DNA of 64,000 nt, from NCBI RefSeq assembly GCF_000184705.1, contig NC_014831.1:558001-622000 (forward strand), read 5' to 3'. The stretch's first letter is position 1. Each line of letters starts with the position of its first letter. The DNA comes from Thermaerobacter marianensis DSM 12885. Lineage in GTDB: Bacteria > Bacillota > Sulfobacillia > Thermaerobacterales > Thermaerobacteraceae. Made by a program: the position numbers and the translations under genes. Of the stretch, positions 1 through 64,000 are shown piece after piece. The notes beneath the pieces were generated by a model. It worked only from the letters and a program-made list of their open reading frames with translations, was not told the origin of the DNA and made no database searches.

Positions 1-713
1 TCGAACTGGGCGCCCAGAGCCCGCTGACGGGCGGCGGCACCTACGCCCGCGTGGCAGGCGAGGACAAGGTCTACCTGCTGGCCCCGGGGCTGGCCGACAC
101 GCTGACCATGGCGCCGGACCAGCTGCGGGAGACCATGTTCGTCCCCTTCAACGCGGACCGGGTGCAGCGCGTGGAGCTCCAGTGGGGCGATGACCGGCTG
201 GTGTTCGTGCGGCAGGAGGGCGGCACCAACTGGTCCATGGAGCACAACGGCCGGCGTGTGGGAACCCAGGACGGCAGCCAGCTCTCCGAGCTCTGGTTCG
301 CCTTGCACCAGTGGCGCGCGGCGGCCTTCGTGACGGACCAGGGGGACGACCCGGCCGTGCGGAAGCGGCACGGGCTGGACGAGCCCTACGGGCGCATCCG
401 GCTGGAGTTCCAGCCGGCGCCAGGACAGAAGTCGGGCCCGTACCTGGAGATCCGGGCCGGCGCCACGGCCGCAGAGGGCGGCCGGTACGTAGCGACCAGC
501 GAGGGGCCCTGGGTGTACCGCCTGGACCCGGACGACCTGTCCTACTTCGAAGACCAGGTGCTGCCGGGCCTCAAGAAGCCAGCCACGGACGCCAAACCCA
601 ACGGCGGGCAGGGCAGCGACCAGGGCAGCGGTCAAAACGCCCAGCCGAGCCGTAGCCAGGGCGGCGAAGGCGGCGAGGGGGGTTCGGGCGGCGGACAGGG
701 TGGCGGCTCCTGA
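1..713 (+). CDS. DUF4340-like protein, 3' part (5' end outside window)
   Basis: The open frame enters from the left edge (first full codon at base 3) and gives 236 visible residues. The opening stretch, with LGAQSPLTGGGTY followed by VYLL, matches the repeat-type module of DUF4340 proteins, which often accompany GldG/ABC-2 type gliding or export systems; that role is family knowledge only. The globular part ends near base 585. The last about 45 residues are a Gly/Gln/Ser-rich tail of GGQG and GGEGG repeats, probably disordered. No signal peptide can be judged because the N-terminus is missing. It is followed by a perfect GC hairpin. Confidence is good for the reading frame, moderate for the family. 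Confidence 0.7.
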   Translation, partial: ELGAQSPLTGGGTYARVAGEDKVYLLAPGLADTLTMAPDQLRETMFVPFNADRVQRVELQWGDDRLVFVRQEGGTNWSMEHNGRRVGTQDGSQLSELWFALHQWRAAAFVTDQGDDPAVRKRHGLDEPYGRIRLEFQPAPGQKSGPYLEIRAGATAAEGGRYVATSEGPWVYRLDPDDLSYFEDQVLPGLKKPATDAKPNGGQGSDQGSGQNAQPSRSQGGEGGEGGSGGGQGGGS

Positions 714-732
714 GGGCCGGTCGCCTCTGGGC

Positions 733-769
733 GGGGCCCTGCCGGCGGCACGGCCGCCGGCAGGGCCCC
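733..769. terminator. Perfect 16-bp GC hairpin downstream of the DUF4340 gene
   Basis: Arms 733-748 and 754-769 are perfectly complementary around a 5-nt loop (CACGG). It begins 20 bases after the stop codon. There is no U-tract, so it is not a classical intrinsic terminator. It may act as a U-less terminator or as a 3'-end RNA stabiliser. Confidence 0.5.
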
Positions 770-920
770 GGCGGCATGGGACGCCCCCGGCGGCAACCCC
801 CGGGCGCGGGGCGCCCCACGGGGGCAGGAAACGGCCACGGCAGGAAACGGCCACGGGCCCGGCGAATTGAAGCAATGCCCGCCGCGACGGGGCGGGCGCA
901 AGGATGACCGGCGAGCGGCG

Positions 921-976
921 GCCGCCTGCGTCGGGCAGGCGGCGTTCGTCCGGACCCACCGGCGCCGCCCTTTTTT
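921..976 (+). terminator. Intrinsic terminator or attenuator with competing hairpins
   Basis: Hairpin A pairs 921-929 with 935-943. Hairpin B pairs 938-944 (GGCGGCG) with 963-969 (CGCCGCC) and is followed by six T at 971-976, as in a rho-independent terminator. The two share bases 938-943 and so cannot form together, the arrangement of an attenuator. No known riboswitch consensus was recognised upstream. It may simply be the end of the upstream transcription unit. Confidence 0.45.
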
Positions 977-989
977 ATGCCCTGGGCCC

Positions 990-1006
990 GACCGAACGGT
1001 CGGTCG
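990..1006. promoter_or_regulatory. TetR-type operator-like palindrome
   Basis: On the minus strand this reads ACCGACCGTTCGGTC. It fits the pseudopalindrome I recall for the Thermus fatty-acid-degradation repressor PfmR (TACCGACCGNTNGGTN) at all but one defined position. It lies 104 bases before the TetR gene that heads the beta-oxidation block, so autoregulation and control of the etf/fadD genes are likely. Binding is inferred. Confidence 0.6.
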
Positions 1007-1109
1007 GGCCGGGCGGCGGTGCCGGCGCGGACCCGCGGTGGACGGCCCAGGACCCGGACGGGCGGCAGCGCAGGAGCCGAGGGACGGCGGCGGCGCAGGA
1101 GGCGACGGC

Positions 1110-1712
1110 ATGGCCGGCCGGGAGCAGGAAATTCTCGATGCGGCACGCAAGTTGTTCCGCCAGAAGGGCTATTACGCCACCACCATGCAGGACATCGCCG
1201 AGGCGGTGGGCCTGCAGAAGGCGTCCCTGTACCACTACATCCGCAGCAAGGAGGCGCTCCTGCTGCAGGTCGCGGGCGAGACCATGCGGCTCTTCCACGC
1301 CGAGCTGGATCGGATCGAGGCGGCGGGGGGCAGCTATGCCGAGCAGCTGGCGGCGGCCATCCGCGCCCACGTGCGGGTGGTGGCGGAGCACCAGGAGACG
1401 CTGACGGTGCTCTTCCGCGAGTCCCACGCCCTGCCGCCCGAGCACGCGGAGAAGGTGCGCGGCGAGACGCGCCGGTACACGCGGCGGCTGACCGACTTGA
1501 TCGCGCGGGGGGTGGCGGCCGGCGAGTTCCGGCCGGTGGATCCCGGCGCCGCGTGCCTGGCGATCCTGGGCGCCTGCAACTGGATGTACCGGTGGTATAG
1601 CGCCGAAGGCCGCCTCTCGCCCCAGGAGATCGCCGATCAGTTCGTCCAGGTGATCCTGCACGGCCTGGTGCTGCCGCGGGGCGGCCCGGCCGGGACGCCG
1701 GCGGGGGTCTGA
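1110..1712 (+). CDS. TetR/AcrR-family regulator of fatty-acid degradation (FadR/PfmR-like)
   Basis: This is a 200-residue repressor. The N-terminal helix-turn-helix is plain: EILDAARKLFRQKGY, then TTMQDIAEAVGLQKASLYHY, the usual TetR DNA-binding domain in residues 5-55. A TetR_C-type helical ligand domain follows, with LTVLFRESHALPPEH in the middle. The ATG at 1110 is chosen because the HTH begins within five residues; the frame stays open upstream only because of GC bias. The operator-like palindrome at 990-1006 and the downstream etfBA and fadD genes point to a regulator that senses acyl-CoA and derepresses beta-oxidation. The family is seen directly; the effector is inferred. Confidence 0.85.
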   Translation: MAGREQEILDAARKLFRQKGYYATTMQDIAEAVGLQKASLYHYIRSKEALLLQVAGETMRLFHAELDRIEAAGGSYAEQLAAAIRAHVRVVAEHQETLTVLFRESHALPPEHAEKVRGETRRYTRRLTDLIARGVAAGEFRPVDPGAACLAILGACNWMYRWYSAEGRLSPQEIADQFVQVILHGLVLPRGGPAGTPAGV

Positions 1713-1895
1713 AGCGGCGGGTCCGGGGAGCCGGCAGGGACGGGCTGCGGCGGACCCGGGACGCCGGTGGGGGCGGGGGCCCGGGCCCGGCGCGGTGAAC
1801 GGACGCGGCCAGCGAACCCGCAGGGACCGGGCAAGCACCAGAGGGACCTGCGGGGGACCAGTACGCAACTACCCCGGGAAAGGTGGGGAAGCCGG

Positions 1896-2702
1896 ATGGG
1901 TTGGAACGTGGTGGTGCTGCTCAAGCCCATCCTCGACCCGGAGCTGCCGGCGCGCAAGTTCCGGGTGGCGGCCGACGGGCGCCGTCCCGAAAGGGGCGAC
2001 GCGCCGGTGGTCATCAACCCCTTCGACCAGAACGCCCTGGAGCTGGCGCTGCAGCTCAAGGACAAGGGCGCGGCCGACACGGTGACGGTGATCAGCGCCG
2101 GCGGACCCGAAGCCACCGACGGCCTGCGCAAGGCCCTGGCCCTCAAGGCGGACCGGGCCGTGCGGGTCGACCTGGACGGCCTTGACCTGCCCGATCCGAC
2201 CGTCACCGCCCGGGTGCTGGCGGCGGCGGTGCGCAAGGTGGGCGGTGCCGACCTGGTGCTGGCCGGCCGCCAGGCCGGCGACTGGGACCAGGGCCAGGTG
2301 GGCTACCTGCTGGCGGAAGAACTGGGCTGGCCGTGCGCCGCCCTGGTGCAGCAGCTGGAGCCGGCGGGTGACGGCCTGCGCCTGGTGCGGGAAGCGCCGG
2401 CGGGCCGGGAGGTCCTGGAGGCCCAGGTGCCGCTGGTGATCACCGTGACCAACGACGACAGCAACGTGTTGCGCCTGCCCAAGGTCCGCGACGTGATGAT
2501 GGCCAACCGCAAGCCCATCGACCAGTGGACGGTGGCGGACCTGGGCCTGGATGCAGCGGCCCTGGCCGGCGAGGCGGCCAGCGAAGTGCTGGCGCTGCGC
2601 ATCCCCGAGCGCAAGACCGAGTGCGAGATGATCCAGGGCGACGATCCGGCGGCGGTGGCCGCCACGCTGGTGCAGCGGCTGCGGGAGCTCAAGGTGCTCT
2701 GA
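1896..2702 (+). CDS. etfB: Electron transfer flavoprotein beta subunit
   Basis: The 268-residue protein is the usual length for EtfB. Typical motifs are VVVLLKPILDPE at the start, NPFDQNALELALQLKD, the GRQAGDWDQGQVG nucleotide-site loop and LPKVRDVMMANRKP near residue 200. It carries AMP and, with EtfA, binds FAD to collect electrons from acyl-CoA dehydrogenases. ATG 1896 is preferred over in-frame upstream codons because the family N-terminus starts here and AGGTGG lies about 13 bases upstream. It is 27 bases from etfA, so the two are cotranscribed. Confidence 0.95.
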   Translation: MGWNVVVLLKPILDPELPARKFRVAADGRRPERGDAPVVINPFDQNALELALQLKDKGAADTVTVISAGGPEATDGLRKALALKADRAVRVDLDGLDLPDPTVTARVLAAAVRKVGGADLVLAGRQAGDWDQGQVGYLLAEELGWPCAALVQQLEPAGDGLRLVREAPAGREVLEAQVPLVITVTNDDSNVLRLPKVRDVMMANRKPIDQWTVADLGLDAAALAGEAASEVLALRIPERKTECEMIQGDDPAAVAATLVQRLRELKVL

Positions 2703-2729
2703 GCCCGCGCCCGGGGAGGAGGACAGTCC

Positions 2730-3686
2730 ATGATCCTGGTGGTCCAGTGGAACGGGAAGGGCCTGACCCAGGGCACCGCGGAACTGCTAGGCGGCGCCCG
2801 GCAGCTGGCCGGTGACGGGCCGGTGGCCGTGGCCGTGCTGGGGCCGGGGGCGCGGGAGGCGGCGGCCGAGGCGGGGGCCTACGGCGCGGAGGCGTACGCG
2901 GCCGAGGGCGATCTGGAGAGCTACGGCGGCGAGGCGTACGTGGCGACCCTGGCGGCGGCGTGCCAGACCCTGCAGCCCCAGGTGGTGCTGATGCCGGCGG
3001 ACCCCCGCGGCCGCGAGGTGGCGCCCCGCCTGGCCGCCCGGCTGGGCGGCGCGGCGGTGACCGACGTGATCGAGGCGCGGCGAGACGGCGACCGCATCGT
3101 CTGGTCGCGGCCCGTCTTCGGCGGCAAGGCCGTGGCCGACGTGGTGCTCCAGCGCGCGCCCCAGGTGGCCACCGTGCGGCCGGGTTCCTTCCCGGCGGCG
3201 GAGAAGGCCGGTTCGTCCCCGGCGGAGGTTCGGGAACTGGCCGTGTCCGGCACCGACCGGCCCCTCCGCCGGGTGGAGGTGCGGGCCGAGGCCCAAGGCG
3301 GCGTGCGCCTCGAGGAGGCGCGCATCGTCGTCTCCGGCGGCCGCGGGCTGGGCGGCCCCGAACCCTTCAAGGACCTGGAGGAACTGGCGCGGCTCCTGGG
3401 CGGCGCGGTGGGCGCGTCCCTGGCGGCGGTGGACGAGGGCTGGGCCCCGCCGGAGCGGCAGGTGGGCCAGACCGGCAAGATCATCGCCCCCGACCTGTAC
3501 ATCGCCATCGGCATCTCGGGCGCCAGCCAGCACCTGGCGGGCATCGCCGGCGCCAAGACGGTGGTGGCCATCAACAAGGACCCCGAGGCGCCGATCTTCG
3601 AGGTGGCGCGCCTGGGCGTGCCCATGGAGTACCAGAAGGTCCTGCCCCACCTGATCGAGGAAGTGCGGAAGCTCAAGGCCGGCTGA
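2730..3686 (+). CDS. etfA: Electron transfer flavoprotein alpha subunit
   Basis: The 318-residue protein has the EtfA layout: an N-terminal domain to about residue 190, then the C-terminal FAD-binding domain with [39 protein letters not shown] and [12 protein letters not shown]. It binds FAD at the interface with EtfB and passes electrons to a membrane oxidoreductase. A strong GGGGAGGAGG site precedes ATG 2730. The next gene, after a 269-base gap, encodes the matching membrane FeS acceptor, so the three genes form an acyl-CoA-dehydrogenase-to-quinone electron path. Confidence 0.95.
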
Positions 3687-3859
3687 CGGGGGCCCGGTGC
3701 GGCCGCGGCCCCCGTGCCGCGCGGCCGGCCGGGGTGACCCGGCCCGGCGCGGTCGCCAGGGGAGCGGGGTGCTGCGGCAGGAGGGGACGGGGCGCCGGCG
3801 CCGTCCGGCGGACAGGCCGCCCGCCGGCGCCGCGCCGGCGTTCCGCAGGCCGGCGGGTG

Positions 3860-3888
3860 CCGGCCGCCGCAGCGCCCGCGGCGGCCGG
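3860..3888. terminator. Perfect 11-bp GC hairpin in the etfA-FeS gene gap
   Basis: Arms 3860-3870 and 3878-3888 pair perfectly with a 7-nt loop. There is no U-tract. It is the main recognisable structure in the 269-base gap 3687-3955, where no promoter was identified. It could lower or protect the downstream mRNA. Confidence 0.4.
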
Positions 3889-3955
3889 TGGGCGGGACAC
3901 CGGCCCCGCCCGCCTGGGGGGCCGGGCGGCGGGTTGAAGCGAGGGGGGAAGGAGC

Positions 3956-6091
3956 ATGCCGGAGGCGATGCCTGCCGTCGCCGAGGCGACCCGCGAGGTC
4001 CAATGGAACGTTCCCGACGCCTTCGTCTGGATCATGTACATCTCCATGGTCGTGGCCCTGGCGGTCATGGCCTACGGGGTCTGGCAGCGCGTGCGCATCT
4101 GGATGGCGGGCAAGCCGGAGGTGCGGTGGGATCGCCCCGGGCAGCGCCTGCGCCGGGTCCTGGTGCACGCCCTGGGCCAGGGGCGCCTGCTCAAGCAGCG
4201 GCTGCCGGGCATCGCCCACGCGCTGCTGTTCTACGCCTTCATCGTGCTGTTCGTCGGCACCCTGGTGGTCATGATTCACCACGACCTGGGCATCCCCATC
4301 CTGCGGGGCCGGTTCTACCTGTACTTCCACAGCCTGGCCCTGGACGTGTTCGGCGCCCTGGCCACGGTGGGCTTGGCGGTGTTCTTCTGGCGGCGGTACG
4401 GGTTGCGGCCGGGCCAGCTGGAGAAGGGCAAGCGGGCCGACTTCCTGCTGCTCCTGGGGCTGCTGGTCATCATGGTGACCGGGTTCGTCCTGGAGGGGAT
4501 CCGCCTGGTGGTCACGGGCGACCCCTGGGCGTTCTGGTCGCCCTTCGGGTACCTGACGGGCCTGGCCCTGGCGGCTGTGCTGCCGGCGGAAGGCGCCCTG
4601 CGGGCGGTGCACGCCGGCACGTGGCTGCTGCACATGCTGACCTGGCACGCCTGGCTGGCTGCGCTTCCGTACAGCAAGGCCTTCCACCTGGTGACGGGGC
4701 CGCTGAACATCTTCTTCAGCAACCTGGACGCCAAGGGCGAGCCCAAGCCCATGGACCTGGAGGACGAGACGGCCAGCCTGGGCGCGCGGACGGTGCTGGA
4801 CTTCACCTGGAAGCAACTTCTGGACCTGGACGCCTGTACCGAGTGCGGCCGCTGCGAGGCGGCCTGTCCCGCCTTCGCCGAGGGCAAGCCCCTCTCGCCC
4901 AAGCGGGTGATCCTGGACTTGCGGGATCACGTGCGCGCCCACCGGGACGACCTGCTGCGGGCCAAGGCGGCCCAGCTGGCCGGCGACCAGGAGACCTACG
5001 AGAGCATCGTTGAGCACCTGCCCATCCTGGCGGGCGGCGTGATCAAGGAAGAGACCCTCTGGGCCTGCACCACCTGCCGCGCCTGCGAGGAGGCGTGCCC
5101 GGTCTTCATCGAGCACGTGCCCACGATCCTGGACATGCGCCGCTACCTGGCCATGGAGAAGGCGGAGATGCCGGAGACCCTGGCCAGCGCCATGGAGAGC
5201 CTCGAAACCCGGCAGCATCCCTACCGCGGCGCCAGCGCCGACCGCACCGACTGGTACAAGGACCTGCCCGTCAAGACCATGGCGGAGCTGGACGACCCGG
5301 AGGAGATCGAGTACCTCTACTGGGTCGGCTGCGCCGGCGCCTTCGATGAGCGGGTGCAGAAGGTGGCCCGCGCCGTGGCCCGGGTCATGGACCGGGCCGG
5401 CATCAAGTTCGCCGTGCTGGGGCCCGAGGAGCAGTGCACCGGCGACCCCGCCCGGCGCAGCGGCAACGAGTACCACTACGCGATGCTGGCCCAGGCCAAC
5501 GTGGAGACCTTGAACGGCTATAAGGTCAAGCGCATCGTCACCCACTGCCCCCACTGCCTGCAGCAGCTCAAGCACGAGTACAAGCGCTTCGGCGGGCATT
5601 ATGAGGTGATCCACCACAGCGAGCTGGTCTTCAAGCTGATGGAAGAAGGGAAGCTGGAGCTGGCCCGCGAGCTGCACCGCTCCCTGCAGGTCACCTATCA
5701 CGACCCGTGCTACCTCGGCCGCTACAACGACGTCTACGACGCGCCGCGCCAGGTGCTGGACGGCCTGGGGACCCGGCGGGTGGAGATGGCCCGCTCCCGG
5801 GAGCGCAGCTTCTGCTGCGGCGCGGGCGGCGCCCACATGTGGTACGAGGACAAGTCCGGCGGCAAGATCAACCGCAACCGTGCCGAAGAGGCGGTACGAA
5901 CCGGCGCTGACGTGGTGGTCACCGGCTGTCCCTTCTGCCTGGCGATGATGGAGACGGGCATCAAGGGGGTCGCCGGGGCGGAAGAACGCGGCGTCCGGGT
6001 GCGCGACTTCGTGGAGCTGGTGGAGGAGGCGCTGGCGGACCCCGCAGGCGCCGTGGCCGGTGGCGAGGCCGGCGGGGCGGCGGGGACCTGA
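3956..6091 (+). CDS. Membrane FeS oxidoreductase, ETF:quinone oxidoreductase type (EtfD/HdrD-like)
   Basis: The 711-residue protein has three parts. Residues about 20-245 form a NarI-like membrane domain of around five helices. A ferredoxin-like domain has two CxxCxxCxxxCP clusters ([12 protein letters not shown] near 294, [12 protein letters not shown] near 371). Two CCG domains follow: GCAGAF with CPHC, and DPCYLGRY with FCCGAGG and GCPFC. This is the architecture of heterodisulfide-reductase-related proteins found next to etfBA, which take electrons from reduced ETF and reduce quinone. GGGGGGAAGG precedes ATG 3956. The family is clear; the ETF partner is inferred from position. Confidence 0.88.
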
Positions 6092-6101
6092 GGCGCTCCG
6101 C

Positions 6102-6141
6102 GCCGCCCGGTGGCCCGGCGGGGGCCGGGCCACCGGGCGGC
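6102..6141. terminator. Perfect 18-bp GC hairpin between the FeS oxidoreductase and fadD
   Basis: Arms 6102-6119 and 6124-6141 are exactly complementary with a 4-nt GGGG loop, starting 11 bases after the stop codon. No U-run follows. It is the longest of several perfect GC-only intergenic stems in this window and could tune expression between adjacent genes of one operon. Confidence 0.5.
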
Positions 6142-6248
6142 GGGCGGGCGACCCGGCCAGCGGGCGGACCCGCGCCACCGGCCCATGGAACGGGATGCCC
6201 CCGGCCCGGAGAGCCAGGAGGCGGCCGGGGGAAGGGGAGGGGAGTACC

Positions 6249-8117
6249 GTGGCGGATTCCCTGGTGGGGAAGGACGGCCCGGCGGTGGTCGGGGACTTCC
6301 CCTGGCTGCGTTTCTATCCGGCGGGTGTGCGGCATCACCTGGACTACCCCGACATGCCCCTCTACGGGCTGCTCGACAGGGCCGCGCGGGAGCGGCCGGA
6401 GCACCCCGCCATCATCTTCTTCAACCGCACCATCACCTACGCCCAGCTCAACCATGCCGCCGACCGCTTCGCCCGCGCCCTGGTGCAACGGGGGGTGAAA
6501 CCCGGGGACCGGGTGGCCCTCATGCTGCCGAATTGCCCGCAGTTCGTCATCGCCTACTACGGCACCCTCAAGGCGGGCGGGGTGGTGGTCAATCACAACC
6601 CGCTCTATACCGCCCCCGAGCTGGAGTTCCAGCTCAACGACGCCGGCTGCCGGGTGCTGGTGGCCCTGGACATGACGTATCCCACGGTGCAGAAGGTCCG
6701 GCCGCGCACGCGCCTGGAGACCGTGATTCTCACCCGCATCAACGAGTACATGCCCGCCCTGCTGCGCCTGCTGTACCCGCTGAAGGCCAGGCGGGACGGG
6801 ACCTGGCCCGAGATCCGCGACGGCCATGACGTGCTCTGGTTCCAGGACCTGCTGGCCGGGGCAGGTCGCGATGGGGCCGGGAGCGGGGATGGAGGGGCGG
6901 CGCCCGGGGGCGGCGGGCCGGGAGCCGCCCGGATTCCCGTACCGGCCGGTCCTGACGACGTGGCCCTGCTGCAGTACACCGGCGGCACCACCGGGCGCCC
7001 CAAGGCGGCCATGCTCACCCACCGCAACCTGCTGGCCAACGCCCTGCAGACCGCCGAGTGGGTGCTCCAGGGCAAGGTGGACGACGGTCCGCGCCACCGG
7101 ATCATGGGCGTCATCCCCTTCTTCCACGTCTACGGCATGACCACCGTGATGAACCTGGCCATCGCCATCCAGGGCACCATGATCCTGCAGCCCCGCTTCA
7201 ACGCCGAGGAGGTGCTCAAGGGCGTCGCCCGCTACAAGCCCACCATGTTCCCCGGCGTGCCGACGATGTACGTGGCCATCCTCAACCATCCCAAGCTGCG
7301 GCAGTACGATTTCTCGTCCATCGAGTCGTGCGTCAGCGGTGCCGCGCCGCTGCCCCTGGAGGTGCAGGAGCGGTTCGAGCGGCTGACGGGCGGCGCCCTG
7401 GTGGAGGGATACGGCCTGACGGAGGCCTCGCCGGTGACCCACGTGAACCCGACGGGCGAGGGCAAGCGCAACGGCACCATCGGCATCCCCCTGCCCGACA
7501 CCGAGGCCCGGATCGTCGACATCGAGACGGGCACCCGGGTGCTGGGTCCGGGCGAGGTGGGCGAGCTCGTCGTCCGCGGCCCCCAGGTGATGAAGGGGTA
7601 CTGGAACCGGCCGGAGGAAACGGAGCGCACCCTGCGGGACGGGTGGCTGTACACCGGCGACATCGCCACCATGGACGAGGACGGGTTCTTCCGGATCGTG
7701 GACCGGAAGAAGGAGATGATCATCAGCGGCGGCTACAACGTCTACCCGCGCGAGGTGGAGGAGGTCCTCTACCAGCATCCCAAGGTGCTGGAGGCGGCGG
7801 TGGTCGGCGTTCCCGATCCCTACCGCGGGGAGATGGTCAAGGCGCACGTGGTCCTCAAGCCGGGCGAGACGGCCACGGAGCAGGAGATCATCGAGTTCTG
7901 CCGCCAGCGGCTGGCCAAGTACAAGGTGCCGCGGGCCGTGGAGTTCCGCGCCGAGCTCCCCAAGAGCCTGATCGGCAAGGTCTTGCGCCGGGTCCTGGCC
8001 GAGGAGGAACGCCGGCGGGCGGCGGAGGCGCCGGCGGAGGGGCCGGCGGCGGCCACGGCGGCCCCGGGGGCCCCGGGGGCCGATGCCGACGGGGACGAAT
8101 CCGGCCGGGACGGCTGA
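6249..8117 (+). CDS. fadD: Long-chain fatty-acid--CoA ligase
   Basis: The 622-residue adenylate-forming enzyme activates fatty acids to acyl-CoA through an acyl-AMP intermediate. Visible motifs are the ATP loop [16 protein letters not shown] (about residue 241), [39 protein letters not shown] and the C-terminal catalytic lysine region [12 protein letters not shown] Gly-rich insert sits at about residues 205-235, and the last about 30 residues are Ala/Pro/Gly-rich. GTG 6249 is chosen because GGGGAAGGGGAGGGG lies just upstream. Position behind the etf genes and the TetR gene fits a shared beta-oxidation regulon. Substrate chain length is inferred. Confidence 0.93.
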
Positions 8118-8326
8118 ACCACCGCCCTGCGGGTGCGGAAGCCGGCGGGCCTGGGACAGCCGACAACACGCCGGGCGGGGGCCGCGGCGGGCGGGGATCG
8201 CGCCGGGAAGGGCGTTGCACCCGGCACCCGGTGCACCCGCTGGAAGGGACGGGTCCCCGGACGGCGGCCGGAGCGGCGCGCACCCGCCTCGTCCCTGACG
8301 CTCCGGAGGAGCGGGCCGGCGGGTCG

Positions 8327-8384
8327 TGTTATCATGGGCAGCGAGAGCCATTGGGGAGGGGCCGGCGGGTGTCCGGCCCCTCCC
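8327..8384 (+). promoter_or_regulatory. Possible extended -10 promoter and leader hairpin of the thioesterase gene
   Basis: TG-N-TATCAT at 8327-8335 looks like an extended -10 element without a convincing -35. A perfect 12-bp hairpin follows (8354-8365 with 8373-8384), ending just before the GGGGTGAGG ribosome binding site, so it could influence translation. The rest of the gap 8118-8326 shows only GC-rich sequence with no recognisable element. Confidence 0.35.
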
Positions 8385-8403
8385 GCGCAGCGGGGTGAGG
8401 CCC

Positions 8404-9111
8404 ATGGACGACCGCCAGCCGCAAGGGATGGAGGGCGAAGGTTCCGGCGAGGGGCCGGTAGCCGGGGCCGAACCGCCGGGCGGCCGGGAGCTGCCGGTTC
8501 CTCCTGCCCGGCCGGCCCGCGAGTCCCGGGTGGAGATGACGGAGCTGGTTCTTCCCAACGACGCCAACCCCCTGGGCAACATCCTGGGCGGGAAGGTCAT
8601 GCACCTGATGGACATCGCGGGCGCTCTGGCGGCGGCCCGCCACTCGCGGCGGGTCTGCGTCACGGCGTCGGTGGACCGCATCGACTTCCTGCACCCCATC
8701 CGGGTGGGCGAGGCCATCCTGGTGGAGGCCCAGGTGACCGACGCCGGCCGCACCTCCATGGAGGTGCGGGTCAACGTCTACAGCGAGAACCTGCGCACCG
8801 GCCAGCGGCGCCACACGGCGACGGCCTTCTTCACCTTCGTGGCGCTGGACGAGCACGGGCGGCCCACGCCGGTGCCGGCGGTCATCGCCGAGACCCCTGA
8901 CGAGCAGCGCCTGCAAATCGAGGCCCGGCGGCGCCGGCAGGCGCGGCTGGCCCGGGCCGGGCGGGTGGGGACCGCCGAGCCGGAGGCCGGTCCGCCCGCG
9001 GGCGGCGATCCCTCCGATCCGGCCGCAAGCGTAGGTGCTCCCGACCCGCCCTCAGGCGGCGGCACTTTCGACCCGCCCGCGGGCGGCGATACCCCCGGCC
9101 CGCAAGCGTAG
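8404..9111 (+). CDS. Acyl-CoA thioesterase, hotdog fold (YkhA/YciA-like)
   Basis: The 235-residue protein contains a BACH/YciA-type hotdog domain: VEMTELVLPNDANPLGNILG with the catalytic Asn/Asp region, GKVMHLMDIAGALAA, and VTASVDRIDFLHPIRVGEA. It hydrolyses acyl-CoA and would balance the acyl-CoA pool made by the ligase upstream. ATG 8404 follows GGGGTGAGG. About 45 residues before the hotdog domain and 60 after it are Pro/Gly/Ala-rich. The last segment comes from a duplicated DNA stretch, and the stop codon lies within the second copy. Confidence 0.85.
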   Translation: MDDRQPQGMEGEGSGEGPVAGAEPPGGRELPVPPARPARESRVEMTELVLPNDANPLGNILGGKVMHLMDIAGALAAARHSRRVCVTASVDRIDFLHPIRVGEAILVEAQVTDAGRTSMEVRVNVYSENLRTGQRRHTATAFFTFVALDEHGRPTPVPAVIAETPDEQRLQIEARRRRQARLARAGRVGTAEPEAGPPAGGDPSDPAASVGAPDPPSGGGTFDPPAGGDTPGPQA

Positions 9112-9114
9112 GTG
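8992..9114 (+). repeat. Direct duplication at the 3' end of the thioesterase gene
   Basis: CCGCCCGCGGGCGGCGAT occurs at 8992-9009 and 9073-9090, and GCAAGCGTAGGTG at 9025-9037 and 9102-9114. The copies are read in different frames: the first GCAAGCGTAGGTG codes Ala-Ser-Val-Gly, while the second supplies the TAG stop. This suggests slippage-type tail growth. Confidence 0.75.
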
Positions 9115-9359
9115 CGGCCGGGCTGTGGCGCGGCGCGTCGCGGGGGGCGTGACGGCCACGGATCCCTGCCCGCGACGGCGGGCGGGAGCGGGGCGCCCGT
9201 CGACCGGCGCCTGACGACGGGGGACCGGTAACGGAAGGGCGGCCCGCCACGGCCGGCGGGACCGGGTTACGGGATGGTGGGTTGCCACGGGGGGGACGGG
9301 TCACGGGCGGGTGGCCCGCCACGACCGGAGGGACGGGCGGGGGGAGGAGGAAGCGTGCC

Positions 9360-10502
9360 TTGGACGATGTGGTGATCCGGCCGCTCGAGTCCCATGACGA
9401 GCTGGCCCGGGCCGAAGCCCTCGAGCAGGTGGTGTGGGGCGGCCCGCCCATCGTGCCGGCGGCCACCATGCGGGCCGTCCTGGAAGTGGGCGGCTGCGTG
9501 CTGGGCGCCTGGCTGGGGGACGAGCTGGTGGGCTTTTGCTTCGGCTTCCCCGGCTGGCGCCGGCGCCAGCCGGTTCCTCCCGGTCTGGACGAACCGGCCG
9601 GGCCGGCGGCCGCGGCCGGCTTCGGTCCGGCCGACGTGCCGGCGACCGGCGCGGTGGCGCCCCCGGGACCTCTGGCCGGACCCTCCGCACCGCCGCCCCC
9701 GGACGTCCTCGCCGGACCCCAGGTGCCGCCGCCGCCCGTGCCCGGGCCGGCGGGCGAGCGGGAGCCCGTGTTCCACTCCGACCTGCTGGCCGTGCGGCCC
9801 GAGGTGCGGGACCGGGGCATCGGCCGGCGCCTCAAGCTGGCCCAGCGGGAGTGGGCGCTGGCCCAGGGGCTCCACCTGATCACCTGGACCTACGACCCCC
9901 TGCAGGCCCGCAACGGCTACCTCAACCTGACCCGGCTGGGCGGCATCGCCCGCCGCTACGTGCGCGAGTTCTACGGCGTGCTGGATGACGAATTGAACCG
10001 CGGGCTGCCGGCCGACCGGCTGGTCATCGAGTGGTACCTGCGCAGCCGGCGGGTGGTGCGGCGGGCGGCGGAGGGCGCCACCCCAGGAACGGCAACGGGA
10101 CGGCCCGGAACGGGGGCTTGGGCCGCGGCCCCGGCGGCCGGGGAGCTCGCCGCCGGGCATGGCCCGGCGCCCGTCTCCGGAGGGGTGCCGGTGCTCAACC
10201 AGGTCCGCGACGCAGGGGGCATCCCCGAGCCGGCCGGCTGGCGGCCGCCCCGGGGCGAGCCCGTGGTGGGCGTCCGGATCCCGGCCCGGTTCGCCGACTG
10301 GCGGCAGGACCGGCCCGAGTGGGGCCTGGCCTGGCGGTTCCATGTCCGGGAGGTGCTGGAGGCCTGCCTGGCCGCCGGCTACCTGTTGGACCGGTGCGTG
10401 CCGGAAGGGGCCGGGACGGCGGCCGGTGCGGCAGGCGGTGGCGGGGCCGGTTGGTCCGGGAGCACCGTGCTCTACATCCTGGCCCGGCAGGCCGGGGAGT
10501 GA
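9360..10502 (+). CDS. GNAT-family acetyltransferase (COG3375-like)
   Basis: The 380-residue protein has the GNAT acetyl-CoA motif VRPEVRDRGIGRRLKLAQRE followed by LITWTYDPLQARNGYLN, RLGGIARRYVREFYG and LPADRLVIEWYL. I recognise this pattern from the COG3375 predicted acetyltransferases. A Pro/Ala-rich insert of about 70 residues interrupts the fold after the first 75 residues, and another lies near residues 240-270. TTG 9360 is chosen because GGGGAGGAGG ends nine bases upstream and the family N-terminus begins here. The neighbouring enolase-superfamily gene is the usual partner of this family, hinting at joint metabolism of N-acylated amino acids. The substrate is unknown. Confidence 0.75.
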   Translation: MDDVVIRPLESHDELARAEALEQVVWGGPPIVPAATMRAVLEVGGCVLGAWLGDELVGFCFGFPGWRRRQPVPPGLDEPAGPAAAAGFGPADVPATGAVAPPGPLAGPSAPPPPDVLAGPQVPPPPVPGPAGEREPVFHSDLLAVRPEVRDRGIGRRLKLAQREWALAQGLHLITWTYDPLQARNGYLNLTRLGGIARRYVREFYGVLDDELNRGLPADRLVIEWYLRSRRVVRRAAEGATPGTATGRPGTGAWAAAPAAGELAAGHGPAPVSGGVPVLNQVRDAGGIPEPAGWRPPRGEPVVGVRIPARFADWRQDRPEWGLAWRFHVREVLEACLAAGYLLDRCVPEGAGTAAGAAGGGGAGWSGSTVLYILARQAGE

Positions 10503-10640
10503 CCTTCCCCGGCCCGGTGCGGGCGGCGCGCCACGCGGAGCGTTGGGATGCGAGAGCGATGGATTGATGGCGAGAACGTTGCCATGCGGGCGCATCGAGA
10601 GCCGAGAGCGGCAGGATTCGCACGAAAGGAGACGGCCCCA

Positions 10641-11981
10641 TTGGCTGCACCGAACGAGTCCATGCCACCGCAGGGTCCCGTGCCACCGGGCGACCGCCGT
10701 TCACCGGAGGATCCCGCCGGATCGGCCGGGCCGGTTCCTCCGGCGGAGCCTGGCACCGTCCGGGGCGCGGCGCCGGCGGGTACCCCCACCCTGGAGCCGC
10801 GGCCCATCCCGCCGATGCCCGTCGAGCCGGCGGCGGAGCCGGTGCCCCTGACCATCACCGGGGTGCAGCTCTTCTGGCTGCGGATGCCCCTGGTGGCCCC
10901 CTTCGAGACCAGCTACGGCCGGGTGGACCGGCGGGAGTGCCTGCTGGTCCGGCTGGAGGCGCGCCACCCCGAAGCCGGCCCCGTGGAGGGGTGGGGCGAG
11001 GTGGTGGCCGACGCCGACCCCGGCTACAGCTACGAGACCACGGGGACCGCCTGGCACGTGCTGTCGGAGTTCGTCCTGCCCGCCCTGCCCGGCCGGACCT
11101 TCGAGACGCCGGGCCAGTGGCGGGCCGCCTTCGAGTGGGTGCGGGGCCACCCCATGGCCAAGGCGGGGGTGGAGATGGCGCTGCTCGACGCCCGCTCCCG
11201 GGCCCGCGGCGTGCCCCTGTGGCAGGAATACGGAGGCGACCCCGGCCGCAGGCGGATTCCCGTGGGCGTCAGCGTGGGCATCCAGCCCACCCTGGACGAT
11301 CTCCTGGCCACGGTGGAGCGGTGGCTCGAGCGGGGCTACCGGCGGATCAAGATCAAGATCAAGCCGGGTTACGAGGTGGAACCGGTCCGCGCCCTGCGGG
11401 AGCGCTTCGGCGACATCCCCCTGATGGTCGACGCCAACGCCGCCTACACGCTGGCGGACGCCGAGCGGCTCGAGGCCCTGGACGGCTACGGCCTGATGAT
11501 GATCGAACAGCCCCTGCACGAGGACGACCTGCTGGACCACGCCCTGCTGCAGCGGCGCCTCCGGACGCCGGTGTGCCTGGACGAGTCGGTCAGGCACGTC
11601 CACGCCGCCCGGGAGGCCCTGGTCCTGGGCAGTGGCCGCATCATCAACATCAAGCAGGGGCGGGTGGGCGGTCCCACCGACGCCCGCATGATCCACGACC
11701 TCTGCCGCCGGCACGGCATCCCGGTGTGGTGCGGCGGCATGCTGGAGACCGGGGTGGGGCGGGCCCACAACATCGCCCTGACCACCCTGCCGGGCTTCAC
11801 CCTGCCCGGTGACACCTCGGGCAGCAACCGGTACTACCACGAAGACGTCATCGACCCGCCGGTGCGGGTCGGGCCCGACGGGACCATCGAGGTGCCCCAG
11901 GAGCCGGGCCTGGGGTTCAGGGTGGTGCCGGAGCGGGTCGAGCGCTACACCGTCCGGCACCGGTCCTGGCGCGCGTCGTGA
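10641..11981 (+). CDS. Enolase-superfamily enzyme: N-acylamino-acid racemase / o-succinylbenzoate synthase type
   Basis: The 446-residue protein has a complete MLE-subgroup active site: KIKIK (general base Lys), metal ligands in VDANAAY, IEQPL and DES, and the second Lys in INIKQGRVGG. GGMLETGVGR closes the barrel. About 70 Pro/Ala-rich residues precede the capping domain. TTG 10641 is preferred because AAAGGAG lies eight bases upstream. In this subfamily the same fold does MenC chemistry or racemises N-acylamino acids. No other men genes are nearby and the GNAT gene precedes it, so the racemase role is the better guess, unproven. Confidence 0.8.
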   Translation: MAAPNESMPPQGPVPPGDRRSPEDPAGSAGPVPPAEPGTVRGAAPAGTPTLEPRPIPPMPVEPAAEPVPLTITGVQLFWLRMPLVAPFETSYGRVDRRECLLVRLEARHPEAGPVEGWGEVVADADPGYSYETTGTAWHVLSEFVLPALPGRTFETPGQWRAAFEWVRGHPMAKAGVEMALLDARSRARGVPLWQEYGGDPGRRRIPVGVSVGIQPTLDDLLATVERWLERGYRRIKIKIKPGYEVEPVRALRERFGDIPLMVDANAAYTLADAERLEALDGYGLMMIEQPLHEDDLLDHALLQRRLRTPVCLDESVRHVHAAREALVLGSGRIINIKQGRVGGPTDARMIHDLCRRHGIPVWCGGMLETGVGRAHNIALTTLPGFTLPGDTSGSNRYYHEDVIDPPVRVGPDGTIEVPQEPGLGFRVVPERVERYTVRHRSWRAS

Positions 11982-12000
11982 CCCATGGGCCCCCGGGGAC

Positions 12001-12034
12001 GCCCGGCGGCGGCCTGCCGGTGCCGCCGCCGGGC
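12001..12034. terminator. Perfect 13-bp GC hairpin after the racemase-like gene
   Basis: Arms 12001-12013 and 12022-12034 pair perfectly around an 8-nt loop, 20 bases after the stop codon, in the gap between two convergent genes. There is no U-tract. It is the likely 3'-end structure for one or both transcripts. Confidence 0.5.
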
Positions 12035-12196
12035 GCCGTCCCTGGGGAGGGGCGGCGGGCGCCATCTTTGGCAGGGAGCCGCCGTCCCTGGCCGGGAGCC
12101 GGTGGGGACCACCGCCCGCCCGGGTGGGCCGCTGCCTCCAGCGGGCGGCGCCCCGGGCCCGGTGCCGGAAGGGGTTCGCCTCGTCGTGTCGTCGGG

Positions 12197-12733
12197 TCAG
12201 GTCCCGGGCGCCGGGGCCGGAGGGGCCCCGGGCGTCATGCTGGGCGGTGCCAGCACCGCCACCATCCGCCCCCGGGCGCACAGCGTCCCTCCCGCGTACA
12301 GCTCGCTCTCCACCACCACCTTGCGGGCGCCCACCTCCACCGCCCGCCCCCGCACCACCAGTTCGGGTCCCAGCGGCGTCGGGCGCCGGTAGTCGACCTG
12401 CAGGGAGGCCGTCACGCACCGGGGCACCGGCTCCGGATCGCCCAGCCGGTGGCCGTCCCGGTGGTACAGGGCCAGGGACGCCGTCGCCGTGCCGTGGCAG
12501 TCGATCAGCGAGGCGATGAGCCCGCCGTAGACGAACCCCGGGATCGCCGTGTGCTCGGGCCGGGGGCGAAAGGCCGTCACCGTCTCCTCGCCGTCCCGGT
12601 AGGTCTTCAGGTGCAGGCCCGCCGGGTTGAGGCGGCCGCAGCCGTAACACCAGGCGAAGTCGTCGGGGTAGCGGTCCTGGACCGCAATCCCATGGTCTCC
12701 CTGCGCCACGCCTGCCGTCCCCTCCTTGGCCAT
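12197..12733 (-). CDS. PaaI-type hotdog thioesterase
   Basis: The 178-residue protein on the minus strand begins at ATG 12733 behind GAGGAGG. CYGCGRLNPAGLHLKTY is the signature opening of a PaaI/YbdB-like thioesterase group, followed by the catalytic-loop region TAIPGFVYGGLIASLIDCHG and VTASLQVDYRRPTPLG. It would hydrolyse small or aryl acyl-CoAs; the substrate cannot be read from sequence. The C-terminus has a short Pro/Ala tail. It is convergent with the racemase-like gene and divergent from the SsuA-like importer gene. Confidence 0.85.
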   Translation of the reverse strand: MAKEGTAGVAQGDHGIAVQDRYPDDFAWCYGCGRLNPAGLHLKTYRDGEETVTAFRPRPEHTAIPGFVYGGLIASLIDCHGTATASLALYHRDGHRLGDPEPVPRCVTASLQVDYRRPTPLGPELVVRGRAVEVGARKVVVESELYAGGTLCARGRMVAVLAPPSMTPGAPPAPAPGT

Positions 12734-13310
12734 CGACTTGCCTCCTCGCAGCGTGCGCCGGGGAAGCGTCCGTCGGCGCCGGCCGATCTGCCCGGCGCCC
12801 CATGCTTCCTTTTCGTGGTCCAACCTGTTCGTGGTCCAACCTGCTGCAGCGGTACCGGATCCCGCCCCCGTTCCATCCAGGGGCGAGGGTCGGGGCGCAG
12901 GCCCCGGCGGGGCTGCCGTCCCTGTCTTCCCGGGCCGCCATGGCCGTTCCTGCTGGGCGGCCCGGCCCGGACCGCCGCTTCCCCCACGGCGGCCGGTGGT
13001 GGAAGGCGCCTGCGCCCGGTGACGCTTGGGTGAGTCCCGACCGCACCTGGGTCAAACTCCGGCATCGCCGGCATCGCCGCGGTGGCGCCCCGGCCCCTTC
13101 CGGACGAACCGGCCGCGGCGGCGGCTGCCGCCGCGGCCGCCGCCGCGCCTTCCGGCCGGCGGGCATGGGCTTTCGCCGCGTCCCCGCGCCCAGCGGTGCC
13201 CTGCACACCCGCCCACGGCCGCGGCATATCGTGGGGTAGTCATCACGGCCGGACGCGTCAGCCTTCCTGACGCGGGCCGGCCCGTCCCAGTCCGTGCGGG
13301 GGTCCGAGGC
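12734..13310. other. 577-base divergent intergenic region with repeats and a hairpin
   Basis: No credible gene is seen. It holds a perfect tandem pair of the 16-mer TTCGTGGTCCAACCTG (12812-12843), placed upstream of the minus-strand thioesterase like a double operator. A perfect 13-bp GC hairpin (13110-13122 with 13127-13139) also lies here, directly next to one copy of the GGACGAACCG motif (13102-13111). I looked for a TPP riboswitch ahead of the importer and found none. No clear promoter was identified for either side. Confidence 0.5.
12812..12843. repeat. Two tandem copies of a 16-bp unit
   Basis: TTCGTGGTCCAACCTG is repeated exactly and without spacer at 12812-12827 and 12828-12843. It lies 79 bases upstream of the PaaI-type gene start. 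A regulator-binding role is possible but unproven. Confidence 0.8.
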
Positions 13311-14600
13311 ATGGAAGGAACCAGCAACCTGGCGGGAGGTGGAGCGGCGGCGCCGGCCCCGGGCCGCGGTGGCCCGGGGACCGCCCCACCGGTGGAAGGG
13401 GGGGCCCGGCGCGCCGTCCGCGGCCACCGGCGGCGGGGCCGCGTTCTTCCCGGGCTGGCGGCCGTCCTGGCGGTGGCGCTGCTGGTGGCCGCGTGCGGCA
13501 CGGCGGGCAGCTCCGGGGGCGGTGGGCCGGCGGGCACGCCGGCCGGTGCCGCGGACGGCGGGGGCGCAGGCGGCGGTTCGGGCACCGGCGCCACGGGCGA
13601 CTGCAGCCAGCGGCCCGGGCTGGCCGGGGTCCCGCCCCTGCCCCGGGAGGTCACGGTGAAGATCGCGGAAGACGGCGCGCCATCGGGGGCGGGCTTCTAC
13701 ATCGCCACCGAGAAGGGCTACTTCCGCGACCTGTGCATCAAGCCGGAATTCGTCAGCTTCGAGTCCAGCGCCTACATGCTGCCGGCCCTGGCCGCCGACC
13801 AGGTGCAGGTGGCGGGCGGTGTGCTCAGCGTCGGCCTCTGGAACGCCATCGAGAGCGGGCTGGAGCTGCGGATCATCGCCACCAAGGGCGAGAACGTCCC
13901 CGGCCGCTCCTACTTCAACCTGACGGTGGCCGCCGACCAGGCCGACGCGATCAAGGACTACGCCGACCTGAAGGGCAAGCGCATCGCCATCACCGCCGAG
14001 GCGTCCCTGGACGAACAGTTCGTGGACCTGGCCCTCCAGCATGCGGGCCTGACCCGCGGCGACGTCCAGTACGTGATCATCCGGTCCTTCGGCGACATGA
14101 ACGCCGCCCTGGCCAACGGGGCCGTGGACGTGGCGATGCACATCGAGCCCCTGATCACCCAGGCGGAGGAACAGGGCATCCTGAAGCGCTTCGGCGACGC
14201 GGGTCGGGACTACGCCCCCGGCTTCCAGATCGCCGAGGTGCTGGCCAGCCCGCAGTTCGTCGCTGACAAGGAGCTGTCCCAACGCTTCATGCTGGCCTAC
14301 GTCAAGGCGTTGCGGGACTACAACGACGCCTTCATCCGGCGGGATGAAGCCAAAATGGCCGACATCATTCCCATCATGACGAAGTACACCGCCCTCAAGG
14401 ACCCGGCGCTCTGGAAGAAGGTGTACGTCCCCGGCCTGAACCCTGACGGGCGCCTCAACGTGGAGAGCCTGAAGGCGCAGCTGGAGTGGTACCGCGCGCG
14501 CGGGTACTTCACGGGCCAGATCGACCTGGATCAGGTGATCGACCTGTCGCTGGTGGACTACGCGGTGCAGGTGCTCGGTCCGTACGACGCGGGCCGGTAG
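13311..14600 (+). CDS. ABC transporter substrate-binding lipoprotein, NMT1/SsuA type
   Basis: The 429-residue protein starts at ATG 13311 with about 35 Gly/Ala-rich residues, then a lipoprotein signal ending VALLVAACG and a 40-residue Gly-rich linker. The mature domain (from EVTVKIAEDG) has the periplasmic-binding fold of the SsuA/TauA/NMT1 family: GAGFYIATEKGYFRDL, LPALAADQVQVAGG and KGKRIAITAEASLDEQF. It captures a solute outside the membrane for the permease and ATPase that follow. Sulfonates, nitrate, taurine or pyrimidine precursors are all possible; nothing here decides. The ribosome binding site is weak. Confidence 0.85.
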   Translation: MEGTSNLAGGGAAAPAPGRGGPGTAPPVEGGARRAVRGHRRRGRVLPGLAAVLAVALLVAACGTAGSSGGGGPAGTPAGAADGGGAGGGSGTGATGDCSQRPGLAGVPPLPREVTVKIAEDGAPSGAGFYIATEKGYFRDLCIKPEFVSFESSAYMLPALAADQVQVAGGVLSVGLWNAIESGLELRIIATKGENVPGRSYFNLTVAADQADAIKDYADLKGKRIAITAEASLDEQFVDLALQHAGLTRGDVQYVIIRSFGDMNAALANGAVDVAMHIEPLITQAEEQGILKRFGDAGRDYAPGFQIAEVLASPQFVADKELSQRFMLAYVKALRDYNDAFIRRDEAKMADIIPIMTKYTALKDPALWKKVYVPGLNPDGRLNVESLKAQLEWYRARGYFTGQIDLDQVIDLSLVDYAVQVLGPYDAGR

Positions 14601-14731
14601 AAGACGGGGCGCCCGCCGGGCGCCAGGAGACCTTGGGGCGGTCGCAAGCGGCCAGGGGGTGTCCGGGTCCCACTCCCGCGGCCCGGCGACCGCTCCCTTT
14701 CCCCGGCCCGGCGGCCGAAGGAGGGAACGCG

Positions 14732-15802
14732 ATGAACCGCTGGCAGCACGGAAACGGCGGCCGCGGCCGCCGGCGCGGCCCAGGCCGGCTGGCGCCGGTC
14801 CTTGACGGCCAGGCCGGAGGGGCGCCGGACGGCCGAGCCCAGGACGGCCGGATGCCGGACAGCCGGAGGGACGGCCGCGCTTCCGACGGCGGGCTGCGGG
14901 ACGGCCGGCCCCACGACGGCCGGCCCCACGACGGCCGGGCCCATGACGGCCGCCCGCAGGCGGATCCCCCCGTCACGGTGCTGGCGGACGAACCCGGCCC
15001 CCGCGGCCGCGGCACCGGAGCGGGCCTGACCTGGCGGCGCCGCAGGCCGGTCCTCGGCCGGGAGCGGTGGCTGTCCATCCTGAGCCCCATCGCCATGCTG
15101 CTGATCTGGGAGATCCTGGTCCGGCTGGGCTGGCTGGATGCCCGGTTCTTCCCGCCACCGAGCCGGGTGGCCGTGCGGTTTGCGGACATGGTGGCCGACG
15201 GCACCTTGTTCCACCACCTGGGCATCAGCCTGATGCGGGTCATCCTGGGGTTTGCCGCCGGCGCCGTCCCGGCGGTGGCCATCGGCCTGACCATGGGGCT
15301 GTTCCCCTGGGTGCGGGCGGTGCTGGAGCCGGTGGTGGCCGCCCTCTACCCGATCCCGAAGATCGCGCTGCTGCCGCTGCTGCTGATGATCTTCGGCGTC
15401 GGCGAGACCTTCAAGGTGGTCACCATCGCCCTGGGCTGCTTCACCCTGGTGCTGGTCAACACCGTGGCCGGGGTCGTCAACATCGAGCGGATCTACGTGG
15501 ACGTGGCGCGGAACTTCGGCGCCTCCCGCCTCGACTTCTACCGCACCGTGGCCTGGCCGGGCGCCCTGCCCATGATCTTCGCCGGCCTCAAGCTGGGCAT
15601 GGGCGTGTCGCTGCTGCTCATCGTGGCGGCGGAGATGATCGGCGCCCGCAGCGGCCTGGGGTACCTGATCTGGAACTCGTACCAGGTCTGGGACATGGCC
15701 GCCATGTACATCGGCCTGGTGCTGATGAGCTTCTTCGGCTACGTGTTCACCATGGCGCTGAACGAGCTGGAGCGGGTGGTGCTGCCCTGGCGGCCGCGGT
15801 AG
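14732..15802 (+). CDS. ABC transporter permease, SsuC/TauC type
   Basis: The 356-residue protein begins at ATG 14732 behind CGAAGGAGGG. The permease domain starts near residue 110 (ILSPIAMLLIWEILVRLGW) with about six membrane segments and the EAA-type loop VARNFGASRLDFYRTVAWPG that docks the ATPase. The first about 110 residues are an unusual hydrophilic, Arg/Gly-rich cytoplasmic extension containing a run of DGR tripeptides (DGRPHDGRPHDGRAHDGR). A later start would remove this, but the strong ribosome binding site favours the long form. It is part of the importer 13311-16855. Confidence 0.85.
   Translation: MNRWQHGNGGRGRRRGPGRLAPVLDGQAGGAPDGRAQDGRMPDSRRDGRASDGGLRDGRPHDGRPHDGRAHDGRPQADPPVTVLADEPGPRGRGTGAGLTWRRRRPVLGRERWLSILSPIAMLLIWEILVRLGWLDARFFPPPSRVAVRFADMVADGTLFHHLGISLMRVILGFAAGAVPAVAIGLTMGLFPWVRAVLEPVVAALYPIPKIALLPLLLMIFGVGETFKVVTIALGCFTLVLVNTVAGVVNIERIYVDVARNFGASRLDFYRTVAWPGALPMIFAGLKLGMGVSLLLIVAAEMIGARSGLGYLIWNSYQVWDMAAMYIGLVLMSFFGYVFTMALNELERVVLPWRPR
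14823..14958 (+). repeat. In-frame DGR tripeptide repeat tract
   Basis: The DNA carries imperfect copies of GACGGCCGG spaced by multiples of three, becoming a near-perfect 15-base tandem (GACGGCCGGCCCCAC) at about 14906-14955. The encoded DGR motif appears seven times within the N-terminal extension of the permease. Slippage or recombination is a likely origin. Confidence 0.75.
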
Positions 15803-16036
15803 CGGGGCGGGGCCCGCCGGTGCCGGATCCACCCCCGGCGACCGGCCGTCCGGGTGCAGCATGCGGCCGCTCTCCGGGACCCAGGCGCGGGGGGCCCGGC
15901 GGCCGGCGGTCCGGGTGCAGCGGGGTACGGCCCGTGACCCGCCGGCCGGGACGGGCCGGCGGCATGGCCCGGGGTCCGGGCGGGTTGCCGGCCACGGGCG
16001 AGGGGCCGGGGTGGCGGGGGACGGCTTTCAGGGGGG

Positions 16037-16855
16037 ATGAGGATGTCCGTGCCGTGGAAGATCCGGATTCGCGGCCTGCGCAAGGAGTTCGTCGCCGGCC
16101 GGCGGGTGATCGCGGCCCTGGACGGGATCGACCTGGAAGTGGCCGAGGGGGAGTTCGTGTGCCTGGTCGGGCCGTCGGGGTGCGGCAAGACCACGCTGCT
16201 GCGCATCCTGGCGGGCCTTGAGAAGCCGACGGCGGGCACCATCGAGGTGGCCGGCAGCGACCCCGCCCGGCCCTTGCAGGCCATGGTGTTCCAGGAGCAG
16301 TCGGTGTTCCCCTGGATGACCGTCCGGCGCAACATCGGCTATGGCCTGGCCCTGCGGCGGGTCCCCCGTGCCGAGCGGGAGCGCATCGTCGACCACTACC
16401 TCGACCTGGTGGGCCTGACGCCCTTTGCCGACGCCTATCCCCATCAGCTCTCGGGCGGCATGAAGCAGCGGGTCAGCGTGGCCCGCGCCTTCGCCGTCGA
16501 CCCGGAGATCCTGTTGATGGACGAACCCTTCGCCGCGCTGGACGAGCAGAACAAGCTGCTGCTGGCGGAGGAGCTGCTGCGCCTCTGGGAGGCGAACCGC
16601 AAGACGGTGCTCTACGTCACCCACTCCATCGACGAAGCGATCCACCTGGCCGACCGCATCGTGGTCTTCACCGCCTCGCCCGGCCGCATCAAGGCCGAGG
16701 TCCCGGTGGCCATCCCGCGGCACCGCGACCTGGACACCTTGCGCGGTCACCCCGCCTATGCCGCCGCCTACCAGCGGGTATGGCAGGCCCTGCGGGACGA
16801 AGTGCTGGCCGCCCGGCGCCACGAGGAGCGGGAGCGGGTGGCGGGCCGGCGGTGA
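16037..16855 (+). CDS. ABC transporter ATP-binding protein, SsuB/TauB type
   Basis: The 272-residue ATPase powers the NMT1-type importer encoded just upstream. It has Walker A GPSGCGKTTLLRIL, Q-loop FQEQSVFPWMTV, signature LSGGMKQRVSVARAF, Walker B ILLMDEPFAALDEQ and the switch region TLYVTHSID-like TVLYVTHSIDEA. ATG 16037 is used; the in-frame ATG at 16043, behind GGGGGGATGAGG, is equally possible. The 234-base gap 15803-16036 before it holds a direct repeat of TCCGGGTGCAGC (15850 and 15909) but no gene or promoter that I can identify. Confidence 0.93.
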   Translation: MRMSVPWKIRIRGLRKEFVAGRRVIAALDGIDLEVAEGEFVCLVGPSGCGKTTLLRILAGLEKPTAGTIEVAGSDPARPLQAMVFQEQSVFPWMTVRRNIGYGLALRRVPRAERERIVDHYLDLVGLTPFADAYPHQLSGGMKQRVSVARAFAVDPEILLMDEPFAALDEQNKLLLAEELLRLWEANRKTVLYVTHSIDEAIHLADRIVVFTASPGRIKAEVPVAIPRHRDLDTLRGHPAYAAAYQRVWQALRDEVLAARRHEERERVAGRR

Positions 16856-17030
16856 CCCGCAACGCAGCCCGCGGTGGCAGCCCCCGGGGCCCGCTGCCGG
16901 CCGGGCGGCAGCCAGGAGTGGAGCCGCGCGCCGCGCCGCCACCAAGACCGGCCGGCGGGCCGGTCACGGCCGGCGGGCGCGGATCGCAGGCCGGTCCCGC
17001 CGGGGCACAGCCGGCCCAGCCAGGTGCCTC

Positions 17031-17111
17031 TGGTCCGGCCGGATCCCGGGCAGTATACTGGAAGCGTTGCGGGAGGGAGGCCGCGCCCCCGGGGCGCCGG
17101 ACCTCCCTCCC
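17031..17111 (+). promoter_or_regulatory. Possible promoter and leader hairpin of the CDF exporter gene
   Basis: TATACT at 17054-17059 is a good -10 element. The hexamer 17 bases upstream is TGGTCC (17031-17036), a poor match to TTGACA. A nested hairpin follows in the leader: 17071-17080 pairs with 17102-17111, with CGCCCC/GGGGCG inside it. No known metal riboswitch was recognised. The rest of the 308-base gap 16856-17163 shows only GC-rich sequence. Confidence 0.4.
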
Positions 17112-17163
17112 GGCGTGTCCGGGAATTTGCACGGCGGCAACCTTGTTGTGGGGAGGAAAGTCC

Positions 17164-18240
17164 GTGGCAGGTGGGGAGCGGAACCGGGCGGGCGGGATCG
17201 GCGACGACACCGCCGCCAGCCTGCGGGGCGCGTGGCTGAGTGCCGGGGCCTACCTCCTGCTCAGCGCCGTGAAGATCGCCGTGGGCTGGCGGGCGGGGTC
17301 CCGGGGCGTGCTGGCCGACGGCCTCAACAACCTGACCGACGTCCTGGCGTCGGCGGCGGTCCTGTGGGGCATCCGGGCGGCCGCCCGGCCCGCCGACGCC
17401 GAGCACCGCTACGGCCACGGCCGGGCGGAGACCGTGGCCCAACTGGTGGTGGGGACCGTCATGGGCCTGGTGGGCCTGAACGTCGGCGTGGCGGCCCTGC
17501 AGGCGGCCCTGGCGCCACAGCTCGAGCCGCCCGAACCCTACGCCGCGGCCGTCGCCCTGGCCGCGGCCGCCGTGATGACGGCGGTGTACCTGTACAACCG
17601 CGCCCTGGCCCGGCGCACGGGCAGCCCCGCCCTGCGGGCCGCCGCCCGGGACCACCGCTCCGACGCCCTGGTCAGCCTGGGCACGGTGGTGGGCATCTGG
17701 GGCGCCCGGCGCGGCTGGCCCTGGTTGGATCCGGTGGCGGGGCTGGTCGTCGGCCTGCTGGTGGTGAGGACGGCCTGGCGCCTGCTGGCCGAGGCGACCC
17801 ACGAGCTGCTGGACGGCTTCGAACCCGAGCGCTTGCACCGGCTGAGCGGGCGGGTGGCGGCCGTCGAGGGCGTGCAGGACGTGCGGGAGGTGCGCGGCCG
17901 GCGCCTGGGGAAGGTGGCCGCCATCGACGTCACCATCACCGTGGACCCGGACCTGACGGTGGAGGAGTCCCACGCCGTGGCGGACCGGGTCGAACAGGCC
18001 CTGCGCCGCGACCCCGACATCCAGCACGTGCACGTGCACGTCGAGCCCCATCCCGCCGGGCGGCCCGGCAGCACCGTGCCGCCGGGGGGCCCGCCGGCCG
18101 CCTCCGCCGCCGGCAGGCGAGACGGGCCGGCCGTGGCCCGGCGGGATGGGGCGATGGCCGGCCCCTCCCATGCGGACGAACCGGACGAGCCCGGCCGGAG
18201 CCGCAACCCCGGCCCCGGGGAAACGCCGGCGCCGATGTAG
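17164..18240 (+). CDS. Cation diffusion facilitator (CDF) family metal exporter
   Basis: The 358-residue protein exports divalent metal ions by proton antiport. It has about six membrane helices; the metal site is visible in TM2 (GVLADGLNNLTDVLASAAVL, Asp pair) and TM5 (ARDHRSDALVSLG, HxxxD), with RYGHGRAETVAQL between. The cytoplasmic domain ends with HVHVHVEPHP. The last about 60 residues are a disordered Pro/Ala/Asp tail containing two DEP units. GTG 17164 follows GGGGAGGA. Metal choice (Zn, Mn, Fe or Co) is not readable. It is convergent with the YHS gene. Confidence 0.88.
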   Translation: MAGGERNRAGGIGDDTAASLRGAWLSAGAYLLLSAVKIAVGWRAGSRGVLADGLNNLTDVLASAAVLWGIRAAARPADAEHRYGHGRAETVAQLVVGTVMGLVGLNVGVAALQAALAPQLEPPEPYAAAVALAAAAVMTAVYLYNRALARRTGSPALRAAARDHRSDALVSLGTVVGIWGARRGWPWLDPVAGLVVGLLVVRTAWRLLAEATHELLDGFEPERLHRLSGRVAAVEGVQDVREVRGRRLGKVAAIDVTITVDPDLTVEESHAVADRVEQALRRDPDIQHVHVHVEPHPAGRPGSTVPPGGPPAASAAGRRDGPAVARRDGAMAGPSHADEPDEPGRSRNPGPGETPAPM

Positions 18241-18292
18241 CCGGGGGCCGCCCGGCCCGCCATCGGACCGGCTTGCGCCGGGCGGGACCGGC

Positions 18293-18502
18293 TCAGGCGG
18301 GCCCCGCCCCGTGGGTCTCGTCGTGGTGGGCTCCCGGCGCCTGCAGGTACTTCTCCGGGTCCCGCTCGAACTGCTTGCGGCAGTAGGGGCAGCAGAAATA
18401 ATAGGTGGTACCGCGGTAGACCACCGTTTCGACCCCCATCTCCTCGGCGGTCGACTCGTCGATGGTCATGCCGCACACGGGATCGACGGCCACGACCGTC
18501 AT
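18293..18502 (-). CDS. Small YHS-domain (metal-binding) protein
   Basis: The 69-residue protein has a YHS/TRASH-like domain: VDPVCGMTID, then YRGTTYYFCCPYCRKQFERDP, with four cysteines suited to metal binding. Such domains occur in copper ATPases and as free small proteins. The start is uncertain. ATG 18502 sits only one base after GGGAGG, GTG at 18493 has better spacing, and ATG 18532 would add ten residues without a ribosome binding site. Lying beside a CDF exporter, it is plausibly part of metal handling. Confidence 0.75.
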   Translation of the reverse strand: MTVVAVDPVCGMTIDESTAEEMGVETVVYRGTTYYFCCPYCRKQFERDPEKYLQAPGAHHDETHGAGPA

Positions 18503-18636
18503 GCCTCCCGACCGTTCGCCGCCGGGCGCCATGCCGCGGGGCGCCGTGGCGCCCGGCGACCGGTAGTTTTTACATCCTATGGAATTTGCCGCGGATCCGG
18601 TCATCCCTGCCCGGCCCGCAGGAAAGGAGGGGAGCC

Positions 18637-20694
18637 ATGTCCCGGGAGCGACGGGGCGCCCGCCCCCCCACGAACCGTCCGCGATCCGCCACCGGCAGGG
18701 AGCGGCGTCATCGCCACCGCCCCGGCGCCGGGGACCGGGATGGTGCCGCGGCCGGCGGCACCCCCGGGGCCGGCCGGCCGCTCCGGCCCGGCCAGGTGAT
18801 CGAACTCGAACCCCACGCCCTGGCCGCGGGCGGCGACGCCGTCGCCCGGTACGGCGGCATGGCCGTGTTCGTCCCCTGGGCCGTGCCGGGGGATCGGCTG
18901 CGCGTCCGGGTGGTCGACGTCAAGCCCCGCTTCGCCCGGGCCGAGCCGGAGGCCCTGCTGGTGCCGGGGCCGGGCCGTGTGGACCCGGCGTGCCCCCTCT
19001 TCGCCCGTTGTGGCGGCTGCCGCCTGCAGCACCTCGCCTACCCCCAGCAACTGGCGTGGAAGCGGCAGATGGTGGTCGACGCCCTGGAACGCATCGGCCG
19101 GATCCCCGACCCGCCCGTGGGCGAGACCCTGGGCATGGACCCGCCCTGGTACTACCGCAACAAGGCCGCCATCCCGGTGCGCCGGCTCCCGTCGGGCCGC
19201 GTGGTCATGGGCTTCTTCGCGCCGGGCACCCATGCCGTGATCGACCTGGAGGCGACGGGCTGCGCCATCCAGCACCCCGTGATCAACCAGGTGGTCGCCG
19301 CCCTGCGCCGTTGGCTGGAAGAAGACCCCGACGGGCGCGCCACCTCGACCTACGACGAGACGCGGCACCAGGGGCTGCTGCGGCACCTGGTGGTGCGGGT
19401 AGGTTTGCGGAGCGGCGAGGCGCTGGCCGGGCTGGTGGTCAACGGGGAGGGGTTGCCGGGGGAGGAGCGCCTGGCCCGATACCTGCGGCGGGAAGTGCCG
19501 CAACTGGTCGGGGTGGTGAAGAACCTGCACCGGCGGCCGGGCAACGCGATCCTGGGGCCGGAGACGGTGCCCCTGGACGGCCGGCCGTGGATCTTCGACG
19601 AGCTGGGGGGCCTGCGGTTTCGCATCTCCCTGGAGTCGTTCTACCAGGTCAACCCGGTGCAGGCCGAGCGGCTGTACCGGCTCGCCTTGGACTACGCGTT
19701 GGGTAGGCCCATCACCGCCGAAGCCCCGAAGGGACCGGGTCCCGGTTCCCTGGCGGACGAACCGGCCGGCCGGCGGGCCCTTGCCACCGGCGAGGCCGCC
19801 TCGGTGACGCCAGGGGGCGCGATGGCCACCAGGGCCGCCCCGGCGGCCGGTGGCAGCGGTCTTCCGACCGGCGACGCGACGGCCGGCGGCGGCGCCGGCT
19901 TCTGGCTGGTCGACGCCTACGCCGGCATCGGCACCCTGGCCCTGCTGGCCGCCGCCCGCCTGCGGGATGGGGTGGTGGCCCAGGACCGCCGGTCCTGGCG
20001 GGTGACCGCCATCGAGGTGGTGCCCGAGGCCACCGAAGACGCCCGGACCAACGCCGCCCTCAACGGGCTGGAGAACGTGGAGTTCGTCACCGGGGCGGTG
20101 GAGGAGGTCTTGCCGCACCTGGCGGCAGCCTTGCAGGAAGCGGCCGGTACCGGCCCCGGCCGCGGCGGCCCGGACGTCGTCCTGCTCGATCCGCCCCGCA
20201 AAGGGTGCGACCCGGCGGCCCTGGCCGCCTGCCTGGAACTGGCCCCGCCACGGATCGTGTACGTATCGTGCAATCCCGTGACCCTGGCCCGCGACCTGGC
20301 CGTGCTGTGCGACACCGGCTCGCCGGCGGCCCCGCCCCTGCCCGCCCTGCCGCGGCCCGCCGCGGCCGCCGGTGCCGCCGGGGCCGGTGGGGAGGCGGCC
20401 ATGGTGGAAGGAGTCCCGGCCGGAGGGGCCACGGCCCCAGGGGCCGCGGCCGGAGGGGGGACGGCGGGGGATGCGCAGGGCGGGGTGCGGCCACGGCGGC
20501 GGCCCCGCTACCGGGTGGTGGCGGTTCGTCCGGTGGACATGTTCCCCCAGACGGCCCACGTCGAGTGCGTGGCCCTGCTGGAGCGGGACGACGGCGGCGG
20601 CCCGGCCCCCGGGGCCGGCACCACCGGTCCCGCCGGCACCGCTACCGCCACCGCCGGGGCCATCACCGCCGGGACCGGGGCCGGGGACCGCTGA
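18637..20694 (+). CDS. RlmD/TrmA-family RNA (uracil-C5) methyltransferase with two large inserts
   Basis: The 685-residue protein follows a perfect AAAGGAGG. After an Arg-rich start comes a TRAM domain (from VIELEPHALAAGGDAVARYG), a FeS-type cysteine motif CPLFARCGGCRLQ near residue 116, and the methyltransferase core with LVDAYAGIGTLALL, LLDPPRKGCDPAAL and the catalytic Cys in YVSCNPVTLARDL. Two low-complexity Ala/Gly/Pro inserts, at about residues 359-418 and 558-618, break the core. The family normally runs about 450 residues, so the length comes from these inserts. It methylates a uridine of 23S rRNA or tRNA; which one is not decidable here. Confidence 0.88.
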   Translation: MSRERRGARPPTNRPRSATGRERRHRHRPGAGDRDGAAAGGTPGAGRPLRPGQVIELEPHALAAGGDAVARYGGMAVFVPWAVPGDRLRVRVVDVKPRFARAEPEALLVPGPGRVDPACPLFARCGGCRLQHLAYPQQLAWKRQMVVDALERIGRIPDPPVGETLGMDPPWYYRNKAAIPVRRLPSGRVVMGFFAPGTHAVIDLEATGCAIQHPVINQVVAALRRWLEEDPDGRATSTYDETRHQGLLRHLVVRVGLRSGEALAGLVVNGEGLPGEERLARYLRREVPQLVGVVKNLHRRPGNAILGPETVPLDGRPWIFDELGGLRFRISLESFYQVNPVQAERLYRLALDYALGRPITAEAPKGPGPGSLADEPAGRRALATGEAASVTPGGAMATRAAPAAGGSGLPTGDATAGGGAGFWLVDAYAGIGTLALLAAARLRDGVVAQDRRSWRVTAIEVVPEATEDARTNAALNGLENVEFVTGAVEEVLPHLAAALQEAAGTGPGRGGPDVVLLDPPRKGCDPAALAACLELAPPRIVYVSCNPVTLARDLAVLCDTGSPAAPPLPALPRPAAAAGAAGAGGEAAMVEGVPAGGATAPGAAAGGGTAGDAQGGVRPRRRPRYRVVAVRPVDMFPQTAHVECVALLERDDGGGPAPGAGTTGPAGTATATAGAITAGTGAGDR

Positions 20695-20784
20695 TCCTGC
20701 CCACGGCCGATCGTCCTCGGCCGGCGGCCCCATTGTCTTGGCTCCCCGTCATCTGCCATGCTGATGACGGTGAGGAGGATGTCC

Positions 20785-21690
20785 ATGGAAACCCGCGGCA
20801 ACCAGCACACCCATCCCGCGCCGGCCGCCACGACCGCCGGTCCGGGCGGTCATCCCGGCGCCAGGTCCGGGGCCGGCGGTGGCCCGGAGGGTGCCGGGCC
20901 GGAGGCTGCCGGCGGCCCCCAGAACCCGCCGCCCTTCACGCTGGAAGGCTGGTTCATCCTGCACGACTTCCGGCGCATCGACTGGCGGCGATGGAAGGCG
21001 CTGGATCCCGCCCGGCGGGCGGCCATCGCCCGGGAGGCGGCGGACTTCCTGCGCCAGGTGGCGGAAGCCCGCGATACCGGGGAGGGCGCCAGCGCCCTCT
21101 ATCGCGTGGTCGGCCACAAGGCGGACCTGCTCTGGCTCCACTTCCGGCCGGCCCTGGCGGACCTCAGCGACCTGGAAGCGGCCCTGTCCCGGACGGCCCT
21201 GGGGGACTACCTGGAGCCGGCCTATTCCTATGTGTCGGTGACGGAGCTGAGCTTTTACCGGTCGGGCCCGGGCGGCCCGGGGCGGGACCTCTCCGGCGAC
21301 CCCTTCGTCAAGGCCCGGCTCTACCCCGAGATCCCGGCGGCCCGCCACGTCTGCTTCTACCCGATGAACAAGAAGCGGGCGGGGGCCGACAACTGGTACA
21401 TGCTCCCCTTCGAGGAACGCGGCCGCTTGATGCACAGCCACGGCCTGATCGGCCGCAAGTACGCAGGGCGGGTGACCCAGATCATCAGCGGGTCGGTGGG
21501 GCTGGACGACTGGGAGTGGGGCGTCACCCTCTTCGCCGACGACCCCGTGGACTTCAAGCGCGTGGTCTACGAGATGCGCTTCGACGAGGCCAGCGCCCGC
21601 TACGGCGAATTCGGCCCCTTCTACGTGGGCGTCCGCACCGGGCCCGACGACCTGGTCGCCTTCCTCTGCCGGGAGGCGGCGGGCCGGTGA
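20785..21690 (+). CDS. chdC: Coproheme decarboxylase (HemQ/ChdC)
   Basis: The 301-residue protein performs the last step of the coproporphyrin-dependent haem pathway of Gram-positive bacteria, two oxidative decarboxylations of coproheme. Family marks are YPMNKKR, the catalytic Tyr in NWYMLPFEER (about residue 205), the proximal His in MHSHGLIGRKYAGRV (about 219), QIISGSVGLDDWEWGVTLF and YGEFGPFYVG. A Gly/Ala-rich N-terminal extension of about 50 residues precedes the domain. ATG 20785 has GAGGAGG six bases upstream; ATG 20779 is too close to it. No other haem genes are in the window. Confidence 0.93.
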   Translation: METRGNQHTHPAPAATTAGPGGHPGARSGAGGGPEGAGPEAAGGPQNPPPFTLEGWFILHDFRRIDWRRWKALDPARRAAIAREAADFLRQVAEARDTGEGASALYRVVGHKADLLWLHFRPALADLSDLEAALSRTALGDYLEPAYSYVSVTELSFYRSGPGGPGRDLSGDPFVKARLYPEIPAARHVCFYPMNKKRAGADNWYMLPFEERGRLMHSHGLIGRKYAGRVTQIISGSVGLDDWEWGVTLFADDPVDFKRVVYEMRFDEASARYGEFGPFYVGVRTGPDDLVAFLCREAAGR

Positions 21691-21810
21691 GGTTCGGCAG
21701 GACGTTCCGGGTGGCCGGCGGGCCGGGACCTCGCTCCGCGTCAGGACGGGATCGTGCGGAGTAGGGGCTGGCCGTCCCGTCACGAATTCCCCGGATGAGG
21801 CGGTGAACCG

Positions 21811-21838
21811 AACCCGCGGCCCGTGCCGGTCGCGGGTT
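21811..21838 (+). terminator. Hairpin upstream of the amidase gene
   Basis: AACCCGCG at 21811-21818 pairs with CGCGGGTT at 21831-21838, and GTGAAC/GTTCAC ends allow an alternative pairing. It lies in the 182-base gap after chdC. It may be the chdC transcript end or an amidase leader structure; there is no U-tract. Confidence 0.35.
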
Positions 21839-21872
21839 CACTCGTCCCGGGACCGTGAGGGGGGAATCTGCG

Positions 21873-23699
21873 TTGGAAGAACTGGTCCGTGCGATGGCCG
21901 CCCAGCTGCTGCGGCGGGAAGCCGCCGACGACGGGGTGATCCGGGAGGCGGCGGCGCGGCTGGAGGGGATCGTCAACCGGCTGCGGGCCTTCGCCGAGGA
22001 GGTCATGGGCGACCAGCTGCCCGCCTTCGCCTTCGATCCGGGCCACCCGGCCTACCGGGCGGCCCCGTCCCTCCCCGTCGAGAACCTCCAGCAGCTGGGG
22101 GCCACGGGGGGCACGGGGTACGGAGCGGCCCTGCCGGCCCGCCCGGCAGAGGCGGCCAGGGGACCCCGGCCGGCATCGCGTGAGGTCAAGGCGGCGACCT
22201 GGGCCGCCCCCGGGCGCCGGGCCATGGCCCGCGGCCCCCTGGCCGGCCTCACCGCCGGCGAGCTGGTGGAGGCGTTTCATGCCGGCCGGCTGGGGGTGGA
22301 AGAGGTCACCCGGGCCGTCCTGGAGCAGATCGAGGCGCTGGAGCCCCACCTCAACGCCTTCGTCACCGTGATGGCAGAACGCGCCCTGGCCACGGCCCGA
22401 CGGCGGGACGAGGAGCTGGTCCGGTGGCGCCGCAACGGGGGCGGCGGGGGGACCAGCGCGGCGGCCGGCTTGGGCCCCCTGTTCGGCGTGCCCGTGGCCC
22501 TGAAGGACCTGATCGATGTCGCTGGCGTCCCGACCACCGCGGGCTCCCGGGTGCGGGCGGGGCACGTGGCGGACCGCACCGCCACCGTGGTGCGGCGGCT
22601 GGAAGAGGCGGGGGCGGTGATCGTTGGCAAGACCGCCACCCACGAGTTCGCCTTCGGCGCCACCACCGACACCCCCTTCCACGGTCCCGTCCACAACCCG
22701 TGGAACCTGGACCACTCGGCGGGCGGATCCAGCGGCGGTTCGGGCGCCGTCGTGGGGGCAGGGCTCCTGCCCGTCGCCTTGGGCACCGACACCGGCGGCT
22801 CCATCCGCATCCCCGCCGCCGCCTGCGGCACCGTGGGCCTCAAGCCCACCTACGGCCGGGTGAGCCGCCACGGCACGGTGCCCCTGAGCTGGTCCCTGGA
22901 TCACACGGGCCCCCTGGCGGCCTCGGTGGCCGACGCCGCCCGGGTGCTGGAAGTCCTGGCGGGCCCCGACCCCCTGGACCCGGCGGCGGTACCGGTCCCG
23001 GCCCAGGGCCTGCTGGAGGCCGCGGCGGCCGGGGCGGCAGGCGACTTGCGCGGCCTGCGGGTGGGAGTGCTGGCCGACTGGGCCCGGGACCGGGTTCATC
23101 CCGAGGTGGAACAGGCCTTCCGCGACGCCTTGCGGCAGCTGGAGGCTCTGGGCGCCGAGCTGGTGGAGATCGGCGGCCCGGGCGGCGACGGCCCGGCCTT
23201 CCCGGCGGCGGGGGTGCTGACCCTGGTCAACCGCGTCCTCGCCCTGGCCGAGGGCGGCGCGTACCACGCGGCCACCCTGGCCCGCCAGGCCGGTGACTAC
23301 AGCCACGAGGTGCGGATCCGGTTCGAGCTGGGCCAGTTCCTCCTGGCCCGGGATTACCTGCTGGCCCAGCGGTTGCGGGCGGAGCTGGCCCGCCAGGCCA
23401 CGGCGGTGATGGAGCACTGCCACGTGCTGGTGGCGCCGACCCTGCCCATCCCGGCCCCCCGCCTGGGCCAGCCGGTGTGGGAGCCCGCCGGGGCCGATCC
23501 CGAGCCGGTGCCCGAGGCCATGATCCGGCTGACCGCGCCCTTCAACGTGACGGGCCAGCCGGCCTTGTCGGTGCCGGTGGCCGTGGGGGCCAGCGGGCTG
23601 CCCATCGGGGTGCAGATCGTGGGCCGGGTCTTCGACGAGGCCACGGTGCTGCGGGTGGGGGCGGCCCTGGAGCAGGTCCGCGGCCCGCTGCGGCGGTGA
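21873..23699 (+). CDS. Amidase-signature enzyme with fused small N-terminal helical domain
   Basis: The 608-residue protein has the full Ser-Ser-Lys amidase signature: Lys in VALKDLIDVAGVPTTAGS (about 209), HSAGGSSGGSGAVV (about 285) and the nucleophile region LGTDTGGSIRIPAAACG (about 305). The first about 60 residues (LEELVRAMAAQLL to AFAFDPG) look like the small helical partner subunits (GatC, AtzG/DUF4089) that assist such amidases, here fused in one chain by a Pro/Ala linker. No gatB is present, so it is unlikely to be tRNA amidotransferase. TTG 21873 is chosen behind GAGGGGGGAA. The substrate is unknown. Confidence 0.85.
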   Translation: MEELVRAMAAQLLRREAADDGVIREAAARLEGIVNRLRAFAEEVMGDQLPAFAFDPGHPAYRAAPSLPVENLQQLGATGGTGYGAALPARPAEAARGPRPASREVKAATWAAPGRRAMARGPLAGLTAGELVEAFHAGRLGVEEVTRAVLEQIEALEPHLNAFVTVMAERALATARRRDEELVRWRRNGGGGGTSAAAGLGPLFGVPVALKDLIDVAGVPTTAGSRVRAGHVADRTATVVRRLEEAGAVIVGKTATHEFAFGATTDTPFHGPVHNPWNLDHSAGGSSGGSGAVVGAGLLPVALGTDTGGSIRIPAAACGTVGLKPTYGRVSRHGTVPLSWSLDHTGPLAASVADAARVLEVLAGPDPLDPAAVPVPAQGLLEAAAAGAAGDLRGLRVGVLADWARDRVHPEVEQAFRDALRQLEALGAELVEIGGPGGDGPAFPAAGVLTLVNRVLALAEGGAYHAATLARQAGDYSHEVRIRFELGQFLLARDYLLAQRLRAELARQATAVMEHCHVLVAPTLPIPAPRLGQPVWEPAGADPEPVPEAMIRLTAPFNVTGQPALSVPVAVGASGLPIGVQIVGRVFDEATVLRVGAALEQVRGPLRR

Positions 23700-23919
23700 G
23701 CCCGCTGCAGCGGTGACCCCACCGGTATCCCGGGGACACCCTCGCCAACGCCCCGCGGTGGACGGCGAGGCCGGCCGAGGCCGCGGTAGGGACGGCCACA
23801 GACAGAAGTCCGCCGGCGCCGGGTCCGGGGGCGGCGAGCCCTGGGCCGGCCCGGGCCAGCAGCGAAGCACAGGGACGGAGCCCAGGGTGGACGCGGCCGC
23901 CGCGGGCTGCGTGACGGGT

Positions 23920-23953
23920 GCCGGAACGCCGGGTGCGTTCCGGCTCTTTTTTT
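23920..23953 (+). terminator. Strong intrinsic terminator after the amidase gene
   Basis: A perfect 10-bp stem (GCCGGAACGC at 23920-23929 with GCGTTCCGGC at 23935-23944) and 5-nt loop are followed by TCTTTTTTT to 23953. This is a textbook rho-independent terminator that isolates the next promoter. The bases between 23700 and 23919 show nothing else recognisable. Confidence 0.9.
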
Positions 23954-23988
23954 GTAACGCGGTCGGGCCGCCGTCCGCACCCGGGTGC

Positions 23989-24017
23989 TTGACGGGCCGG
24001 GCGAGCCCGTTTATACT
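23989..24017 (+). promoter_or_regulatory. Sigma-A promoter of the AlkP/GT operon
   Basis: TTGACG (23989-23994), a 17-base spacer and TATACT (24012-24017) make one of the best vegetative promoters in the window. Transcription would start near 24024, just before the Fur-box-like palindrome. Confidence 0.85.
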
Positions 24018-24031
24018 GGCCGCGGACAACC

Positions 24032-24050
24032 ATTAATGACACTCATTATC
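24032..24050. promoter_or_regulatory. Fur-box-like operator
   Basis: ATTAATGACACTCATTATC matches the classical 19-base Fur box (GATAATGATAATCATTATC) at 15 of 19 positions and is an AATGA-N3-TCATT inverted repeat. It is strikingly AT-rich against its surroundings. It sits about +8 to +26 relative to the predicted start, where bound repressor would block transcription. Downstream lies the fbp ferric-iron importer, which supports iron control. Binding is inferred. Confidence 0.7.
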
Positions 24051-24072
24051 AATAGTGGCTGGAGGCGTGCCC

Positions 24073-25764
24073 GTGAAGGCGGCATCGGCCGTTGAGGTGA
24101 CGGCGGCCCGCGTCTGGAACCTGCTGAACGAGGGCAAGAGCTTCTACCCGCTGTTCAACCTGGGCCTGCTGGCCGTCCTGGTGGTTTCCGATCCCGCCTG
24201 GCGCCGGGGGGCCCTGGCGGGGGGCGGCGTCGGCCTGGCCGTGGCCCTGGCCGCCAGCCTGCCCCTGGTGCTGGCCTACGTCCGCTGGGACTTCCCCCTG
24301 CACCTGCGCTGGTTCCTCTGGCCGCCGTTCCTGGCCTTCGGGCTGCTCTTCGGCTGGCCGTCGCCCGCGGCCCTGGGACTGTCCGCCGGCTTGTACCTCT
24401 TCTTCACCGTCATCGTGTGGGGGACGATCTACTACCACCTGCGCACGGGAACGACCCTGTGGAACTTCCTCCGCTTCTGGAAGCTGGTGCTGAAGAACGC
24501 GGACTCCACCAGCGGCAACGCCCAGGAGCAGCTGCCCAAGTCCTTTCTCACCCTGGCGGTGTGGCAGCACCTGCTGGTCGCGGCCGCGCCGCAGGGGGCC
24601 GGGGCGGCCGCGGCCGGACCTGGCGCCTTGGCGGCGACCGGGCCCGGCGTCGCAGCGGCGGGTTCCATCGCGGCGGGGGGCACCGTCCTGCCGACGGCCG
24701 CGACGGCCGGGCCCGGACTGCCGGGAGACGTTGGGTCCGCCGCACTCCCGGTGTTCCTGTTCACCCTGGGCACCGCCCTTTACGCCGCCGCGGTCCACCG
24801 CATCGGGTTCAACTGGCGGCCGGCGGAGTACCCGGACTATGCCGCGGCCCCCGCGCCGCTGCCGCGGCCGTCGCGGCGGGTGGTGGTCATCGTCATCGAC
24901 GGCTGCCGCAAGGACAAGCTGGAGCGGGCCGAGACGCCCTTCCTGGACTGGCTGGCGGCGCGGGGGACCCGGTTCGACCGCATGGAGACGGTCTATCCCG
25001 CCCGGACGGTGGTCTGCTTCAGCTCCATGTTCACCGGCACCTACCCGCGGGAGCACGGCATCACCAGCAACCTGGTGCTGCGGCTGGGGGTGCGGGTGGA
25101 GAGCGTCTTCGACGTGCTGCGCCGCCACGGGCGCCAGGGCGTGCTCTTGGGCATCGCCCACCTGATCGACGCCTTCGGCGACGACGTGCGGGCCATCACC
25201 AGCGTGCAGCACGGCGACGTGGTCGACGGCAACATCATGGCGGCGGCGCGGCAGATCCTGGAGCAGGACGACCCCGATCTGCTCATCGTCCAGCTCATCG
25301 CCACCGACCAGACGGGCCACGCCCGGGGCGTGCACGATCCCCAGTACCTCCAGCGCATTCGCGAGGCCGACGCCCACATCGAGGCCTTCTTCGCCTGGAT
25401 GCACCGGCACGGCTACACCCGCGACACCACCTTCCTGATCTGTGCCGACCACGGCCAGGGCGACGGCATCGGCGGCCACGGCCATTTGGGGGAGGGGGAG
25501 CGGTGGGTGCCCTTCTTCCTGGTGGGGCGCAACGTGGCCCGGGGACGGCGGGTGGACCGGCCCCACAGCATCGTCTCGGTGGCGGGAACCTTGATGCACC
25601 TGCTGGGCCTGCCCCTTCCCGGGCGGGCCCGGGGGCCGGTGCTGGAGGAAGCCCTGGAGCCCGGGGCCCCGGACCTGGCGGCGGACCTGGAGGGCTACTT
25701 TGCTGGCCCGACGCCGGCGCGGGCGGCGAGCCCGGTCCTGGCGGAAAGGGGCGTGTCGCGGTGA
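24073..25764 (+). CDS. Membrane-anchored alkaline-phosphatase-superfamily enzyme (PF01663-type phosphodiesterase/phosphatase)
   Basis: The 563-residue protein has several N-terminal membrane helices (to about residue 245, including an Ala/Gly-rich loop), then a metal-dependent hydrolase domain. Metal and catalytic residues are seen in VVVIVIDGCRKDKL, the nucleophile Thr in YPARTVVCFSSMFTGTYP, ATDQTGHARG, LICADHGQGDG and GGHGHLGE. This is the nucleotide-pyrophosphatase/phosphodiesterase type. GTG 24073 is chosen because GGAGG lies seven bases upstream. It is first in an operon behind the Fur-like box and is coupled to a GT2 enzyme, so it may process lipid-linked or surface sugar phosphates. 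The substrate is inferred only. Confidence 0.82.
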   Translation: MKAASAVEVTAARVWNLLNEGKSFYPLFNLGLLAVLVVSDPAWRRGALAGGGVGLAVALAASLPLVLAYVRWDFPLHLRWFLWPPFLAFGLLFGWPSPAALGLSAGLYLFFTVIVWGTIYYHLRTGTTLWNFLRFWKLVLKNADSTSGNAQEQLPKSFLTLAVWQHLLVAAAPQGAGAAAAGPGALAATGPGVAAAGSIAAGGTVLPTAATAGPGLPGDVGSAALPVFLFTLGTALYAAAVHRIGFNWRPAEYPDYAAAPAPLPRPSRRVVVIVIDGCRKDKLERAETPFLDWLAARGTRFDRMETVYPARTVVCFSSMFTGTYPREHGITSNLVLRLGVRVESVFDVLRRHGRQGVLLGIAHLIDAFGDDVRAITSVQHGDVVDGNIMAAARQILEQDDPDLLIVQLIATDQTGHARGVHDPQYLQRIREADAHIEAFFAWMHRHGYTRDTTFLICADHGQGDGIGGHGHLGEGERWVPFFLVGRNVARGRRVDRPHSIVSVAGTLMHLLGLPLPGRARGPVLEEALEPGAPDLAADLEGYFAGPTPARAASPVLAERGVSR

Positions 25765-26879
25765 GGCGGGTCGCTGCCGTCCCGCTGCCCGGGGGGAAGG
25801 CGGCCCGGGCCGCGGGCATGGCGCCGTGGCCCGCCCGTCCGGCGGTGCGGGCCGGCGGGCCGGCCTCGCCGGCCGCCGGGCCCGCGCCGCCGCCCGCCGG
25901 TTCATCCCGGCCGCTGGTGGTGGTGTTCCTGCCCGCGTACAACGAGGCCGAAGCCATCGGTGACGTGCTCCGGCGCATCCCGCGGCCCGCCTGGCCCGGC
26001 TGGCGCACCCTGGTGATGGTCCTGGACGACGGGTCCACCGACGGGACGGGCGACGTGGCCCGGGCCGCCGGGGCGGATCTGGTGGTGCGCCATCCCCGCA
26101 ACCGCGGGCTCGGGTACACGGTGCGCCAGGCCCTGCGCCTGGCCTACCGGCTGGGCGCCGACGCCGCCGTGATGATCGACGCCGACGGCGAGTACCCGCC
26201 CGAGACGATCCCCCACGTGCTGGCCCCCATCGTGGAGGGCCGGGCCGACTACGTCCTGGGCTCCCGCTTCCGGGGCCGGATCCGCGGCATGCGCTGGTAC
26301 CGGCGGCTGGGCAACTACGCCTTCACCCTGCTGCAGGCGGTCATCCTGCGCCGCTGGCTCAGCGACGGCCAAACGGGGCTGCGCGCCTTCAGCCGGCCCG
26401 CGCTGCGGGACGGCCGGATCGTCCACGACTACAACTATGCCCAGGTGCTGAACCTGAGCCTCCTGCGCCAGGGGTACCGCCTGGCCGAGGTTCCCATCGC
26501 GTACCGGGTGCGGGAGACCGGGGAGTCCTTCATCCGCTTCCGCGACTACGTGCGCAGGGTGCTGCCGGCCATATGGCGGGAGCTCACCCTGCCGGTGGAG
26601 CGGCGGGGGGCGGTGGGGCCTCGGGGAGCGGCCGCGGCTTCCCGGTCCGGTCGAACCCGGCCGCCCGGCGTTCCGGCCGGTGAGACGCCGCGGCGTCAAG
26701 GCGTCCCGGTCTCGGCGACAGGCCCGGGCGGCCCTGGGCCGGGAACGGGGGCCCGAGGTGCCCCAGCCCGTGTTCCCCGGGACGGTGCCCCGGCAGGCCG
26801 GGCGAGTGACCATGCCGCGGAAGGCCGGCCCCGCAGCGGCGCCCCAGGAGATCGGGCCCGGGGCGGTTCCCCGGGATAA
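25761..26879 (+). CDS. Family 2 glycosyltransferase (dolichol-phosphate-mannose-synthase-like)
   Basis: The 372-residue protein starts at GTG 25761, overlapping the previous stop codon (GTGA), so translation is coupled. The GT-A domain (about residues 50-285) shows FLPAYNEAEAIGDVL, VLDDGSTDGTGD, HPRNRGLGYTVRQAL, DADGEYPPETI and the acceptor loop DGQTGLRAFSR. Such enzymes transfer a sugar from a nucleotide sugar to a lipid phosphate or glycan. There are no clear C-terminal membrane helices. The last about 85 residues are a basic Gly/Pro/Arg tail with no family match. The product and acceptor are unknown. Confidence 0.85.
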   Translation: MRRVAAVPLPGGKAARAAGMAPWPARPAVRAGGPASPAAGPAPPPAGSSRPLVVVFLPAYNEAEAIGDVLRRIPRPAWPGWRTLVMVLDDGSTDGTGDVARAAGADLVVRHPRNRGLGYTVRQALRLAYRLGADAAVMIDADGEYPPETIPHVLAPIVEGRADYVLGSRFRGRIRGMRWYRRLGNYAFTLLQAVILRRWLSDGQTGLRAFSRPALRDGRIVHDYNYAQVLNLSLLRQGYRLAEVPIAYRVRETGESFIRFRDYVRRVLPAIWRELTLPVERRGAVGPRGAAAASRSGRTRPPGVPAGETPRRQGVPVSATGPGGPGPGTGARGAPARVPRDGAPAGRASDHAAEGRPRSGAPGDRARGGSPG

Positions 26880-26946
26880 CCGCTGGGCTTCACCATGACG
26901 GGCATCAACCGGGCCGGACGACCGGGCCCGGAGGGAGGGTGGTTCC

Positions 26947-27681
26947 ATGGTCGGAGGTTCCAAGAACACGGCGCATCCGCCAGGTCCCGTGGACCCGGCG
27001 CGCCACCAACCGAGCAACGGGCCTTTCTCCCGCAGCCGCCTCAGCCGGAGCAGCCGGAGCAGCCGGGGTTCCCGCCGGGGCGATCGGCGCTTCTGCCGCA
27101 GCCGCCGGGCGGTCGTCCTGGCGGTGCTGGTGCTGGCCGCCCTGGCCCTGACCGCCTGCGGCCAGGGGGAGGACCGCCCGGGGACCGTGTCCGTCGACCC
27201 CGAGAGCGGCACCGTCTCGGGGTCGGGAACGGGCACCGGCACGGGGACGGGGACGGGCAGCGCCTCGGGGACCCACGCCGGCGCCGAAGCCGGCCGCGTG
27301 GAGCCCAAGCCCGCCGGCGCGACCCAGGTCAACGTGACCCTCAAGGAGTGGGCCATCGAGGTGGAGCCGGCCCAGGTCAAGGCGGGCCGGGTGTACTTCC
27401 TGGTCACCAACGCGGGACCGGAACGCCCCCACGAGCTGGTCATCGTCCGCTCCGACGCGGAGCCCGAGCAGCTGCCCGTGGCGGACGGCCGGGTGCGCGA
27501 GGACCAGGTGGAGATGGTCGGCGAGGTGGAGGCCTTCGCCGCGGGGACCCGGGCATCGGGCCTGTTCGACCTGGAGCCGGGCCGGTACCTGCTGATCTGC
27601 AACATCGTGGAGGGCGAGGGCGACCAGGCCACCAGCCACTTCGCCGAGGGCATGGTGGCCGAGCTGACGGTGACCCCCTGA
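26947..27681 (+). CDS. Cupredoxin-like lipoprotein
   Basis: The 244-residue protein begins at ATG 26947 behind GGAGGGAGGGTGG. A 45-residue Ser/Arg-rich lead is followed by a lipoprotein signal (VLVLAALALTACGQ) and a Gly/Thr/Ser-rich linker. A cupredoxin domain starts at VNVTLKEWAIEVEPAQVKAG. Type-1 copper ligands are in place: His in RPHELVIV, Cys in YLLICNIVEG, His in SHFAEGM and the Met just after. It would carry electrons on the outer membrane face. Placement directly before fbpA suggests a link with iron oxidation state during uptake, but that is inference. Confidence 0.8.
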   Translation: MVGGSKNTAHPPGPVDPARHQPSNGPFSRSRLSRSSRSSRGSRRGDRRFCRSRRAVVLAVLVLAALALTACGQGEDRPGTVSVDPESGTVSGSGTGTGTGTGTGSASGTHAGAEAGRVEPKPAGATQVNVTLKEWAIEVEPAQVKAGRVYFLVTNAGPERPHELVIVRSDAEPEQLPVADGRVREDQVEMVGEVEAFAAGTRASGLFDLEPGRYLLICNIVEGEGDQATSHFAEGMVAELTVTP

Positions 27682-27767
27682 TCGGGCGGTGATCCCATGA
27701 ATCCTGGCGCCACCGGCTCGACGCCGTGGTGCCGCGGCAAAGAAGACCGAACCGTGCGCGGAAGGGG

Positions 27768-28928
27768 ATGAGGAGCTTGGATTCCGTGGTGGAACCGGCC
27801 CCGCGGGCCGACAGGTCCGGCGGGCCTGAGGGTTCTCGCCGCCCGCGGCAGCGGGCGCTGCGCCCGTGGCTGCGGGCCCGGGGGGGATGGCAGCGGGCCT
27901 TGCGGCGGCCCCGGGGGGCCCTGCGGCTGGTGGCGGTGCTGGCGCTGGCCGGGTTCGTCCTGTCGGGGTGTGGCGTGCTGGGGCGCAGCGGCCGGCAGGA
28001 GCTGGTGGTCTACTCGAGCCGCACCCAGAGCCTGGTCCACCCGCTGCTGGAGCAGTTCGCCAGGGAGACGGGCATCGACATCAAGGTCCGCTACGCCAGC
28101 ACGGCGGAGCTGGTCAACACGCTGCTGGAGGAAGGGGAGCGGAGCGCGGCCGACGTGCTGTACCTCGCCGACGCCGGCGGGTGGGGGCCGCTGCGGCAGG
28201 CGGGCCTGCTGGCCGAACTGCCCCAGGACGTGCTGGAGAAGGTCGATCCCCGCTTCCGCTCGCCCGACGGCCAGTGGGTGGGGGTGTCGGGCCGTTCCAA
28301 GGTCATCGTCTACAACAAGAACAAGATCGATCCCGGGCGCGACCTGCCCGATTCCGTCATGGACCTGACCGACCCCAAGTGGAAGGGTCGCATCGGCTGG
28401 GCGCCCACCCACGGCGAGTGGCAGATCCTGGTCACCGCCATCCGCCTCACCAAGGGGGAGGACGCCGCCCGCCAGTGGCTGGAGGGCATGAAGGCCAACG
28501 ATCCCAAGGAGTACCCCAACCTGATCAGCATCGTCCGCGCCGTGGCCGACGGCGAGGTGGACATCGGGGTCGTCAACCACTACTACGTCCCGCGCCTGAT
28601 GGAGGAACTCGGCCCGGACTTCGCCGCCCGCAACTACTTCCTGAAGAACGGGGACCCCGGCGCGGTGATCGACGTGACGGGGGCCGCCATCCTCAAGTCC
28701 ACCAAGAACCGGGAGGCGGCGGAACGGTTCGTCCGGTTCCTGCTCAGCGAGGAGGCCCAGCGGTATTTCACCCAGGAGACCAAGGAGTATCCCATGATCG
28801 CCGGCATCCCGCTCCCGGCGGGCCTTCCGCCCATGGAGGAGCTGGACCCGCCGGCCATCGACCAGAGCGACCTGGGGCAGCTGCAGCAGACCGTCGAGCT
28901 GCTGCGGGAGACCGGGGTGCTGCCGTAG
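27768..28928 (+). CDS. fbpA: Ferric-iron ABC transporter substrate-binding lipoprotein
   Basis: The 386-residue protein has a lipobox (AGFVLSGCG) and an FbpA/AfuA-type binding domain: LVVYSSRTQSLVHPLLEQF, then the adjacent tyrosines NHYYVPRLM that bind Fe3+ in this family. KNGDPGAVIDVTGAAI and FTQETKEYPM complete it. It carries ferric iron to FbpB/FbpC encoded further down. The start is not certain: ATG 27768 has GGA five bases upstream, while GTG 27786 has AGGAG ten bases upstream. A membrane glycosyltransferase gene separates it from fbpB, which is unusual. Confidence 0.88.
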   Translation: MRSLDSVVEPAPRADRSGGPEGSRRPRQRALRPWLRARGGWQRALRRPRGALRLVAVLALAGFVLSGCGVLGRSGRQELVVYSSRTQSLVHPLLEQFARETGIDIKVRYASTAELVNTLLEEGERSAADVLYLADAGGWGPLRQAGLLAELPQDVLEKVDPRFRSPDGQWVGVSGRSKVIVYNKNKIDPGRDLPDSVMDLTDPKWKGRIGWAPTHGEWQILVTAIRLTKGEDAARQWLEGMKANDPKEYPNLISIVRAVADGEVDIGVVNHYYVPRLMEELGPDFAARNYFLKNGDPGAVIDVTGAAILKSTKNREAAERFVRFLLSEEAQRYFTQETKEYPMIAGIPLPAGLPPMEELDPPAIDQSDLGQLQQTVELLRETGVLP

Positions 28929-28965
28929 GGCGGCCGGCGGTGGCGCGGGGAGGGGGGTGGCATCC

Positions 28966-30549
28966 GTGGCGGCGCACGACCGCAGCACCGGAGCGGGAGC
29001 AGAGCGCGGTGCCGGCCCGGCGCCGGCCGGGCGGGCACCGGGCGCCCATGCCGGGCAGGGGACCCGCCAGGACGGGGCGATGGAGCCGCTCCTCCCCGCG
29101 CCGCCCCCGTCCGCGGGTTGGGACCGGAGGGGCGCGGCCTGGCGGGCGGTGGGCCTGTTCGTCCTGCTGGCCGTGCTCTACAGCTTCTCGGCGGGGCTGC
29201 GGGCCAGCCGCGGCGCTGCCATCACCGGCGACGAGCCCTTCTACCTGCTCACCACCCAGAGCCTCCTGGAGGACGGCGACCTGGACCTCCGGCAGCAGTA
29301 CCGGCGCCGCTCCTACCGGGCCTTCTTCGACCATCCCGACGGGCTCTGGATGCAGTCGGTGCCCACGCCCGACGGCCGCATCCTCAGCCCCCACAACCCC
29401 GGGCTGTCGGTGCTGCTGATCCCGGGCTTCGCCCTGGGCGGCTTGCGGGGAGCCCAGGCCCAGTTGCAGCTCCAGGCGGCGCTGGCCTTCGCCCTGACCT
29501 ACCTGTGGGTGGCGCGGGTGACGGGCGAGCTCCGCTGGAGCGGGTGGGCGACCTTGGCGCTGGCGGCCAGCGCCACGCCCTTCGTCTACGCCACGGAGAT
29601 CTACCCCGAGGTGCCGGCGGCCCTGATCCTGGTGGCCGTCTTGTGGGTGCTGGCGCGGGAGGAACCGGACGCGCGCCGGACGCGGGTTGCGCCGGCGCGG
29701 CCGCACCCGGGAGAAGCTCGCCGGGCCCTGGCCGTGGCGCTGCTGCTGGCCGCCCTGCTCTGGCTGGGCGTCAAGTACGCCCCCCTGGCCGCCCTGGTGG
29801 CGGCGGCTGCCGGGTGGCGGGCGGGGCGCCGGGGCCGGTGGACCCTGGTGCTGGCGGGACTGGCCCTGGGGATCCCGTACGTGCTCTTCCACCTGCGGGT
29901 CTTTGGCGCCCTGACGCCCTACAGCGTCAACGTGGTCTACGCCGGCGACACCACCCCCGAGGTGCTCCGGGCCCACGTGACCGGCCTGGCCAACCGGTTC
30001 TACAGGCTGTGGGGGCTGTTCCTGGACCGGCGGTTCGGGCTGGCCCGCTGGGCGCCGGTGCTGCTGCTGGCCCTGCCGGGGATTGTGGTCCTGGCGCGAC
30101 GGCGGGGTACCCCCCGCCTGGCTCTGGCGCTGATGGCGGCCCAGCACCTGATGGCCGTCTTCGTGGCCATCACCATGATGGGCTGGTGGTTTCCCGGCCG
30201 CACCTTGATGGCCGTCCTGCCCCTCTACGCCCTGCCCCTGGCGGTGGTGCTGCAGAGGGGCGGCCGGCGGGCGCGGGTTGCCTTCGCCCTGCTGACCGCG
30301 GTGTCGGTGGCGGTGACCGTGGCGCTGGTGCGGTCGGTGGCGGCGGGGCATGTGACGGTGGCCGTCGACCCCTTCGCCATGCCCGTGGCGTGGTTCCAGG
30401 CCATGGGGCGGCTCTTCCCGGACTACCGGTCCTGGACGGTGACGACCACGTCCCTCACCGCCCTGTGGCTGGCGGTGCTGGCAGGGCTGGGGGCGTGGGG
30501 ATGGCGGCTGGCGGTCCCACGCCAAATGACCCCACGCCAAATGAAATAG
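28966..30549 (+). CDS. Polytopic membrane glycosyltransferase (GT-C fold, ArnT/PMT-like)
   Basis: The 527-residue protein has about 11-12 membrane helices and, after the first helix, an acidic motif AITGDEPFYLLT that matches the catalytic Asp-Glu of GT-C enzymes using polyprenyl-phosphate sugars. YRAFFDHPDGLWMQSVPTPDG forms the first external loop. GTG 28966 has GGGAGGGGG nine bases upstream; GTG 28957 is embedded in that site. The N-terminal 60 residues are Ala/Gly/Pro-rich. It likely uses the lipid-linked sugar made by the GT2 enzyme at 25761. The acceptor is unknown. Confidence 0.75.
   Translation: MAAHDRSTGAGAERGAGPAPAGRAPGAHAGQGTRQDGAMEPLLPAPPPSAGWDRRGAAWRAVGLFVLLAVLYSFSAGLRASRGAAITGDEPFYLLTTQSLLEDGDLDLRQQYRRRSYRAFFDHPDGLWMQSVPTPDGRILSPHNPGLSVLLIPGFALGGLRGAQAQLQLQAALAFALTYLWVARVTGELRWSGWATLALAASATPFVYATEIYPEVPAALILVAVLWVLAREEPDARRTRVAPARPHPGEARRALAVALLLAALLWLGVKYAPLAALVAAAAGWRAGRRGRWTLVLAGLALGIPYVLFHLRVFGALTPYSVNVVYAGDTTPEVLRAHVTGLANRFYRLWGLFLDRRFGLARWAPVLLLALPGIVVLARRRGTPRLALALMAAQHLMAVFVAITMMGWWFPGRTLMAVLPLYALPLAVVLQRGGRRARVAFALLTAVSVAVTVALVRSVAAGHVTVAVDPFAMPVAWFQAMGRLFPDYRSWTVTTTSLTALWLAVLAGLGAWGWRLAVPRQMTPRQMK
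30516..30544 (+). repeat. 15-bp tandem duplication at the 3' end of the GT-C gene
   Basis: CCCACGCCAAATGA occurs at 30516-30529 and 30531-30544, giving the repeated peptide PRQM at the C-terminus. The second copy runs into the Fur-like box. Confidence 0.8.
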
Positions 30550-30561
30550 AGGATCTCTATC
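30543..30561. promoter_or_regulatory. Second Fur-like palindrome, upstream of fbpB
   Basis: GAAATAGAGGATCTCTATC contains the inverted repeat ATAGAG-GAT-CTCTAT and matches the Fur-box consensus at 12 of 19 positions. It lies 48 bases before the fbpB start and overlaps the end of the GT-C gene. TACAGT at 30582-30587 might be a -10 element, but no -35 at normal spacing was found. Confidence 0.45.
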
Positions 30562-30608
30562 AATTGCCACCCGGACCGTGCTACAGTGGACCCGAGGAGG
30601 CGACCCCG

Positions 30609-32321
30609 TTGGCACTGGCCCGGCCCGCATCGCGATCCCGCCCGGCAGCGGGTGCACCCGGCCAGGGGGCGGCCGCCGCCGCCCGCCGGCCGGGATGGCT
30701 GAGTCTGGTGGCAGGCGGCCTCCGGCTCCCGGACGCGCCAGGCCCCGGGACGGGGCCCCGGCCGCCGCTGGGGCTGGTCCTGCCGGCGGCCCTGGTGGGC
30801 CTGGCGATGTTGCTGCCCGTGGCATACCTGTTCATCCGCACGGCGGGGGCCTGGGACCGGGTGCTGGACCTGCTGCTGCGCCCGGGAACATGGGCCATCG
30901 CCGGCCGCTCCCTGGGGCTGGTGGCGGCGGTGACGGCGACAGGGGTTGTCCTGGCGGTGCCGCTGGCCTGGCTGGTGGCCCGGACGGACCTGCCGGGCCG
31001 GCGGTTCTGGGCCGTGGTCACGGTGCTGCCCCTGGCCATACCCAGCTACGTGGGCAGCTTCCTCTACGTGGTCGCCGCCGGGCCCCATGGCCTGCTGCAG
31101 CGCCTGCTGGCGCCCCTGGGCGTGGAGCGGCTGCCCGACCTGCACGGGTTCTGGGGAGCCTACCTGGTCATGACGCTGTTCACCTATCCCTACATCCTGC
31201 TGCCGGTCCGGGCGGCCCTGGCGCGGCTCGACCCGGCCCTCGAGGAGGCGTCGCTGAGCCTGGGGCGGGGGCGCTGGGCCACCTTCCAGGCCGTGATCCT
31301 GCCCCAGCTGCGGCCGGCCATCCTGTCGGGGGCGCGGCTGGTGGCCCTCTACACCCTGGCGGAGTTCGGCGCCGTGGCCACCTTGCGCTACGAGACCTTC
31401 ACCTGGGCGCTCTACGTCCAGTACCAGTCGGCCTTCGACCGGGCGGCGGCGGGCGGCCTGGCGCTGGTGCTGGTGGCGGCGGCCCTCGGCATCCTGGGGC
31501 TCGACGCCGTCCTGCGGGAGCGCTGGCGCTACCACCGGGACACGCCGGGGACGCCGCGGCCCCCGGCGCGGGTGCCCCTGGGCCGGTGGCGGTGGCCCGC
31601 GCTGGCCTTCTGCGCCGCCGTGGCCCTGCTGGCCCTGGGCGTGCCCCTGGCCGTGCTGGTGTACTGGGCCGTGCGGGGTGTCCTGGAAGGCCGCTGGTGG
31701 GATCTGCTGGGGCCGGCCACCCTGAACTCCCTGGCCGTCTCCGCCCTGGCCGCCGTCGGTACCGTGGCGGCGGCGCTGCCCGTGGCGGCGCTGGGGGCGC
31801 GTTACCCGGGCCCGTTGAGCGGGCTGATCGACCGGGCCAGCTACGTGGGCTTCGCCATCCCCGGCATCGTCATCGCCCTGGCCATGGTCTTTTTCGGCAT
31901 CCGTTTCCTGGGGCCGCTGTACCAGACGGTGGCCTTGCTGGTGGCCGCCTACGTCATCGTCTTCTTGCCCACGGCCCTGGGGCCGCTGCGGGCCTCGTGG
32001 CTTCAGGTCGACCCCAAGCTGGAGGAGGTGGCCCGCACCCTGGGCCGCCGGCCCTGGCAGGTGCTGGCGGGCGTGACCCTGCCCCTGGTACGGCCGGGGC
32101 TCCTGGCGGGGGCGGGGATGGTGTTCCTGGTGACGCTGAAGGAGCTGCCGCTGACCTTGATCTTGAGCCCGGCGGGGTTCGACACCCTGGCCACCTCGGT
32201 CTGGAACTCCATCACCGAGGCCTTCTTCGGCCAGGCGGCGGTGAAGTCGCTCTTGCTGGTGGCGGCTTCGGCCGCGTCGGTCGGCTGGATCCTGCGCCGC
32301 GAGGGAGAGTGGGAGGCGTGA
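30609..32321 (+). CDS. fbpB: Ferric-iron ABC transporter permease, fused double domain
   Basis: The 570-residue protein has two homologous permease halves with about 12 helices. Each half has the loop that contacts the ATPase: LEEASLSLGRGRWATFQAVI and LEEVARTLGRRPWQVLAGVT. This is the FbpB/ThiP-type architecture. TTG 30609 is chosen because CGAGGAGG ends eight bases upstream. The first 45 residues are Ala/Arg/Pro-rich. Its stop overlaps the fbpC start (GTGA). With FbpA it forms the ferric-iron importer. Confidence 0.9.
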   Translation: MALARPASRSRPAAGAPGQGAAAAARRPGWLSLVAGGLRLPDAPGPGTGPRPPLGLVLPAALVGLAMLLPVAYLFIRTAGAWDRVLDLLLRPGTWAIAGRSLGLVAAVTATGVVLAVPLAWLVARTDLPGRRFWAVVTVLPLAIPSYVGSFLYVVAAGPHGLLQRLLAPLGVERLPDLHGFWGAYLVMTLFTYPYILLPVRAALARLDPALEEASLSLGRGRWATFQAVILPQLRPAILSGARLVALYTLAEFGAVATLRYETFTWALYVQYQSAFDRAAAGGLALVLVAAALGILGLDAVLRERWRYHRDTPGTPRPPARVPLGRWRWPALAFCAAVALLALGVPLAVLVYWAVRGVLEGRWWDLLGPATLNSLAVSALAAVGTVAAALPVAALGARYPGPLSGLIDRASYVGFAIPGIVIALAMVFFGIRFLGPLYQTVALLVAAYVIVFLPTALGPLRASWLQVDPKLEEVARTLGRRPWQVLAGVTLPLVRPGLLAGAGMVFLVTLKELPLTLILSPAGFDTLATSVWNSITEAFFGQAAVKSLLLVAASAASVGWILRREGEWEA

Positions 32322-33679
32322 AGGGCGACGGGACGCCCGTCATCCGGTGCCGCGGCCTGGTGAAGCGCTTCGGGTCCACGGAGGCCGTGGCGGGGCTGGA
32401 CCTGGACGTGGACCGGGGGGAGGTCCTGGTCCTGGTGGGGCCCAGCGGGTGCGGCAAGACCACCACGCTGCGGCTGATCGCGGGCTTCGAGAACCCCGAC
32501 GCCGGCCGCATCGAGCTGGCCGGCCGCACCGTGGCGGGCGGGGGCCGGCCGGTTCCTCCCGAAGCGCGCCGGGTCGGCTTCGTGTTCCAGGAGTACGCCC
32601 TCTTTCCCCATCTCACGGTGGCGCAGAACATCGCCTTCGGCCTGCCCCGCGGGCCCGAGCGCCGGCGCCGGGTGCGCGAGATGGTGGAACTGGTGCGGCT
32701 GGAGGGCCTGGAAGACCGCTACCCCCACGAGCTCTCCGGCGGCCAGCAGCAGCGGGTGGCCCTGGCCCGCGCCCTGGCGCCGCGGCCGGAGATTCTGCTG
32801 CTGGACGAACCCTTCTCGAACCTGGACGCCGACCTGCGCCAGCAGGTGCGGGAGGAAGTCCGCGAGATCCTGCGCCGCACCGGCATCACCGCGGTGCTGG
32901 TGACCCACGACCGGCGGGAGGCCCTCAACCTGGGCGACCGGGTGGCGGTGATGCACCGCGGCCGCATCGAGCAGGTGGGGACTCCGGAGGCGGTCTACTA
33001 CCGCCCCGCGACCCCCTTCGTGGCGGAGTTCATGGGCCCGGCCACGCTGCTGGAGGGGCGGGTGGAGCCCGGGGGCATCGCTACGGAACTCGGCTTCTTC
33101 CGGCAGGGTGTCGGCCTGGCGCCGGGGACGCGGGTACGGGTGCTGGTGCGGCCCGACGACGTGGCGCTGCGGCCCTGCGATGGCGCGACGGCGGCAGCCC
33201 GGGGCGCGGGAACGGGTGCGGGCGCGGTGGGCGTGATCACCGGCCGGGAGCGGCGCGACGGCTACTACCACTACCGGGTCCGGCTCGACAGCGGGACCGT
33301 GGTGGGCAGCGAGCTGGTTCACGTCCACGACTATCCCGTGGGCACCCGTGTTCGGGTGACGGTTCACGCCGGCCACCCCCTGCACTGGCTTCCTGCCGAG
33401 GACGAACCGGCCGCCGGCGGGGCCGGGGACCCGGCGGCGCCGGCGCCTTCCCCCCACGGCCGGGTCACGGTCGGCGCCGGGTCGGGGGCGGGGGCCCTGG
33501 GGGGCGGGTGCCGGGGGCCTGCGGGGACGGGCCCCTCGCCGGCCGCACCGGGTCGAAAAGAGGCGCCGGGCGCGGGGCGCGGGGCCGCGGGCGATGCCCG
33601 GGGAGACGGAGCCGGTGCGGGAACCGGGCCCGGGACGGGAACCACCGCCGTGGCCACCGGCCGGAGGGATCGGGCATGA
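32318..33679 (+). CDS. fbpC: Ferric-iron ABC transporter ATP-binding protein
   Basis: The 453-residue protein couples to FbpB by GTGA overlap. The ATPase domain shows GPSGCGKTTTLRLIAGFENP, VFQEYALFPHLTVAQN, LSGGQQQRVALARALA, LLLDEPFSNLDADLR and VLVTHDRREAL. A TOBE-like C-terminal domain follows (VRPDDVALRP, then YHYRVRLDSGTVVGSEL). The last about 90 residues are an Ala/Gly/Pro low-complexity tail and contain a DEP codon run from the GGACGAACCG motif. FbpC proteins are normally about 350 residues, so the tail is an add-on. Confidence 0.92.
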   Translation: MKGDGTPVIRCRGLVKRFGSTEAVAGLDLDVDRGEVLVLVGPSGCGKTTTLRLIAGFENPDAGRIELAGRTVAGGGRPVPPEARRVGFVFQEYALFPHLTVAQNIAFGLPRGPERRRRVREMVELVRLEGLEDRYPHELSGGQQQRVALARALAPRPEILLLDEPFSNLDADLRQQVREEVREILRRTGITAVLVTHDRREALNLGDRVAVMHRGRIEQVGTPEAVYYRPATPFVAEFMGPATLLEGRVEPGGIATELGFFRQGVGLAPGTRVRVLVRPDDVALRPCDGATAAARGAGTGAGAVGVITGRERRDGYYHYRVRLDSGTVVGSELVHVHDYPVGTRVRVTVHAGHPLHWLPAEDEPAAGGAGDPAAPAPSPHGRVTVGAGSGAGALGGGCRGPAGTGPSPAAPGRKEAPGAGRGAAGDARGDGAGAGTGPGTGTTAVATGRRDRA

Positions 33680-34788
33680 GGCTGCTCATCACGGGCGGGG
33701 CCGGGTTCATCGGCTCCCACCTGGCCGAGCTGGCCCTGCTCCAGGGTGCCGACGTGGTGGTGCTGGACAACTTCACCGCCAACTACGACACGGCTCTCAA
33801 GCAGGCAAACGTGGAGCTGCTGCGGCGGCGGGCCGCCCGGGCCACGGGCGGTTTCCGGTTCGTCCGGGGCGACGTGCGCAACGGCGAGCTGCTGGACAGG
33901 TTGTTCGCCCGCCACCGCTTCACCCACGTGGCCCACCTGGCCGCCCTGCCGGGGGTGCGCCCGTCGCTGGCCGAGCCGCGCCGGTACCTGGAGGCCAACG
34001 TGGGGGGCACCGTGGCCCTGTTCGAGGCCGTGCGCCGGCACGGGCGCGGGGTGGAGCGGGTGCTGGTGGCGTCGTCCTCGTCGGTCTACGGCGCCCAGCC
34101 CGGCCCGTGGCGGGAGGACATGCCCCTGGCGCCCCTGTCGCCCTATGCGGCCTCCAAGGCGGCGGCGGAGCAGTATGCCCTGACCTACCACCGCCTGCTG
34201 GGTGTGGGCGTGACCTGCCTGCGCTTCTTCACCGTCTACGGGCCGCGGCAGCGGCCGGACATGGCCATCGCGAAGTTCACCGCCTGCGCCCTGGCCGGCC
34301 GGCCGATCCCGGTGTTGGGCGACATCCGGAGCCGGCGCGACTACACCGAGGTGGGGGACGTCGTCCGCGGCGCCTGGGCGGCGCTGCTGGAGCCCGGCGC
34401 CGACTTCCAGGTCTACAACCTGGGCAGCGGCCGGCCGGTGACGCTGCAGGACCTCATCGCGGCCCTGGGGCGGGTGCTGCACCGGCCCATCGCCCTGGAT
34501 CTGCAGCCGCCGGCGCCGGGGGACGCGCCGGCGACCTGGGCCGACATCTCCCGCGCCCGGGAGCGGCTGGGGTACGAGCCGCGGGTTTCGCTGGAGCAGG
34601 GGCTGGCACGGTACGTCGCCTGGGTGCGGGCAAGGGGCCCCGGCTATCGGGGGACCACTGGCACAAGTTGCTCTGGTCCACGCGGTAATCGGCCTGCCCG
34701 TCATCTGACGGGCCACCCTTCCCCGGCAGAAACCGTTCTGTGTGCGACAGCATTACGAATAACGTTACGAGACGAGGACCATAATTGA
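33676..34788 (+). CDS. NAD-dependent sugar epimerase (UDP-glucuronate/UDP-glucose 4-epimerase type)
   Basis: The 370-residue SDR enzyme has TGGAGFIGSHLAELAL for NAD binding, the catalytic Ser in VASSSSVYG and the YAASK pair (Tyr/Lys), and RFFTVYGPRQRPDMAI. It interconverts nucleotide sugars for the surface-glycan enzymes upstream. ATG 33676 overlaps the fbpC stop (ATGA). The normal family end is near YVAWVRARG (about residue 318). The remaining about 50 residues read into lower-GC DNA and a hairpin at 34696-34713, suggesting that the original 3' end was altered at the junction with the adjacent island. Confidence 0.85.
   Translation: MRLLITGGAGFIGSHLAELALLQGADVVVLDNFTANYDTALKQANVELLRRRAARATGGFRFVRGDVRNGELLDRLFARHRFTHVAHLAALPGVRPSLAEPRRYLEANVGGTVALFEAVRRHGRGVERVLVASSSSVYGAQPGPWREDMPLAPLSPYAASKAAAEQYALTYHRLLGVGVTCLRFFTVYGPRQRPDMAIAKFTACALAGRPIPVLGDIRSRRDYTEVGDVVRGAWAALLEPGADFQVYNLGSGRPVTLQDLIAALGRVLHRPIALDLQPPAPGDAPATWADISRARERLGYEPRVSLEQGLARYVAWVRARGPGYRGTTGTSCSGPRGNRPARHLTGHPSPAETVLCATALRITLRDEDHN
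34696..34713. terminator. Small hairpin at the left edge of the low-GC island
   Basis: GCCCGTC (34696-34702) pairs with GACGGGC (34707-34713) around ATCT. It falls inside the extended reading frame of the epimerase, so it may be a former intergenic terminator. There is no strong U-tract. Confidence 0.4.
34753..34770. promoter_or_regulatory. TTACGA direct repeat ahead of the AAA/DUF4276 pair
   Basis: TTACGA occurs at 34753-34758 and 34765-34770 with the palindrome TAACGTTA (34760-34767) between. This AT-rich patch starts 87 bases before the ATPase gene and is a plausible promoter or repressor site. No matched -35/-10 pair was recognised. Confidence 0.3.
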
Positions 34789-34839
34789 TTGCCGTCGAAA
34801 CAAAGAGCGTGAGCCTGGTGGAAGGGTGAGTGGGGTGTC

Positions 34840-36069
34840 ATGGCTGCTTCACCGGTGCGACCCTTTGTAGAATTCATCAAAATCCGAAACTATAAGAGCA
34901 TCGGTCGTTGCGAGGTACGGTTGAATCGACTTACGGTACTGGTAGGGCCTAACGGATCGGGAAAGAGTAACTTCCTCGATGCCCTTCGCTTTGTGGCTGA
35001 CGCCCTGCGCACGACTTTGGAGCATGCCATCCGGGATCGCGGCGGCATTAATGAAGTTCGGCGTCGCTCCTACGGTCATCCGCACAACCTCGGTATCACG
35101 TTGGGAATCAATGTCCCTGATGGTTCCCGTGCCATCTATGAATTTCAAGTTGGCTCGTCTCAGGATTCCGGCTATCAAGTTGTACGGGAGTCTTGTAAAC
35201 TGGCGCCGGCTTCTTCGCCATCATCTTGGATCCACAGTTACGTAGTTGAGAGAGGTAGGTTGCGTGAAGCAAGTTTCATAGGGAAGGGGCCGGACCAAAT
35301 CGCCATTGACCGGCTTTACCTCACGGTTGTATCGGCGCTTCCTGAGTTTCGGGCCCTGTATGATGGTCTGTCCAATATGGGTTTTTACAATCTGAATCCC
35401 GACGTCATTCGTGACATTCAAGATCCGGATCCTGGCGAACTTCTTGACCGGGATGGCCGGAACATGGCCAGTGTTATACGGCGGCTGCGAGAAACCAACC
35501 CCGCCGTGTTAGAGAGAATCATCGAGTACTTGCAGGCGGTCGTTCCCGGTGTTCGATCGGTGGATGCACTGCATCTCCAGCGCAAGGAAACACTGGAGTT
35601 CCGCCAAGAGGTTCGTGGAGCTAAGCACCCGTGGAAGTTTTCAGCCACGAATATGTCTGATGGAACCCTTCGAGCTCTGGGTGTGTTGGTTGCGGCTTTT
35701 CAGACCCAGGCGTTACGGAAGTTTCAAGTGCCACTGGTAGGGATCGAAGAGCCGGAGATTGCGATTCACCCTGGGGCAGCCGTGAAACTAATGGACGCCC
35801 TACTTGAAGCCAAGCGATATACACAGATTCTCATTACCACACACAGCCCGGAACTCTTGGACCATCCCCAGTTAACGGACGATATGATACTTGCGGTGGA
35901 AGCGGAACACGGGGAAACGTACATTGCGCCGGTAGATCAGCAGATTCGACAGGTGATCCGTAATAACCTTTACACGGTGGGGCACCTCCTGCGACTCGGT
36001 CAGTTGCAACCTGATCGCGTCGGCTTTGAGCCACTTCCGCGACAGTTGGAATTTGCCTTCCAGCAATAA
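34840..36069 (+). CDS. AAA ATPase of OLD/RloA type (COG4637-like), putative defence component
   Basis: The 409-residue protein is an SMC/ABC-like ATPase: FIKIRNYKSIGRCEVRLNR, Walker A VGPNGSGKSNFLDAL (about residue 36), a signature-like MSDGTLRALGVL, Walker B VPLVGIEEPEIAIHPG (about 301) and the His switch ITTHSPELLD (about 334). Between them is a helical or coiled insert. Such AAA_15/AAA_21 proteins pair with Toprim nucleases in antiphage systems (OLD, Gabija, PARIS). GC content is roughly 52-58% in lines I counted, far below its neighbours, and codon use is unlike theirs, so it was acquired. The next gene starts 13 bases downstream. The defence role is inferred from architecture. Confidence 0.88.
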   Translation: MAASPVRPFVEFIKIRNYKSIGRCEVRLNRLTVLVGPNGSGKSNFLDALRFVADALRTTLEHAIRDRGGINEVRRRSYGHPHNLGITLGINVPDGSRAIYEFQVGSSQDSGYQVVRESCKLAPASSPSSWIHSYVVERGRLREASFIGKGPDQIAIDRLYLTVVSALPEFRALYDGLSNMGFYNLNPDVIRDIQDPDPGELLDRDGRNMASVIRRLRETNPAVLERIIEYLQAVVPGVRSVDALHLQRKETLEFRQEVRGAKHPWKFSATNMSDGTLRALGVLVAAFQTQALRKFQVPLVGIEEPEIAIHPGAAVKLMDALLEAKRYTQILITTHSPELLDHPQLTDDMILAVEAEHGETYIAPVDQQIRQVIRNNLYTVGHLLRLGQLQPDRVGFEPLPRQLEFAFQQ

Positions 36070-36082
36070 GGTGGGTTCATGG

Positions 36083-36691
36083 ATGCGGATTGCGAGTATC
36101 GTCGAGGGGCATGGTGACGTAGACGCCGTGCCCGCGTTGCTTCGCAGGATTGCCCATGCATGTGGGGCATACGACGTGAGGATTCTTCCTCCGATTCGCG
36201 TAGCTCGGACGCACATTCGGGCCAACGATCCTGAACTCGAAAGGGTCGTGGAACTGGCCAGGTATAGGCTTCAAGGGAGCGGTGGCCTGATTGTTGTGTT
36301 CGACGCTGACACGGACTGCCCGGCTCAGTTGGGTCCCAGTCTTCAACAGGAGCTAGAAAAAAAGGTCGCCCCGGTCAAAACGGCAGTGGTGTTAGCCAAA
36401 ATGGAGTTTGAGGCATGGTTCCTTGCAGCTATTGAATCGTTGCGAGGTTTCCGTGGGATTCGTGAGAATGCGGTACCTCCCCCCGACCCTGAATCGATTC
36501 GTGGAGCCAAGGAGGAACTACGGCGGATGATGGTGCCTGAGCGGGGTTATGGCGAGACAGTGGATCAAGTTGCGTTTGCGAGCCGGTTCGATCTGCAGTT
36601 GGCCCGGAGTCGCAGCCCGTCTTTCGACAAGTTTTACCGTGAGGTCATGCGGCTCTTGTCTTGTGAGGAACGGACAGGAGTCCGACGGTGA
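36083..36691 (+). CDS. DUF4276 Toprim-like protein, partner of the AAA ATPase
   Basis: The 202-residue protein starts at ATG 36083 with AAGGTGG nine bases upstream. It shows the DUF4276 pattern: IASIVEGHGDVDAVPALLRR (acidic Glu, residues 3-22) and GGLIVVFDADTDCP (DxD, residues 69-82), the Glu and Asp-x-Asp positions expected of a Toprim metal site. KMEFEAWFLAAIESLRG and the C-terminal SPSFDKFYREV follow. In related two-gene systems the Toprim protein is the nuclease effector and the ATPase its sensor. It shares the low GC of the ATPase gene. Catalytic activity has not been shown and is inferred. Confidence 0.85.
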   Translation: MRIASIVEGHGDVDAVPALLRRIAHACGAYDVRILPPIRVARTHIRANDPELERVVELARYRLQGSGGLIVVFDADTDCPAQLGPSLQQELEKKVAPVKTAVVLAKMEFEAWFLAAIESLRGFRGIRENAVPPPDPESIRGAKEELRRMMVPERGYGETVDQVAFASRFDLQLARSRSPSFDKFYREVMRLLSCEERTGVRR

Positions 36692-36773
36692 GCCCGGCGT
36701 TGTAAGAGATGTTCCCACCTCTGTTTTAAGGTCCCGAGTTCGTAACCGGCTTTACGCTAGGATCCATATGACG

Positions 36774-36812
36774 ATGACAAGGGGATGCGCTTGCCGCGCA
36801 TCCCCTTGTCAT
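36774..36812. terminator. Perfect 17-bp inverted repeat between DUF4276 and hppA
   Basis: ATGACAAGGGGATGCGC (36774-36790) and its exact complement (36796-36812) flank a 5-nt loop TTGCC. It lies between convergent genes and could terminate both. There is no long U-run. It also lies at the right edge of the low-GC island, so a mobile-element remnant is an alternative. Confidence 0.6.
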
Positions 36813-36883
36813 ATGCCCATCCATAAAGACTCCTGTCAACGGTGGAACCAGTGAGCTGGCGGTGGGCAACTTCCCCGTCTGCC

Positions 36884-38893
36884 TCACAGCCACAGCGACG
36901 CCACGATGGGCGCGATCAGCAGGGCCACGATGTTGATGATCTTGATCATCGGGTTGATGGCCGGCCCGGCCGTGTCCTTGTAGGGGTCGCCCACGGTGTC
37001 GCCCGTCACCGCCGCGGCGTGGGCCTCGGTGCCCTTGCCGCCGTAGTGGCCCATCTCGATGTACTTCTTGGCGTTGTCCCACGAGCCGCCGCCGTTGGTC
37101 ATCTGGATGGCGATGAACAGGCCCGTGACGATGGAGCCCACGATCAGGCCGCCCAGGGCCTTGGGGCCCAGGGCCAGGCCCACCACGATGGGACCCAGCA
37201 CCGGGATGAGCCCGGGGAGGACCATCTCGCGCAGCGCCGCCCGGGTGACGATGTCCACGGCCCGGCCGTAGTCGGGCTTGGCCTTGCGCTCCATGATGCC
37301 GGGGATCTCCCGGAACTGGCGCCGCACCTCCTCCACCACGTCGAAGGCGGCCCGGCCCACGGCCTCCATGCTCATGGAGGCGAACAGGAAGGGCAGCACG
37401 CCTCCGATCAGCAGGCCGGCCAGCACGTAGGGGTCGCCCAGGTCGAAGGCCAGGGCCTCGACGCCGGCCTTGCCGAGTTCTTCCACGTAGGAGGCGAAGA
37501 GGACCAGGGCCGCCAGGCCGGCCGAGCCGATGGCGTAGCCCTTGGTCACCGCCTTGGTGGTGTTGCCCACGGCGTCCAGCTGGTCGGTGACCTCGCGGAC
37601 GGAGTCCTCCAGGTCGGCCATCTCCGCCAGGCCGCCGGCGTTGTCGGTGATGGGCCCGTAGGCGTCCATGGTGACGATGATGCCGGTCAGCGACAGCATC
37701 GCCATGGCCGCGATGGCCACGCCGTAGAGCCCGGCCAGGTTATAGGCCAGCAGGATCGCCACGGCGATGACCAGGGCCGGCACCGCCGTCGAGCGCATGC
37801 CCACCGCCAGGCCCGCGATGATGTTGGTCGCGTGGCCGGTCTGGGAGGCGTGGGCGATGTTCTGCACCGGCCGGTAGTTGGCCGAGGTGTAGTACTCGGT
37901 GATGATGATCATCGCCACGGTGACGCCCAGGCCGATCAGGGACGCGTAGAACAGGTTCATGTCCAGGCCGAGCCAGCGCGTCACGGCGAAGAAGCCGATG
38001 GTGCCGACGATGCCGCTGGCCAGGGCGCCCTGGTACAGGGCCCGCATGATGGCCCCCGGCCGCGCGGGCGGCGTGGCCAGCACGCCGACGATGGAGCTGA
38101 CGATGCCCACCGCGCCCAGCAGCAGCGGGAAGTAGACGAACCGGGCGTCGCCGGCGAACTGGGGCGTCAGCAGGCCCAGCAGGATGGCCGCCACCGCCGT
38201 CACGGCGTAGGTCTCGAAGAGGTCCGCCGCCATGCCGGCATCGTCGCCCACGTTGTCGCCCACGTTATCGGCGATGACCGCGGGGTTGCGCGGGTCGTCC
38301 TCCGGGATGCCCGCCTCGACCTTGCCCACCAGGTCGGCGCCCACGTCAGCCGCCTTGGTGTAGATGCCGCCGCCCAGCCGGGCGAAGACCGAGATCAGGC
38401 TGGCGCCGAAGCCGAAGCCGACCAGGGCCGAGTTGTTCTCCGCCCCTGTCAGCCAGACCAGGGCGGTGACGCCCAGAAGGCCCAGGCCCACCACCATGAG
38501 CCCGGTGACGGCGCCGCCCTGCACGGCCACGCGGAAGGCAGCCGCCAGGCCCTTCCGGGCCGCCATGGCCGTGCGCATGTTGGCGCGCACCGCCACGTTC
38601 ATCCCGATGTAGCCGGCCGCCGCCGAGAGCACCGCGCCGATGACGAACCAGAGCGCCGTGGTCAACCCCAGGCCGGGCACGACGGCCAGCACCACGAAGA
38701 GCACCAGGGCCACCAGGGCCAGGGTGCGGTACTGACGGTTCAGGTAGGCCGTGGCGCCCGCCTGGATGTGCCCGCCGATGTCCGCCACGGCCGGATGTTC
38801 CACCGGCAGGCGGGTGATGCGGGTGGCGAAGAAGAGTCCGGTGAGCAGCGACAGCAGGCTCCCGGCCAGCGGGATCCAGAGGTAGCTGTTCAT
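36884..38893 (-). CDS. hppA: Membrane-bound proton-pumping pyrophosphatase, K+-independent type
   Basis: The 669-residue protein with about 15-16 helices couples PPi hydrolysis to ion pumping. PPi and Mg sites are visible in [39 protein letters not shown] and the late NTGGSWDN-like [14 protein letters not shown] with [15 protein letters not shown]. At about residues 443-458 it reads [18 protein letters not shown] Lys in this position, in place of Ala, marks the K+-independent H+-PPases in this family. ATG 38893 begins the first helix; a strong AAAGGAGGG lies about 30 bases upstream, too far to be its site. A possible minus-strand promoter (TGGTCC-N17-TATCAT, 38990 to 38962) lies upstream. Confidence 0.95.
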
Positions 38894-38961
38894 GTGCCTT
38901 GCCCCGCTGCGAGGCGGGTCCCTCCTTTCTTCTCCCGACAAATGCTGACGGTCCGATGAAC

Positions 38962-38990
38962 ATGATAAAAGTGTTGGAGGACCGGGACCA
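38962..38990 (-). promoter_or_regulatory. Possible hppA promoter
   Basis: On the minus strand TGGTCC and TATCAT are separated by 17 bases, about 70 bases before the start codon. The -10 is reasonable; the -35 is poor but identical to the one proposed upstream of the CDF gene. The remainder of the 286-base gap 38894-39179 shows nothing recognisable. Confidence 0.3.
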
Positions 38991-39179
38991 GTCCTTGCGG
39001 CGAAAGTGCGGCCCGGGACCCGGCCGCGGAAAAGGGGGCCCGTCGCCCGGGCTGGGGGCGAGGGGGTGTCAGGGCGCGTCCCGGTGCGGTCCGGTGCCGT
39101 TGGATGGCGCTGGGCCGGGGAAGGCCGGGCCGGCAAGGCTGCCCGCGACAACGAGATGGTGTGACAAGGTGGAGTCGCG

Positions 39180-40460
39180 GTGACGAGGGACGAGGCTGTA
39201 GATAAGGATGCCGTTCCGAGCAAGGAGGCGGCGCGGCGGGAGGTGTACCGCCGCCTGCGGGAGGCCGGCGCGGCGCGCTTCCCCTTTCCCATCGAGGGCC
39301 GCATCCCCAACTTCCAGGGTGCCGAGCGGGCCGCCGCCCGGCTGCGGGAACTGGAGATCTACCGGCGCGCCCGGGCGCTCAAGGTCAATCCCGACACGCC
39401 CCAGCTGCCCGTCCGGGCCATGGCCCTGGCCGACGGCAAGACCCTCTACATGCCCACCCCGCGCCTGCGCGGCGCCTTCCTGCGCATTCGCCCCCAGGAC
39501 GTCCCCCGCGGCGAGGAGCGCCGGGCCGCCCAGCTCAGCAAGGCGGCCGAGTACGGCCGGTTCGTCCCCCTGGCCGAGCTGGCCCCGGAGGCGGCGCCCA
39601 TCGACCTGGTGGTGGCGGGGGCGGTGGCGGTGACCCGCGACGGCGCGCGGGCGGGCAAGGGCGAGGGGTACGCCGACTACGAGTACGCCCTGCTGCGGGA
39701 GCTCGGGCACCCCGAGCTGCCCGTGGTGACCACCGTCCACCCGCTGCAGCTGGTGGACCGGCTGCCCGTCGATCCCCACGACCTGTCGGTGGACGTGGTC
39801 GTCACCCCGGACCAGGTGATCCGGACCCGGACCCCATACCCCAAGCCCCGGGGCATCCGGTGGGAAGAGGTGACCGAAGAGGATCTCCAGGCCATGCCGG
39901 TGCTCCGGGAGCTCCGCGCCCTGCTCTGGGAGCGCATGACGGTGCCCGAGGTGCTGGTGCCGGGTCTGGCGGCGGTGTTCGTCGGGCTCAACCCCGGCCG
40001 CGCCAGCGCCACCGCCGGCCACCACTTCGCCGGACCCAACAACCTCTTCTGGCGGCTGCTCCACGAGGCGGGGTTCGTGCCGCGGGTGCTGCGGCCGGAA
40101 GAGGACGGGCTCCTGCCCCGCTGGGGCCTGGGCGTGACCAACGTGGTCCCGCGGGCCACCCAGGGCGAAGCGGACCTCACCTGGGACGAGCTGGCCGCGG
40201 GCGGCGCGGTGCTGCGGGAGAAGATGGCCCGCGTCCGGCCGCGGCTGGTGGTCCTGCTGGGGAAGCAAGTGTACCGGGCTTATGCCGGGCTGGCCCGCAC
40301 GGCGCGGGTGGAATGGGGGCCTCAGCCCCGGGAGTCGGTGCCCGGGGTGCGGGAGTTCGCGGCGCCGAACCCGTCGAGCCGCAGCACGGTACCCTATGAG
40401 GAGCGGCTGCGCCTCTTCCGGGAAGCGCGGGCGTGGCTGCAGGATGCGTCGCGGGCGTAG
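39180..40460 (+). CDS. Fusion of a 5-formyltetrahydrofolate cyclo-ligase-like domain with a Mug-type DNA glycosylase
   Basis: The 426-residue protein starts at GTG 39180 behind AAGGTGGAG. Residues 1-235 resemble the 5-FCL/MTHFS family: [14 protein letters not shown], then [29 protein letters not shown]-like [11 protein letters not shown] and [18 protein letters not shown]. Residues about 262-425 are a mismatch-specific uracil-DNA glycosylase: [20 protein letters not shown] (catalytic Asn in GLNPG), [36 protein letters not shown] and [10 protein letters not shown]. Both halves look intact. It joins folate one-carbon metabolism and base-excision repair in one polypeptide. The glycosylase assignment is firm; activity of the first domain is uncertain, since divergent 5-FCL-like proteins exist. 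Confidence 0.85.
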
Positions 40461-40485
40461 CTGCGGAATGGGCTTGTTTCACTCT

Positions 40486-40496
40486 GAAATTATTTC
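40486..40496. promoter_or_regulatory. Palindromic operator candidate for MarR
   Basis: GAAAT-T-ATTTC is a perfect palindrome that ends two bases before the -35 hexamer of marR. Its AT-richness stands out. Autoregulation by the encoded MarR protein is likely but inferred. Confidence 0.5.
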
Positions 40497-40498
40497 GC

Positions 40499-40527
40499 TT
40501 GACAACGATCCTTGACCCGCCTACGAT
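40499..40527 (+). promoter_or_regulatory. Consensus sigma-A promoter of marR, giving a leaderless transcript
   Basis: TTGACA (40499-40504), a 17-base spacer and TACGAT (40522-40527). The usual start point, 6-8 bases after the -10, falls on or beside the ATG at 40535, and no ribosome binding site precedes that ATG. Confidence 0.8.
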
Positions 40528-40534
40528 CCCCAGT

Positions 40535-41074
40535 ATGAGCGGTTGGGAGATCCTCCAGCAGATCTGGCGCCTGCAGCAGGTGGTCTTGCGGGAGGCCACG
40601 CCCTGCCTGGAGCGGCACGGGCTCTTCCGCATGGCGCCCTTTGCCCTGGCCATGGTCCGGCGGTGCGGCACGCCGTCGGGGGTGGCGAACGCTCTGGGCC
40701 TGCCGGCGCCCACCGTGAGCCACATCCTGCGCCGCCTCGAAGCCGAGGGCTGGGTCGTCCGTCAGGTCGATCCCGGCGACCTGCGCCGCTACCGGCTTGC
40801 CCTCACGCCGGCCGGGCAGGAGGCGCTGGCGGCGGCCCGGGCGTGCCTGGAGGCGGTGATGGACCGCCGCCTGGAGTGTTTGGCGCCGGCGGAGCGGGAT
40901 GCGCTGCGCCGGCTGTTGGCGCGGTTGCAGGAGGATCTCCCGCCCAGCGGCGTGGGCGACGTCCGGGCCGCTGCCGGCGATCCCGGCGTCGACCCTGCCG
41001 GCGACCCTGGCGTCGAACGTGAAGGAGCGGTGCCCCGTGAAGGAACGGCAGCCCGTGACGAACCAGCCCGCTGA
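40535..41074 (+). CDS. MarR-family transcriptional regulator
   Basis: The 179-residue protein has a winged helix: RCGTPSGVANALGLPAPTVSHILRRLEAEGWVVRQ, then DLRRYRLALTPAGQEAL for the wing (given here as two parts, residues about 45-95). Helices for dimerisation flank it. ATG 40535 is fixed by the family N-terminus and appears leaderless. The last about 45 residues are a Gly/Pro/Asp tail that overlaps the following MFS start by 38 bases, so the genes are cotranscribed. It probably represses the exporter until a drug or toxic ligand binds. Confidence 0.85.
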   Translation: MSGWEILQQIWRLQQVVLREATPCLERHGLFRMAPFALAMVRRCGTPSGVANALGLPAPTVSHILRRLEAEGWVVRQVDPGDLRRYRLALTPAGQEALAAARACLEAVMDRRLECLAPAERDALRRLLARLQEDLPPSGVGDVRAAAGDPGVDPAGDPGVEREGAVPREGTAARDEPAR

Positions 41075-43148
41075 ACCCGCAGAAGCGGCGGCGACCGGCG
41101 TGAACCCGGCCCGCGGCATCCCCGCCGCGGCCGGCCCGTCCGCCACGCCTTCCGTGCCCGCCGCCGGGCCCGGGGGCGCGGCGGCCGGGGACGGCCCGCG
41201 CCCCGGCGAGCGGCGCCTGGCCATGATCGGCGTCATGCTGTGCATGTTTCTGGGCGCTCTGGACCAGACCATCGTGTCCACGGCCATGCCCCGGGTGGTG
41301 GAAGAACTCCACGGCCTCGACCGCTACGCCTGGGTGGCGACGTCGTACCTGCTGGCCACTGTGGTGGCCCTGCCCATCTTCGGCCGGCTCAACGAGCTAT
41401 TGCCAGGCAAGTGGGTCTTCATCACCGCGGCCAGCATCTTCCTGGCCGGCTCGGCCTTGAGCGGCCTGTCGCCCAGCATGGACGCCCTGATCGCCTTCCG
41501 CGCGCTGCAGGGGATCGGCGGCGGCGGCCTCTTCGCCACCTCCATCACGACCATCGGCCTGCTCTACCCGCCGCGGGAGCGCGGCCGGGTGCAGGGCGTG
41601 TTCGCCGCCGTGTTCGGCCTCTCCAGCGTCATCGGCCCCTGGGTGGGCGGCCTTTTGACGGACCACCTCAACTGGCGCTGGGTCTTCTACGTGAACATGC
41701 CGGTGGGCATCGTGGCCCTGTACTTCCTGTTCCGCCACATGCCCCTGCTGCCGCCCATGCGCCGGTCGGCCTTCGACCTGCCCGGCGCGGTGACCATGGC
41801 CCTGTGGACGGTGCCGCTAATCCTGGCCTGCTCCTGGGGCGGTTCCACCTATCCGTGGGATTCGCCGCAGGTGCTGGGCCTCTTCGCCCTGGCCGCGGTG
41901 GGCCTGGTCCTGTTCGTGCTGGTGGAACGGCGCAGCGCCCACCCGCTGTTCGACCTGACCCTGTTCGCCAACCCCACCTTCCGCTGGGCGGTGCTGGCCC
42001 TCTTGTTCTTCGGCGGCACCTTCCTGGGCAGCGTGATGTTCCTGCCCCTGTACCTGGTGCAGGTCAAGGGCTTCTCGGCGTCCAACTCGGGTCTGGCCCT
42101 GACGCCCCTGACCATGGGCACGGTGGCGGGCAGCCTGCTGGCGGGCCAGCTGGCCACCCGTTTCGGGCGCTACAAGCCCATGCTGCTGGTCAGCTCCGTG
42201 GCGTCGGTGGCGTTGTTCATCGTGCTCCACCAGGTGCTGCGGGTCGAGACGCCCCTGTGGCAGGTGCTGGTGCTGATGGTCCTGCTGGGGTTCGTGTTCG
42301 GGCCGTCCATGCCGCTCTACGGCATGGCGGTGCAGAACAGCGTCAGCCGCGAGCGCATCGGCACCGCCAGCAGCGCCACCCAGTTCTTCCGCCAGGTGGG
42401 GTCGACGGTGGCGGTGGCCCTGCTGGGCACCGTGCTCAGCGGGGCGCTGCACGACGGGATGATCCAGCACCTGCCGCCCGCCTACCGGGCCGCGACCCAG
42501 TCGTTCCAGATGCCCGCCGAGGGCATGGCCGGCGGTGTCGACATGGAGGCCCGGGTGCGCCAGGGCTTCGAACAGGTGCTGGCCGAGGTGGAGCAGGCGC
42601 TCCAGGGGGATGAGCAAGCCTACCGGCGCCTGCAGGCGGACCCGCGGGTGCCGGCGGCGCTGAAGCAGCAGGTGCCGGAGGGCGGCATTCCGGCCCAGGT
42701 GCGGGCCCGGACGGAGCCGGTCCGGGTTGCCCTGGAGGCGGCCCTGCAGGGTGACCCCCAGGCCCGGCAGGCGTTGCTGGCCAACCCCGCGCTGCCCGCC
42801 AGCCTGCGCCAGCTGGTGCAGAACCCGCCCGCGGACCCGGCGGCGCGCCAGGCGGCCCTGGCGGCGGCCCGCCAGGCCCTGGACGCCCAGGTTCAGACCA
42901 TGACCGTCGAGGCCGAGCGCCAGGCCATGGCGCAGATCCGCCAGGCCATGGAGCAGCAGGTGGACCGGGTCGTGGCCACCTTCCGCAGCGCCTTCAACGA
43001 GGCGGTGACCGACGCCCTGCGGCAGGTGTACCTGTACACCGCGGTCATGGCGGTGATGGGCCTGCTTTGCCTGTTCTTCCTGCCGGACCAGGAGCTCCGG
43101 AGCAGCTATGCCCAGCCGGAGCCGGTGCCCGCGGTGGCGCGGGAGTGA
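41037..43148 (+). CDS. DHA2-family (EmrB/QacA-type) MFS exporter with a large late insert
   Basis: The 703-residue protein is a 14-helix drug/proton antiporter. Marks include FLGALDQTIVSTAMPRVVEE in helix 1, RALQGIGGGGLFATS, VIGPWVGGLLTDHLNWRWVF (motif C) and VQNSVSRERIGTASSATQFF. Between the last two helices, about residues 475-658, lies a long mostly helical, Gln/Ala-rich domain (MEARVRQGFEQVLAEVEQAL and similar segments) predicted on the outer side. GTG 41037 is chosen behind AAGGAG; the first 55 residues are Ala/Pro-rich. With marR it forms an efflux operon. The substrate is unknown. Confidence 0.88.
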   Translation: MKERQPVTNQPAEPAEAAATGVNPARGIPAAAGPSATPSVPAAGPGGAAAGDGPRPGERRLAMIGVMLCMFLGALDQTIVSTAMPRVVEELHGLDRYAWVATSYLLATVVALPIFGRLNELLPGKWVFITAASIFLAGSALSGLSPSMDALIAFRALQGIGGGGLFATSITTIGLLYPPRERGRVQGVFAAVFGLSSVIGPWVGGLLTDHLNWRWVFYVNMPVGIVALYFLFRHMPLLPPMRRSAFDLPGAVTMALWTVPLILACSWGGSTYPWDSPQVLGLFALAAVGLVLFVLVERRSAHPLFDLTLFANPTFRWAVLALLFFGGTFLGSVMFLPLYLVQVKGFSASNSGLALTPLTMGTVAGSLLAGQLATRFGRYKPMLLVSSVASVALFIVLHQVLRVETPLWQVLVLMVLLGFVFGPSMPLYGMAVQNSVSRERIGTASSATQFFRQVGSTVAVALLGTVLSGALHDGMIQHLPPAYRAATQSFQMPAEGMAGGVDMEARVRQGFEQVLAEVEQALQGDEQAYRRLQADPRVPAALKQQVPEGGIPAQVRARTEPVRVALEAALQGDPQARQALLANPALPASLRQLVQNPPADPAARQAALAAARQALDAQVQTMTVEAERQAMAQIRQAMEQQVDRVVATFRSAFNEAVTDALRQVYLYTAVMAVMGLLCLFFLPDQELRSSYAQPEPVPAVARE

Positions 43149-43510
43149 CGGTGGAATTCGAACGTGCCCAAGGCCCGGAGAGTCCCCCGGGTGTCAGCTA
43201 CAGGTCATGGAGGCGATCGTTCTCCCCAACGTGGCCCGGGCGCACCGGGCCATCGTGCTATCCATGACCCACATCGAGGCAGTGCCGTTCGGGTAAGGAC
43301 CGGTGCCCGTACCGACGGTCCCTTCGTCACACCGTCGACGGGGGAACCAGCTGGACCCAGGTCGATGTGCCGTAGACGGGCGGTGGTCCCGTCGACGCGC
43401 CGTGACCGACACCGCCCCTGGACGGCCGGTCTCCATGCCGCGGGCCATCGACCGGTTCCGACGGGCCCGTCGGCGCCGAGAAGCGGGTTGGACTGGCGGC
43501 CGAGGGGCCC
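43149..43510. other. 362-base intergenic region without a convincing gene
   Basis: It holds a perfect 7-bp hairpin (GGCCCGG 43233-43239 with CCGGGCC 43245-43251) that may end the MFS transcript. The remaining sequence is less GC-rich and less ordered than neighbouring coding DNA. Short frames exist, but none has a ribosome binding site or family features. Confidence 0.5.
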
Positions 43511-44074
43511 TCACCGTCGCGGCAGCCAGATCCGCACCGCGTCACCGCGGGCGATGCGGCCCGGCCGCTCCACCGACAGCACGATCCCGCGCCGCCCCCG
43601 GGCGACCTGGACGAACCGGACGGGCAGGGCCGCCCGCTCCGGGTGCAGGGGATGCAGGCGCGCCAGCACCTCCCCGGGGTGACGGCAGGGGCGGTTCTCC
43701 CCTTCGCAGACCAGCCCGGCTCCGCTGGGGAAGAGCAGGCGCGCCCCCGCGGGCAGCCGGGTTAGCTCAGGCAGGCCGGAGAGCAGCAGGTTGGCACCCA
43801 GCCATTCGGGCAGGACGGCGTCGAGGCCCAGCCCGTCGGCGATGGCCTGGCACTCCTCGACGGAGACGGCGCTGAGCTGGCGCCGGTTGCGGATGGGGGT
43901 GCCCCGCGGGTACATGGGCTCGCGGCTGCCCGCAGGGCGGGTGAGGCCGTGGTGGCGATCGCCCGGGATTCCTCCCAGGTCGACCTCCACCGCCTCCACG
44001 CGGCGCGTGACGAAGGTGTCCGGGTCGGTGGCGACCAGCACGGCTTCGACCCGGCACGTCGTGGCAAACGGCAT
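43511..44074 (-). CDS. MOSC-domain protein
   Basis: The 187-residue protein starts at ATG 44074 with GAGGAA upstream on the minus strand. It shows the MOSC pattern GGIPGDRHHGLTR near residue 30, RQLSAVSVEECQAIADGLG, LGANLLLSGLPELTRLPAGA and the conserved cysteines in LVCEGENRPCRHPG. MOSC domains handle sulfur or molybdenum-cofactor-linked chemistry. The reading frame remains open far upstream through a set of 42-base repeats, but the family start fits 44074. No Moco genes are nearby. Confidence 0.85.
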   Translation of the reverse strand: MPFATTCRVEAVLVATDPDTFVTRRVEAVEVDLGGIPGDRHHGLTRPAGSREPMYPRGTPIRNRRQLSAVSVEECQAIADGLGLDAVLPEWLGANLLLSGLPELTRLPAGARLLFPSGAGLVCEGENRPCRHPGEVLARLHPLHPERAALPVRFVQVARGRRGIVLSVERPGRIARGDAVRIWLPRR

Positions 44075-44124
44075 GGGGCGTTCCTCGCTTTCTACGGCAC
44101 CGGCGCGGCGGGCCGCCGGGCCCT

Positions 44125-44246
44125 CTTCGCACCCGCTGCAGCAGCGGGGCGGTGCCGCCGGCTCGCCGCGCCCGCGGCAGCAGCAGGTCGGGGCCGCCGG
44201 CCAGCCGCACCCGCGGCAGCAGCAAGGCGGGGCGGCCGGCCAGCCG
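44125..44246. repeat. Three imperfect tandem repeats of about 42 bp upstream of the MOSC gene
   Basis: Three copies of a unit resembling CGCACCCGCGGCAGCAGCA plus GGCGGGGCCGCCGGCCAGC run through this stretch. On the minus strand they form the leader of the MOSC gene. The length is a multiple of three, so all frames stay open; in the MOSC frame the unit reads like CCCRGCGWPAAP. An ATTGTA/TACAAT element lies just beyond at 44265. The rest of the 387-base gap 44075-44461 shows nothing else clear. Confidence 0.6.
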
Positions 44247-44461
44247 CCAGGCCGGCTCCCGGGCATTGTACTACAGTGGCCCGCCGGCCCAGGAGGGCGC
44301 CGCGCCCCGCCGGAGGGCAACAGGACCCGCTGCGCTCGCCGGTGAACTCTAGCCGGGGGACGGCCGGCGGGGCGGGAAGCTCGCGGTTCGTCCGCGGGGG
44401 CGTCGCGATGCGGTTTCGCCCGGATTCGGCAAGTTCCGACGCAAGGAGTTTGACGATCGCC

Positions 44462-45523
44462 ATGGCTATTCACAGGGATCGGTATGGGACCGCGTCCGGC
44501 GATCCCGCGCCAGGCGCCGCGGCCCGGGAGGCCGCCGGGGCGGGGACCGCCGCCGGCACCGGCGGAGGTGCCGGGGACGGGGTCGTCCTGGGGATCGACC
44601 TCGGGGGAACCAAGATCGCTCTGGGACTGGTGGACCGCCGGGGCAAGGTGCTGGCCGACGTCACCTTGCCCACCGAGGCGACGGCCGGTCCGGCGGCGGC
44701 CATGGACCGCCTCGCCGCCGCCGCCCGCCAGCTGGCGGCCCGGGCCGACCGGAAGCCGCTGGCGGCCGGGGTGGGGGCGCCGGGTCCGCTGCTGCTGCCC
44801 GAGGGCCGGTTCACCGGCACGCCCAACCTGCCCGGCTGGAACGGATTCGCCTTGCGGGACGAGCTGGCGCGCCGGCTGGGAATCCCCGTCGCCGTCAACA
44901 ACGACGCCAACGCCGCCGCCCTGGCCGAGGCGCGCCTGGGTGCCGGCCGGGGGGCGGCGGTCATGGTCTACGTGACCGTGGGAACGGGCATCGGCGGTGG
45001 CCTGGTGGTCGGCGGCAAGCTGTTCAGCGGGGTCAACGGCAACGGGGTGGAGATCGGGCACACGACCCTGGACCCCGACGGGCCGCCCTGCGGCTGCGGC
45101 AACCGCGGGTGCTGGGAGGCCCTGGCCTCCGGCCCGGCCCTGGCCCGGCTAGCCGGCGAGCGTCTGGGCCCCTCGCCCCGCCGGCCCGGCGGGCAGTGGA
45201 CGGCCAAGGACCTGCTCGAGGCGGCGGCCGCCGGCGACCCTGCCGCGCGGGCGGTGGCGGACGAGTACGCCCGGCGCCTCGGTGTGGGGCTGGCCAATGC
45301 CGTCAACGCGTTCAACCCCGACCGCCTGGTGCTGGGGGGCGGGGTGATGGCCCGTTACGACCTGCTGGCGCCGGCGATGGAGGCGGAGATGCGCCGCCGG
45401 GCCCTGCCGGCCAACGCGGCGGCGGTGGCCCTGGCGCCGGCCACCCTGGGCAAGCGGGCGGGGCTGGTGGGGGCGGCCCTGCTGGCCTGGGACCTGCTGG
45501 ACGAACCCGGCCCGGGGCGGTGA
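44462..45523 (+). CDS. ROK-family sugar kinase (glucokinase-like)
   Basis: The 353-residue protein phosphorylates glucose or a related sugar with ATP. It has LGIDLGGTKIALGLVDRRGK for phosphate binding, VNNDANAAALAEARLGAG, VTVGTGIGGGLVVGGKLF and the Zn-binding ROK motif GCGNRGCWEALASG. NPDRLVLGGGVM lies near the end. ATG 44462 is used although its ribosome binding site (AAGGAG, 13 bases upstream) is distant; an upstream in-frame ATG at 44408 has none. The first about 40 residues are Ala/Gly-rich. It precedes a DUF4260 gene by 33 bases. Confidence 0.88.
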   Translation: MAIHRDRYGTASGDPAPGAAAREAAGAGTAAGTGGGAGDGVVLGIDLGGTKIALGLVDRRGKVLADVTLPTEATAGPAAAMDRLAAAARQLAARADRKPLAAGVGAPGPLLLPEGRFTGTPNLPGWNGFALRDELARRLGIPVAVNNDANAAALAEARLGAGRGAAVMVYVTVGTGIGGGLVVGGKLFSGVNGNGVEIGHTTLDPDGPPCGCGNRGCWEALASGPALARLAGERLGPSPRRPGGQWTAKDLLEAAAAGDPAARAVADEYARRLGVGLANAVNAFNPDRLVLGGGVMARYDLLAPAMEAEMRRRALPANAAAVALAPATLGKRAGLVGAALLAWDLLDEPGPGR

Positions 45524-45556
45524 GGCGGCGGGGCCCGAGCGGGGAGGAGGCGGACC

Positions 45557-46027
45557 GTGGCGCGGGTGTGGCTGCGGCTCGAGGGCCTGCTGCTGGCCTT
45601 GGCGGCGCTGGTGGCGTACGGCGCCGCCGGAGGCGGCTGGGCCGCGTTCATCGTGTTCTTCGTCCTGCCCGATGGGATCGGGCTCGTGCCCTTCGCCCTG
45701 GCCGCCCGCGGCACCGGCGGCCGGTGGCCCCGGGACCGCCTTCGCCCCGCCGGGACGGGAGGACGGCGGCGCCGGGGAGCGCAGGACGCCCAGCCCCTGG
45801 TGGCGCCGCGCTGGTTCCTCCTGTATAACGCGGCTCACAGCACCGCCCTGCCCTTGCTGCTGGCCCTTCTGGGGTGGTGGGCGACGGGCCGCGTCTACCT
45901 GCCCCTGCTGGGCTGGCTGACCCACATCGGCCTCGACCGCGCCCTGGGGCTGGGGCTCAAGCTCTATCCCTACCTGCGCTCGACCCACCTGCAACTCGAG
46001 GAGGCTCCTCTACGGCCCCGGTGGTAG
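45557..46027 (+). CDS. DUF4260-family small membrane protein
   Basis: The 156-residue protein starts at GTG 45557 behind GGGGAGGAGG. It fits DUF4260: WLRLEGLLLALAALVAYG, then FVLPDGIGLVPFALAAR, YNAAHSTALPLLLALLGWW and HIGLDRALGLGLKLYPYLRSTHLQL at the end. There are four predicted membrane segments. A basic Gly/Arg insert sits at about residues 50-80. Its function is unknown in the family. It may be cotranscribed with the ROK kinase. Confidence 0.75.
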   Translation: MARVWLRLEGLLLALAALVAYGAAGGGWAAFIVFFVLPDGIGLVPFALAARGTGGRWPRDRLRPAGTGGRRRRGAQDAQPLVAPRWFLLYNAAHSTALPLLLALLGWWATGRVYLPLLGWLTHIGLDRALGLGLKLYPYLRSTHLQLEEAPLRPRW

Positions 46028-46062
46028 GGTGCCCGGGGTGCCCCGCACAGGGCGAGGTCCCC

Positions 46063-46110
46063 ACGGAACGGGGAGCGAACGGGACGGGGAGCGGACGGGA
46101 CGGGAACTGG
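46063..46110 (+). repeat. Three 16-bp tandem repeats upstream of the ECF sigma gene
   Basis: ACGGAACGGGGAGCGA, ACGGGACGGGGAGCGG and ACGGGACGGGAACTGG follow one another at 46063-46110. The stretch lies in the 211-base gap before the sigma gene. Nothing else is recognised there except a second short repeat (GCGGACGGCACTGGCGCC-like) around 46150-46190. It is a possible regulator-binding array. Confidence 0.55.
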
Positions 46111-46238
46111 ACGAGCGGTGGCCCGTCTCGTTGTTTGGACGGCATCTGTACGGCGGACGGCACTGGCGCCGTTGCGGACGGCACCGGTGCCCTTTGGGCG
46201 GTACCCCCGGCTTGCATCCTGTGGCAGGAGGTGGCTCC

Positions 46239-47105
46239 GTGGAAGGAAACGGTGCGGTGGCAGGGATCCCGTGGCCGGGCCGTCGTCTCTCCCCGGTGGT
46301 GCCCGCCCGGGCGGCGCCGGCCGGGGCCGCGGCCCCGTGGCCGGCGGCAGCCCCCCTTGCCCCGCCCGGGCCGGGGCCCGGGCGGCACGGGGCGGCACCG
46401 GCGCCCGCTGACAGCGCCACCCGTCCCCATCCCCACGGGGTGCATCCGGACGCGGCGGGTCAGGGGGACGGTCCGCCGGAGGCCGCCCTGCTGGCCGGGC
46501 TGCGAGCGGGAGAGCCGGCGGCCCTGCAGCGGCTGGCCGAGGAGTGGGCACCCCGGCTGTACCGGTACGCCGTGCGCCTGGGGGCCGATCCGGAAGGGGC
46601 CCGCGATCTGGTTCAGGAGGTCCTCGTCCGTGCCCTGCGCAGCTTCCGGTCCGGCCGCGTCCCCCATCGCCTGGGCCCGTGGCTGTATACCATCCTGACC
46701 AATCTCCTCCGGGACGAGGCCCGGAGCGCCTACCGCCAGCGGGTCGACCTGGCCGGCTCCGCCCTGGAGGGCCCGGCCCCCTGGAGCCCGGCACTCCCGG
46801 CGCCGGCGGAGACGGCGGCCGGCACCCTGGGGGCCGACCCGGCCGAGGTGGTCGCCCGGCGGGACGAGGGCGCCGATCAGGCCCGCCGCCTGCGGGCCGC
46901 CCTGATGGCGCTGCCCCTCCCGTGGCGCCAGGTGGTGGTGCTGCGGGTGCTGGAGGAACTTCCCGTGGCCGAGGTGGCGGCGGTGCTCGGCGTGGCCGAG
47001 GGGACGGTCAAGTCCCGGCTGCACCGCGCCCTCAAAGCCTTGCGGCAGGCCCTCGAGCCGGCGGCGGAGCCGGGGGAGGTGAGCGCCCGTGAACAGGAAG
47101 GATGA
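46239..47105 (+). CDS. ECF-type RNA polymerase sigma factor
   Basis: The 288-residue protein starts at GTG 46239, seven bases after AGGAGG. Sigma region 2 is seen in LYRYAVRLGADPEGARDLVQ then EVLVRALRSFRSG; region 4 in ALPLPWRQVVVLRVLEELPV and GVAEGTVKSRLHRALKALRQ. Unusually, a Pro/Ala-rich extension of about 90 residues precedes region 2, and a second such loop lies between regions. The next gene overlaps its end and encodes a membrane protein in the usual position of an anti-sigma factor. Targets are unknown; the ABC cluster downstream is the first candidate. Confidence 0.85.
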   Translation: MEGNGAVAGIPWPGRRLSPVVPARAAPAGAAAPWPAAAPLAPPGPGPGRHGAAPAPADSATRPHPHGVHPDAAGQGDGPPEAALLAGLRAGEPAALQRLAEEWAPRLYRYAVRLGADPEGARDLVQEVLVRALRSFRSGRVPHRLGPWLYTILTNLLRDEARSAYRQRVDLAGSALEGPAPWSPALPAPAETAAGTLGADPAEVVARRDEGADQARRLRAALMALPLPWRQVVVLRVLEELPVAEVAAVLGVAEGTVKSRLHRALKALRQALEPAAEPGEVSAREQEG

Positions 47106-48348
47106 GCCCACGGCGGGCGGCGCCGGCCCGGCCCCGGTTTCCCCGGTGCCCGGCGGACCGGAACAGGGGAGCGCCTTGAGGGATGCCACGGGCCAAGCCG
47201 GCTGGCAGGCCCTCTGGCGCGAGGCGGCCGACGGGGCGCGGCGGGAAGGCGACACGCCCCTGGATCCCCAGGAAGTGGCCCGGCTCTGGTCCGGGCTCCG
47301 GGCCGTGGCGGCGGACGAACCGGCGGTCTCGCAGGATCTGGTGCCCGGCGTGACCCGGGCGCTGGTGGAGGCAGCGCACGAGCTGCCCAGCGGGCTCGGG
47401 CTCGAACCGCCCGCGGCGGCCGCGGCCGTGGCCGGCCCGGGGTGCCCGCCCGACCTGCCGGAGATCCTGCCCGCGGGGACGGTACGGCCGGGGCTCGCCC
47501 AACTGGCCCGGCTGCTCTGGGCCGAGGCGCGGTGGCTGCCCCTTCCGTTCCTGGTCATGCAACTGCTCCTGACGGCGGGCGGCCTGCTGCTCCACCTGGT
47601 GACCCTCGAGTCCGCCGGCATCGCCACGGCCGCGGGAGGCCTGGCGGGCGCAGCCGGGTCCCGCGGTGCCGGTCCCGAGCTGACGGGCTGGCAACTGGTC
47701 CTGGTGTCGGCCGACCACCTGGCCCTGGTCGCTCCCTGGCTGGGCACGCTGGTGGCGCTGGCCGCCGCCTGGCCGCGGCGCCGCCAGCTCTGGGCTGATC
47801 TGGAGGCGCTGTCGCCCTTCCCGCCCGCCAGTCGCCTGCTGGCCCGGACGTGGGTGGCGGGGATCCTGGCCACGGTGCTCATGCTGGTGGCCGGTTGGAT
47901 CCAGCCCGCCGCGGTCCTGGCCGCCTTCGGTGACGGGCTGGTGGCGGTGCCGCCAGGACCGGACACGGCCGTCGCCGTACCGGCGGGCGATGGGGCCGGC
48001 GGTGCCGCCGGCGGTATGACAGGAGTTGCCTCGAGCGTAACCGCGCCGGCCTTCGCCCACGACGCCTGGACGGCGGCGGCCGTGGTGCTGGCCCGCCTGG
48101 CGCCCCTGTGGATGGCCGCAGCCTGGGCACTCTGGTGGCAGGTGCGTACGGGAACCCTGGGCGCCATGCTGGCGTCGGCGGCGTTGTGGACGGCCGTCAC
48201 CCTGGGGGGGCGGTTCCTCGGCCCGTGGAACCCCCTGGCGGCAGGTCCCCTGCCGGCTGCGGGCCTGCACGTGGCCATGCTGGCGGTGGCTTTGCTGCTG
48301 GCTTGGCGGTTGCGGGGTCAGGCGGAAGTCCCGAACCCGGCCCCCTGA
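47089..48348 (+). CDS. Multi-pass membrane protein, possible anti-sigma or ABC-2-associated factor
   Basis: The 419-residue protein overlaps the sigma gene by 17 bases, with GGGGAGGTGAG ahead of GTG 47089. The first about 145 residues are cytoplasmic (LWSGLRAVAADEPAVSQDLV, similar in layout to sigma-binding segments but without a clear HxxxCxxC). About six membrane helices then run to the end, separated by an Ala/Gly-rich loop near residues 280-320. I do not recognise a domain family. The position right after an ECF gene suggests regulation of that sigma; this is inference. Confidence 0.65.
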   Translation: MNRKDEPTAGGAGPAPVSPVPGGPEQGSALRDATGQAGWQALWREAADGARREGDTPLDPQEVARLWSGLRAVAADEPAVSQDLVPGVTRALVEAAHELPSGLGLEPPAAAAAVAGPGCPPDLPEILPAGTVRPGLAQLARLLWAEARWLPLPFLVMQLLLTAGGLLLHLVTLESAGIATAAGGLAGAAGSRGAGPELTGWQLVLVSADHLALVAPWLGTLVALAAAWPRRRQLWADLEALSPFPPASRLLARTWVAGILATVLMLVAGWIQPAAVLAAFGDGLVAVPPGPDTAVAVPAGDGAGGAAGGMTGVASSVTAPAFAHDAWTAAAVVLARLAPLWMAAAWALWWQVRTGTLGAMLASAALWTAVTLGGRFLGPWNPLAAGPLPAAGLHVAMLAVALLLAWRLRGQAEVPNPAP

Positions 48349-48634
48349 CCGCTGGGACGGCGACGGCCGCAGCGGCCCCGCCGTCGCAGGCACCATTCCA
48401 GATTCCAGCCGGTGCCCCGCGGCAAGCGCAGGCTGCCTGCGAGACCCGTCATGGGCGGCGGGCGGGTCGGGATGGTCGCGGGTGCCCGCCGCCCGTAGCC
48501 TGCGGGCCGCAGTCCAGGGCTCGCACCCGGCGGCCCGCGGTCCGTGCCCTGCGGCTCGGCGCCCGTGCCGGGGGGCCGGCGGTCCGTGACCTGGGGCCCG
48601 GGCCCCGGGCCCGGAGGAGAGGAGGCACGGCGGC

Positions 48635-49336
48635 GTGTCCGTGCCCGCGTTGGCCTCGCCCACCTTGGCGTGGCAGGGGCTGGTCTTGCCAGGGAACCGC
48701 CCCATCCCCATTCCCGATGGCTTCGCCGCGCCTGGCGTGACCCTGGTGGAGGGGCCGGCCGGCTCGGGGAAGTCCCTCTTCCTGCGCGTCCTGGCGACCC
48801 TGGCCGTACCCCGGGCGGGCCGGGTGCGGTACCCGTGGCCCGGTCGCGACGGCAGCCTGGTGACCTTCCCGGGGGCGGGGCCGGACGACCTGGCCCGCGT
48901 GCGCGGGTGCACCGGCTACGTGCCCCAGGAGGGCCGGGTTCTTCAGGGGATGAAGGTCGCCAGCGCCCTGGCGTACCTGGCGGCCCTCCGCGCCGTGCCC
49001 GATGCCCGCCAGGCGGTGGCCGCGATCCTGGCGCGCTGGGGTCTGGCCGGAGCCGCCGGCCAGCGGCTGGAGGAGCTTTCAGGCGGCCAGTGGCGGCGGT
49101 GGCTGCTGGCCCAGAGCCAGCTGACCCGCCCGGCCCTGTGGATCCTGGACGAACCCGCCCGCGGCCTGGACCACGGGGGCGTGGAGCTGCTGCGGGAAGC
49201 CCTGGAGGGGTACCGCTCCGCAGCAGCCCGCGGCGCCCTGGTGTGGGCGGTGGTGGTGGACAGCGAGGGGCGCGTGGCCGACCTGGCCGATCAGCACCTG
49301 GTGCTTTCTTCCAGAGAGGGATGGCGCGACCCTTAG
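48635..49336 (+). CDS. ABC transporter ATP-binding protein (small, atypical)
   Basis: The 233-residue ATPase starts at GTG 48635 behind GAGGAGAGGAGG. Motifs: Walker A VEGPAGSGKSLFLRVL, Q-loop GYVPQEGRV, signature LSGGQWRRWLLAQSQL and Walker B LWILDEPARGLDHGG. The switch His normally present after Walker B is not seen (VWAVVVDSEG), so cycling may be altered or the protein may act with the second ATPase of the cluster. The 286-base gap 48349-48634 before it holds GC-rich repeats of CGGCGGTCCGTG type and no gene. Confidence 0.85.
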   Translation: MSVPALASPTLAWQGLVLPGNRPIPIPDGFAAPGVTLVEGPAGSGKSLFLRVLATLAVPRAGRVRYPWPGRDGSLVTFPGAGPDDLARVRGCTGYVPQEGRVLQGMKVASALAYLAALRAVPDARQAVAAILARWGLAGAAGQRLEELSGGQWRRWLLAQSQLTRPALWILDEPARGLDHGGVELLREALEGYRSAAARGALVWAVVVDSEGRVADLADQHLVLSSREGWRDP

Positions 49337-49379
49337 CCTCCGCCAGGACCGGAGCCTGCACCATCGGAGGTGGCACTGG

Positions 49380-49880
49380 ATGGACCGGTCCCGGACGTGG
49401 CTGCGGCAGGGGTCGGCGTGGCTCCAGGCGGCCGTGGCGCTTCTTTACGTCGGGGTCCTCTTGCGGGTCACGGTCCTGAAGTTTCCCCAGCTCCTGATGA
49501 ACCAGGATTGGCAGCCCCAGTCCCTGATGCTGCAGTGGCGCTTCGCGGTGAACCCGGTCCCGTTCCGTACCATCGCCGGGTATCTGGCGGGTGAACCGTC
49601 GGCGGGGATCGCCGTGCAAAATCTCGCCGGCAACGTCCTGATCTTTGTCCCGTGGGGCGTGTTGTGGGTGTGGTGCCGGGCCCACCGGGCCCGGGCGGCG
49701 GTGGTCGTCGGTACCGCACTGGTGGCCAGCTTCGTCCTGGAGGTGGCCGAGTTCCTCCTGCGGGTGGGGTCCTTCGACGTGGACGACCTGTTGCTGAACG
49801 GCCTGGGCGCCTTCTTGGGGTACGGGGCGGCACGGTTCCCATGGCGCCGGCGGTTCCGGGCCCGGACCACGGGCTGTTGA
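49380..49880 (+). CDS. VanZ-like membrane protein
   Basis: The 166-residue protein has ATG 49380 with GGAGGTGG upstream. It shows VanZ-family spacing: VNPVPFRTIAGYL, QNLAGNVLIFVPWGVLW, ASFVLEVAEFLLRVGSFDVD and DLLLNGLGAFLGYG, with four membrane helices. VanZ-like proteins affect glycopeptide tolerance in some bacteria but are mostly of unknown role. It lies inside the ECF/ABC cluster, 43 bases after the first ATPase gene, suggesting an envelope function for the whole cluster. Confidence 0.82.
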   Translation: MDRSRTWLRQGSAWLQAAVALLYVGVLLRVTVLKFPQLLMNQDWQPQSLMLQWRFAVNPVPFRTIAGYLAGEPSAGIAVQNLAGNVLIFVPWGVLWVWCRAHRARAAVVVGTALVASFVLEVAEFLLRVGSFDVDDLLLNGLGAFLGYGAARFPWRRRFRARTTGC

Positions 49881-49945
49881 CGGGAACGCCCGGCGCCCAC
49901 GCCCGTTTCTACCGGATGGAGAGACGGCGTGGAGGGTGAACGGGA

Positions 49946-51106
49946 ATGGACGGAACGGGAATGGCAGGCCGCGACCGGACAGGGATGGCGCCCTGGGGCA
50001 CGGCGGCGGGGACCACGGCGACGGTCACGCCGGACGCGGCGGCTGCCGGAACGGGCATGCGCCTGCAGCTCGAGGGCGTGACCAAGATCTACGGCCGGCG
50101 CAAGGTGGCCGTCGAGGACGTGAGCCTGACCTGGGGGCCCGGCGTGCTGGGTCTTCTGGGTCCCAACGGAGCCGGCAAGAGCACCCTGCTGGGCATCCTG
50201 GCCACCCTGGTGGAACCCACGCGGGGGCGCGTGCAAATCGGCCCCTGGGCGCTTCCCCACGACCAGCACGCGGTGCGCCGGCACTTGGGTTACCTCCCGC
50301 AGGAAGGGGGCTGGTTTCCCCAGCTGACGGTCTACGAGACCCTGGACTTCGCCGCCATCTTCAAGGGCATCCAGGATCCTGCCGCCCGCCGCCGGGAGAT
50401 CGAGCGGCGGCTGGAGCAGGTGGGTTTGCAGGACGCCCGTCACGTCCGGGCCGGGCGGCTCTCGGGCGGCATGCGCCGCCGCCTGGGCATCGCCATGGCC
50501 CTCCTGGGCGATCCCCTGCTCATCTTGCTGGACGAACCCACCGCCGGGCTGGATCCGGAGGAACGGGTCCGGTTCCGCCAGCTCCTGGGGGGCCTCGGCC
50601 GCGATCGGCTGGTCATCTTCTCCACCCACGTGGTGGAGGACATCGCCGCCACCTGTGAGGAGGTGGCCGTCATGGCCGGTGGGCGGCTCCGGTGGTTGGG
50701 ACCGCCCGCCGACCTGGCCGCCTGCGCCGCCGGGCTCGTCTGGGAGGTGGAGGGACGCGCCCCCGAGGGGGCGGTGGTGGTGTCGTCCCGGCGGGAAGGC
50801 GCGGCGACGCGCTCGCGGGTGCTGGCGTGGCACGAGCCGCCGGGCGCCCGGCCCGCGTCGCCGACGGTGGAAGATGGCTACGTCTCCCTGCTGCGGGGGC
50901 TGGCGGCGGGACGGGCCGGGCGAGCGGCGGCCACCCCCGGAGGGAGCGGGCGGCTGTCGCAGCCGGCCCACCTCCCCGCGCAGGCATCCGACCGGGGCTG
51001 CGGTTCCCCGGATCCTGCCTCCGGCCACGCCCGCGACGACGTCTCGGACCCTGCCTCCGGTCGCACGCCGGGGCCGCGGCCTGAAGGGGAGGGAGCCGGC
51101 CGGTGA
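49946..51106 (+). CDS. ABC-2 type transporter ATP-binding protein
   Basis: The 386-residue ATPase has LGPNGAGKSTLLGILATLV, GYLPQEGGWFPQLTVYETLD, RLSGGMRRRLGIAMALLGDP, ILLDEPTAGLDPEERV and VIFSTHVVEDI, all intact. About 35 residues precede the domain. The C-terminal 110 residues form a DrrA-like region and then a Pro/Ser tail partly built from a duplicated DNA segment (GATCCTGCCTCCGG-type, about 51010 and 51050). The following permease starts within its stop codon (GTGA). ATG 49946 has GGAGGG ten bases upstream. Confidence 0.9.
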   Translation: MDGTGMAGRDRTGMAPWGTAAGTTATVTPDAAAAGTGMRLQLEGVTKIYGRRKVAVEDVSLTWGPGVLGLLGPNGAGKSTLLGILATLVEPTRGRVQIGPWALPHDQHAVRRHLGYLPQEGGWFPQLTVYETLDFAAIFKGIQDPAARRREIERRLEQVGLQDARHVRAGRLSGGMRRRLGIAMALLGDPLLILLDEPTAGLDPEERVRFRQLLGGLGRDRLVIFSTHVVEDIAATCEEVAVMAGGRLRWLGPPADLAACAAGLVWEVEGRAPEGAVVVSSRREGAATRSRVLAWHEPPGARPASPTVEDGYVSLLRGLAAGRAGRAAATPGGSGRLSQPAHLPAQASDRGCGSPDPASGHARDDVSDPASGRTPGPRPEGEGAGR

Positions 51107-53283
51107 GGTGGACTCAGTCCTTCCGGGCGGCGGCCCGGTACACCTGGACCCGCGTGCGGCGCACCTGGTGGCTGCCTGCGGCGGTGGCCGGCGGCCTGGC
51201 CACCGGCCTGCTCACCGTGACCCAGACCGTCGCGGAGACCGGTGTCGGCGTCCTGCAGCAAGCGGCCCAGTTCCTCTCTTTCCTCCAGGCGGGCGTCATG
51301 GTGCTGGCGGGGCTGGCGGCCGACCCCGAGCGGGACGAGGACAGCGCCGCCGTCTTCTGGTCGTGGCCGGCGGACACGGCGGCCCTGGTCCTGGGCAAGC
51401 TGGTGGGGGCGGCGCCCCTGGCGCTCTTGGCAGCCCTGGGCGCGGCCGTGCCGCCGGCCGTGTTGATGGCCTCGCTGGGGCGGGGGGCCGGCCTGCCGTG
51501 GAGCTCCGTGCTCGCCGAGTGGGGCCTTCTCCTGGCGTGGCTCGTGCCCGGCGCGCTGTGGGCCGCGGCGGTCGGGGGCGCGCTGGGGCTCTGGCTCCGG
51601 GGCCTGCCGCTGTTCGCGGCGATCCTTGCCGTCTGGCTGGCCGGGGTGCTGGGGGCCTACCTCTTCCAGGCGCTGTTCAACCCCTTCTTTCCGGTGGCGT
51701 GGCTGCTCCAGTGGACGGGTTCTGCCATGCTTCCCCCCGATTTCGAGGACGCGGACCAGGCGGCCCTTGGCGGGGACCTGCCGTTGCTCGTCGCCCATCG
51801 GGTCCTTTACCTGGCGGCGGCCGGATTGGTGGTCACGATCCTGGCCTTGGGTTACCGCCGGCACCGGTCGGCGGGGGCACCGGTGCGGTGGGGGCTGCGG
51901 CTGGCAGCCGGCGCTCTCGCCGTCCTGACCGTGGCGGTGGCCGCTGGCGCCGCGGCGGTCCTGTATGCCCGGGCGGACGCAGGCCGCCAGGAACTGCTCT
52001 ATTACGCCCGGCAGGGCGTGCACCCCGACGGATCCCCTCCTCCAGCCGACCAGGTGCCCCAATTTGCCGTGACACGGTACCAACTGGACGTGGACGCCCG
52101 CCGGCCACCGGAACTGCGGGTGGATGCCCGGATGGTGCTGGAGAACCGGAGCCGGGTTCCGGTGCAGGACCCCACGTTCACCCTGCGCCACGTCTTCACG
52201 GTCACCCGCGTGGGGGTGGAGGGACGGGAAGCAGCGGCGGTGCACTGGACCCGGGACCGGGATTGGATCCGGCTGGATGGGCTGGTCCTGCCGCCGGGTG
52301 GATCGGCGACGGTGACCCTGTCGTACCAAGGTAAGGTCGACCAGTGGACCTTGCCCGGGGGGTATCCCTGGACCCGGATGGCTTCGACAAGCCTGCCCGA
52401 CCTGTGGCACGGCGCCCACGTGGGACCTGCCGGCCTGAGCCTCCCGGCGTCCTACGGCTGGTACCCGTTGGCCGGCCGCGTGACGCTCGCCCGGGCCTTG
52501 GCGATGCCCACGCCTGCAGGCCAGACGGCGATCTGGCTGCTTGAGGGGCCCGCCACAACCGGCAGCGGCACCATCCGGTGGCCGGGCCCGGTTCCCCCGG
52601 AAGCTCCGGCGCCTCTGGAACCCGCGTCCTTTTCGGTGACGGTCCGTCATTTGGCGCGGTACCCGGTGCTGTCCAATCTCCAGGATCTCGACGGCCCCTG
52701 GGGGCCTGACACCCGTATGGCTGGCACATCGACCTTCCTCCAGCTGGTGGGCTGGCCGCTGGCCCACGTCGCCACACCGGATGCGGACATCTGGTATCCT
52801 GCGGCGGACCCGGGCAGCCGGAAGAATGCGGCCGAGTGGGCCTCCTGGCTGCGCGAGGCGTATACGTGGGTCGGGCAGGAGGTCCGCCCCCGGGTGGTCA
52901 CCCTGCCCCTCGTTGGAACCGCCCGGGTGGATCGTCTTTCCATCGACCCGCATTCGGGCGTGGTGATGGAGTCGGGATCGGCCATCATGGTTCCCCACCA
53001 GGCGATGGAGGCCGTGCTGCTTGGGCCGCGCGATGCAGCGGGGGACGTCGAGTCGTGTCTCGTTGGCGTGGTCGGGCAGTTGGTGGCGTGGGGCCAGCCG
53101 GATCTCCCACCGGGGCCCCATCCCTGCGACGATCTCCCCGGCGGCCCCCGCGCCGGTGCCCTTGCCACATGGCTGCGTGAAACGCCCCGGGCCCAGGTGG
53201 TTGCTGCATTGAGCCGCTTGCGCGAGATTGCCGCCCAGCGGCCGCTCAGGGCCAGCGACTTGCGGGAGGTCATGGGGCCGTGA
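51103..53283 (+). CDS. ABC-2 permease fused to a degenerate M1-aminopeptidase-like extracytoplasmic domain
   Basis: The 726-residue protein overlaps the ATPase gene (GTGA). Residues 1-300 hold about seven membrane helices of ABC-2 permease type (YTWTRVRRTWWLPAAVAGG, FLQAGVMVLAGLAADPERDE). From about residue 325 (FAVTRYQLDVDARRPPELRV) a beta-rich domain resembles the N-terminal and barrel parts of M1 peptidase-linked permeases (MVLENRSRVPVQDPTFTLRH, VTLSYQGKVD). No HExxH zinc motif is seen, so it is unlikely to be a peptidase. A helical end follows. The exported substrate is unknown. It may sense or hold an envelope ligand. Confidence 0.75.
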   Translation: MRWTQSFRAAARYTWTRVRRTWWLPAAVAGGLATGLLTVTQTVAETGVGVLQQAAQFLSFLQAGVMVLAGLAADPERDEDSAAVFWSWPADTAALVLGKLVGAAPLALLAALGAAVPPAVLMASLGRGAGLPWSSVLAEWGLLLAWLVPGALWAAAVGGALGLWLRGLPLFAAILAVWLAGVLGAYLFQALFNPFFPVAWLLQWTGSAMLPPDFEDADQAALGGDLPLLVAHRVLYLAAAGLVVTILALGYRRHRSAGAPVRWGLRLAAGALAVLTVAVAAGAAAVLYARADAGRQELLYYARQGVHPDGSPPPADQVPQFAVTRYQLDVDARRPPELRVDARMVLENRSRVPVQDPTFTLRHVFTVTRVGVEGREAAAVHWTRDRDWIRLDGLVLPPGGSATVTLSYQGKVDQWTLPGGYPWTRMASTSLPDLWHGAHVGPAGLSLPASYGWYPLAGRVTLARALAMPTPAGQTAIWLLEGPATTGSGTIRWPGPVPPEAPAPLEPASFSVTVRHLARYPVLSNLQDLDGPWGPDTRMAGTSTFLQLVGWPLAHVATPDADIWYPAADPGSRKNAAEWASWLREAYTWVGQEVRPRVVTLPLVGTARVDRLSIDPHSGVVMESGSAIMVPHQAMEAVLLGPRDAAGDVESCLVGVVGQLVAWGQPDLPPGPHPCDDLPGGPRAGALATWLRETPRAQVVAALSRLREIAAQRPLRASDLREVMGP

Positions 53284-54014
53284 GCGGCGGGCTGCTCAGG
53301 CTGCACCTGCGGCTGGCACGACCGGGTCTGGTGGCCACGGCCTGCCTGGGGCTGGCCTTCGTTCCGGTGCTGGTCTGGCCTGAGCGCCTGACCGGTCACC
53401 CGCTGGGCCTGCATACCTTGCTGCGCCTCGTGGAGGAGTTCCTGGTCCTGGTCGTGCTGCCCGTCACCGTTCCTCTCTGGTCGGACGTAGAGGGGAGGCG
53501 GCCGGTCCTCTGGCGGGCGCTGCCGTTTCGCCGGGCCGTCGTCGTGCTGTGGCGGTTCGGCTTGCCGCTGGCGGCCTTCGCCCTGGTCGCCACGGGGATG
53601 GTGGGGCTGGCCGCCCTCCGCACGGCGGCACCCGGTGGGGTCTCCTGGCAGGTGGGCCTGCGGGTGGTGGCCCTTGCCCTGCCCGCGGCCGCATGGCTCG
53701 GTGCCCTGGCCGCCCTGGTGTCGGTGCTGGTGCGGGTGCCCGTGGCCGGCGCCGGCGCGGCCATGGCCTGGTGGGCCCTGGAGGCCGTCACCCAAGGCGA
53801 CGTGACGGGGTCCCTCTACCTCTTTGCTGCCAGCGGCGGCTTGCGAGGCGCCGGCGTCGATCCCGGGGCGATCCTTGAAGCCTTGGCGCTGGGAAACCCC
53901 CTACCGCCCGCGTTCCTTGCGAACCGTTGGGAGCTGGTGGGCCTGGCTTGCCTTGCCGCGCTGGCCACGGCCGAACTGTACCGGAGGAACGAGCGGTTCC
54001 TCCGTCAGGACTGA
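53280..54014 (+). CDS. Six-helix membrane protein, second permease of the ECF/ABC cluster
   Basis: The 244-residue protein starts at GTG 53280 inside the previous stop (GTGA). It has about six hydrophobic helices and a layout like an ABC-2 permease half: a cytoplasmic start LRLHLRLARPG, an outer acidic patch VPLWSDVEGRRPVLWRALPF and a basic C-terminus ELYRRNERFLRQD. I do not recognise a named family. Coupling suggests it forms a heteromeric transporter with the preceding permease. Confidence 0.7.
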   Translation: MSGGLLRLHLRLARPGLVATACLGLAFVPVLVWPERLTGHPLGLHTLLRLVEEFLVLVVLPVTVPLWSDVEGRRPVLWRALPFRRAVVVLWRFGLPLAAFALVATGMVGLAALRTAAPGGVSWQVGLRVVALALPAAAWLGALAALVSVLVRVPVAGAGAAMAWWALEAVTQGDVTGSLYLFAASGGLRGAGVDPGAILEALALGNPLPPAFLANRWELVGLACLAALATAELYRRNERFLRQD

Positions 54015-54096
54015 CGGGCCGCCGCCGGATTCGCCATGCGCCGAACTAGAGGCTCCGAATGCGGCTGAACATTGGCAAAATCCCCGGAGCATCCCC

Positions 54097-54125
54097 TTGC
54101 GAGGCCGGTATTCCTGTGCTAGAAT
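54097..54125 (+). promoter_or_regulatory. Sigma-A promoter of the serine operon
   Basis: TTGCGA (54097-54102), a 17-base spacer and TAGAAT (54120-54125), directly ahead of the T-box leader. Start of transcription is expected near 54132. Confidence 0.85.
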
Positions 54126-54131
54126 GCCGCC

Positions 54132-54485
54132 CAAACCTGAACGATGGTCGAGGTGCCGTTGAAGGGGCCAGTACCCTGCCTCCGCTGCCGCCAGAGAGCC
54201 GGCGGGTGGTGCGAGCCGGTGGGGCGGGCGGGGGAATCCACCCCGGAGGCGGTCCCGAGGGTCCGGCAGCGACCCGAAGGGGCCCGGCTGGCCGCCGTTA
54301 ACGGCCGAAAGGGGGCCTCGCCACCGGGCGGCGCCGGTGGGGCACCGGAGGCGAAATGCCGGCCGGTCATGACGCCCCGGGCTTGGTACCGGCCGGGACC
54401 CGCCCGGTTCGGTGGCGCGAGGTCAAGCGGGGTGGCACCGCGGGTGAGAACCCGTCCCGGAAGGGACGGGTTTTCTGTTTTCCTG
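54132..54485 (+). ncRNA. Serine T-box leader (tRNA-sensing riboswitch)
   Basis: The leader has the ordered T-box parts: AGTA near 54170, CAGAGAGC near 54192, then GAATCCACC, where the specifier triplet TCC (54237-54239) is a serine codon. The conserved T-box core GGTGGCACCGCGGG lies at 54431-54444, whose GGCA-containing bulge pairs with the tRNA acceptor end. The leader overlaps an antiterminator that competes with the terminator at 54449-54485. Uncharged tRNA-Ser would therefore switch on the two serine-biosynthesis genes. The bases 54486-54732 that follow show only GC-rich leader sequence ending in AAAGGAGG. Confidence 0.93.
54449..54485 (+). terminator. T-box regulated terminator
   Basis: AACCCGTCCC (54449-54458), loop GGAA, GGGACGGGTT (54463-54472) and the U-rich TTCTGTTTTC form the terminator. 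It is disrupted when uncharged tRNA stabilises the antiterminator. Confidence 0.93.
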
Positions 54486-54732
54486 CCGGGTCGCCTCCCC
54501 GCCGGGGGACCCCGCGACCGCCGGCGCCAGCGCCGGTGCCGGGTCCGGGCCCGGGTCCGAGATCGCCAGGCCGTCCGGCGTGCCGTCTCCCCGCCACTTT
54601 CGGGGGCGTGCCGCGGGCTGCGCCTCGGCCACGGGGCATCGGGGGCCCGCCGGGGGATCGCGCCGGGGGCCAGGGGAGGCGCTTCGACCGTCCGGGCACC
54701 GCTGCCCGACTTGCCCAAAGGAGGGTGCCGCC

Positions 54733-56043
54733 ATGCAACAGCCGCTGCAACGGGGTGCAGGCGATTGCCACGGCCAGCCCGCGGGGGGACCGGCCGCCGG
54801 GCCCGCCGCCGCGCGGCCTGGCCGCGAGCCCGGGCCGGTTCGTCCAGCGACGGTGTTCCTGTCGCCGGGACCCACCGCCGTCCCCGACGAGGTGCGCGCA
54901 GCCTGTGCCCGGCAGGTGGTCCTGCACCGCAGCCGCGAGTTCGACCAGGTCAGCGGCTTCGTGCTGGAGGGGCTGCGCCGGCTCTTCCGCACCGAAGGTC
55001 GCGTGGTGGTGTTCCCCTGCTCGGGTACGGGCGCCCTGGAGGCGGCGGTGGTCAACACCCTGTCCCCGGGAGACCGGGTGCTGGCGGTGGTGATGGGCCT
55101 CTTCGGCGACCGCTTCGCCGCCATCGCCGAGGCGTACGGGCTGGAGGTGGACCGGCTGGAGATCCCCTGGGGGCAGGTCCCCACGGTGGAGCAGGTGGTG
55201 GAGCGCCTGCGGTCCGCCAGGCCCGGCGCCGTGTTCCTCACCCATTCGGAGACCTCCACCGGGGCCTTGCTGCCCCTGGACCGGCTGGTGCCGGCCATCC
55301 GCGAGGCGGCCCCGGAGACCCTGGTGCTGGTCGACATGGTGAGCTCCTTTGCCGCGGTGCCCGTGGCCATGGACGCGTGGGGCATCGACGTGGCGGTCAC
55401 CGGCTCCCAGAAGGCCCTGATGACCCCGCCGGGCCTGGGCATCGTGGCCCTGGGCCCCCGAGCCCTCGAGGCGGTGGAACGGGCCCGGTTGCCCCGCTTC
55501 ACCTGGGACCTCCGGCCGTACCTGGCCGGCGGCGGCGACTTCCCCTACACGCCGGCGGTGACCCTGTGGTTCGGCCTTAAGGCGGCGCTCGAGCGCATCG
55601 CCGCCGAGGGGGAGGAGAACGTCTACCGCCGGCACCGGCTGCTCTCGGCCATGGTGCGGGCGGGGGTGCGGGCGCTGGGGCTCGAGCCCCTGGTCCGGGA
55701 CGAGGACGCCTCGCCCACGGTGACGGCCGTGATGCTGCCCGAGGGCATCCGCCCGGCCAAGGTGATCCGGCGCCTGCAGGACGAACACGGCGTCGTCGTG
55801 GTCAGCGCCCAGGGGCACCTGAAGGACCGGGCCTTCCGCATCGGCCACATGGGGGCGGTGGCGCCGGCCGAGGTGCGGGCCGGCATGGCGGCCCTGGACG
55901 CGGTGCTGGCCCCCATGCTGGCCGGGGCGGGCCACGGGCCGGTGCCGGGATCGGCCGCGGCCGCGGCGGAGGCGGTGCGGGCCGCGGCCGCCGGTTCGTC
56001 CGGAGCGGACGCGCCCGCCCGGGCGGCGGGGGTGGGACGATGA
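54733..56043 (+). CDS. Class V aminotransferase, probable serine-pathway transaminase (alanine-glyoxylate/phosphoserine type)
   Basis: The 436-residue PLP enzyme begins at ATG 54733 behind AAAGGAGG. FLSPGPTAVPDEVRAACARQ, then VFPCSGTGALEAAVVNTLSP, FLTHSETSTGALLPLD, VLVDMVSSFAAVPVAMDAWG and the PLP lysine in VTGSQKALMTPPGLG are all present. The family includes serine-pyruvate and alanine-glyoxylate transaminases. Coupled to serA and under a Ser T-box, it most likely converts 3-phosphohydroxypyruvate to phosphoserine in place of SerC. The first 35 and last 50 residues are Ala/Gly/Pro-rich. It overlaps serA by ATGA. Confidence 0.88.
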   Translation: MQQPLQRGAGDCHGQPAGGPAAGPAAARPGREPGPVRPATVFLSPGPTAVPDEVRAACARQVVLHRSREFDQVSGFVLEGLRRLFRTEGRVVVFPCSGTGALEAAVVNTLSPGDRVLAVVMGLFGDRFAAIAEAYGLEVDRLEIPWGQVPTVEQVVERLRSARPGAVFLTHSETSTGALLPLDRLVPAIREAAPETLVLVDMVSSFAAVPVAMDAWGIDVAVTGSQKALMTPPGLGIVALGPRALEAVERARLPRFTWDLRPYLAGGGDFPYTPAVTLWFGLKAALERIAAEGEENVYRRHRLLSAMVRAGVRALGLEPLVRDEDASPTVTAVMLPEGIRPAKVIRRLQDEHGVVVVSAQGHLKDRAFRIGHMGAVAPAEVRAGMAALDAVLAPMLAGAGHGPVPGSAAAAAEAVRAAAAGSSGADAPARAAGVGR

Positions 56044-57755
56044 CGGCGCCGTCCACCGGATCCCGCAAGCCCCGGGTGGTGGTCGCCGATCCCCTGCCCC
56101 GGGACGGCCTGGCGCTCCTCCACGCGCACTGCGAGGTGGTCGACGCCGCGGGGGCCAGCCCCGACATCCTGCGCCGGGAGCTGCTGCCTACCGCCGACGC
56201 CCTGATCGTCCGCAGCCGGGTGAAGGTCACCGCCGACCTGATCGCCGCCGCGCCGCGGCTTCGGGTCATCGGCCGGGCGGGGGTGGGGGTCGACAACATC
56301 GACCTCGATGCCGCCACGGAGCGGGGCATCGTGGTGGTCAACGTGGCCGACGGCAACACCGTGGCCGTGGCGGAGCACGTCTTCGCCCTGCTGCTGGCCC
56401 TGGTGCGGCGCCTGCTGCCGGCCAGCGCCTCCCTGCGGGAGGGCCGCTGGGAGCGGTCCCGGTGGGTGGGGGAGGAGCTGCGCGGCAAGGTGATGGGGCT
56501 CGTCGGCTTCGGGCGCATCGGGCAGGAGGTGGCCCAGCGGGCCCGGGCCTTCGGCATGGCGGTGCTGGCCTACGACCCCTACGTGCCCGATGCCCGCATC
56601 CGCGAGCTGGGCGCCGAGCCCGCGGCCCTCGACGACCTGCTGGCCCGGGCTGACGTGGTCAGCGTCCACACGCCCCTGACCCCCGCCACCCGGAATCTGA
56701 TCGGCGAGGCGGCCCTGGCCCGCATGCGGCCGGGCGCCTACCTGATCAACACCGCCCGCGGCGGCATCGTGGACGAACAGGCCCTCTACCGGGCCTTGAC
56801 CGAGGGCCGGCTGGCGGGGGCGGGGCTCGACGTCTTCGCCACCGAGCCGCCGGGGGAGAGCCCCCTGCTGGCGCTGCCCAACGTGGTGGCCACGCCCCAT
56901 CTGGGGGGTTCGACCCGTGAGGCCCAGGCGTACAACGCCCGGGCCGTGGCCGAGCAGGTCCTGCGCGCCCTGCAGGGCCAGCCGGTCCGGGGCGCGGTGA
57001 ACCTGCCCCACCTGTCGGACCGGGACTGGCATGCCGCCGGCCCCTTGGCGCCCGTGGCGGAGCTGATCGGCCTGGTGTACCGGGAGGGCCTGGGCGGGCC
57101 CCTGGAAGACCTGGAGTTGCGGGTGGCCGCCCGCGACCTGCCGTCGGAACGGGGGTTCCAGCTGCTGGCGGGGGCGGCGCTGAAGGGCCTGCTCTCCGGC
57201 GTGGTGGACGGCCCGGTCAACACCGTCAACGCCCCGGTGCTGGCCGCCCGGCGGGGGATCGCCCTGCGCTGGCGCAGCGAGCGCCACCCCGACCTGCCCG
57301 TGCCGGTGGTCGAACTGGCGGGCGGGCGGGGCGCCCGGCGGGCGGTGGCAGGGAGCCTGACCCCCGACGGCCTGCCACGGCTGGTGCACCTCGACGGGCT
57401 GCCGCTGGACATGGTGCCGGCTCCGCGGCTGCTGCTCACCCGCCACCACGACCGGCCCGGCATGATCGGCAAGGTCGGCAGCCTGTTGGGGGCCCGGGAG
57501 ATCAACATCGCCGCCATGCAGGTGGCCCGGCGGCAGGTGCGGGGCGAGGCCATCATGGTGCTCGCCCTGGACGACCCGGTGCCCGCTGCCCTGCTGGCGG
57601 AGATCCGCCGCCTGCCCGGCATGGAGGAGGCCCGCCTGGTGCAGGTGCCGGCCGCCCTGCTGGAGCCGGCCCGGATCCCCGGCGCCGGCGATGCGGGCGG
57701 CGAGGCAGGCGGGCCGGTCCACCGGCCGGGCGAGGCCCGGGAGCGGGCCAGCTGA
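56040..57755 (+). CDS. serA: D-3-phosphoglycerate dehydrogenase
   Basis: The 571-residue long-form SerA catalyses the first step of serine synthesis. It has the substrate and NAD domains (RVIGRAGVGVDNIDLDAATE, then GLVGFGRIGQEVAQRARAFG near residue 154, LINTARGGIVDEQAL, ATPHLGGSTREAQ near 286), the catalytic Glu/His region, the intervening ASB domain from about 320, and a C-terminal ACT domain (HHDRPGMIGKVGSLLGAREI near 466) for feedback by serine. ATG 56040 overlaps the aminotransferase stop. No serB follows, so phosphoserine phosphatase must be elsewhere. Confidence 0.95.
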   Translation: MTAPSTGSRKPRVVVADPLPRDGLALLHAHCEVVDAAGASPDILRRELLPTADALIVRSRVKVTADLIAAAPRLRVIGRAGVGVDNIDLDAATERGIVVVNVADGNTVAVAEHVFALLLALVRRLLPASASLREGRWERSRWVGEELRGKVMGLVGFGRIGQEVAQRARAFGMAVLAYDPYVPDARIRELGAEPAALDDLLARADVVSVHTPLTPATRNLIGEAALARMRPGAYLINTARGGIVDEQALYRALTEGRLAGAGLDVFATEPPGESPLLALPNVVATPHLGGSTREAQAYNARAVAEQVLRALQGQPVRGAVNLPHLSDRDWHAAGPLAPVAELIGLVYREGLGGPLEDLELRVAARDLPSERGFQLLAGAALKGLLSGVVDGPVNTVNAPVLAARRGIALRWRSERHPDLPVPVVELAGGRGARRAVAGSLTPDGLPRLVHLDGLPLDMVPAPRLLLTRHHDRPGMIGKVGSLLGAREINIAAMQVARRQVRGEAIMVLALDDPVPAALLAEIRRLPGMEEARLVQVPAALLEPARIPGAGDAGGEAGGPVHRPGEARERAS

Positions 57756-57776
57756 GCGGGTCCGCCGGGCAGGCCG

Positions 57777-57905
57777 CTAGCGGAACAGCGGGATCACGTA
57801 GTTGGCGAGGAAGTAGAGGACTGCCAGCAGCATGATGATCCATGCCCCGTACTTGATGGCGGTGGCGCCGGCCCCGTTGCCGGCGCCCTGCCGTTGTTCC
57901 TCCAT
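57777..57905 (-). CDS. Small single-pass membrane protein, 42 residues
   Basis: On the minus strand GGGGAGG precedes ATG 57905 by eight bases. The product has a hydrophilic N-terminus (MEEQRQGAGNGAGATAIKYG) and one membrane helix (AWIIMLLAVLYFLANYVIPL) ending almost at the C-terminus, a tail-anchored layout. I know of no named family. The good start signal and clean topology argue that it is real. The 245-base gap 57906-58150 upstream has no clear promoter, only an A-rich patch near 58100. Confidence 0.6.
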   Translation of the reverse strand: MEEQRQGAGNGAGATAIKYGAWIIMLLAVLYFLANYVIPLFR

Positions 57906-58150
57906 GGCACCGACCTCCCCGATCCGGGTCCACGCCCCCGGCCGGCGTCGGCACCGCCCGGCCCCCGGCCCCCTGCGCACCGGCCGGCGGCGGCCGACGC
58001 ACCGGCCGCGGCCATGGGCTATCCCCTCATGGTTGCGGTTGGCGTGTCGTTTTTGCCGCCGTTTCGGGAAAAAGGGCAGGACTTGCCCCACCCCTTCGCT
58101 AAAAAAGGATTTCACACCGAACCAACCTTCAATCACTGGGGGGGTCCTGC

Positions 58151-59500
58151 GTGGAAGGTCCGAGGCACGGGCTGCCGGCGGGTACCGGCGGCAGCCAGAC
58201 GGCGGTCGCGGCGGACGGTGCAGCGGCCCGCCGGGTCCGGTCCGGCCGGCGCCGCGGCCGCTGGGCGGTGGCGGCCGGGCTGGTCGTCGCGTTACTGGCG
58301 CTGACCGCTTGTGGCGGCGGCGCCGGCGGCGGCCAGGGTGCGGGCGGTTCGTCCGGCGACACCGTCAAGATCGGCATCGTGCTGCCCCAGACGGGCCGCG
58401 AGGCCAAGCCCGGCACCTACCAGCTGGAGGGCGTCCAGCTGGCCATCGAGCAGATCAACGCGGCCGGCGGCATCGAGGTCGGCGGCAAGCAGCTGAAGAT
58501 CGAGCCCGTCATCTACGACGACGAGTCCGACCAGGCCAAGTCGGCCTCCCTGGTGCAGCGGGCCATGGAGCAGGACAAGGTGGTGGCGGTGATCGGCGGG
58601 TACTCCACCGCCCTGGGCCAGGCCCAGTCGCCCATGGCCGACCGCTACCAGGTGCCCTGGATCACCCCGGGCGCCGCGGCCAGCAGCATCTTCAGCCAGG
58701 GCTACCAGTACACCTTCGGCACCCTGGCGCCGGTGAGCTTGCTGGGCTACACCACCGGCGAGTTCCTGGGCTGGCTGGTCGACCAGGGCAAGCTGCAGAA
58801 GGGCCTCCGCATCGCTCTGGTGGTGGAGAACACCGACCACGGCGTGGACTACGCCAACGGCATCAAGCAGTGGATCCAGGATCACCCGGGCTACTTTGAG
58901 ATCGTGGTGGAGGACACCTTCGAGCTGGGCGGCACCGACTTCTCCGGCGTCCTGCAGAAGGTGAAGAACGCCAACGCCGACATCTTCCTGTCCGACGCGC
59001 ACCTGGAAGACTACATCACCATGCACCGTCAGTACACCCAGATGGGCCTGCGCCACCAGATGATCAGCTATGGCGCCCGCGGGCCGGAAGAGGCGGCCCG
59101 GGAAGCCCTGGGTGACGCGGTGGACTACATCTTCGCCGGCATCTGGTGGTCCAAGGCGCTGCCCTACCCGCAGGTCAAGAAGTTCGTGGAGGACTACAAG
59201 GTCAAGTATGGCCGGGAGCCCGACTCGTGGTACGCCGCCACGGCCTACGACGCCATGCGCATCCTGGCCAAGGCCATCGACCAGGCCGACAGCCTGGATC
59301 CCACGGCCATCCGCGACGCCCTGCGGGAGGTGGAGCTGACCGACTCCCTGCTGCCCGGGCAGCGCCTGAAGTTCCCGGAGAACGGCCAGGTGCAGCTGCC
59401 CTTCGTCATCGTGCAGAACAAGCCCGGCGGCCAGGTCGACATCGTCTACCCCGAAGACGCCGCCACGGGCGAGGCCGTGGCACCGATCCCGGCGCAGTGA
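58151..59500 (+). CDS. livK: Branched-chain-amino-acid-type ABC substrate-binding lipoprotein
   Basis: The 449-residue protein starts at GTG 58151 with GGGGGGG upstream. After an Arg-rich lead a lipobox (VVALLALTACGGG) and Gly-rich linker precede a LivK/LivJ-type Leu/Ile/Val-binding fold: VKIGIVLPQTGREAKPGTY, LAIEQINAAGGIEVGGKQL, VIGGYSTALGQAQSPMADRY and DIFLSDAHLEDYITM. It delivers solute to the four downstream liv-type proteins. Members of this family also bind amides, urea or aromatic acids, so the substrate is not fixed. A fatty-acid-type hydratase gene lies beyond the operon. Confidence 0.88.
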   Translation: MEGPRHGLPAGTGGSQTAVAADGAAARRVRSGRRRGRWAVAAGLVVALLALTACGGGAGGGQGAGGSSGDTVKIGIVLPQTGREAKPGTYQLEGVQLAIEQINAAGGIEVGGKQLKIEPVIYDDESDQAKSASLVQRAMEQDKVVAVIGGYSTALGQAQSPMADRYQVPWITPGAAASSIFSQGYQYTFGTLAPVSLLGYTTGEFLGWLVDQGKLQKGLRIALVVENTDHGVDYANGIKQWIQDHPGYFEIVVEDTFELGGTDFSGVLQKVKNANADIFLSDAHLEDYITMHRQYTQMGLRHQMISYGARGPEEAAREALGDAVDYIFAGIWWSKALPYPQVKKFVEDYKVKYGREPDSWYAATAYDAMRILAKAIDQADSLDPTAIRDALREVELTDSLLPGQRLKFPENGQVQLPFVIVQNKPGGQVDIVYPEDAATGEAVAPIPAQ

Positions 59501-59726
59501 GCCAGCGGCGTGCCGGCGGTGCGTTGCGCTCCGGCACCGGTCCGGTGCGGGCGGGCGCGACCCGGCACCGTGAAGCGGCGGGTTCGACCGGGTGCGCGGG
59601 GCACTCCGCTCGGTAACACGAGGCGTGCCCGCGGGGCAAGGATACACGGCCACTGGGGGAGGAACGCGGCACCCGGCCCGGGGCCGGGGCCGCGTTTCCA
59701 TGTCCCCGGAGGGGGTGGAGGCGGCT

Positions 59727-60620
59727 TTGGGTTGGGTGGACGTACTCAACCTGCTGGTGGCCTCGCTGCTGCTGGCAGGGATCTACACCACCATGTCCTT
59801 CGGCATGACGGTCATCTATGGCGTGATGAAGATCATCAACCTGGCCCATGCGGGCTTCATGATGCTGGGCGCCTACTTTGTCTTTGAACTGTTCAACCGC
59901 CTGGGGGTGCATCCCATCCTGGGCGCCCTGCTGGCGTTCCCCGTCTTCTTCCTGGTGGGGATGGCCGTCCACTGGCTGCTGGTGCGCTGGTTGCCCGTCT
60001 CGGACCAGCCCACCCTGCCGTCCCTGCTGCTGCTGTTCGGACTGTGGCTGGTGCTGCAGAACGTGGGCTATGCCGTCTGGGGCAACCACGACCGGTCCAT
60101 CTACACGGCGATGACCCTGGCCACGGTACGGGTGGGCCCCCTCACCCTGTCGGTGGTGCAGCTGGTGGTCTTTGCGGTGGCCGTGGTGTCCCTGGTGCTG
60201 TTGCAGCTGATGCTGACCCGGACCTGGTTCGGGCGGGCGGTGCGCGCCCTGACCCAGAACCCCTTCGCCGGGCGGCTGGTGGGCATCGACACGGCGCGCA
60301 CGGCCCGGCTCAGCTTCGGCCTGGGGATCGCCTTCGCCGGGCTGGCGGGGGCGCTGCTGGCCTCCCTGTACTCCTTCGACCCCGACTTCGGGCGGCCGTT
60401 CCTGCTGCGGTCCTTCGTCATCATCGTGCTGGGCGGGCTGGAGTCCTTCGCGGGGGTGGCCCTGGGGGCCCTGATCCTGGCGCTGGTGGAGACCTTCAGC
60501 GTCCAGTTCGTGCCGGCGGGCTACCAGATGGCCATCTCCTTCTCCCTGCTGGTGGTGGCCCTGCTGGTGCTGCCCGGCGGTGTGGCCAGCCTGGTGGAGC
60601 GAAGGGGGCGTCCGTCGTGA
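59727..60620 (+). CDS. livH: Branched-chain amino acid ABC permease LivH type
   Basis: The 297-residue permease has about eight helices, with GIYTTMSFGMTVIYGVMKII and NLAHAGFMMLGAYFVFEL near the start and RALTQNPFAGRLVGIDTAR in the coupling loop. VLGGLESFAGVALGALILAL lies near the end. TTG 59727 is preferred because GGTGGAGG lies five bases upstream; ATG 59700 lacks a site but would add nine residues. It is separated from livK by 226 bases without an identified promoter. It overlaps livM by GTGA. Confidence 0.9.
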   Translation: MGWVDVLNLLVASLLLAGIYTTMSFGMTVIYGVMKIINLAHAGFMMLGAYFVFELFNRLGVHPILGALLAFPVFFLVGMAVHWLLVRWLPVSDQPTLPSLLLLFGLWLVLQNVGYAVWGNHDRSIYTAMTLATVRVGPLTLSVVQLVVFAVAVVSLVLLQLMLTRTWFGRAVRALTQNPFAGRLVGIDTARTARLSFGLGIAFAGLAGALLASLYSFDPDFGRPFLLRSFVIIVLGGLESFAGVALGALILALVETFSVQFVPAGYQMAISFSLLVVALLVLPGGVASLVERRGRPS

Positions 60621-61720
60621 GGGGCGGGGCGCAACAGGCCAAGCCCGTGCAGGCGGCGCGGCCCGCGGCCCAGGCGGGATCCCGCGGCGGGGGCCCGGCC
60701 GCGGCCGGCGGCAGGGGGCATGGGGGCCGGGCGGCCGGGGCGCCCGGGCGGCCGGGCATGGTCCGGGATGCCCTGGGCGCCCTGGCGCTGGTGATCCTCC
60801 TGGCGGCGCTGCCCCTGGCGGGATGGCAAGGCAACTTGCGGCTGCTGTTCACCACCTTGCTGTGGACCACCTGCAGCATCGCCTGGAACCTGGTGGGCGG
60901 CTTCGCCGGCCAGGTGTCCTTCGGCTTTGCCGTGTTCTACGGCCTGGGGGCCTACACGGCGGCCCTGCTGATCACGGCCGGCGGCGTGCATCCCTACGTG
61001 TCCTTCGCCGGGGCGGCCCTGGTGGCGGCGGTGGCGTCCCTGCTCATCGGCCTGCCCACCTTCCGCCTGCGCGGCCCGTACTTTGCCATCGCCACCATCG
61101 GGGTCAACGAGGCGGTGCGGGTGGTGATGAACAATCTGCAGTTCATCGGCGCCGCCAGCGGATACCGCGTGATGGAGCGGGCCCGGTTCGTCATGGAAGA
61201 ACACTACCTGACCGCGGTGGTGCTCTTTGCCGTGGCGCTGCTGGCCTCGGTGCTGGTGGCCCGCTCCCGCTTCGGGCTGGCCCTGCAGGCCATCCGCGAC
61301 GACGAGGACGCGGCCGCCGACGTGGGGATCAACCCCTTCCTGCACAAGCTGGCGGTCCACGCCCTGGCGGCGGCCCTGGTGGGGGCGGCGGGCGGCATCT
61401 ACGCCCGCTATGCCGCCTTCATCGACCCCAGCGGCGTGTTCAACTTCAACAACAGCGTGTCCATCCTGCTGATGCCCGTCATCGGCGGCCTGGCCACGGT
61501 GTGGGGGCCCGTGATCGGCGGCGCGGTGTACGGGATCGTCCAGGAAGAGCTGGTGGCGCGGTTCACCGATCTGCATCTGGGCATCTACGGTGCCCTGCTG
61601 ATCCTGATCATCCTGTTTGAGCCCGGCGGCGTGATGGGCCTGGCCCGGCGGGTGGCGGCGGCGGTGGGCCGGAAGCGGCCGGCAGACGCGGCCGTACCGG
61701 CCGGGGGGGTGAGAGCATGA
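60617..61720 (+). CDS. livM: Branched-chain amino acid ABC permease LivM type
   Basis: The 367-residue permease starts at GTG 60617 within the livH stop. About 45 Ala/Gly/Arg-rich residues come first, then TTLLWTTCSIAWNLVGGFAG, QVSFGFAVFYGLGAYTAALL, LRGPYFAIATIGVNEAVRVV, the coupling loop LALQAIRDDEDAAADVGINP and IGGLATVWGPVIGGAVYGIV. It pairs with LivH to form the channel. It is coupled to livG by an ATGA overlap. Confidence 0.92.
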   Translation: MRGGAQQAKPVQAARPAAQAGSRGGGPAAAGGRGHGGRAAGAPGRPGMVRDALGALALVILLAALPLAGWQGNLRLLFTTLLWTTCSIAWNLVGGFAGQVSFGFAVFYGLGAYTAALLITAGGVHPYVSFAGAALVAAVASLLIGLPTFRLRGPYFAIATIGVNEAVRVVMNNLQFIGAASGYRVMERARFVMEEHYLTAVVLFAVALLASVLVARSRFGLALQAIRDDEDAAADVGINPFLHKLAVHALAAALVGAAGGIYARYAAFIDPSGVFNFNNSVSILLMPVIGGLATVWGPVIGGAVYGIVQEELVARFTDLHLGIYGALLILIILFEPGGVMGLARRVAAAVGRKRPADAAVPAGGVRA

Positions 61721-62565
61721 CGGCGGGCGAGAAGGACCTCCGCGACGCGGCGGCGACGGGTGTGGGCTCCGGACGCGGTGACGGGGCGGCCGCCCGCGAC
61801 CCGGGGAGGGCAGGCGGCGTCCCGGTGCTGGAGGTGCGCGGGCTGACCCGCTACTTCGGCGGCCTGGCGGCGGTGAAGGACGTGGATCTGGTGGTTCCCG
61901 AAGGGCTGATCTTCGGGCTTATCGGGCCCAACGGCGCCGGCAAGACCACCACGTTCAGCATGATCGCCGGGTCGCTGCAGCCCAGCGCCGGCCGGGTGCT
62001 GTACCGCGGCCACGACGTCACCCGGCTCAAGGCGTTCCAGCGGGTGCGCCTGGGTATCGCCCGCACCCACCAGATCGTCCGGCCCTTCCGGTCCCTGTCG
62101 GTGGTGGAGAACGTGGAGCTGGCCACCCGCTACGGCCGGCGGCCGCCCCGGTCGGCGGCCGAGGCGCGGGAGCGGGCCCTGGAGGTCCTGGAATTCGTGG
62201 GGCTGGGCGCCCAGGCCGGCCTGCCCGCGGCGGTGTTGCCCGTGGGCCAGCAGAAGCTGCTGGAACTGGCCCGCGCCCTGGCGACGGCGCCCGATCTCCT
62301 GCTCTGCGACGAGATCTGCGGCGGCCTGACCGACGCCGAGACCCGGAACGTCATGGACCTCCTGCGCAGGATCCGCGACGCCGGCACGACCATCGTCTAC
62401 ATCGAGCACGACATGCGGGCCGTCATGTCGGTGTGCGACCGCATCGCGGTGCTCAACTTCGGCCAGAAGCTGGCCGAGGGGACGCCCGCGGAGATCCAGC
62501 GCAACCCGGCGGTCATCGAAGCCTACCTGGGCCGGGCGGCGGCGGAGGTGAGCGCCCGTGGTTGA
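61717..62565 (+). CDS. livG: Branched-chain amino acid ABC ATPase LivG type
   Basis: The 282-residue ATPase has LTRYFGGLAAVKDVDLVVPE, GPNGAGKTTTFSMIAG, FRSLSVVENVELA and LPVGQQKLLELARALATAP with a variant signature. The Walker B reads LLLCDEICGGLTDAET, with Ile-Cys where Pro-x is usual, and the switch is TTIVYIEHDMRAVMSVCDRI. The insert RYGRRPPRSAAEARE is shorter than in most LivG proteins. GGGGGGTGAGAGC precedes ATG 61717. It overlaps livF by eight bases. Confidence 0.9.
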   Translation: MTAGEKDLRDAAATGVGSGRGDGAAARDPGRAGGVPVLEVRGLTRYFGGLAAVKDVDLVVPEGLIFGLIGPNGAGKTTTFSMIAGSLQPSAGRVLYRGHDVTRLKAFQRVRLGIARTHQIVRPFRSLSVVENVELATRYGRRPPRSAAEARERALEVLEFVGLGAQAGLPAAVLPVGQQKLLELARALATAPDLLLCDEICGGLTDAETRNVMDLLRRIRDAGTTIVYIEHDMRAVMSVCDRIAVLNFGQKLAEGTPAEIQRNPAVIEAYLGRAAAEVSARG

Positions 62566-63337
62566 ACGGATGGTGACCGCCGGCCGGGGGACCGCGGCGG
62601 CGGAAGCGGCGGCGGAGCCGGCGGGACCGCCCCTGCTGGTCGCCGAGAACCTGGAGATCGCCTACGGTGCCGTGCAGGTGGTGTGGGGCCTGAGTTTCAA
62701 GGTGGCCCAGGGGCAGGTGGTGGCCCTGATCGGCTCCAACGGGGCCGGCAAGACCACCACCTTGCGGGCGGTGGCGGGGGTGCTGCCCCTGCGGGGCGGG
62801 CGGCTGGAGCTGGCGGGCGAAGACATCACCGCCCTGCCGGCCCACGCCCGGGTGGCCCGCGGCCTGGTGCTGGTGCCCGAAGGCCGCCAGCTGTGGCCGC
62901 GGATGACGGTCGAAGAGAACCTGGTGCTGGGCGCCTACTCGCCGGCCCTGCGCCGCCGCGTGGGGGAGAACCTGGAGCGGGTCTACGCCATGTTCCCTCG
63001 CCTCAAGGAGCGGCGGCACCAGCTGGCCGGCACCCTGTCGGGCGGCGAGCAGCAGATGTGCGCCATCGGTCGCGGGCTCATGGCCGAGCCTCGGGTGCTG
63101 ATGCTGGATGAACCGTCCCTGGGCCTGGCGCCGCGGCTGGTGGAGGAGGTCTTCCGGTTCGTCCGGGAGATCGCCGCCCAGGGGGTGACGATCCTGCTGG
63201 TGGAGCAGAACGTCCACTACACCCTGGAAGTGGCCGATTACGCCTACGTGCTGGAGACCGGCCACCTGACCCTGGAGGGGCCGGCGGTGGAACTGCGGGA
63301 GAACGACTACGTGCGCCGGGCCTACCTGGGCGCGTAG
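62558..63337 (+). CDS. livF: Branched-chain amino acid ABC ATPase LivF type
   Basis: The 259-residue ATPase is the second nucleotide-binding subunit: LEIAYGAVQVVWGLSFKVAQ, GSNGAGKTTTLRAVAGVLPL, LVLVPEGRQLWPRMTVEENL, LSGGEQQMCAIGRGLMAEP, VLMLDEPSLGLAPRLVEEV and ILLVEQNVHYTLEVADYAYV. These are all standard for LivF. GTG 62558 lies inside livG with GGAGGTGAG upstream. It ends the operon and is convergent with the enoyl-CoA hydratase gene. Confidence 0.94.
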   Translation: MVERMVTAGRGTAAAEAAAEPAGPPLLVAENLEIAYGAVQVVWGLSFKVAQGQVVALIGSNGAGKTTTLRAVAGVLPLRGGRLELAGEDITALPAHARVARGLVLVPEGRQLWPRMTVEENLVLGAYSPALRRRVGENLERVYAMFPRLKERRHQLAGTLSGGEQQMCAIGRGLMAEPRVLMLDEPSLGLAPRLVEEVFRFVREIAAQGVTILLVEQNVHYTLEVADYAYVLETGHLTLEGPAVELRENDYVRRAYLGA

Positions 63338-63384
63338 GCGGGCGGTGCGGGGGAACCCCGGTGCGGTGCGGGCCGTCCCCGCGG

Positions 63385-64000
63385 TCACCGCCCCCGGAAG
63401 ACCGGCGGGCGCCGCTCCACGAAGGACCGCATGCCCTCGCGCCGGTCGTCGGTGGGGACGCAAGCCGCGTAGAGCTCCAGCTCCCGGCGCCGGCCCTCTT
63501 CCCAGCCCAGGGAGCGGGTGGCCCGGATGGCCTGCTTGACCTGGCGCACGGCGATGGGGGCGTTGGCCGCGATGACCCCGGCCAGTTCCAGGGCCCGGGG
63601 CAACAGGCGGGCGGGCTCCGTCACCTCGGTGACCAGGCCGATGCGCCGGGCCGTGTCCACGTCGATGATCTCCCCCGTCATGATCAGCCGGCTGGCCCAG
63701 GCCTCGCCGACCACGCGGGGCAGGATCTGGGTGGCGCCGCCGCCGGGCATGATGCCGCGGGTCACCTCGGGCAGGCCGAAGCGGGCGTCGGCGGCGGCCA
63801 GGATGAAATCGCAGTTGAGGGCGATCTCGAAGCCGCCCGCCAGGCAGTACCCGCGGACGGCGGCGATCACCGGTACCGGCGTCTCCGCCACCGCCCGGAA
63901 CATGCGCTGGAAGACGTGGTGCTGGGCGAACCAGGCCTGTTCGTCCAGGGTCGCCCGCTCCTTGAGGTCCGCGCCGGTGCAGAAGGCCCGGTCGCCGGCG
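63385..64000 (-). CDS. Enoyl-CoA hydratase/isomerase family protein, 3' part (5' end outside window)
   Basis: The minus-strand frame continues past an internal Met at 63903 to the right edge (last full codon ends at 63999), where it reads AGDRAFCTGADLKERATLDE, the oxyanion-hole motif of crotonases. Downstream are GYCLAGGFEIALNCDFILAA, then FGLPEVTRGIMPGGGATQ with the catalytic Glu position, and RRPPVFRGR at the C-terminus. About 205 residues are visible. It would hydrate enoyl-CoA in beta-oxidation or amino-acid breakdown, in keeping with the acyl-CoA genes elsewhere in the window. Confidence 0.9.
   Translation of the reverse strand, partial: AGDRAFCTGADLKERATLDEQAWFAQHHVFQRMFRAVAETPVPVIAAVRGYCLAGGFEIALNCDFILAAADARFGLPEVTRGIMPGGGATQILPRVVGEAWASRLIMTGEIIDVDTARRIGLVTEVTEPARLLPRALELAGVIAANAPIAVRQVKQAIRATRSLGWEEGRRRELELYAACVPTDDRREGMRSFVERRPPVFRGR

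Follow-up and report, generated by a model that had tools for sequence, protein, structure and literature searches.

A single gene of Thermaerobacter marianensis DSM 12885 encodes a COG0212 "5-FCL-like" paralogue followed, on the same chain, by a Mug/TDG-type uracil-DNA glycosylase. As far as our literature search shows, this is an undescribed architecture of known families, no published description of it having been found. The explanation we favor, at roughly even confidence, is a two-enzyme fusion that arose once and combines a probable Mug glycosylase with a likely thiamin-salvage COG0212 enzyme, the two acting as separate catalytic units. The fusion gene (426 amino acids) occupies positions 39180–40460 (+) of the window, i.e., of the whole 64,000-nucleotide stretch analyzed here, and runs from a GTG start to a TAG stop. 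Its coding part without the stop (39180–40457, +) is one uninterrupted open reading frame (ORF) of 426 residues. An in-frame TGA lies upstream (39162–39164), the GTG at 39180 is the sole possible start downstream of it, and a Shine-Dalgarno-like AGGTGG (39167–39172, +) was recognized by eye 7 nt upstream of the GTG. All motifs quoted in the earlier note were found in this ORF ([35 protein letters not shown]), and the two-domain fusion proposed there is real: both Pfam domains lie in the one open frame. Because the same two-domain ORF occurs at full length and without internal stops in 15 genomes, an assembly artefact is excluded. The AlphaFold model of the fusion protein has a mean pLDDT of 88.2 and a pTM of 0.70. 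An overlapping minus-strand ORF (39069–40268, 399 residues) has no gene-like signs and is a shadow ORF, as expected at about 72% GC.

The 15 genomes with a complete two-domain ORF represent 10 genera, 7 families, and 2 classes. Carriers in the window's class comprise four species of the window's genus, one other genus of the order, and two species of another family, while a second class of the same phylum contributes eight fusion genomes in four families. The other 14 fusion proteins share 59–88% identity with the window protein. Two further fragments, one spanning the junction (G004) and one holding the Mug half only (G539), end at contig edges. A stop codon or frameshift between the halves of homologues had been named beforehand as evidence that would count against the fusion, and no intact homologue is interrupted in this way. 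The sole broken copy (G452; L104, 8007–8309, −) lacks both GLNPG and the N-terminal half, and was ruled out as a split homologue: it is a decayed remnant of the glycosylase half alone. The fusion is intact in the other member of that genus (G590).

Phylogenetic analysis placed the N-terminal halves of the fusions in one clade (98/98) and likewise their Mug halves (SH-aLRT 94). The monophyly of each half suggests a single origin, and one fusion event is the reading that fits it best. Both domains retain their full free-standing length. The linker (39924–39938, +) is very short, about five residues in alignments of free-standing and fused proteins, because the ends of free-standing COG0212 proteins and the starts of free-standing Mugs meet almost exactly there. 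Purifying selection acts on both halves, with dN/dS values within the window's genus of 0.11–0.14 for the N-terminal half and 0.17–0.19 for the Mug half. Two other origins were considered and rejected. A split-gene precursor was not apparent in genomes with both genes (G028, G064, and G141), where the COG0212 and Mug genes are non-adjacent. As for a phage origin, phage records show Mug halves only, and the viral fold matches are ordinary uracil-DNA glycosylases (UDGs) and polymerase-type proteins.

It is conceivable, although unlikely, that two unrelated housekeeping enzymes were simply joined once by chance, with nothing to be gained by splitting them again and co-expression as the sole consequence. 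The full free-standing length of the domains is consistent with such a neutral event, as is the distance between COG0212 and Mug genes where they are separate (e.g., G028 and G064). The fusion loci also share no conserved operon beyond the genus, with ABC-type genes and a subtilase shared only sporadically. However, among genomes descending from the fusion, no intact split version was found, and within the window's class, no fusion genome showed a COG0212-paralogue or Mug copy other than the fusion itself (E limit of 0.001).

The C-terminal half (residues 254–421; 39939–40442, +) is of Mug type by Pfam, phmmer, and the structural model, in agreement with the earlier note. Pfam identified UDG at residues 262–421 (E = 5e-21, 76 bits against a cut-off of 24), and phmmer matched this half to E. 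coli Mug (1.7e-27), aligned from Mug residue 2 on. The modeled half has the Mug/TDG fold, with a TM-score of 0.92 (by target) and an rmsd of 1.6 relative to 1mug. Motif 1, GLNPG (39984–39998, +), contains the catalytic Asn271. This residue aligns with E. coli Mug Asn18, which in family 2 UDGs positions the water for attack (PMC5387724). The second motif, NPSSRS (residues 397–402, NPS at 397–399; 40368–40385, +), extends to NPSxRST in 14/14 of the fusion Mug halves listed. The family-2 features, namely GxNPG with the water-positioning Asn and NPS, are invariant across the fusions. The fusion shares these features and the fold with E. coli Mug and human TDG, along with an HHFAGP-type loop (HHYPGP in TDG). 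The fusion differs from E. coli Mug in having a 250-residue N-terminal enzyme-like domain, and NPSSRST instead of NPSGLSR. When compared with PRK10201, a model that defines E. coli Mug equivalogs and not the whole of UDG family 2, the Mug half scored 111.4 bits (E = 3.6e-32), below the cut-off of 144 bits. Hence, its motifs and fold are those of family 2, but PRK10201 does not make it an equivalog of E. coli Mug. Taken together, the catalytic Asn, the NPS motif, and the fold give it the appearance of an intact UDG of family 2. It is not the only uracil glycosylase of the genome, which also encodes a family-4 UDG and another, more distant one that may belong to family 5. At residue 270, the fusions have G[LI]NPG, like E. 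coli Mug and human TDG, whereas free-standing Mugs of the sister clade (L042–L057) have GYNPG, a possible change in the base pocket.

The N-terminal half (residues 14–248; 39219–39923, +) was delimited using Pfam (PF01812), trees, and the model. The earlier note had taken it for a 5-formyltetrahydrofolate cyclo-ligase (5-FCL/MTHFS); this stands for the superfamily fold, but not for the identity of the enzyme. With regard to fold, Pfam identified 5-FTHF_cyc-lig at residues 16–210 (E = 3e-27, 96 bits against a cut-off of 27), and Foldseek comparison of the model with solved 5-FCLs gave TM-scores of 0.65–0.73 (0.66–0.73 by target for 1ydm, 2jcb, and 3hy6), showing a 5-FCL fold. Against the bacterial MTHFS equivalog model TIGR02727 (NCBIfam), in contrast, it scored 35.7 bits, less than half of the 84.9-bit cut-off, whereas a mere 103-residue piece of the same genome's canonical 5-FCL scored 83.2 bits. 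That canonical gene lies elsewhere in the genome, adjoins a mraZ-like gene, and encodes GRGGGYYDR. The tree separated the paralogues, including the N-terminal half, from canonical 5-FCLs at 100/100, and grouped the N-terminal half with free-standing cyanobacterial, proteobacterial, actinobacterial, and Bacillota members.

A column comparison of 12 canonical 5-FCLs of the phylum with 22 fusion and free-standing paralogues shows where the two groups differ. The canonical GGGYYDR is replaced by the clade signature GKGxG[YF]xDxE, present in the window protein as GKGEGYAD (residues 159–166; 39654–39677, +). The canonical Tyr (12/12) is Ala, Gly, or Ser in 21/22 paralogues, and the canonical Arg (12/12) is Tyr, Leu, or Met in 19/22. 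The paralogues also have a YxSF strand four residues shorter, and have gained two segments, FPxPxxGRIPNF, which is nearly invariant, and one at the C-terminus with Trp228. The N-terminal Lys and Arg, R157, G159/G161/G163, and D166 are retained in the 22 paralogues. With YqgN, BA4489, and YgfA, the N-terminal half shares the fold, the N-terminal Lys/Arg, and the GxGxG[YF]xD loop; it differs from them in GEGYADY for GGGYYDR, in the shorter strand, and in two additional segments, [12 protein letters not shown] and the C-terminal one with Trp. The retained Lys/Arg and GxGxGYxD loop are what we take to be the residues around the nucleotide in 5-FCL structures. Overall, model score, signature, and tree indicate that the N-terminal half belongs to the COG0212 "5-FCL-like" paralogues and is not the folate enzyme. 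Public records nonetheless label such paralogues 5-formyltetrahydrofolate cyclo-ligase, an annotation trap that is corrected here.

To our knowledge, no reaction has been assigned to the COG0212 5-FCL-like proteins, which are found in bacteria, archaea, and plants. Published work (PMC3223725, PMC5041015, and PMC4120688) divides COG0212 into 5-FCL itself and a second group, a paralogue associated with thiamin, which is called "not a 5-FCL enzyme" and "cannot replace 5-FCL and lacks detectable 5-FCL activity"; the first of these papers reports the Arabidopsis member At1g76730 to be without 5-FCL activity. The N-terminal half groups with the free-standing prokaryotic members of this paralogue family and shares GKGxG[YF]xDxE with them. 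Its equivalence to the exact thiamin-linked group of the literature would rest on COG membership and this shared pattern, and not on direct comparison with the Arabidopsis protein. While the members described so far (At1g76730 and its prokaryotic relatives; Pribat et al. 2011, as cited elsewhere) are free-standing, the partner here is a DNA glycosylase, and no thiamin genes were found near the fusion gene or its fused relatives.

The altered 5-FCL signature could mean that the N-terminal half is non-catalytic and binds nucleotide or nucleic acid for the glycosylase, by analogy with human MTHFSD, although we consider this more doubtful than a chance fusion. By description, MTHFSD likewise combines a 5-FCL-like domain with a domain that acts on nucleic acid, and it has been named an RNA-binding protein (PMC5773659). 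However, GKGxG[YF]xDxE, His187, and Trp228 are invariant or nearly so, free-standing members included, as expected of an active site. Moreover, RNA binding by MTHFSD is attributed to an RRM, a domain of its own; this RRM is the partner domain in MTHFSD, whereas the partner in the fusion is a glycosylase.

We are, if anything, slightly more skeptical that the N-terminal half is a repair partner, which would reclose formamidopyrimidine (ring-opened purine) residues or nucleotides, or process the excision product, to give one base-repair enzyme with two reactions. Retention of the glycosylase fusion over two classes, its short linker, selection on both halves, and the retained nucleotide-site residues are all compatible with this idea. 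In the 5-FCL reaction, an N-formyl group is activated and a ring is closed, presumably with ATP as activator and a neighboring nucleophile closing the ring. An N-formyl-type group is also present in ring-opened thiamin and in formamidopyrimidines, which by analogy would therefore be natural candidate substrates of the N-terminal half. Nonetheless, free-standing relatives adjoin thiamin and ABC-transport genes rather than repair genes, and we know of no COG0212 protein for which an activity on DNA or nucleotides has been measured. We give still less credence to the broader proposal that the fusion is a Rosetta-stone clue, in which the COG0212 family acts ATP-dependently on N-formylated or ring-opened pyrimidines (ring-opened thiamin, formamidopyrimidines) and is coupled here to base excision in a two-step repair protein that would differ from every glycosylase known. 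Least probable of all is the suggestion in the earlier note that a folate-responsive 5-FCL/MTHFS domain couples uracil repair to folate status and to the supply of dTMP. It draws on the Pfam family and fold shared with 5-FCL but is not supported, having against it the sub-threshold equivalog score, the missing signature, the position outside the canonical clade, the separate canonical 5-FCL in the genome, and the lack of a nearby THF riboswitch.

A thiamin link of the paralogue group to which the N-terminal half belongs is supported by gene neighborhoods and by the distribution of ThiC. On a Roseicitreum plasmid, a free-standing relative (38.5% identity) adjoins genes for thiamine phosphate synthase, thiazole synthase, thiS, and thiD, a locus (thiD/S/G/E) that is also beside a BMP-type ABC transporter. 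The order LysR, paralogue, BMP transporter recurs in two other rhodobacteria, with no thi genes in view. ThiC was found neither in the window genome (13/14 control genomes gave a match) nor in any other fusion genome (0/15 in all), and the window genome has two TenA homologues. Across the window's class, ThiC was detected in 49 of 154 genomes, comprising 0/16 paralogue carriers versus 49/138 others (Fisher P = 0.003), or by genus 0/8 carrier genera versus 38/80 others (P = 0.009), counts that ignore shared ancestry and include many draft genomes. In the wider phylum, one paralogue carrier (G412) does have ThiC, TenA was found in only 8/15 fusion genomes, and searches near fusion and free-standing loci for TPP or THF riboswitches returned only tRNAs at the gathering threshold. 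Given the uncorrected ancestry, the ThiC of G412, the incomplete occurrence of TenA, and the absence of a TPP riboswitch at these loci, the thiamin link is supported rather than shown. Separately, a plasmid of Roseinatronobacter sp. S2 carries two divergent COG0212 paralogues (L115, 2021–2758 and 4920–5750), each with its own ABC transporter; the paralogue tree places the two on separate deep branches.

Under the two-enzyme explanation that we favor, the C-terminal half probably works as a family-2 glycosylase. It would excise uracil, and perhaps further damaged pyrimidines, from mismatches such as G:U, which form rapidly where cytosine is deaminated in hot, GC-rich cells. The N-terminal half, with its nucleotide-site residues retained and its second pocket different, would most likely use ATP to act in thiamin (HMP) salvage, its substrate being a pyrimidine that is formylated or damaged in some other way and not 5-formyl-tetrahydrofolate. 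The domains would then probably be separate catalytic units on one chain, joined by a short linker, and folate sensing would not be needed. The computations show the single ORF, what the two domains are, that the glycosylase motifs are intact, the conservation, the single origin, and the clade of the N-terminal half; that either half is catalytic, that ATP is used, what the N-terminal half acts on, and that allosteric coupling is absent are what we infer in this scheme. The nearly constant, very short linker nevertheless hints at some coupling, since one would usually expect a chance fusion to split or vary. Conserved in at least ten genera, the fusion may be a clue to the role of the B1-linked COG0212 family; its long retention, combined with the absence of ThiC from nearly all surveyed carriers, narrows the candidate COG0212 reactions. 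The search for the COG0212 reaction also gains a single-chain protein that is probably stable to heat.

Other features of the surrounding DNA were also recorded. tRNA genes of equal score lie upstream of the fusion gene at three loci, all from fusion genomes of the second class (L097, 8927–9000, −; L100, 9836–9909, −; L102, 7805–7878, +), and perhaps mark an old insertion point. The fusion gene had no match among the PADLOC defense models. In the window, positions 34840–36691 (+) encode an AAA-type ATPase (34840–36069) and a DUF4276 protein (36026–36691), a pair with strong scores against the PADLOC HEC-01A/HEC-01B candidate defense models, and the ATPase also matches AriA models.
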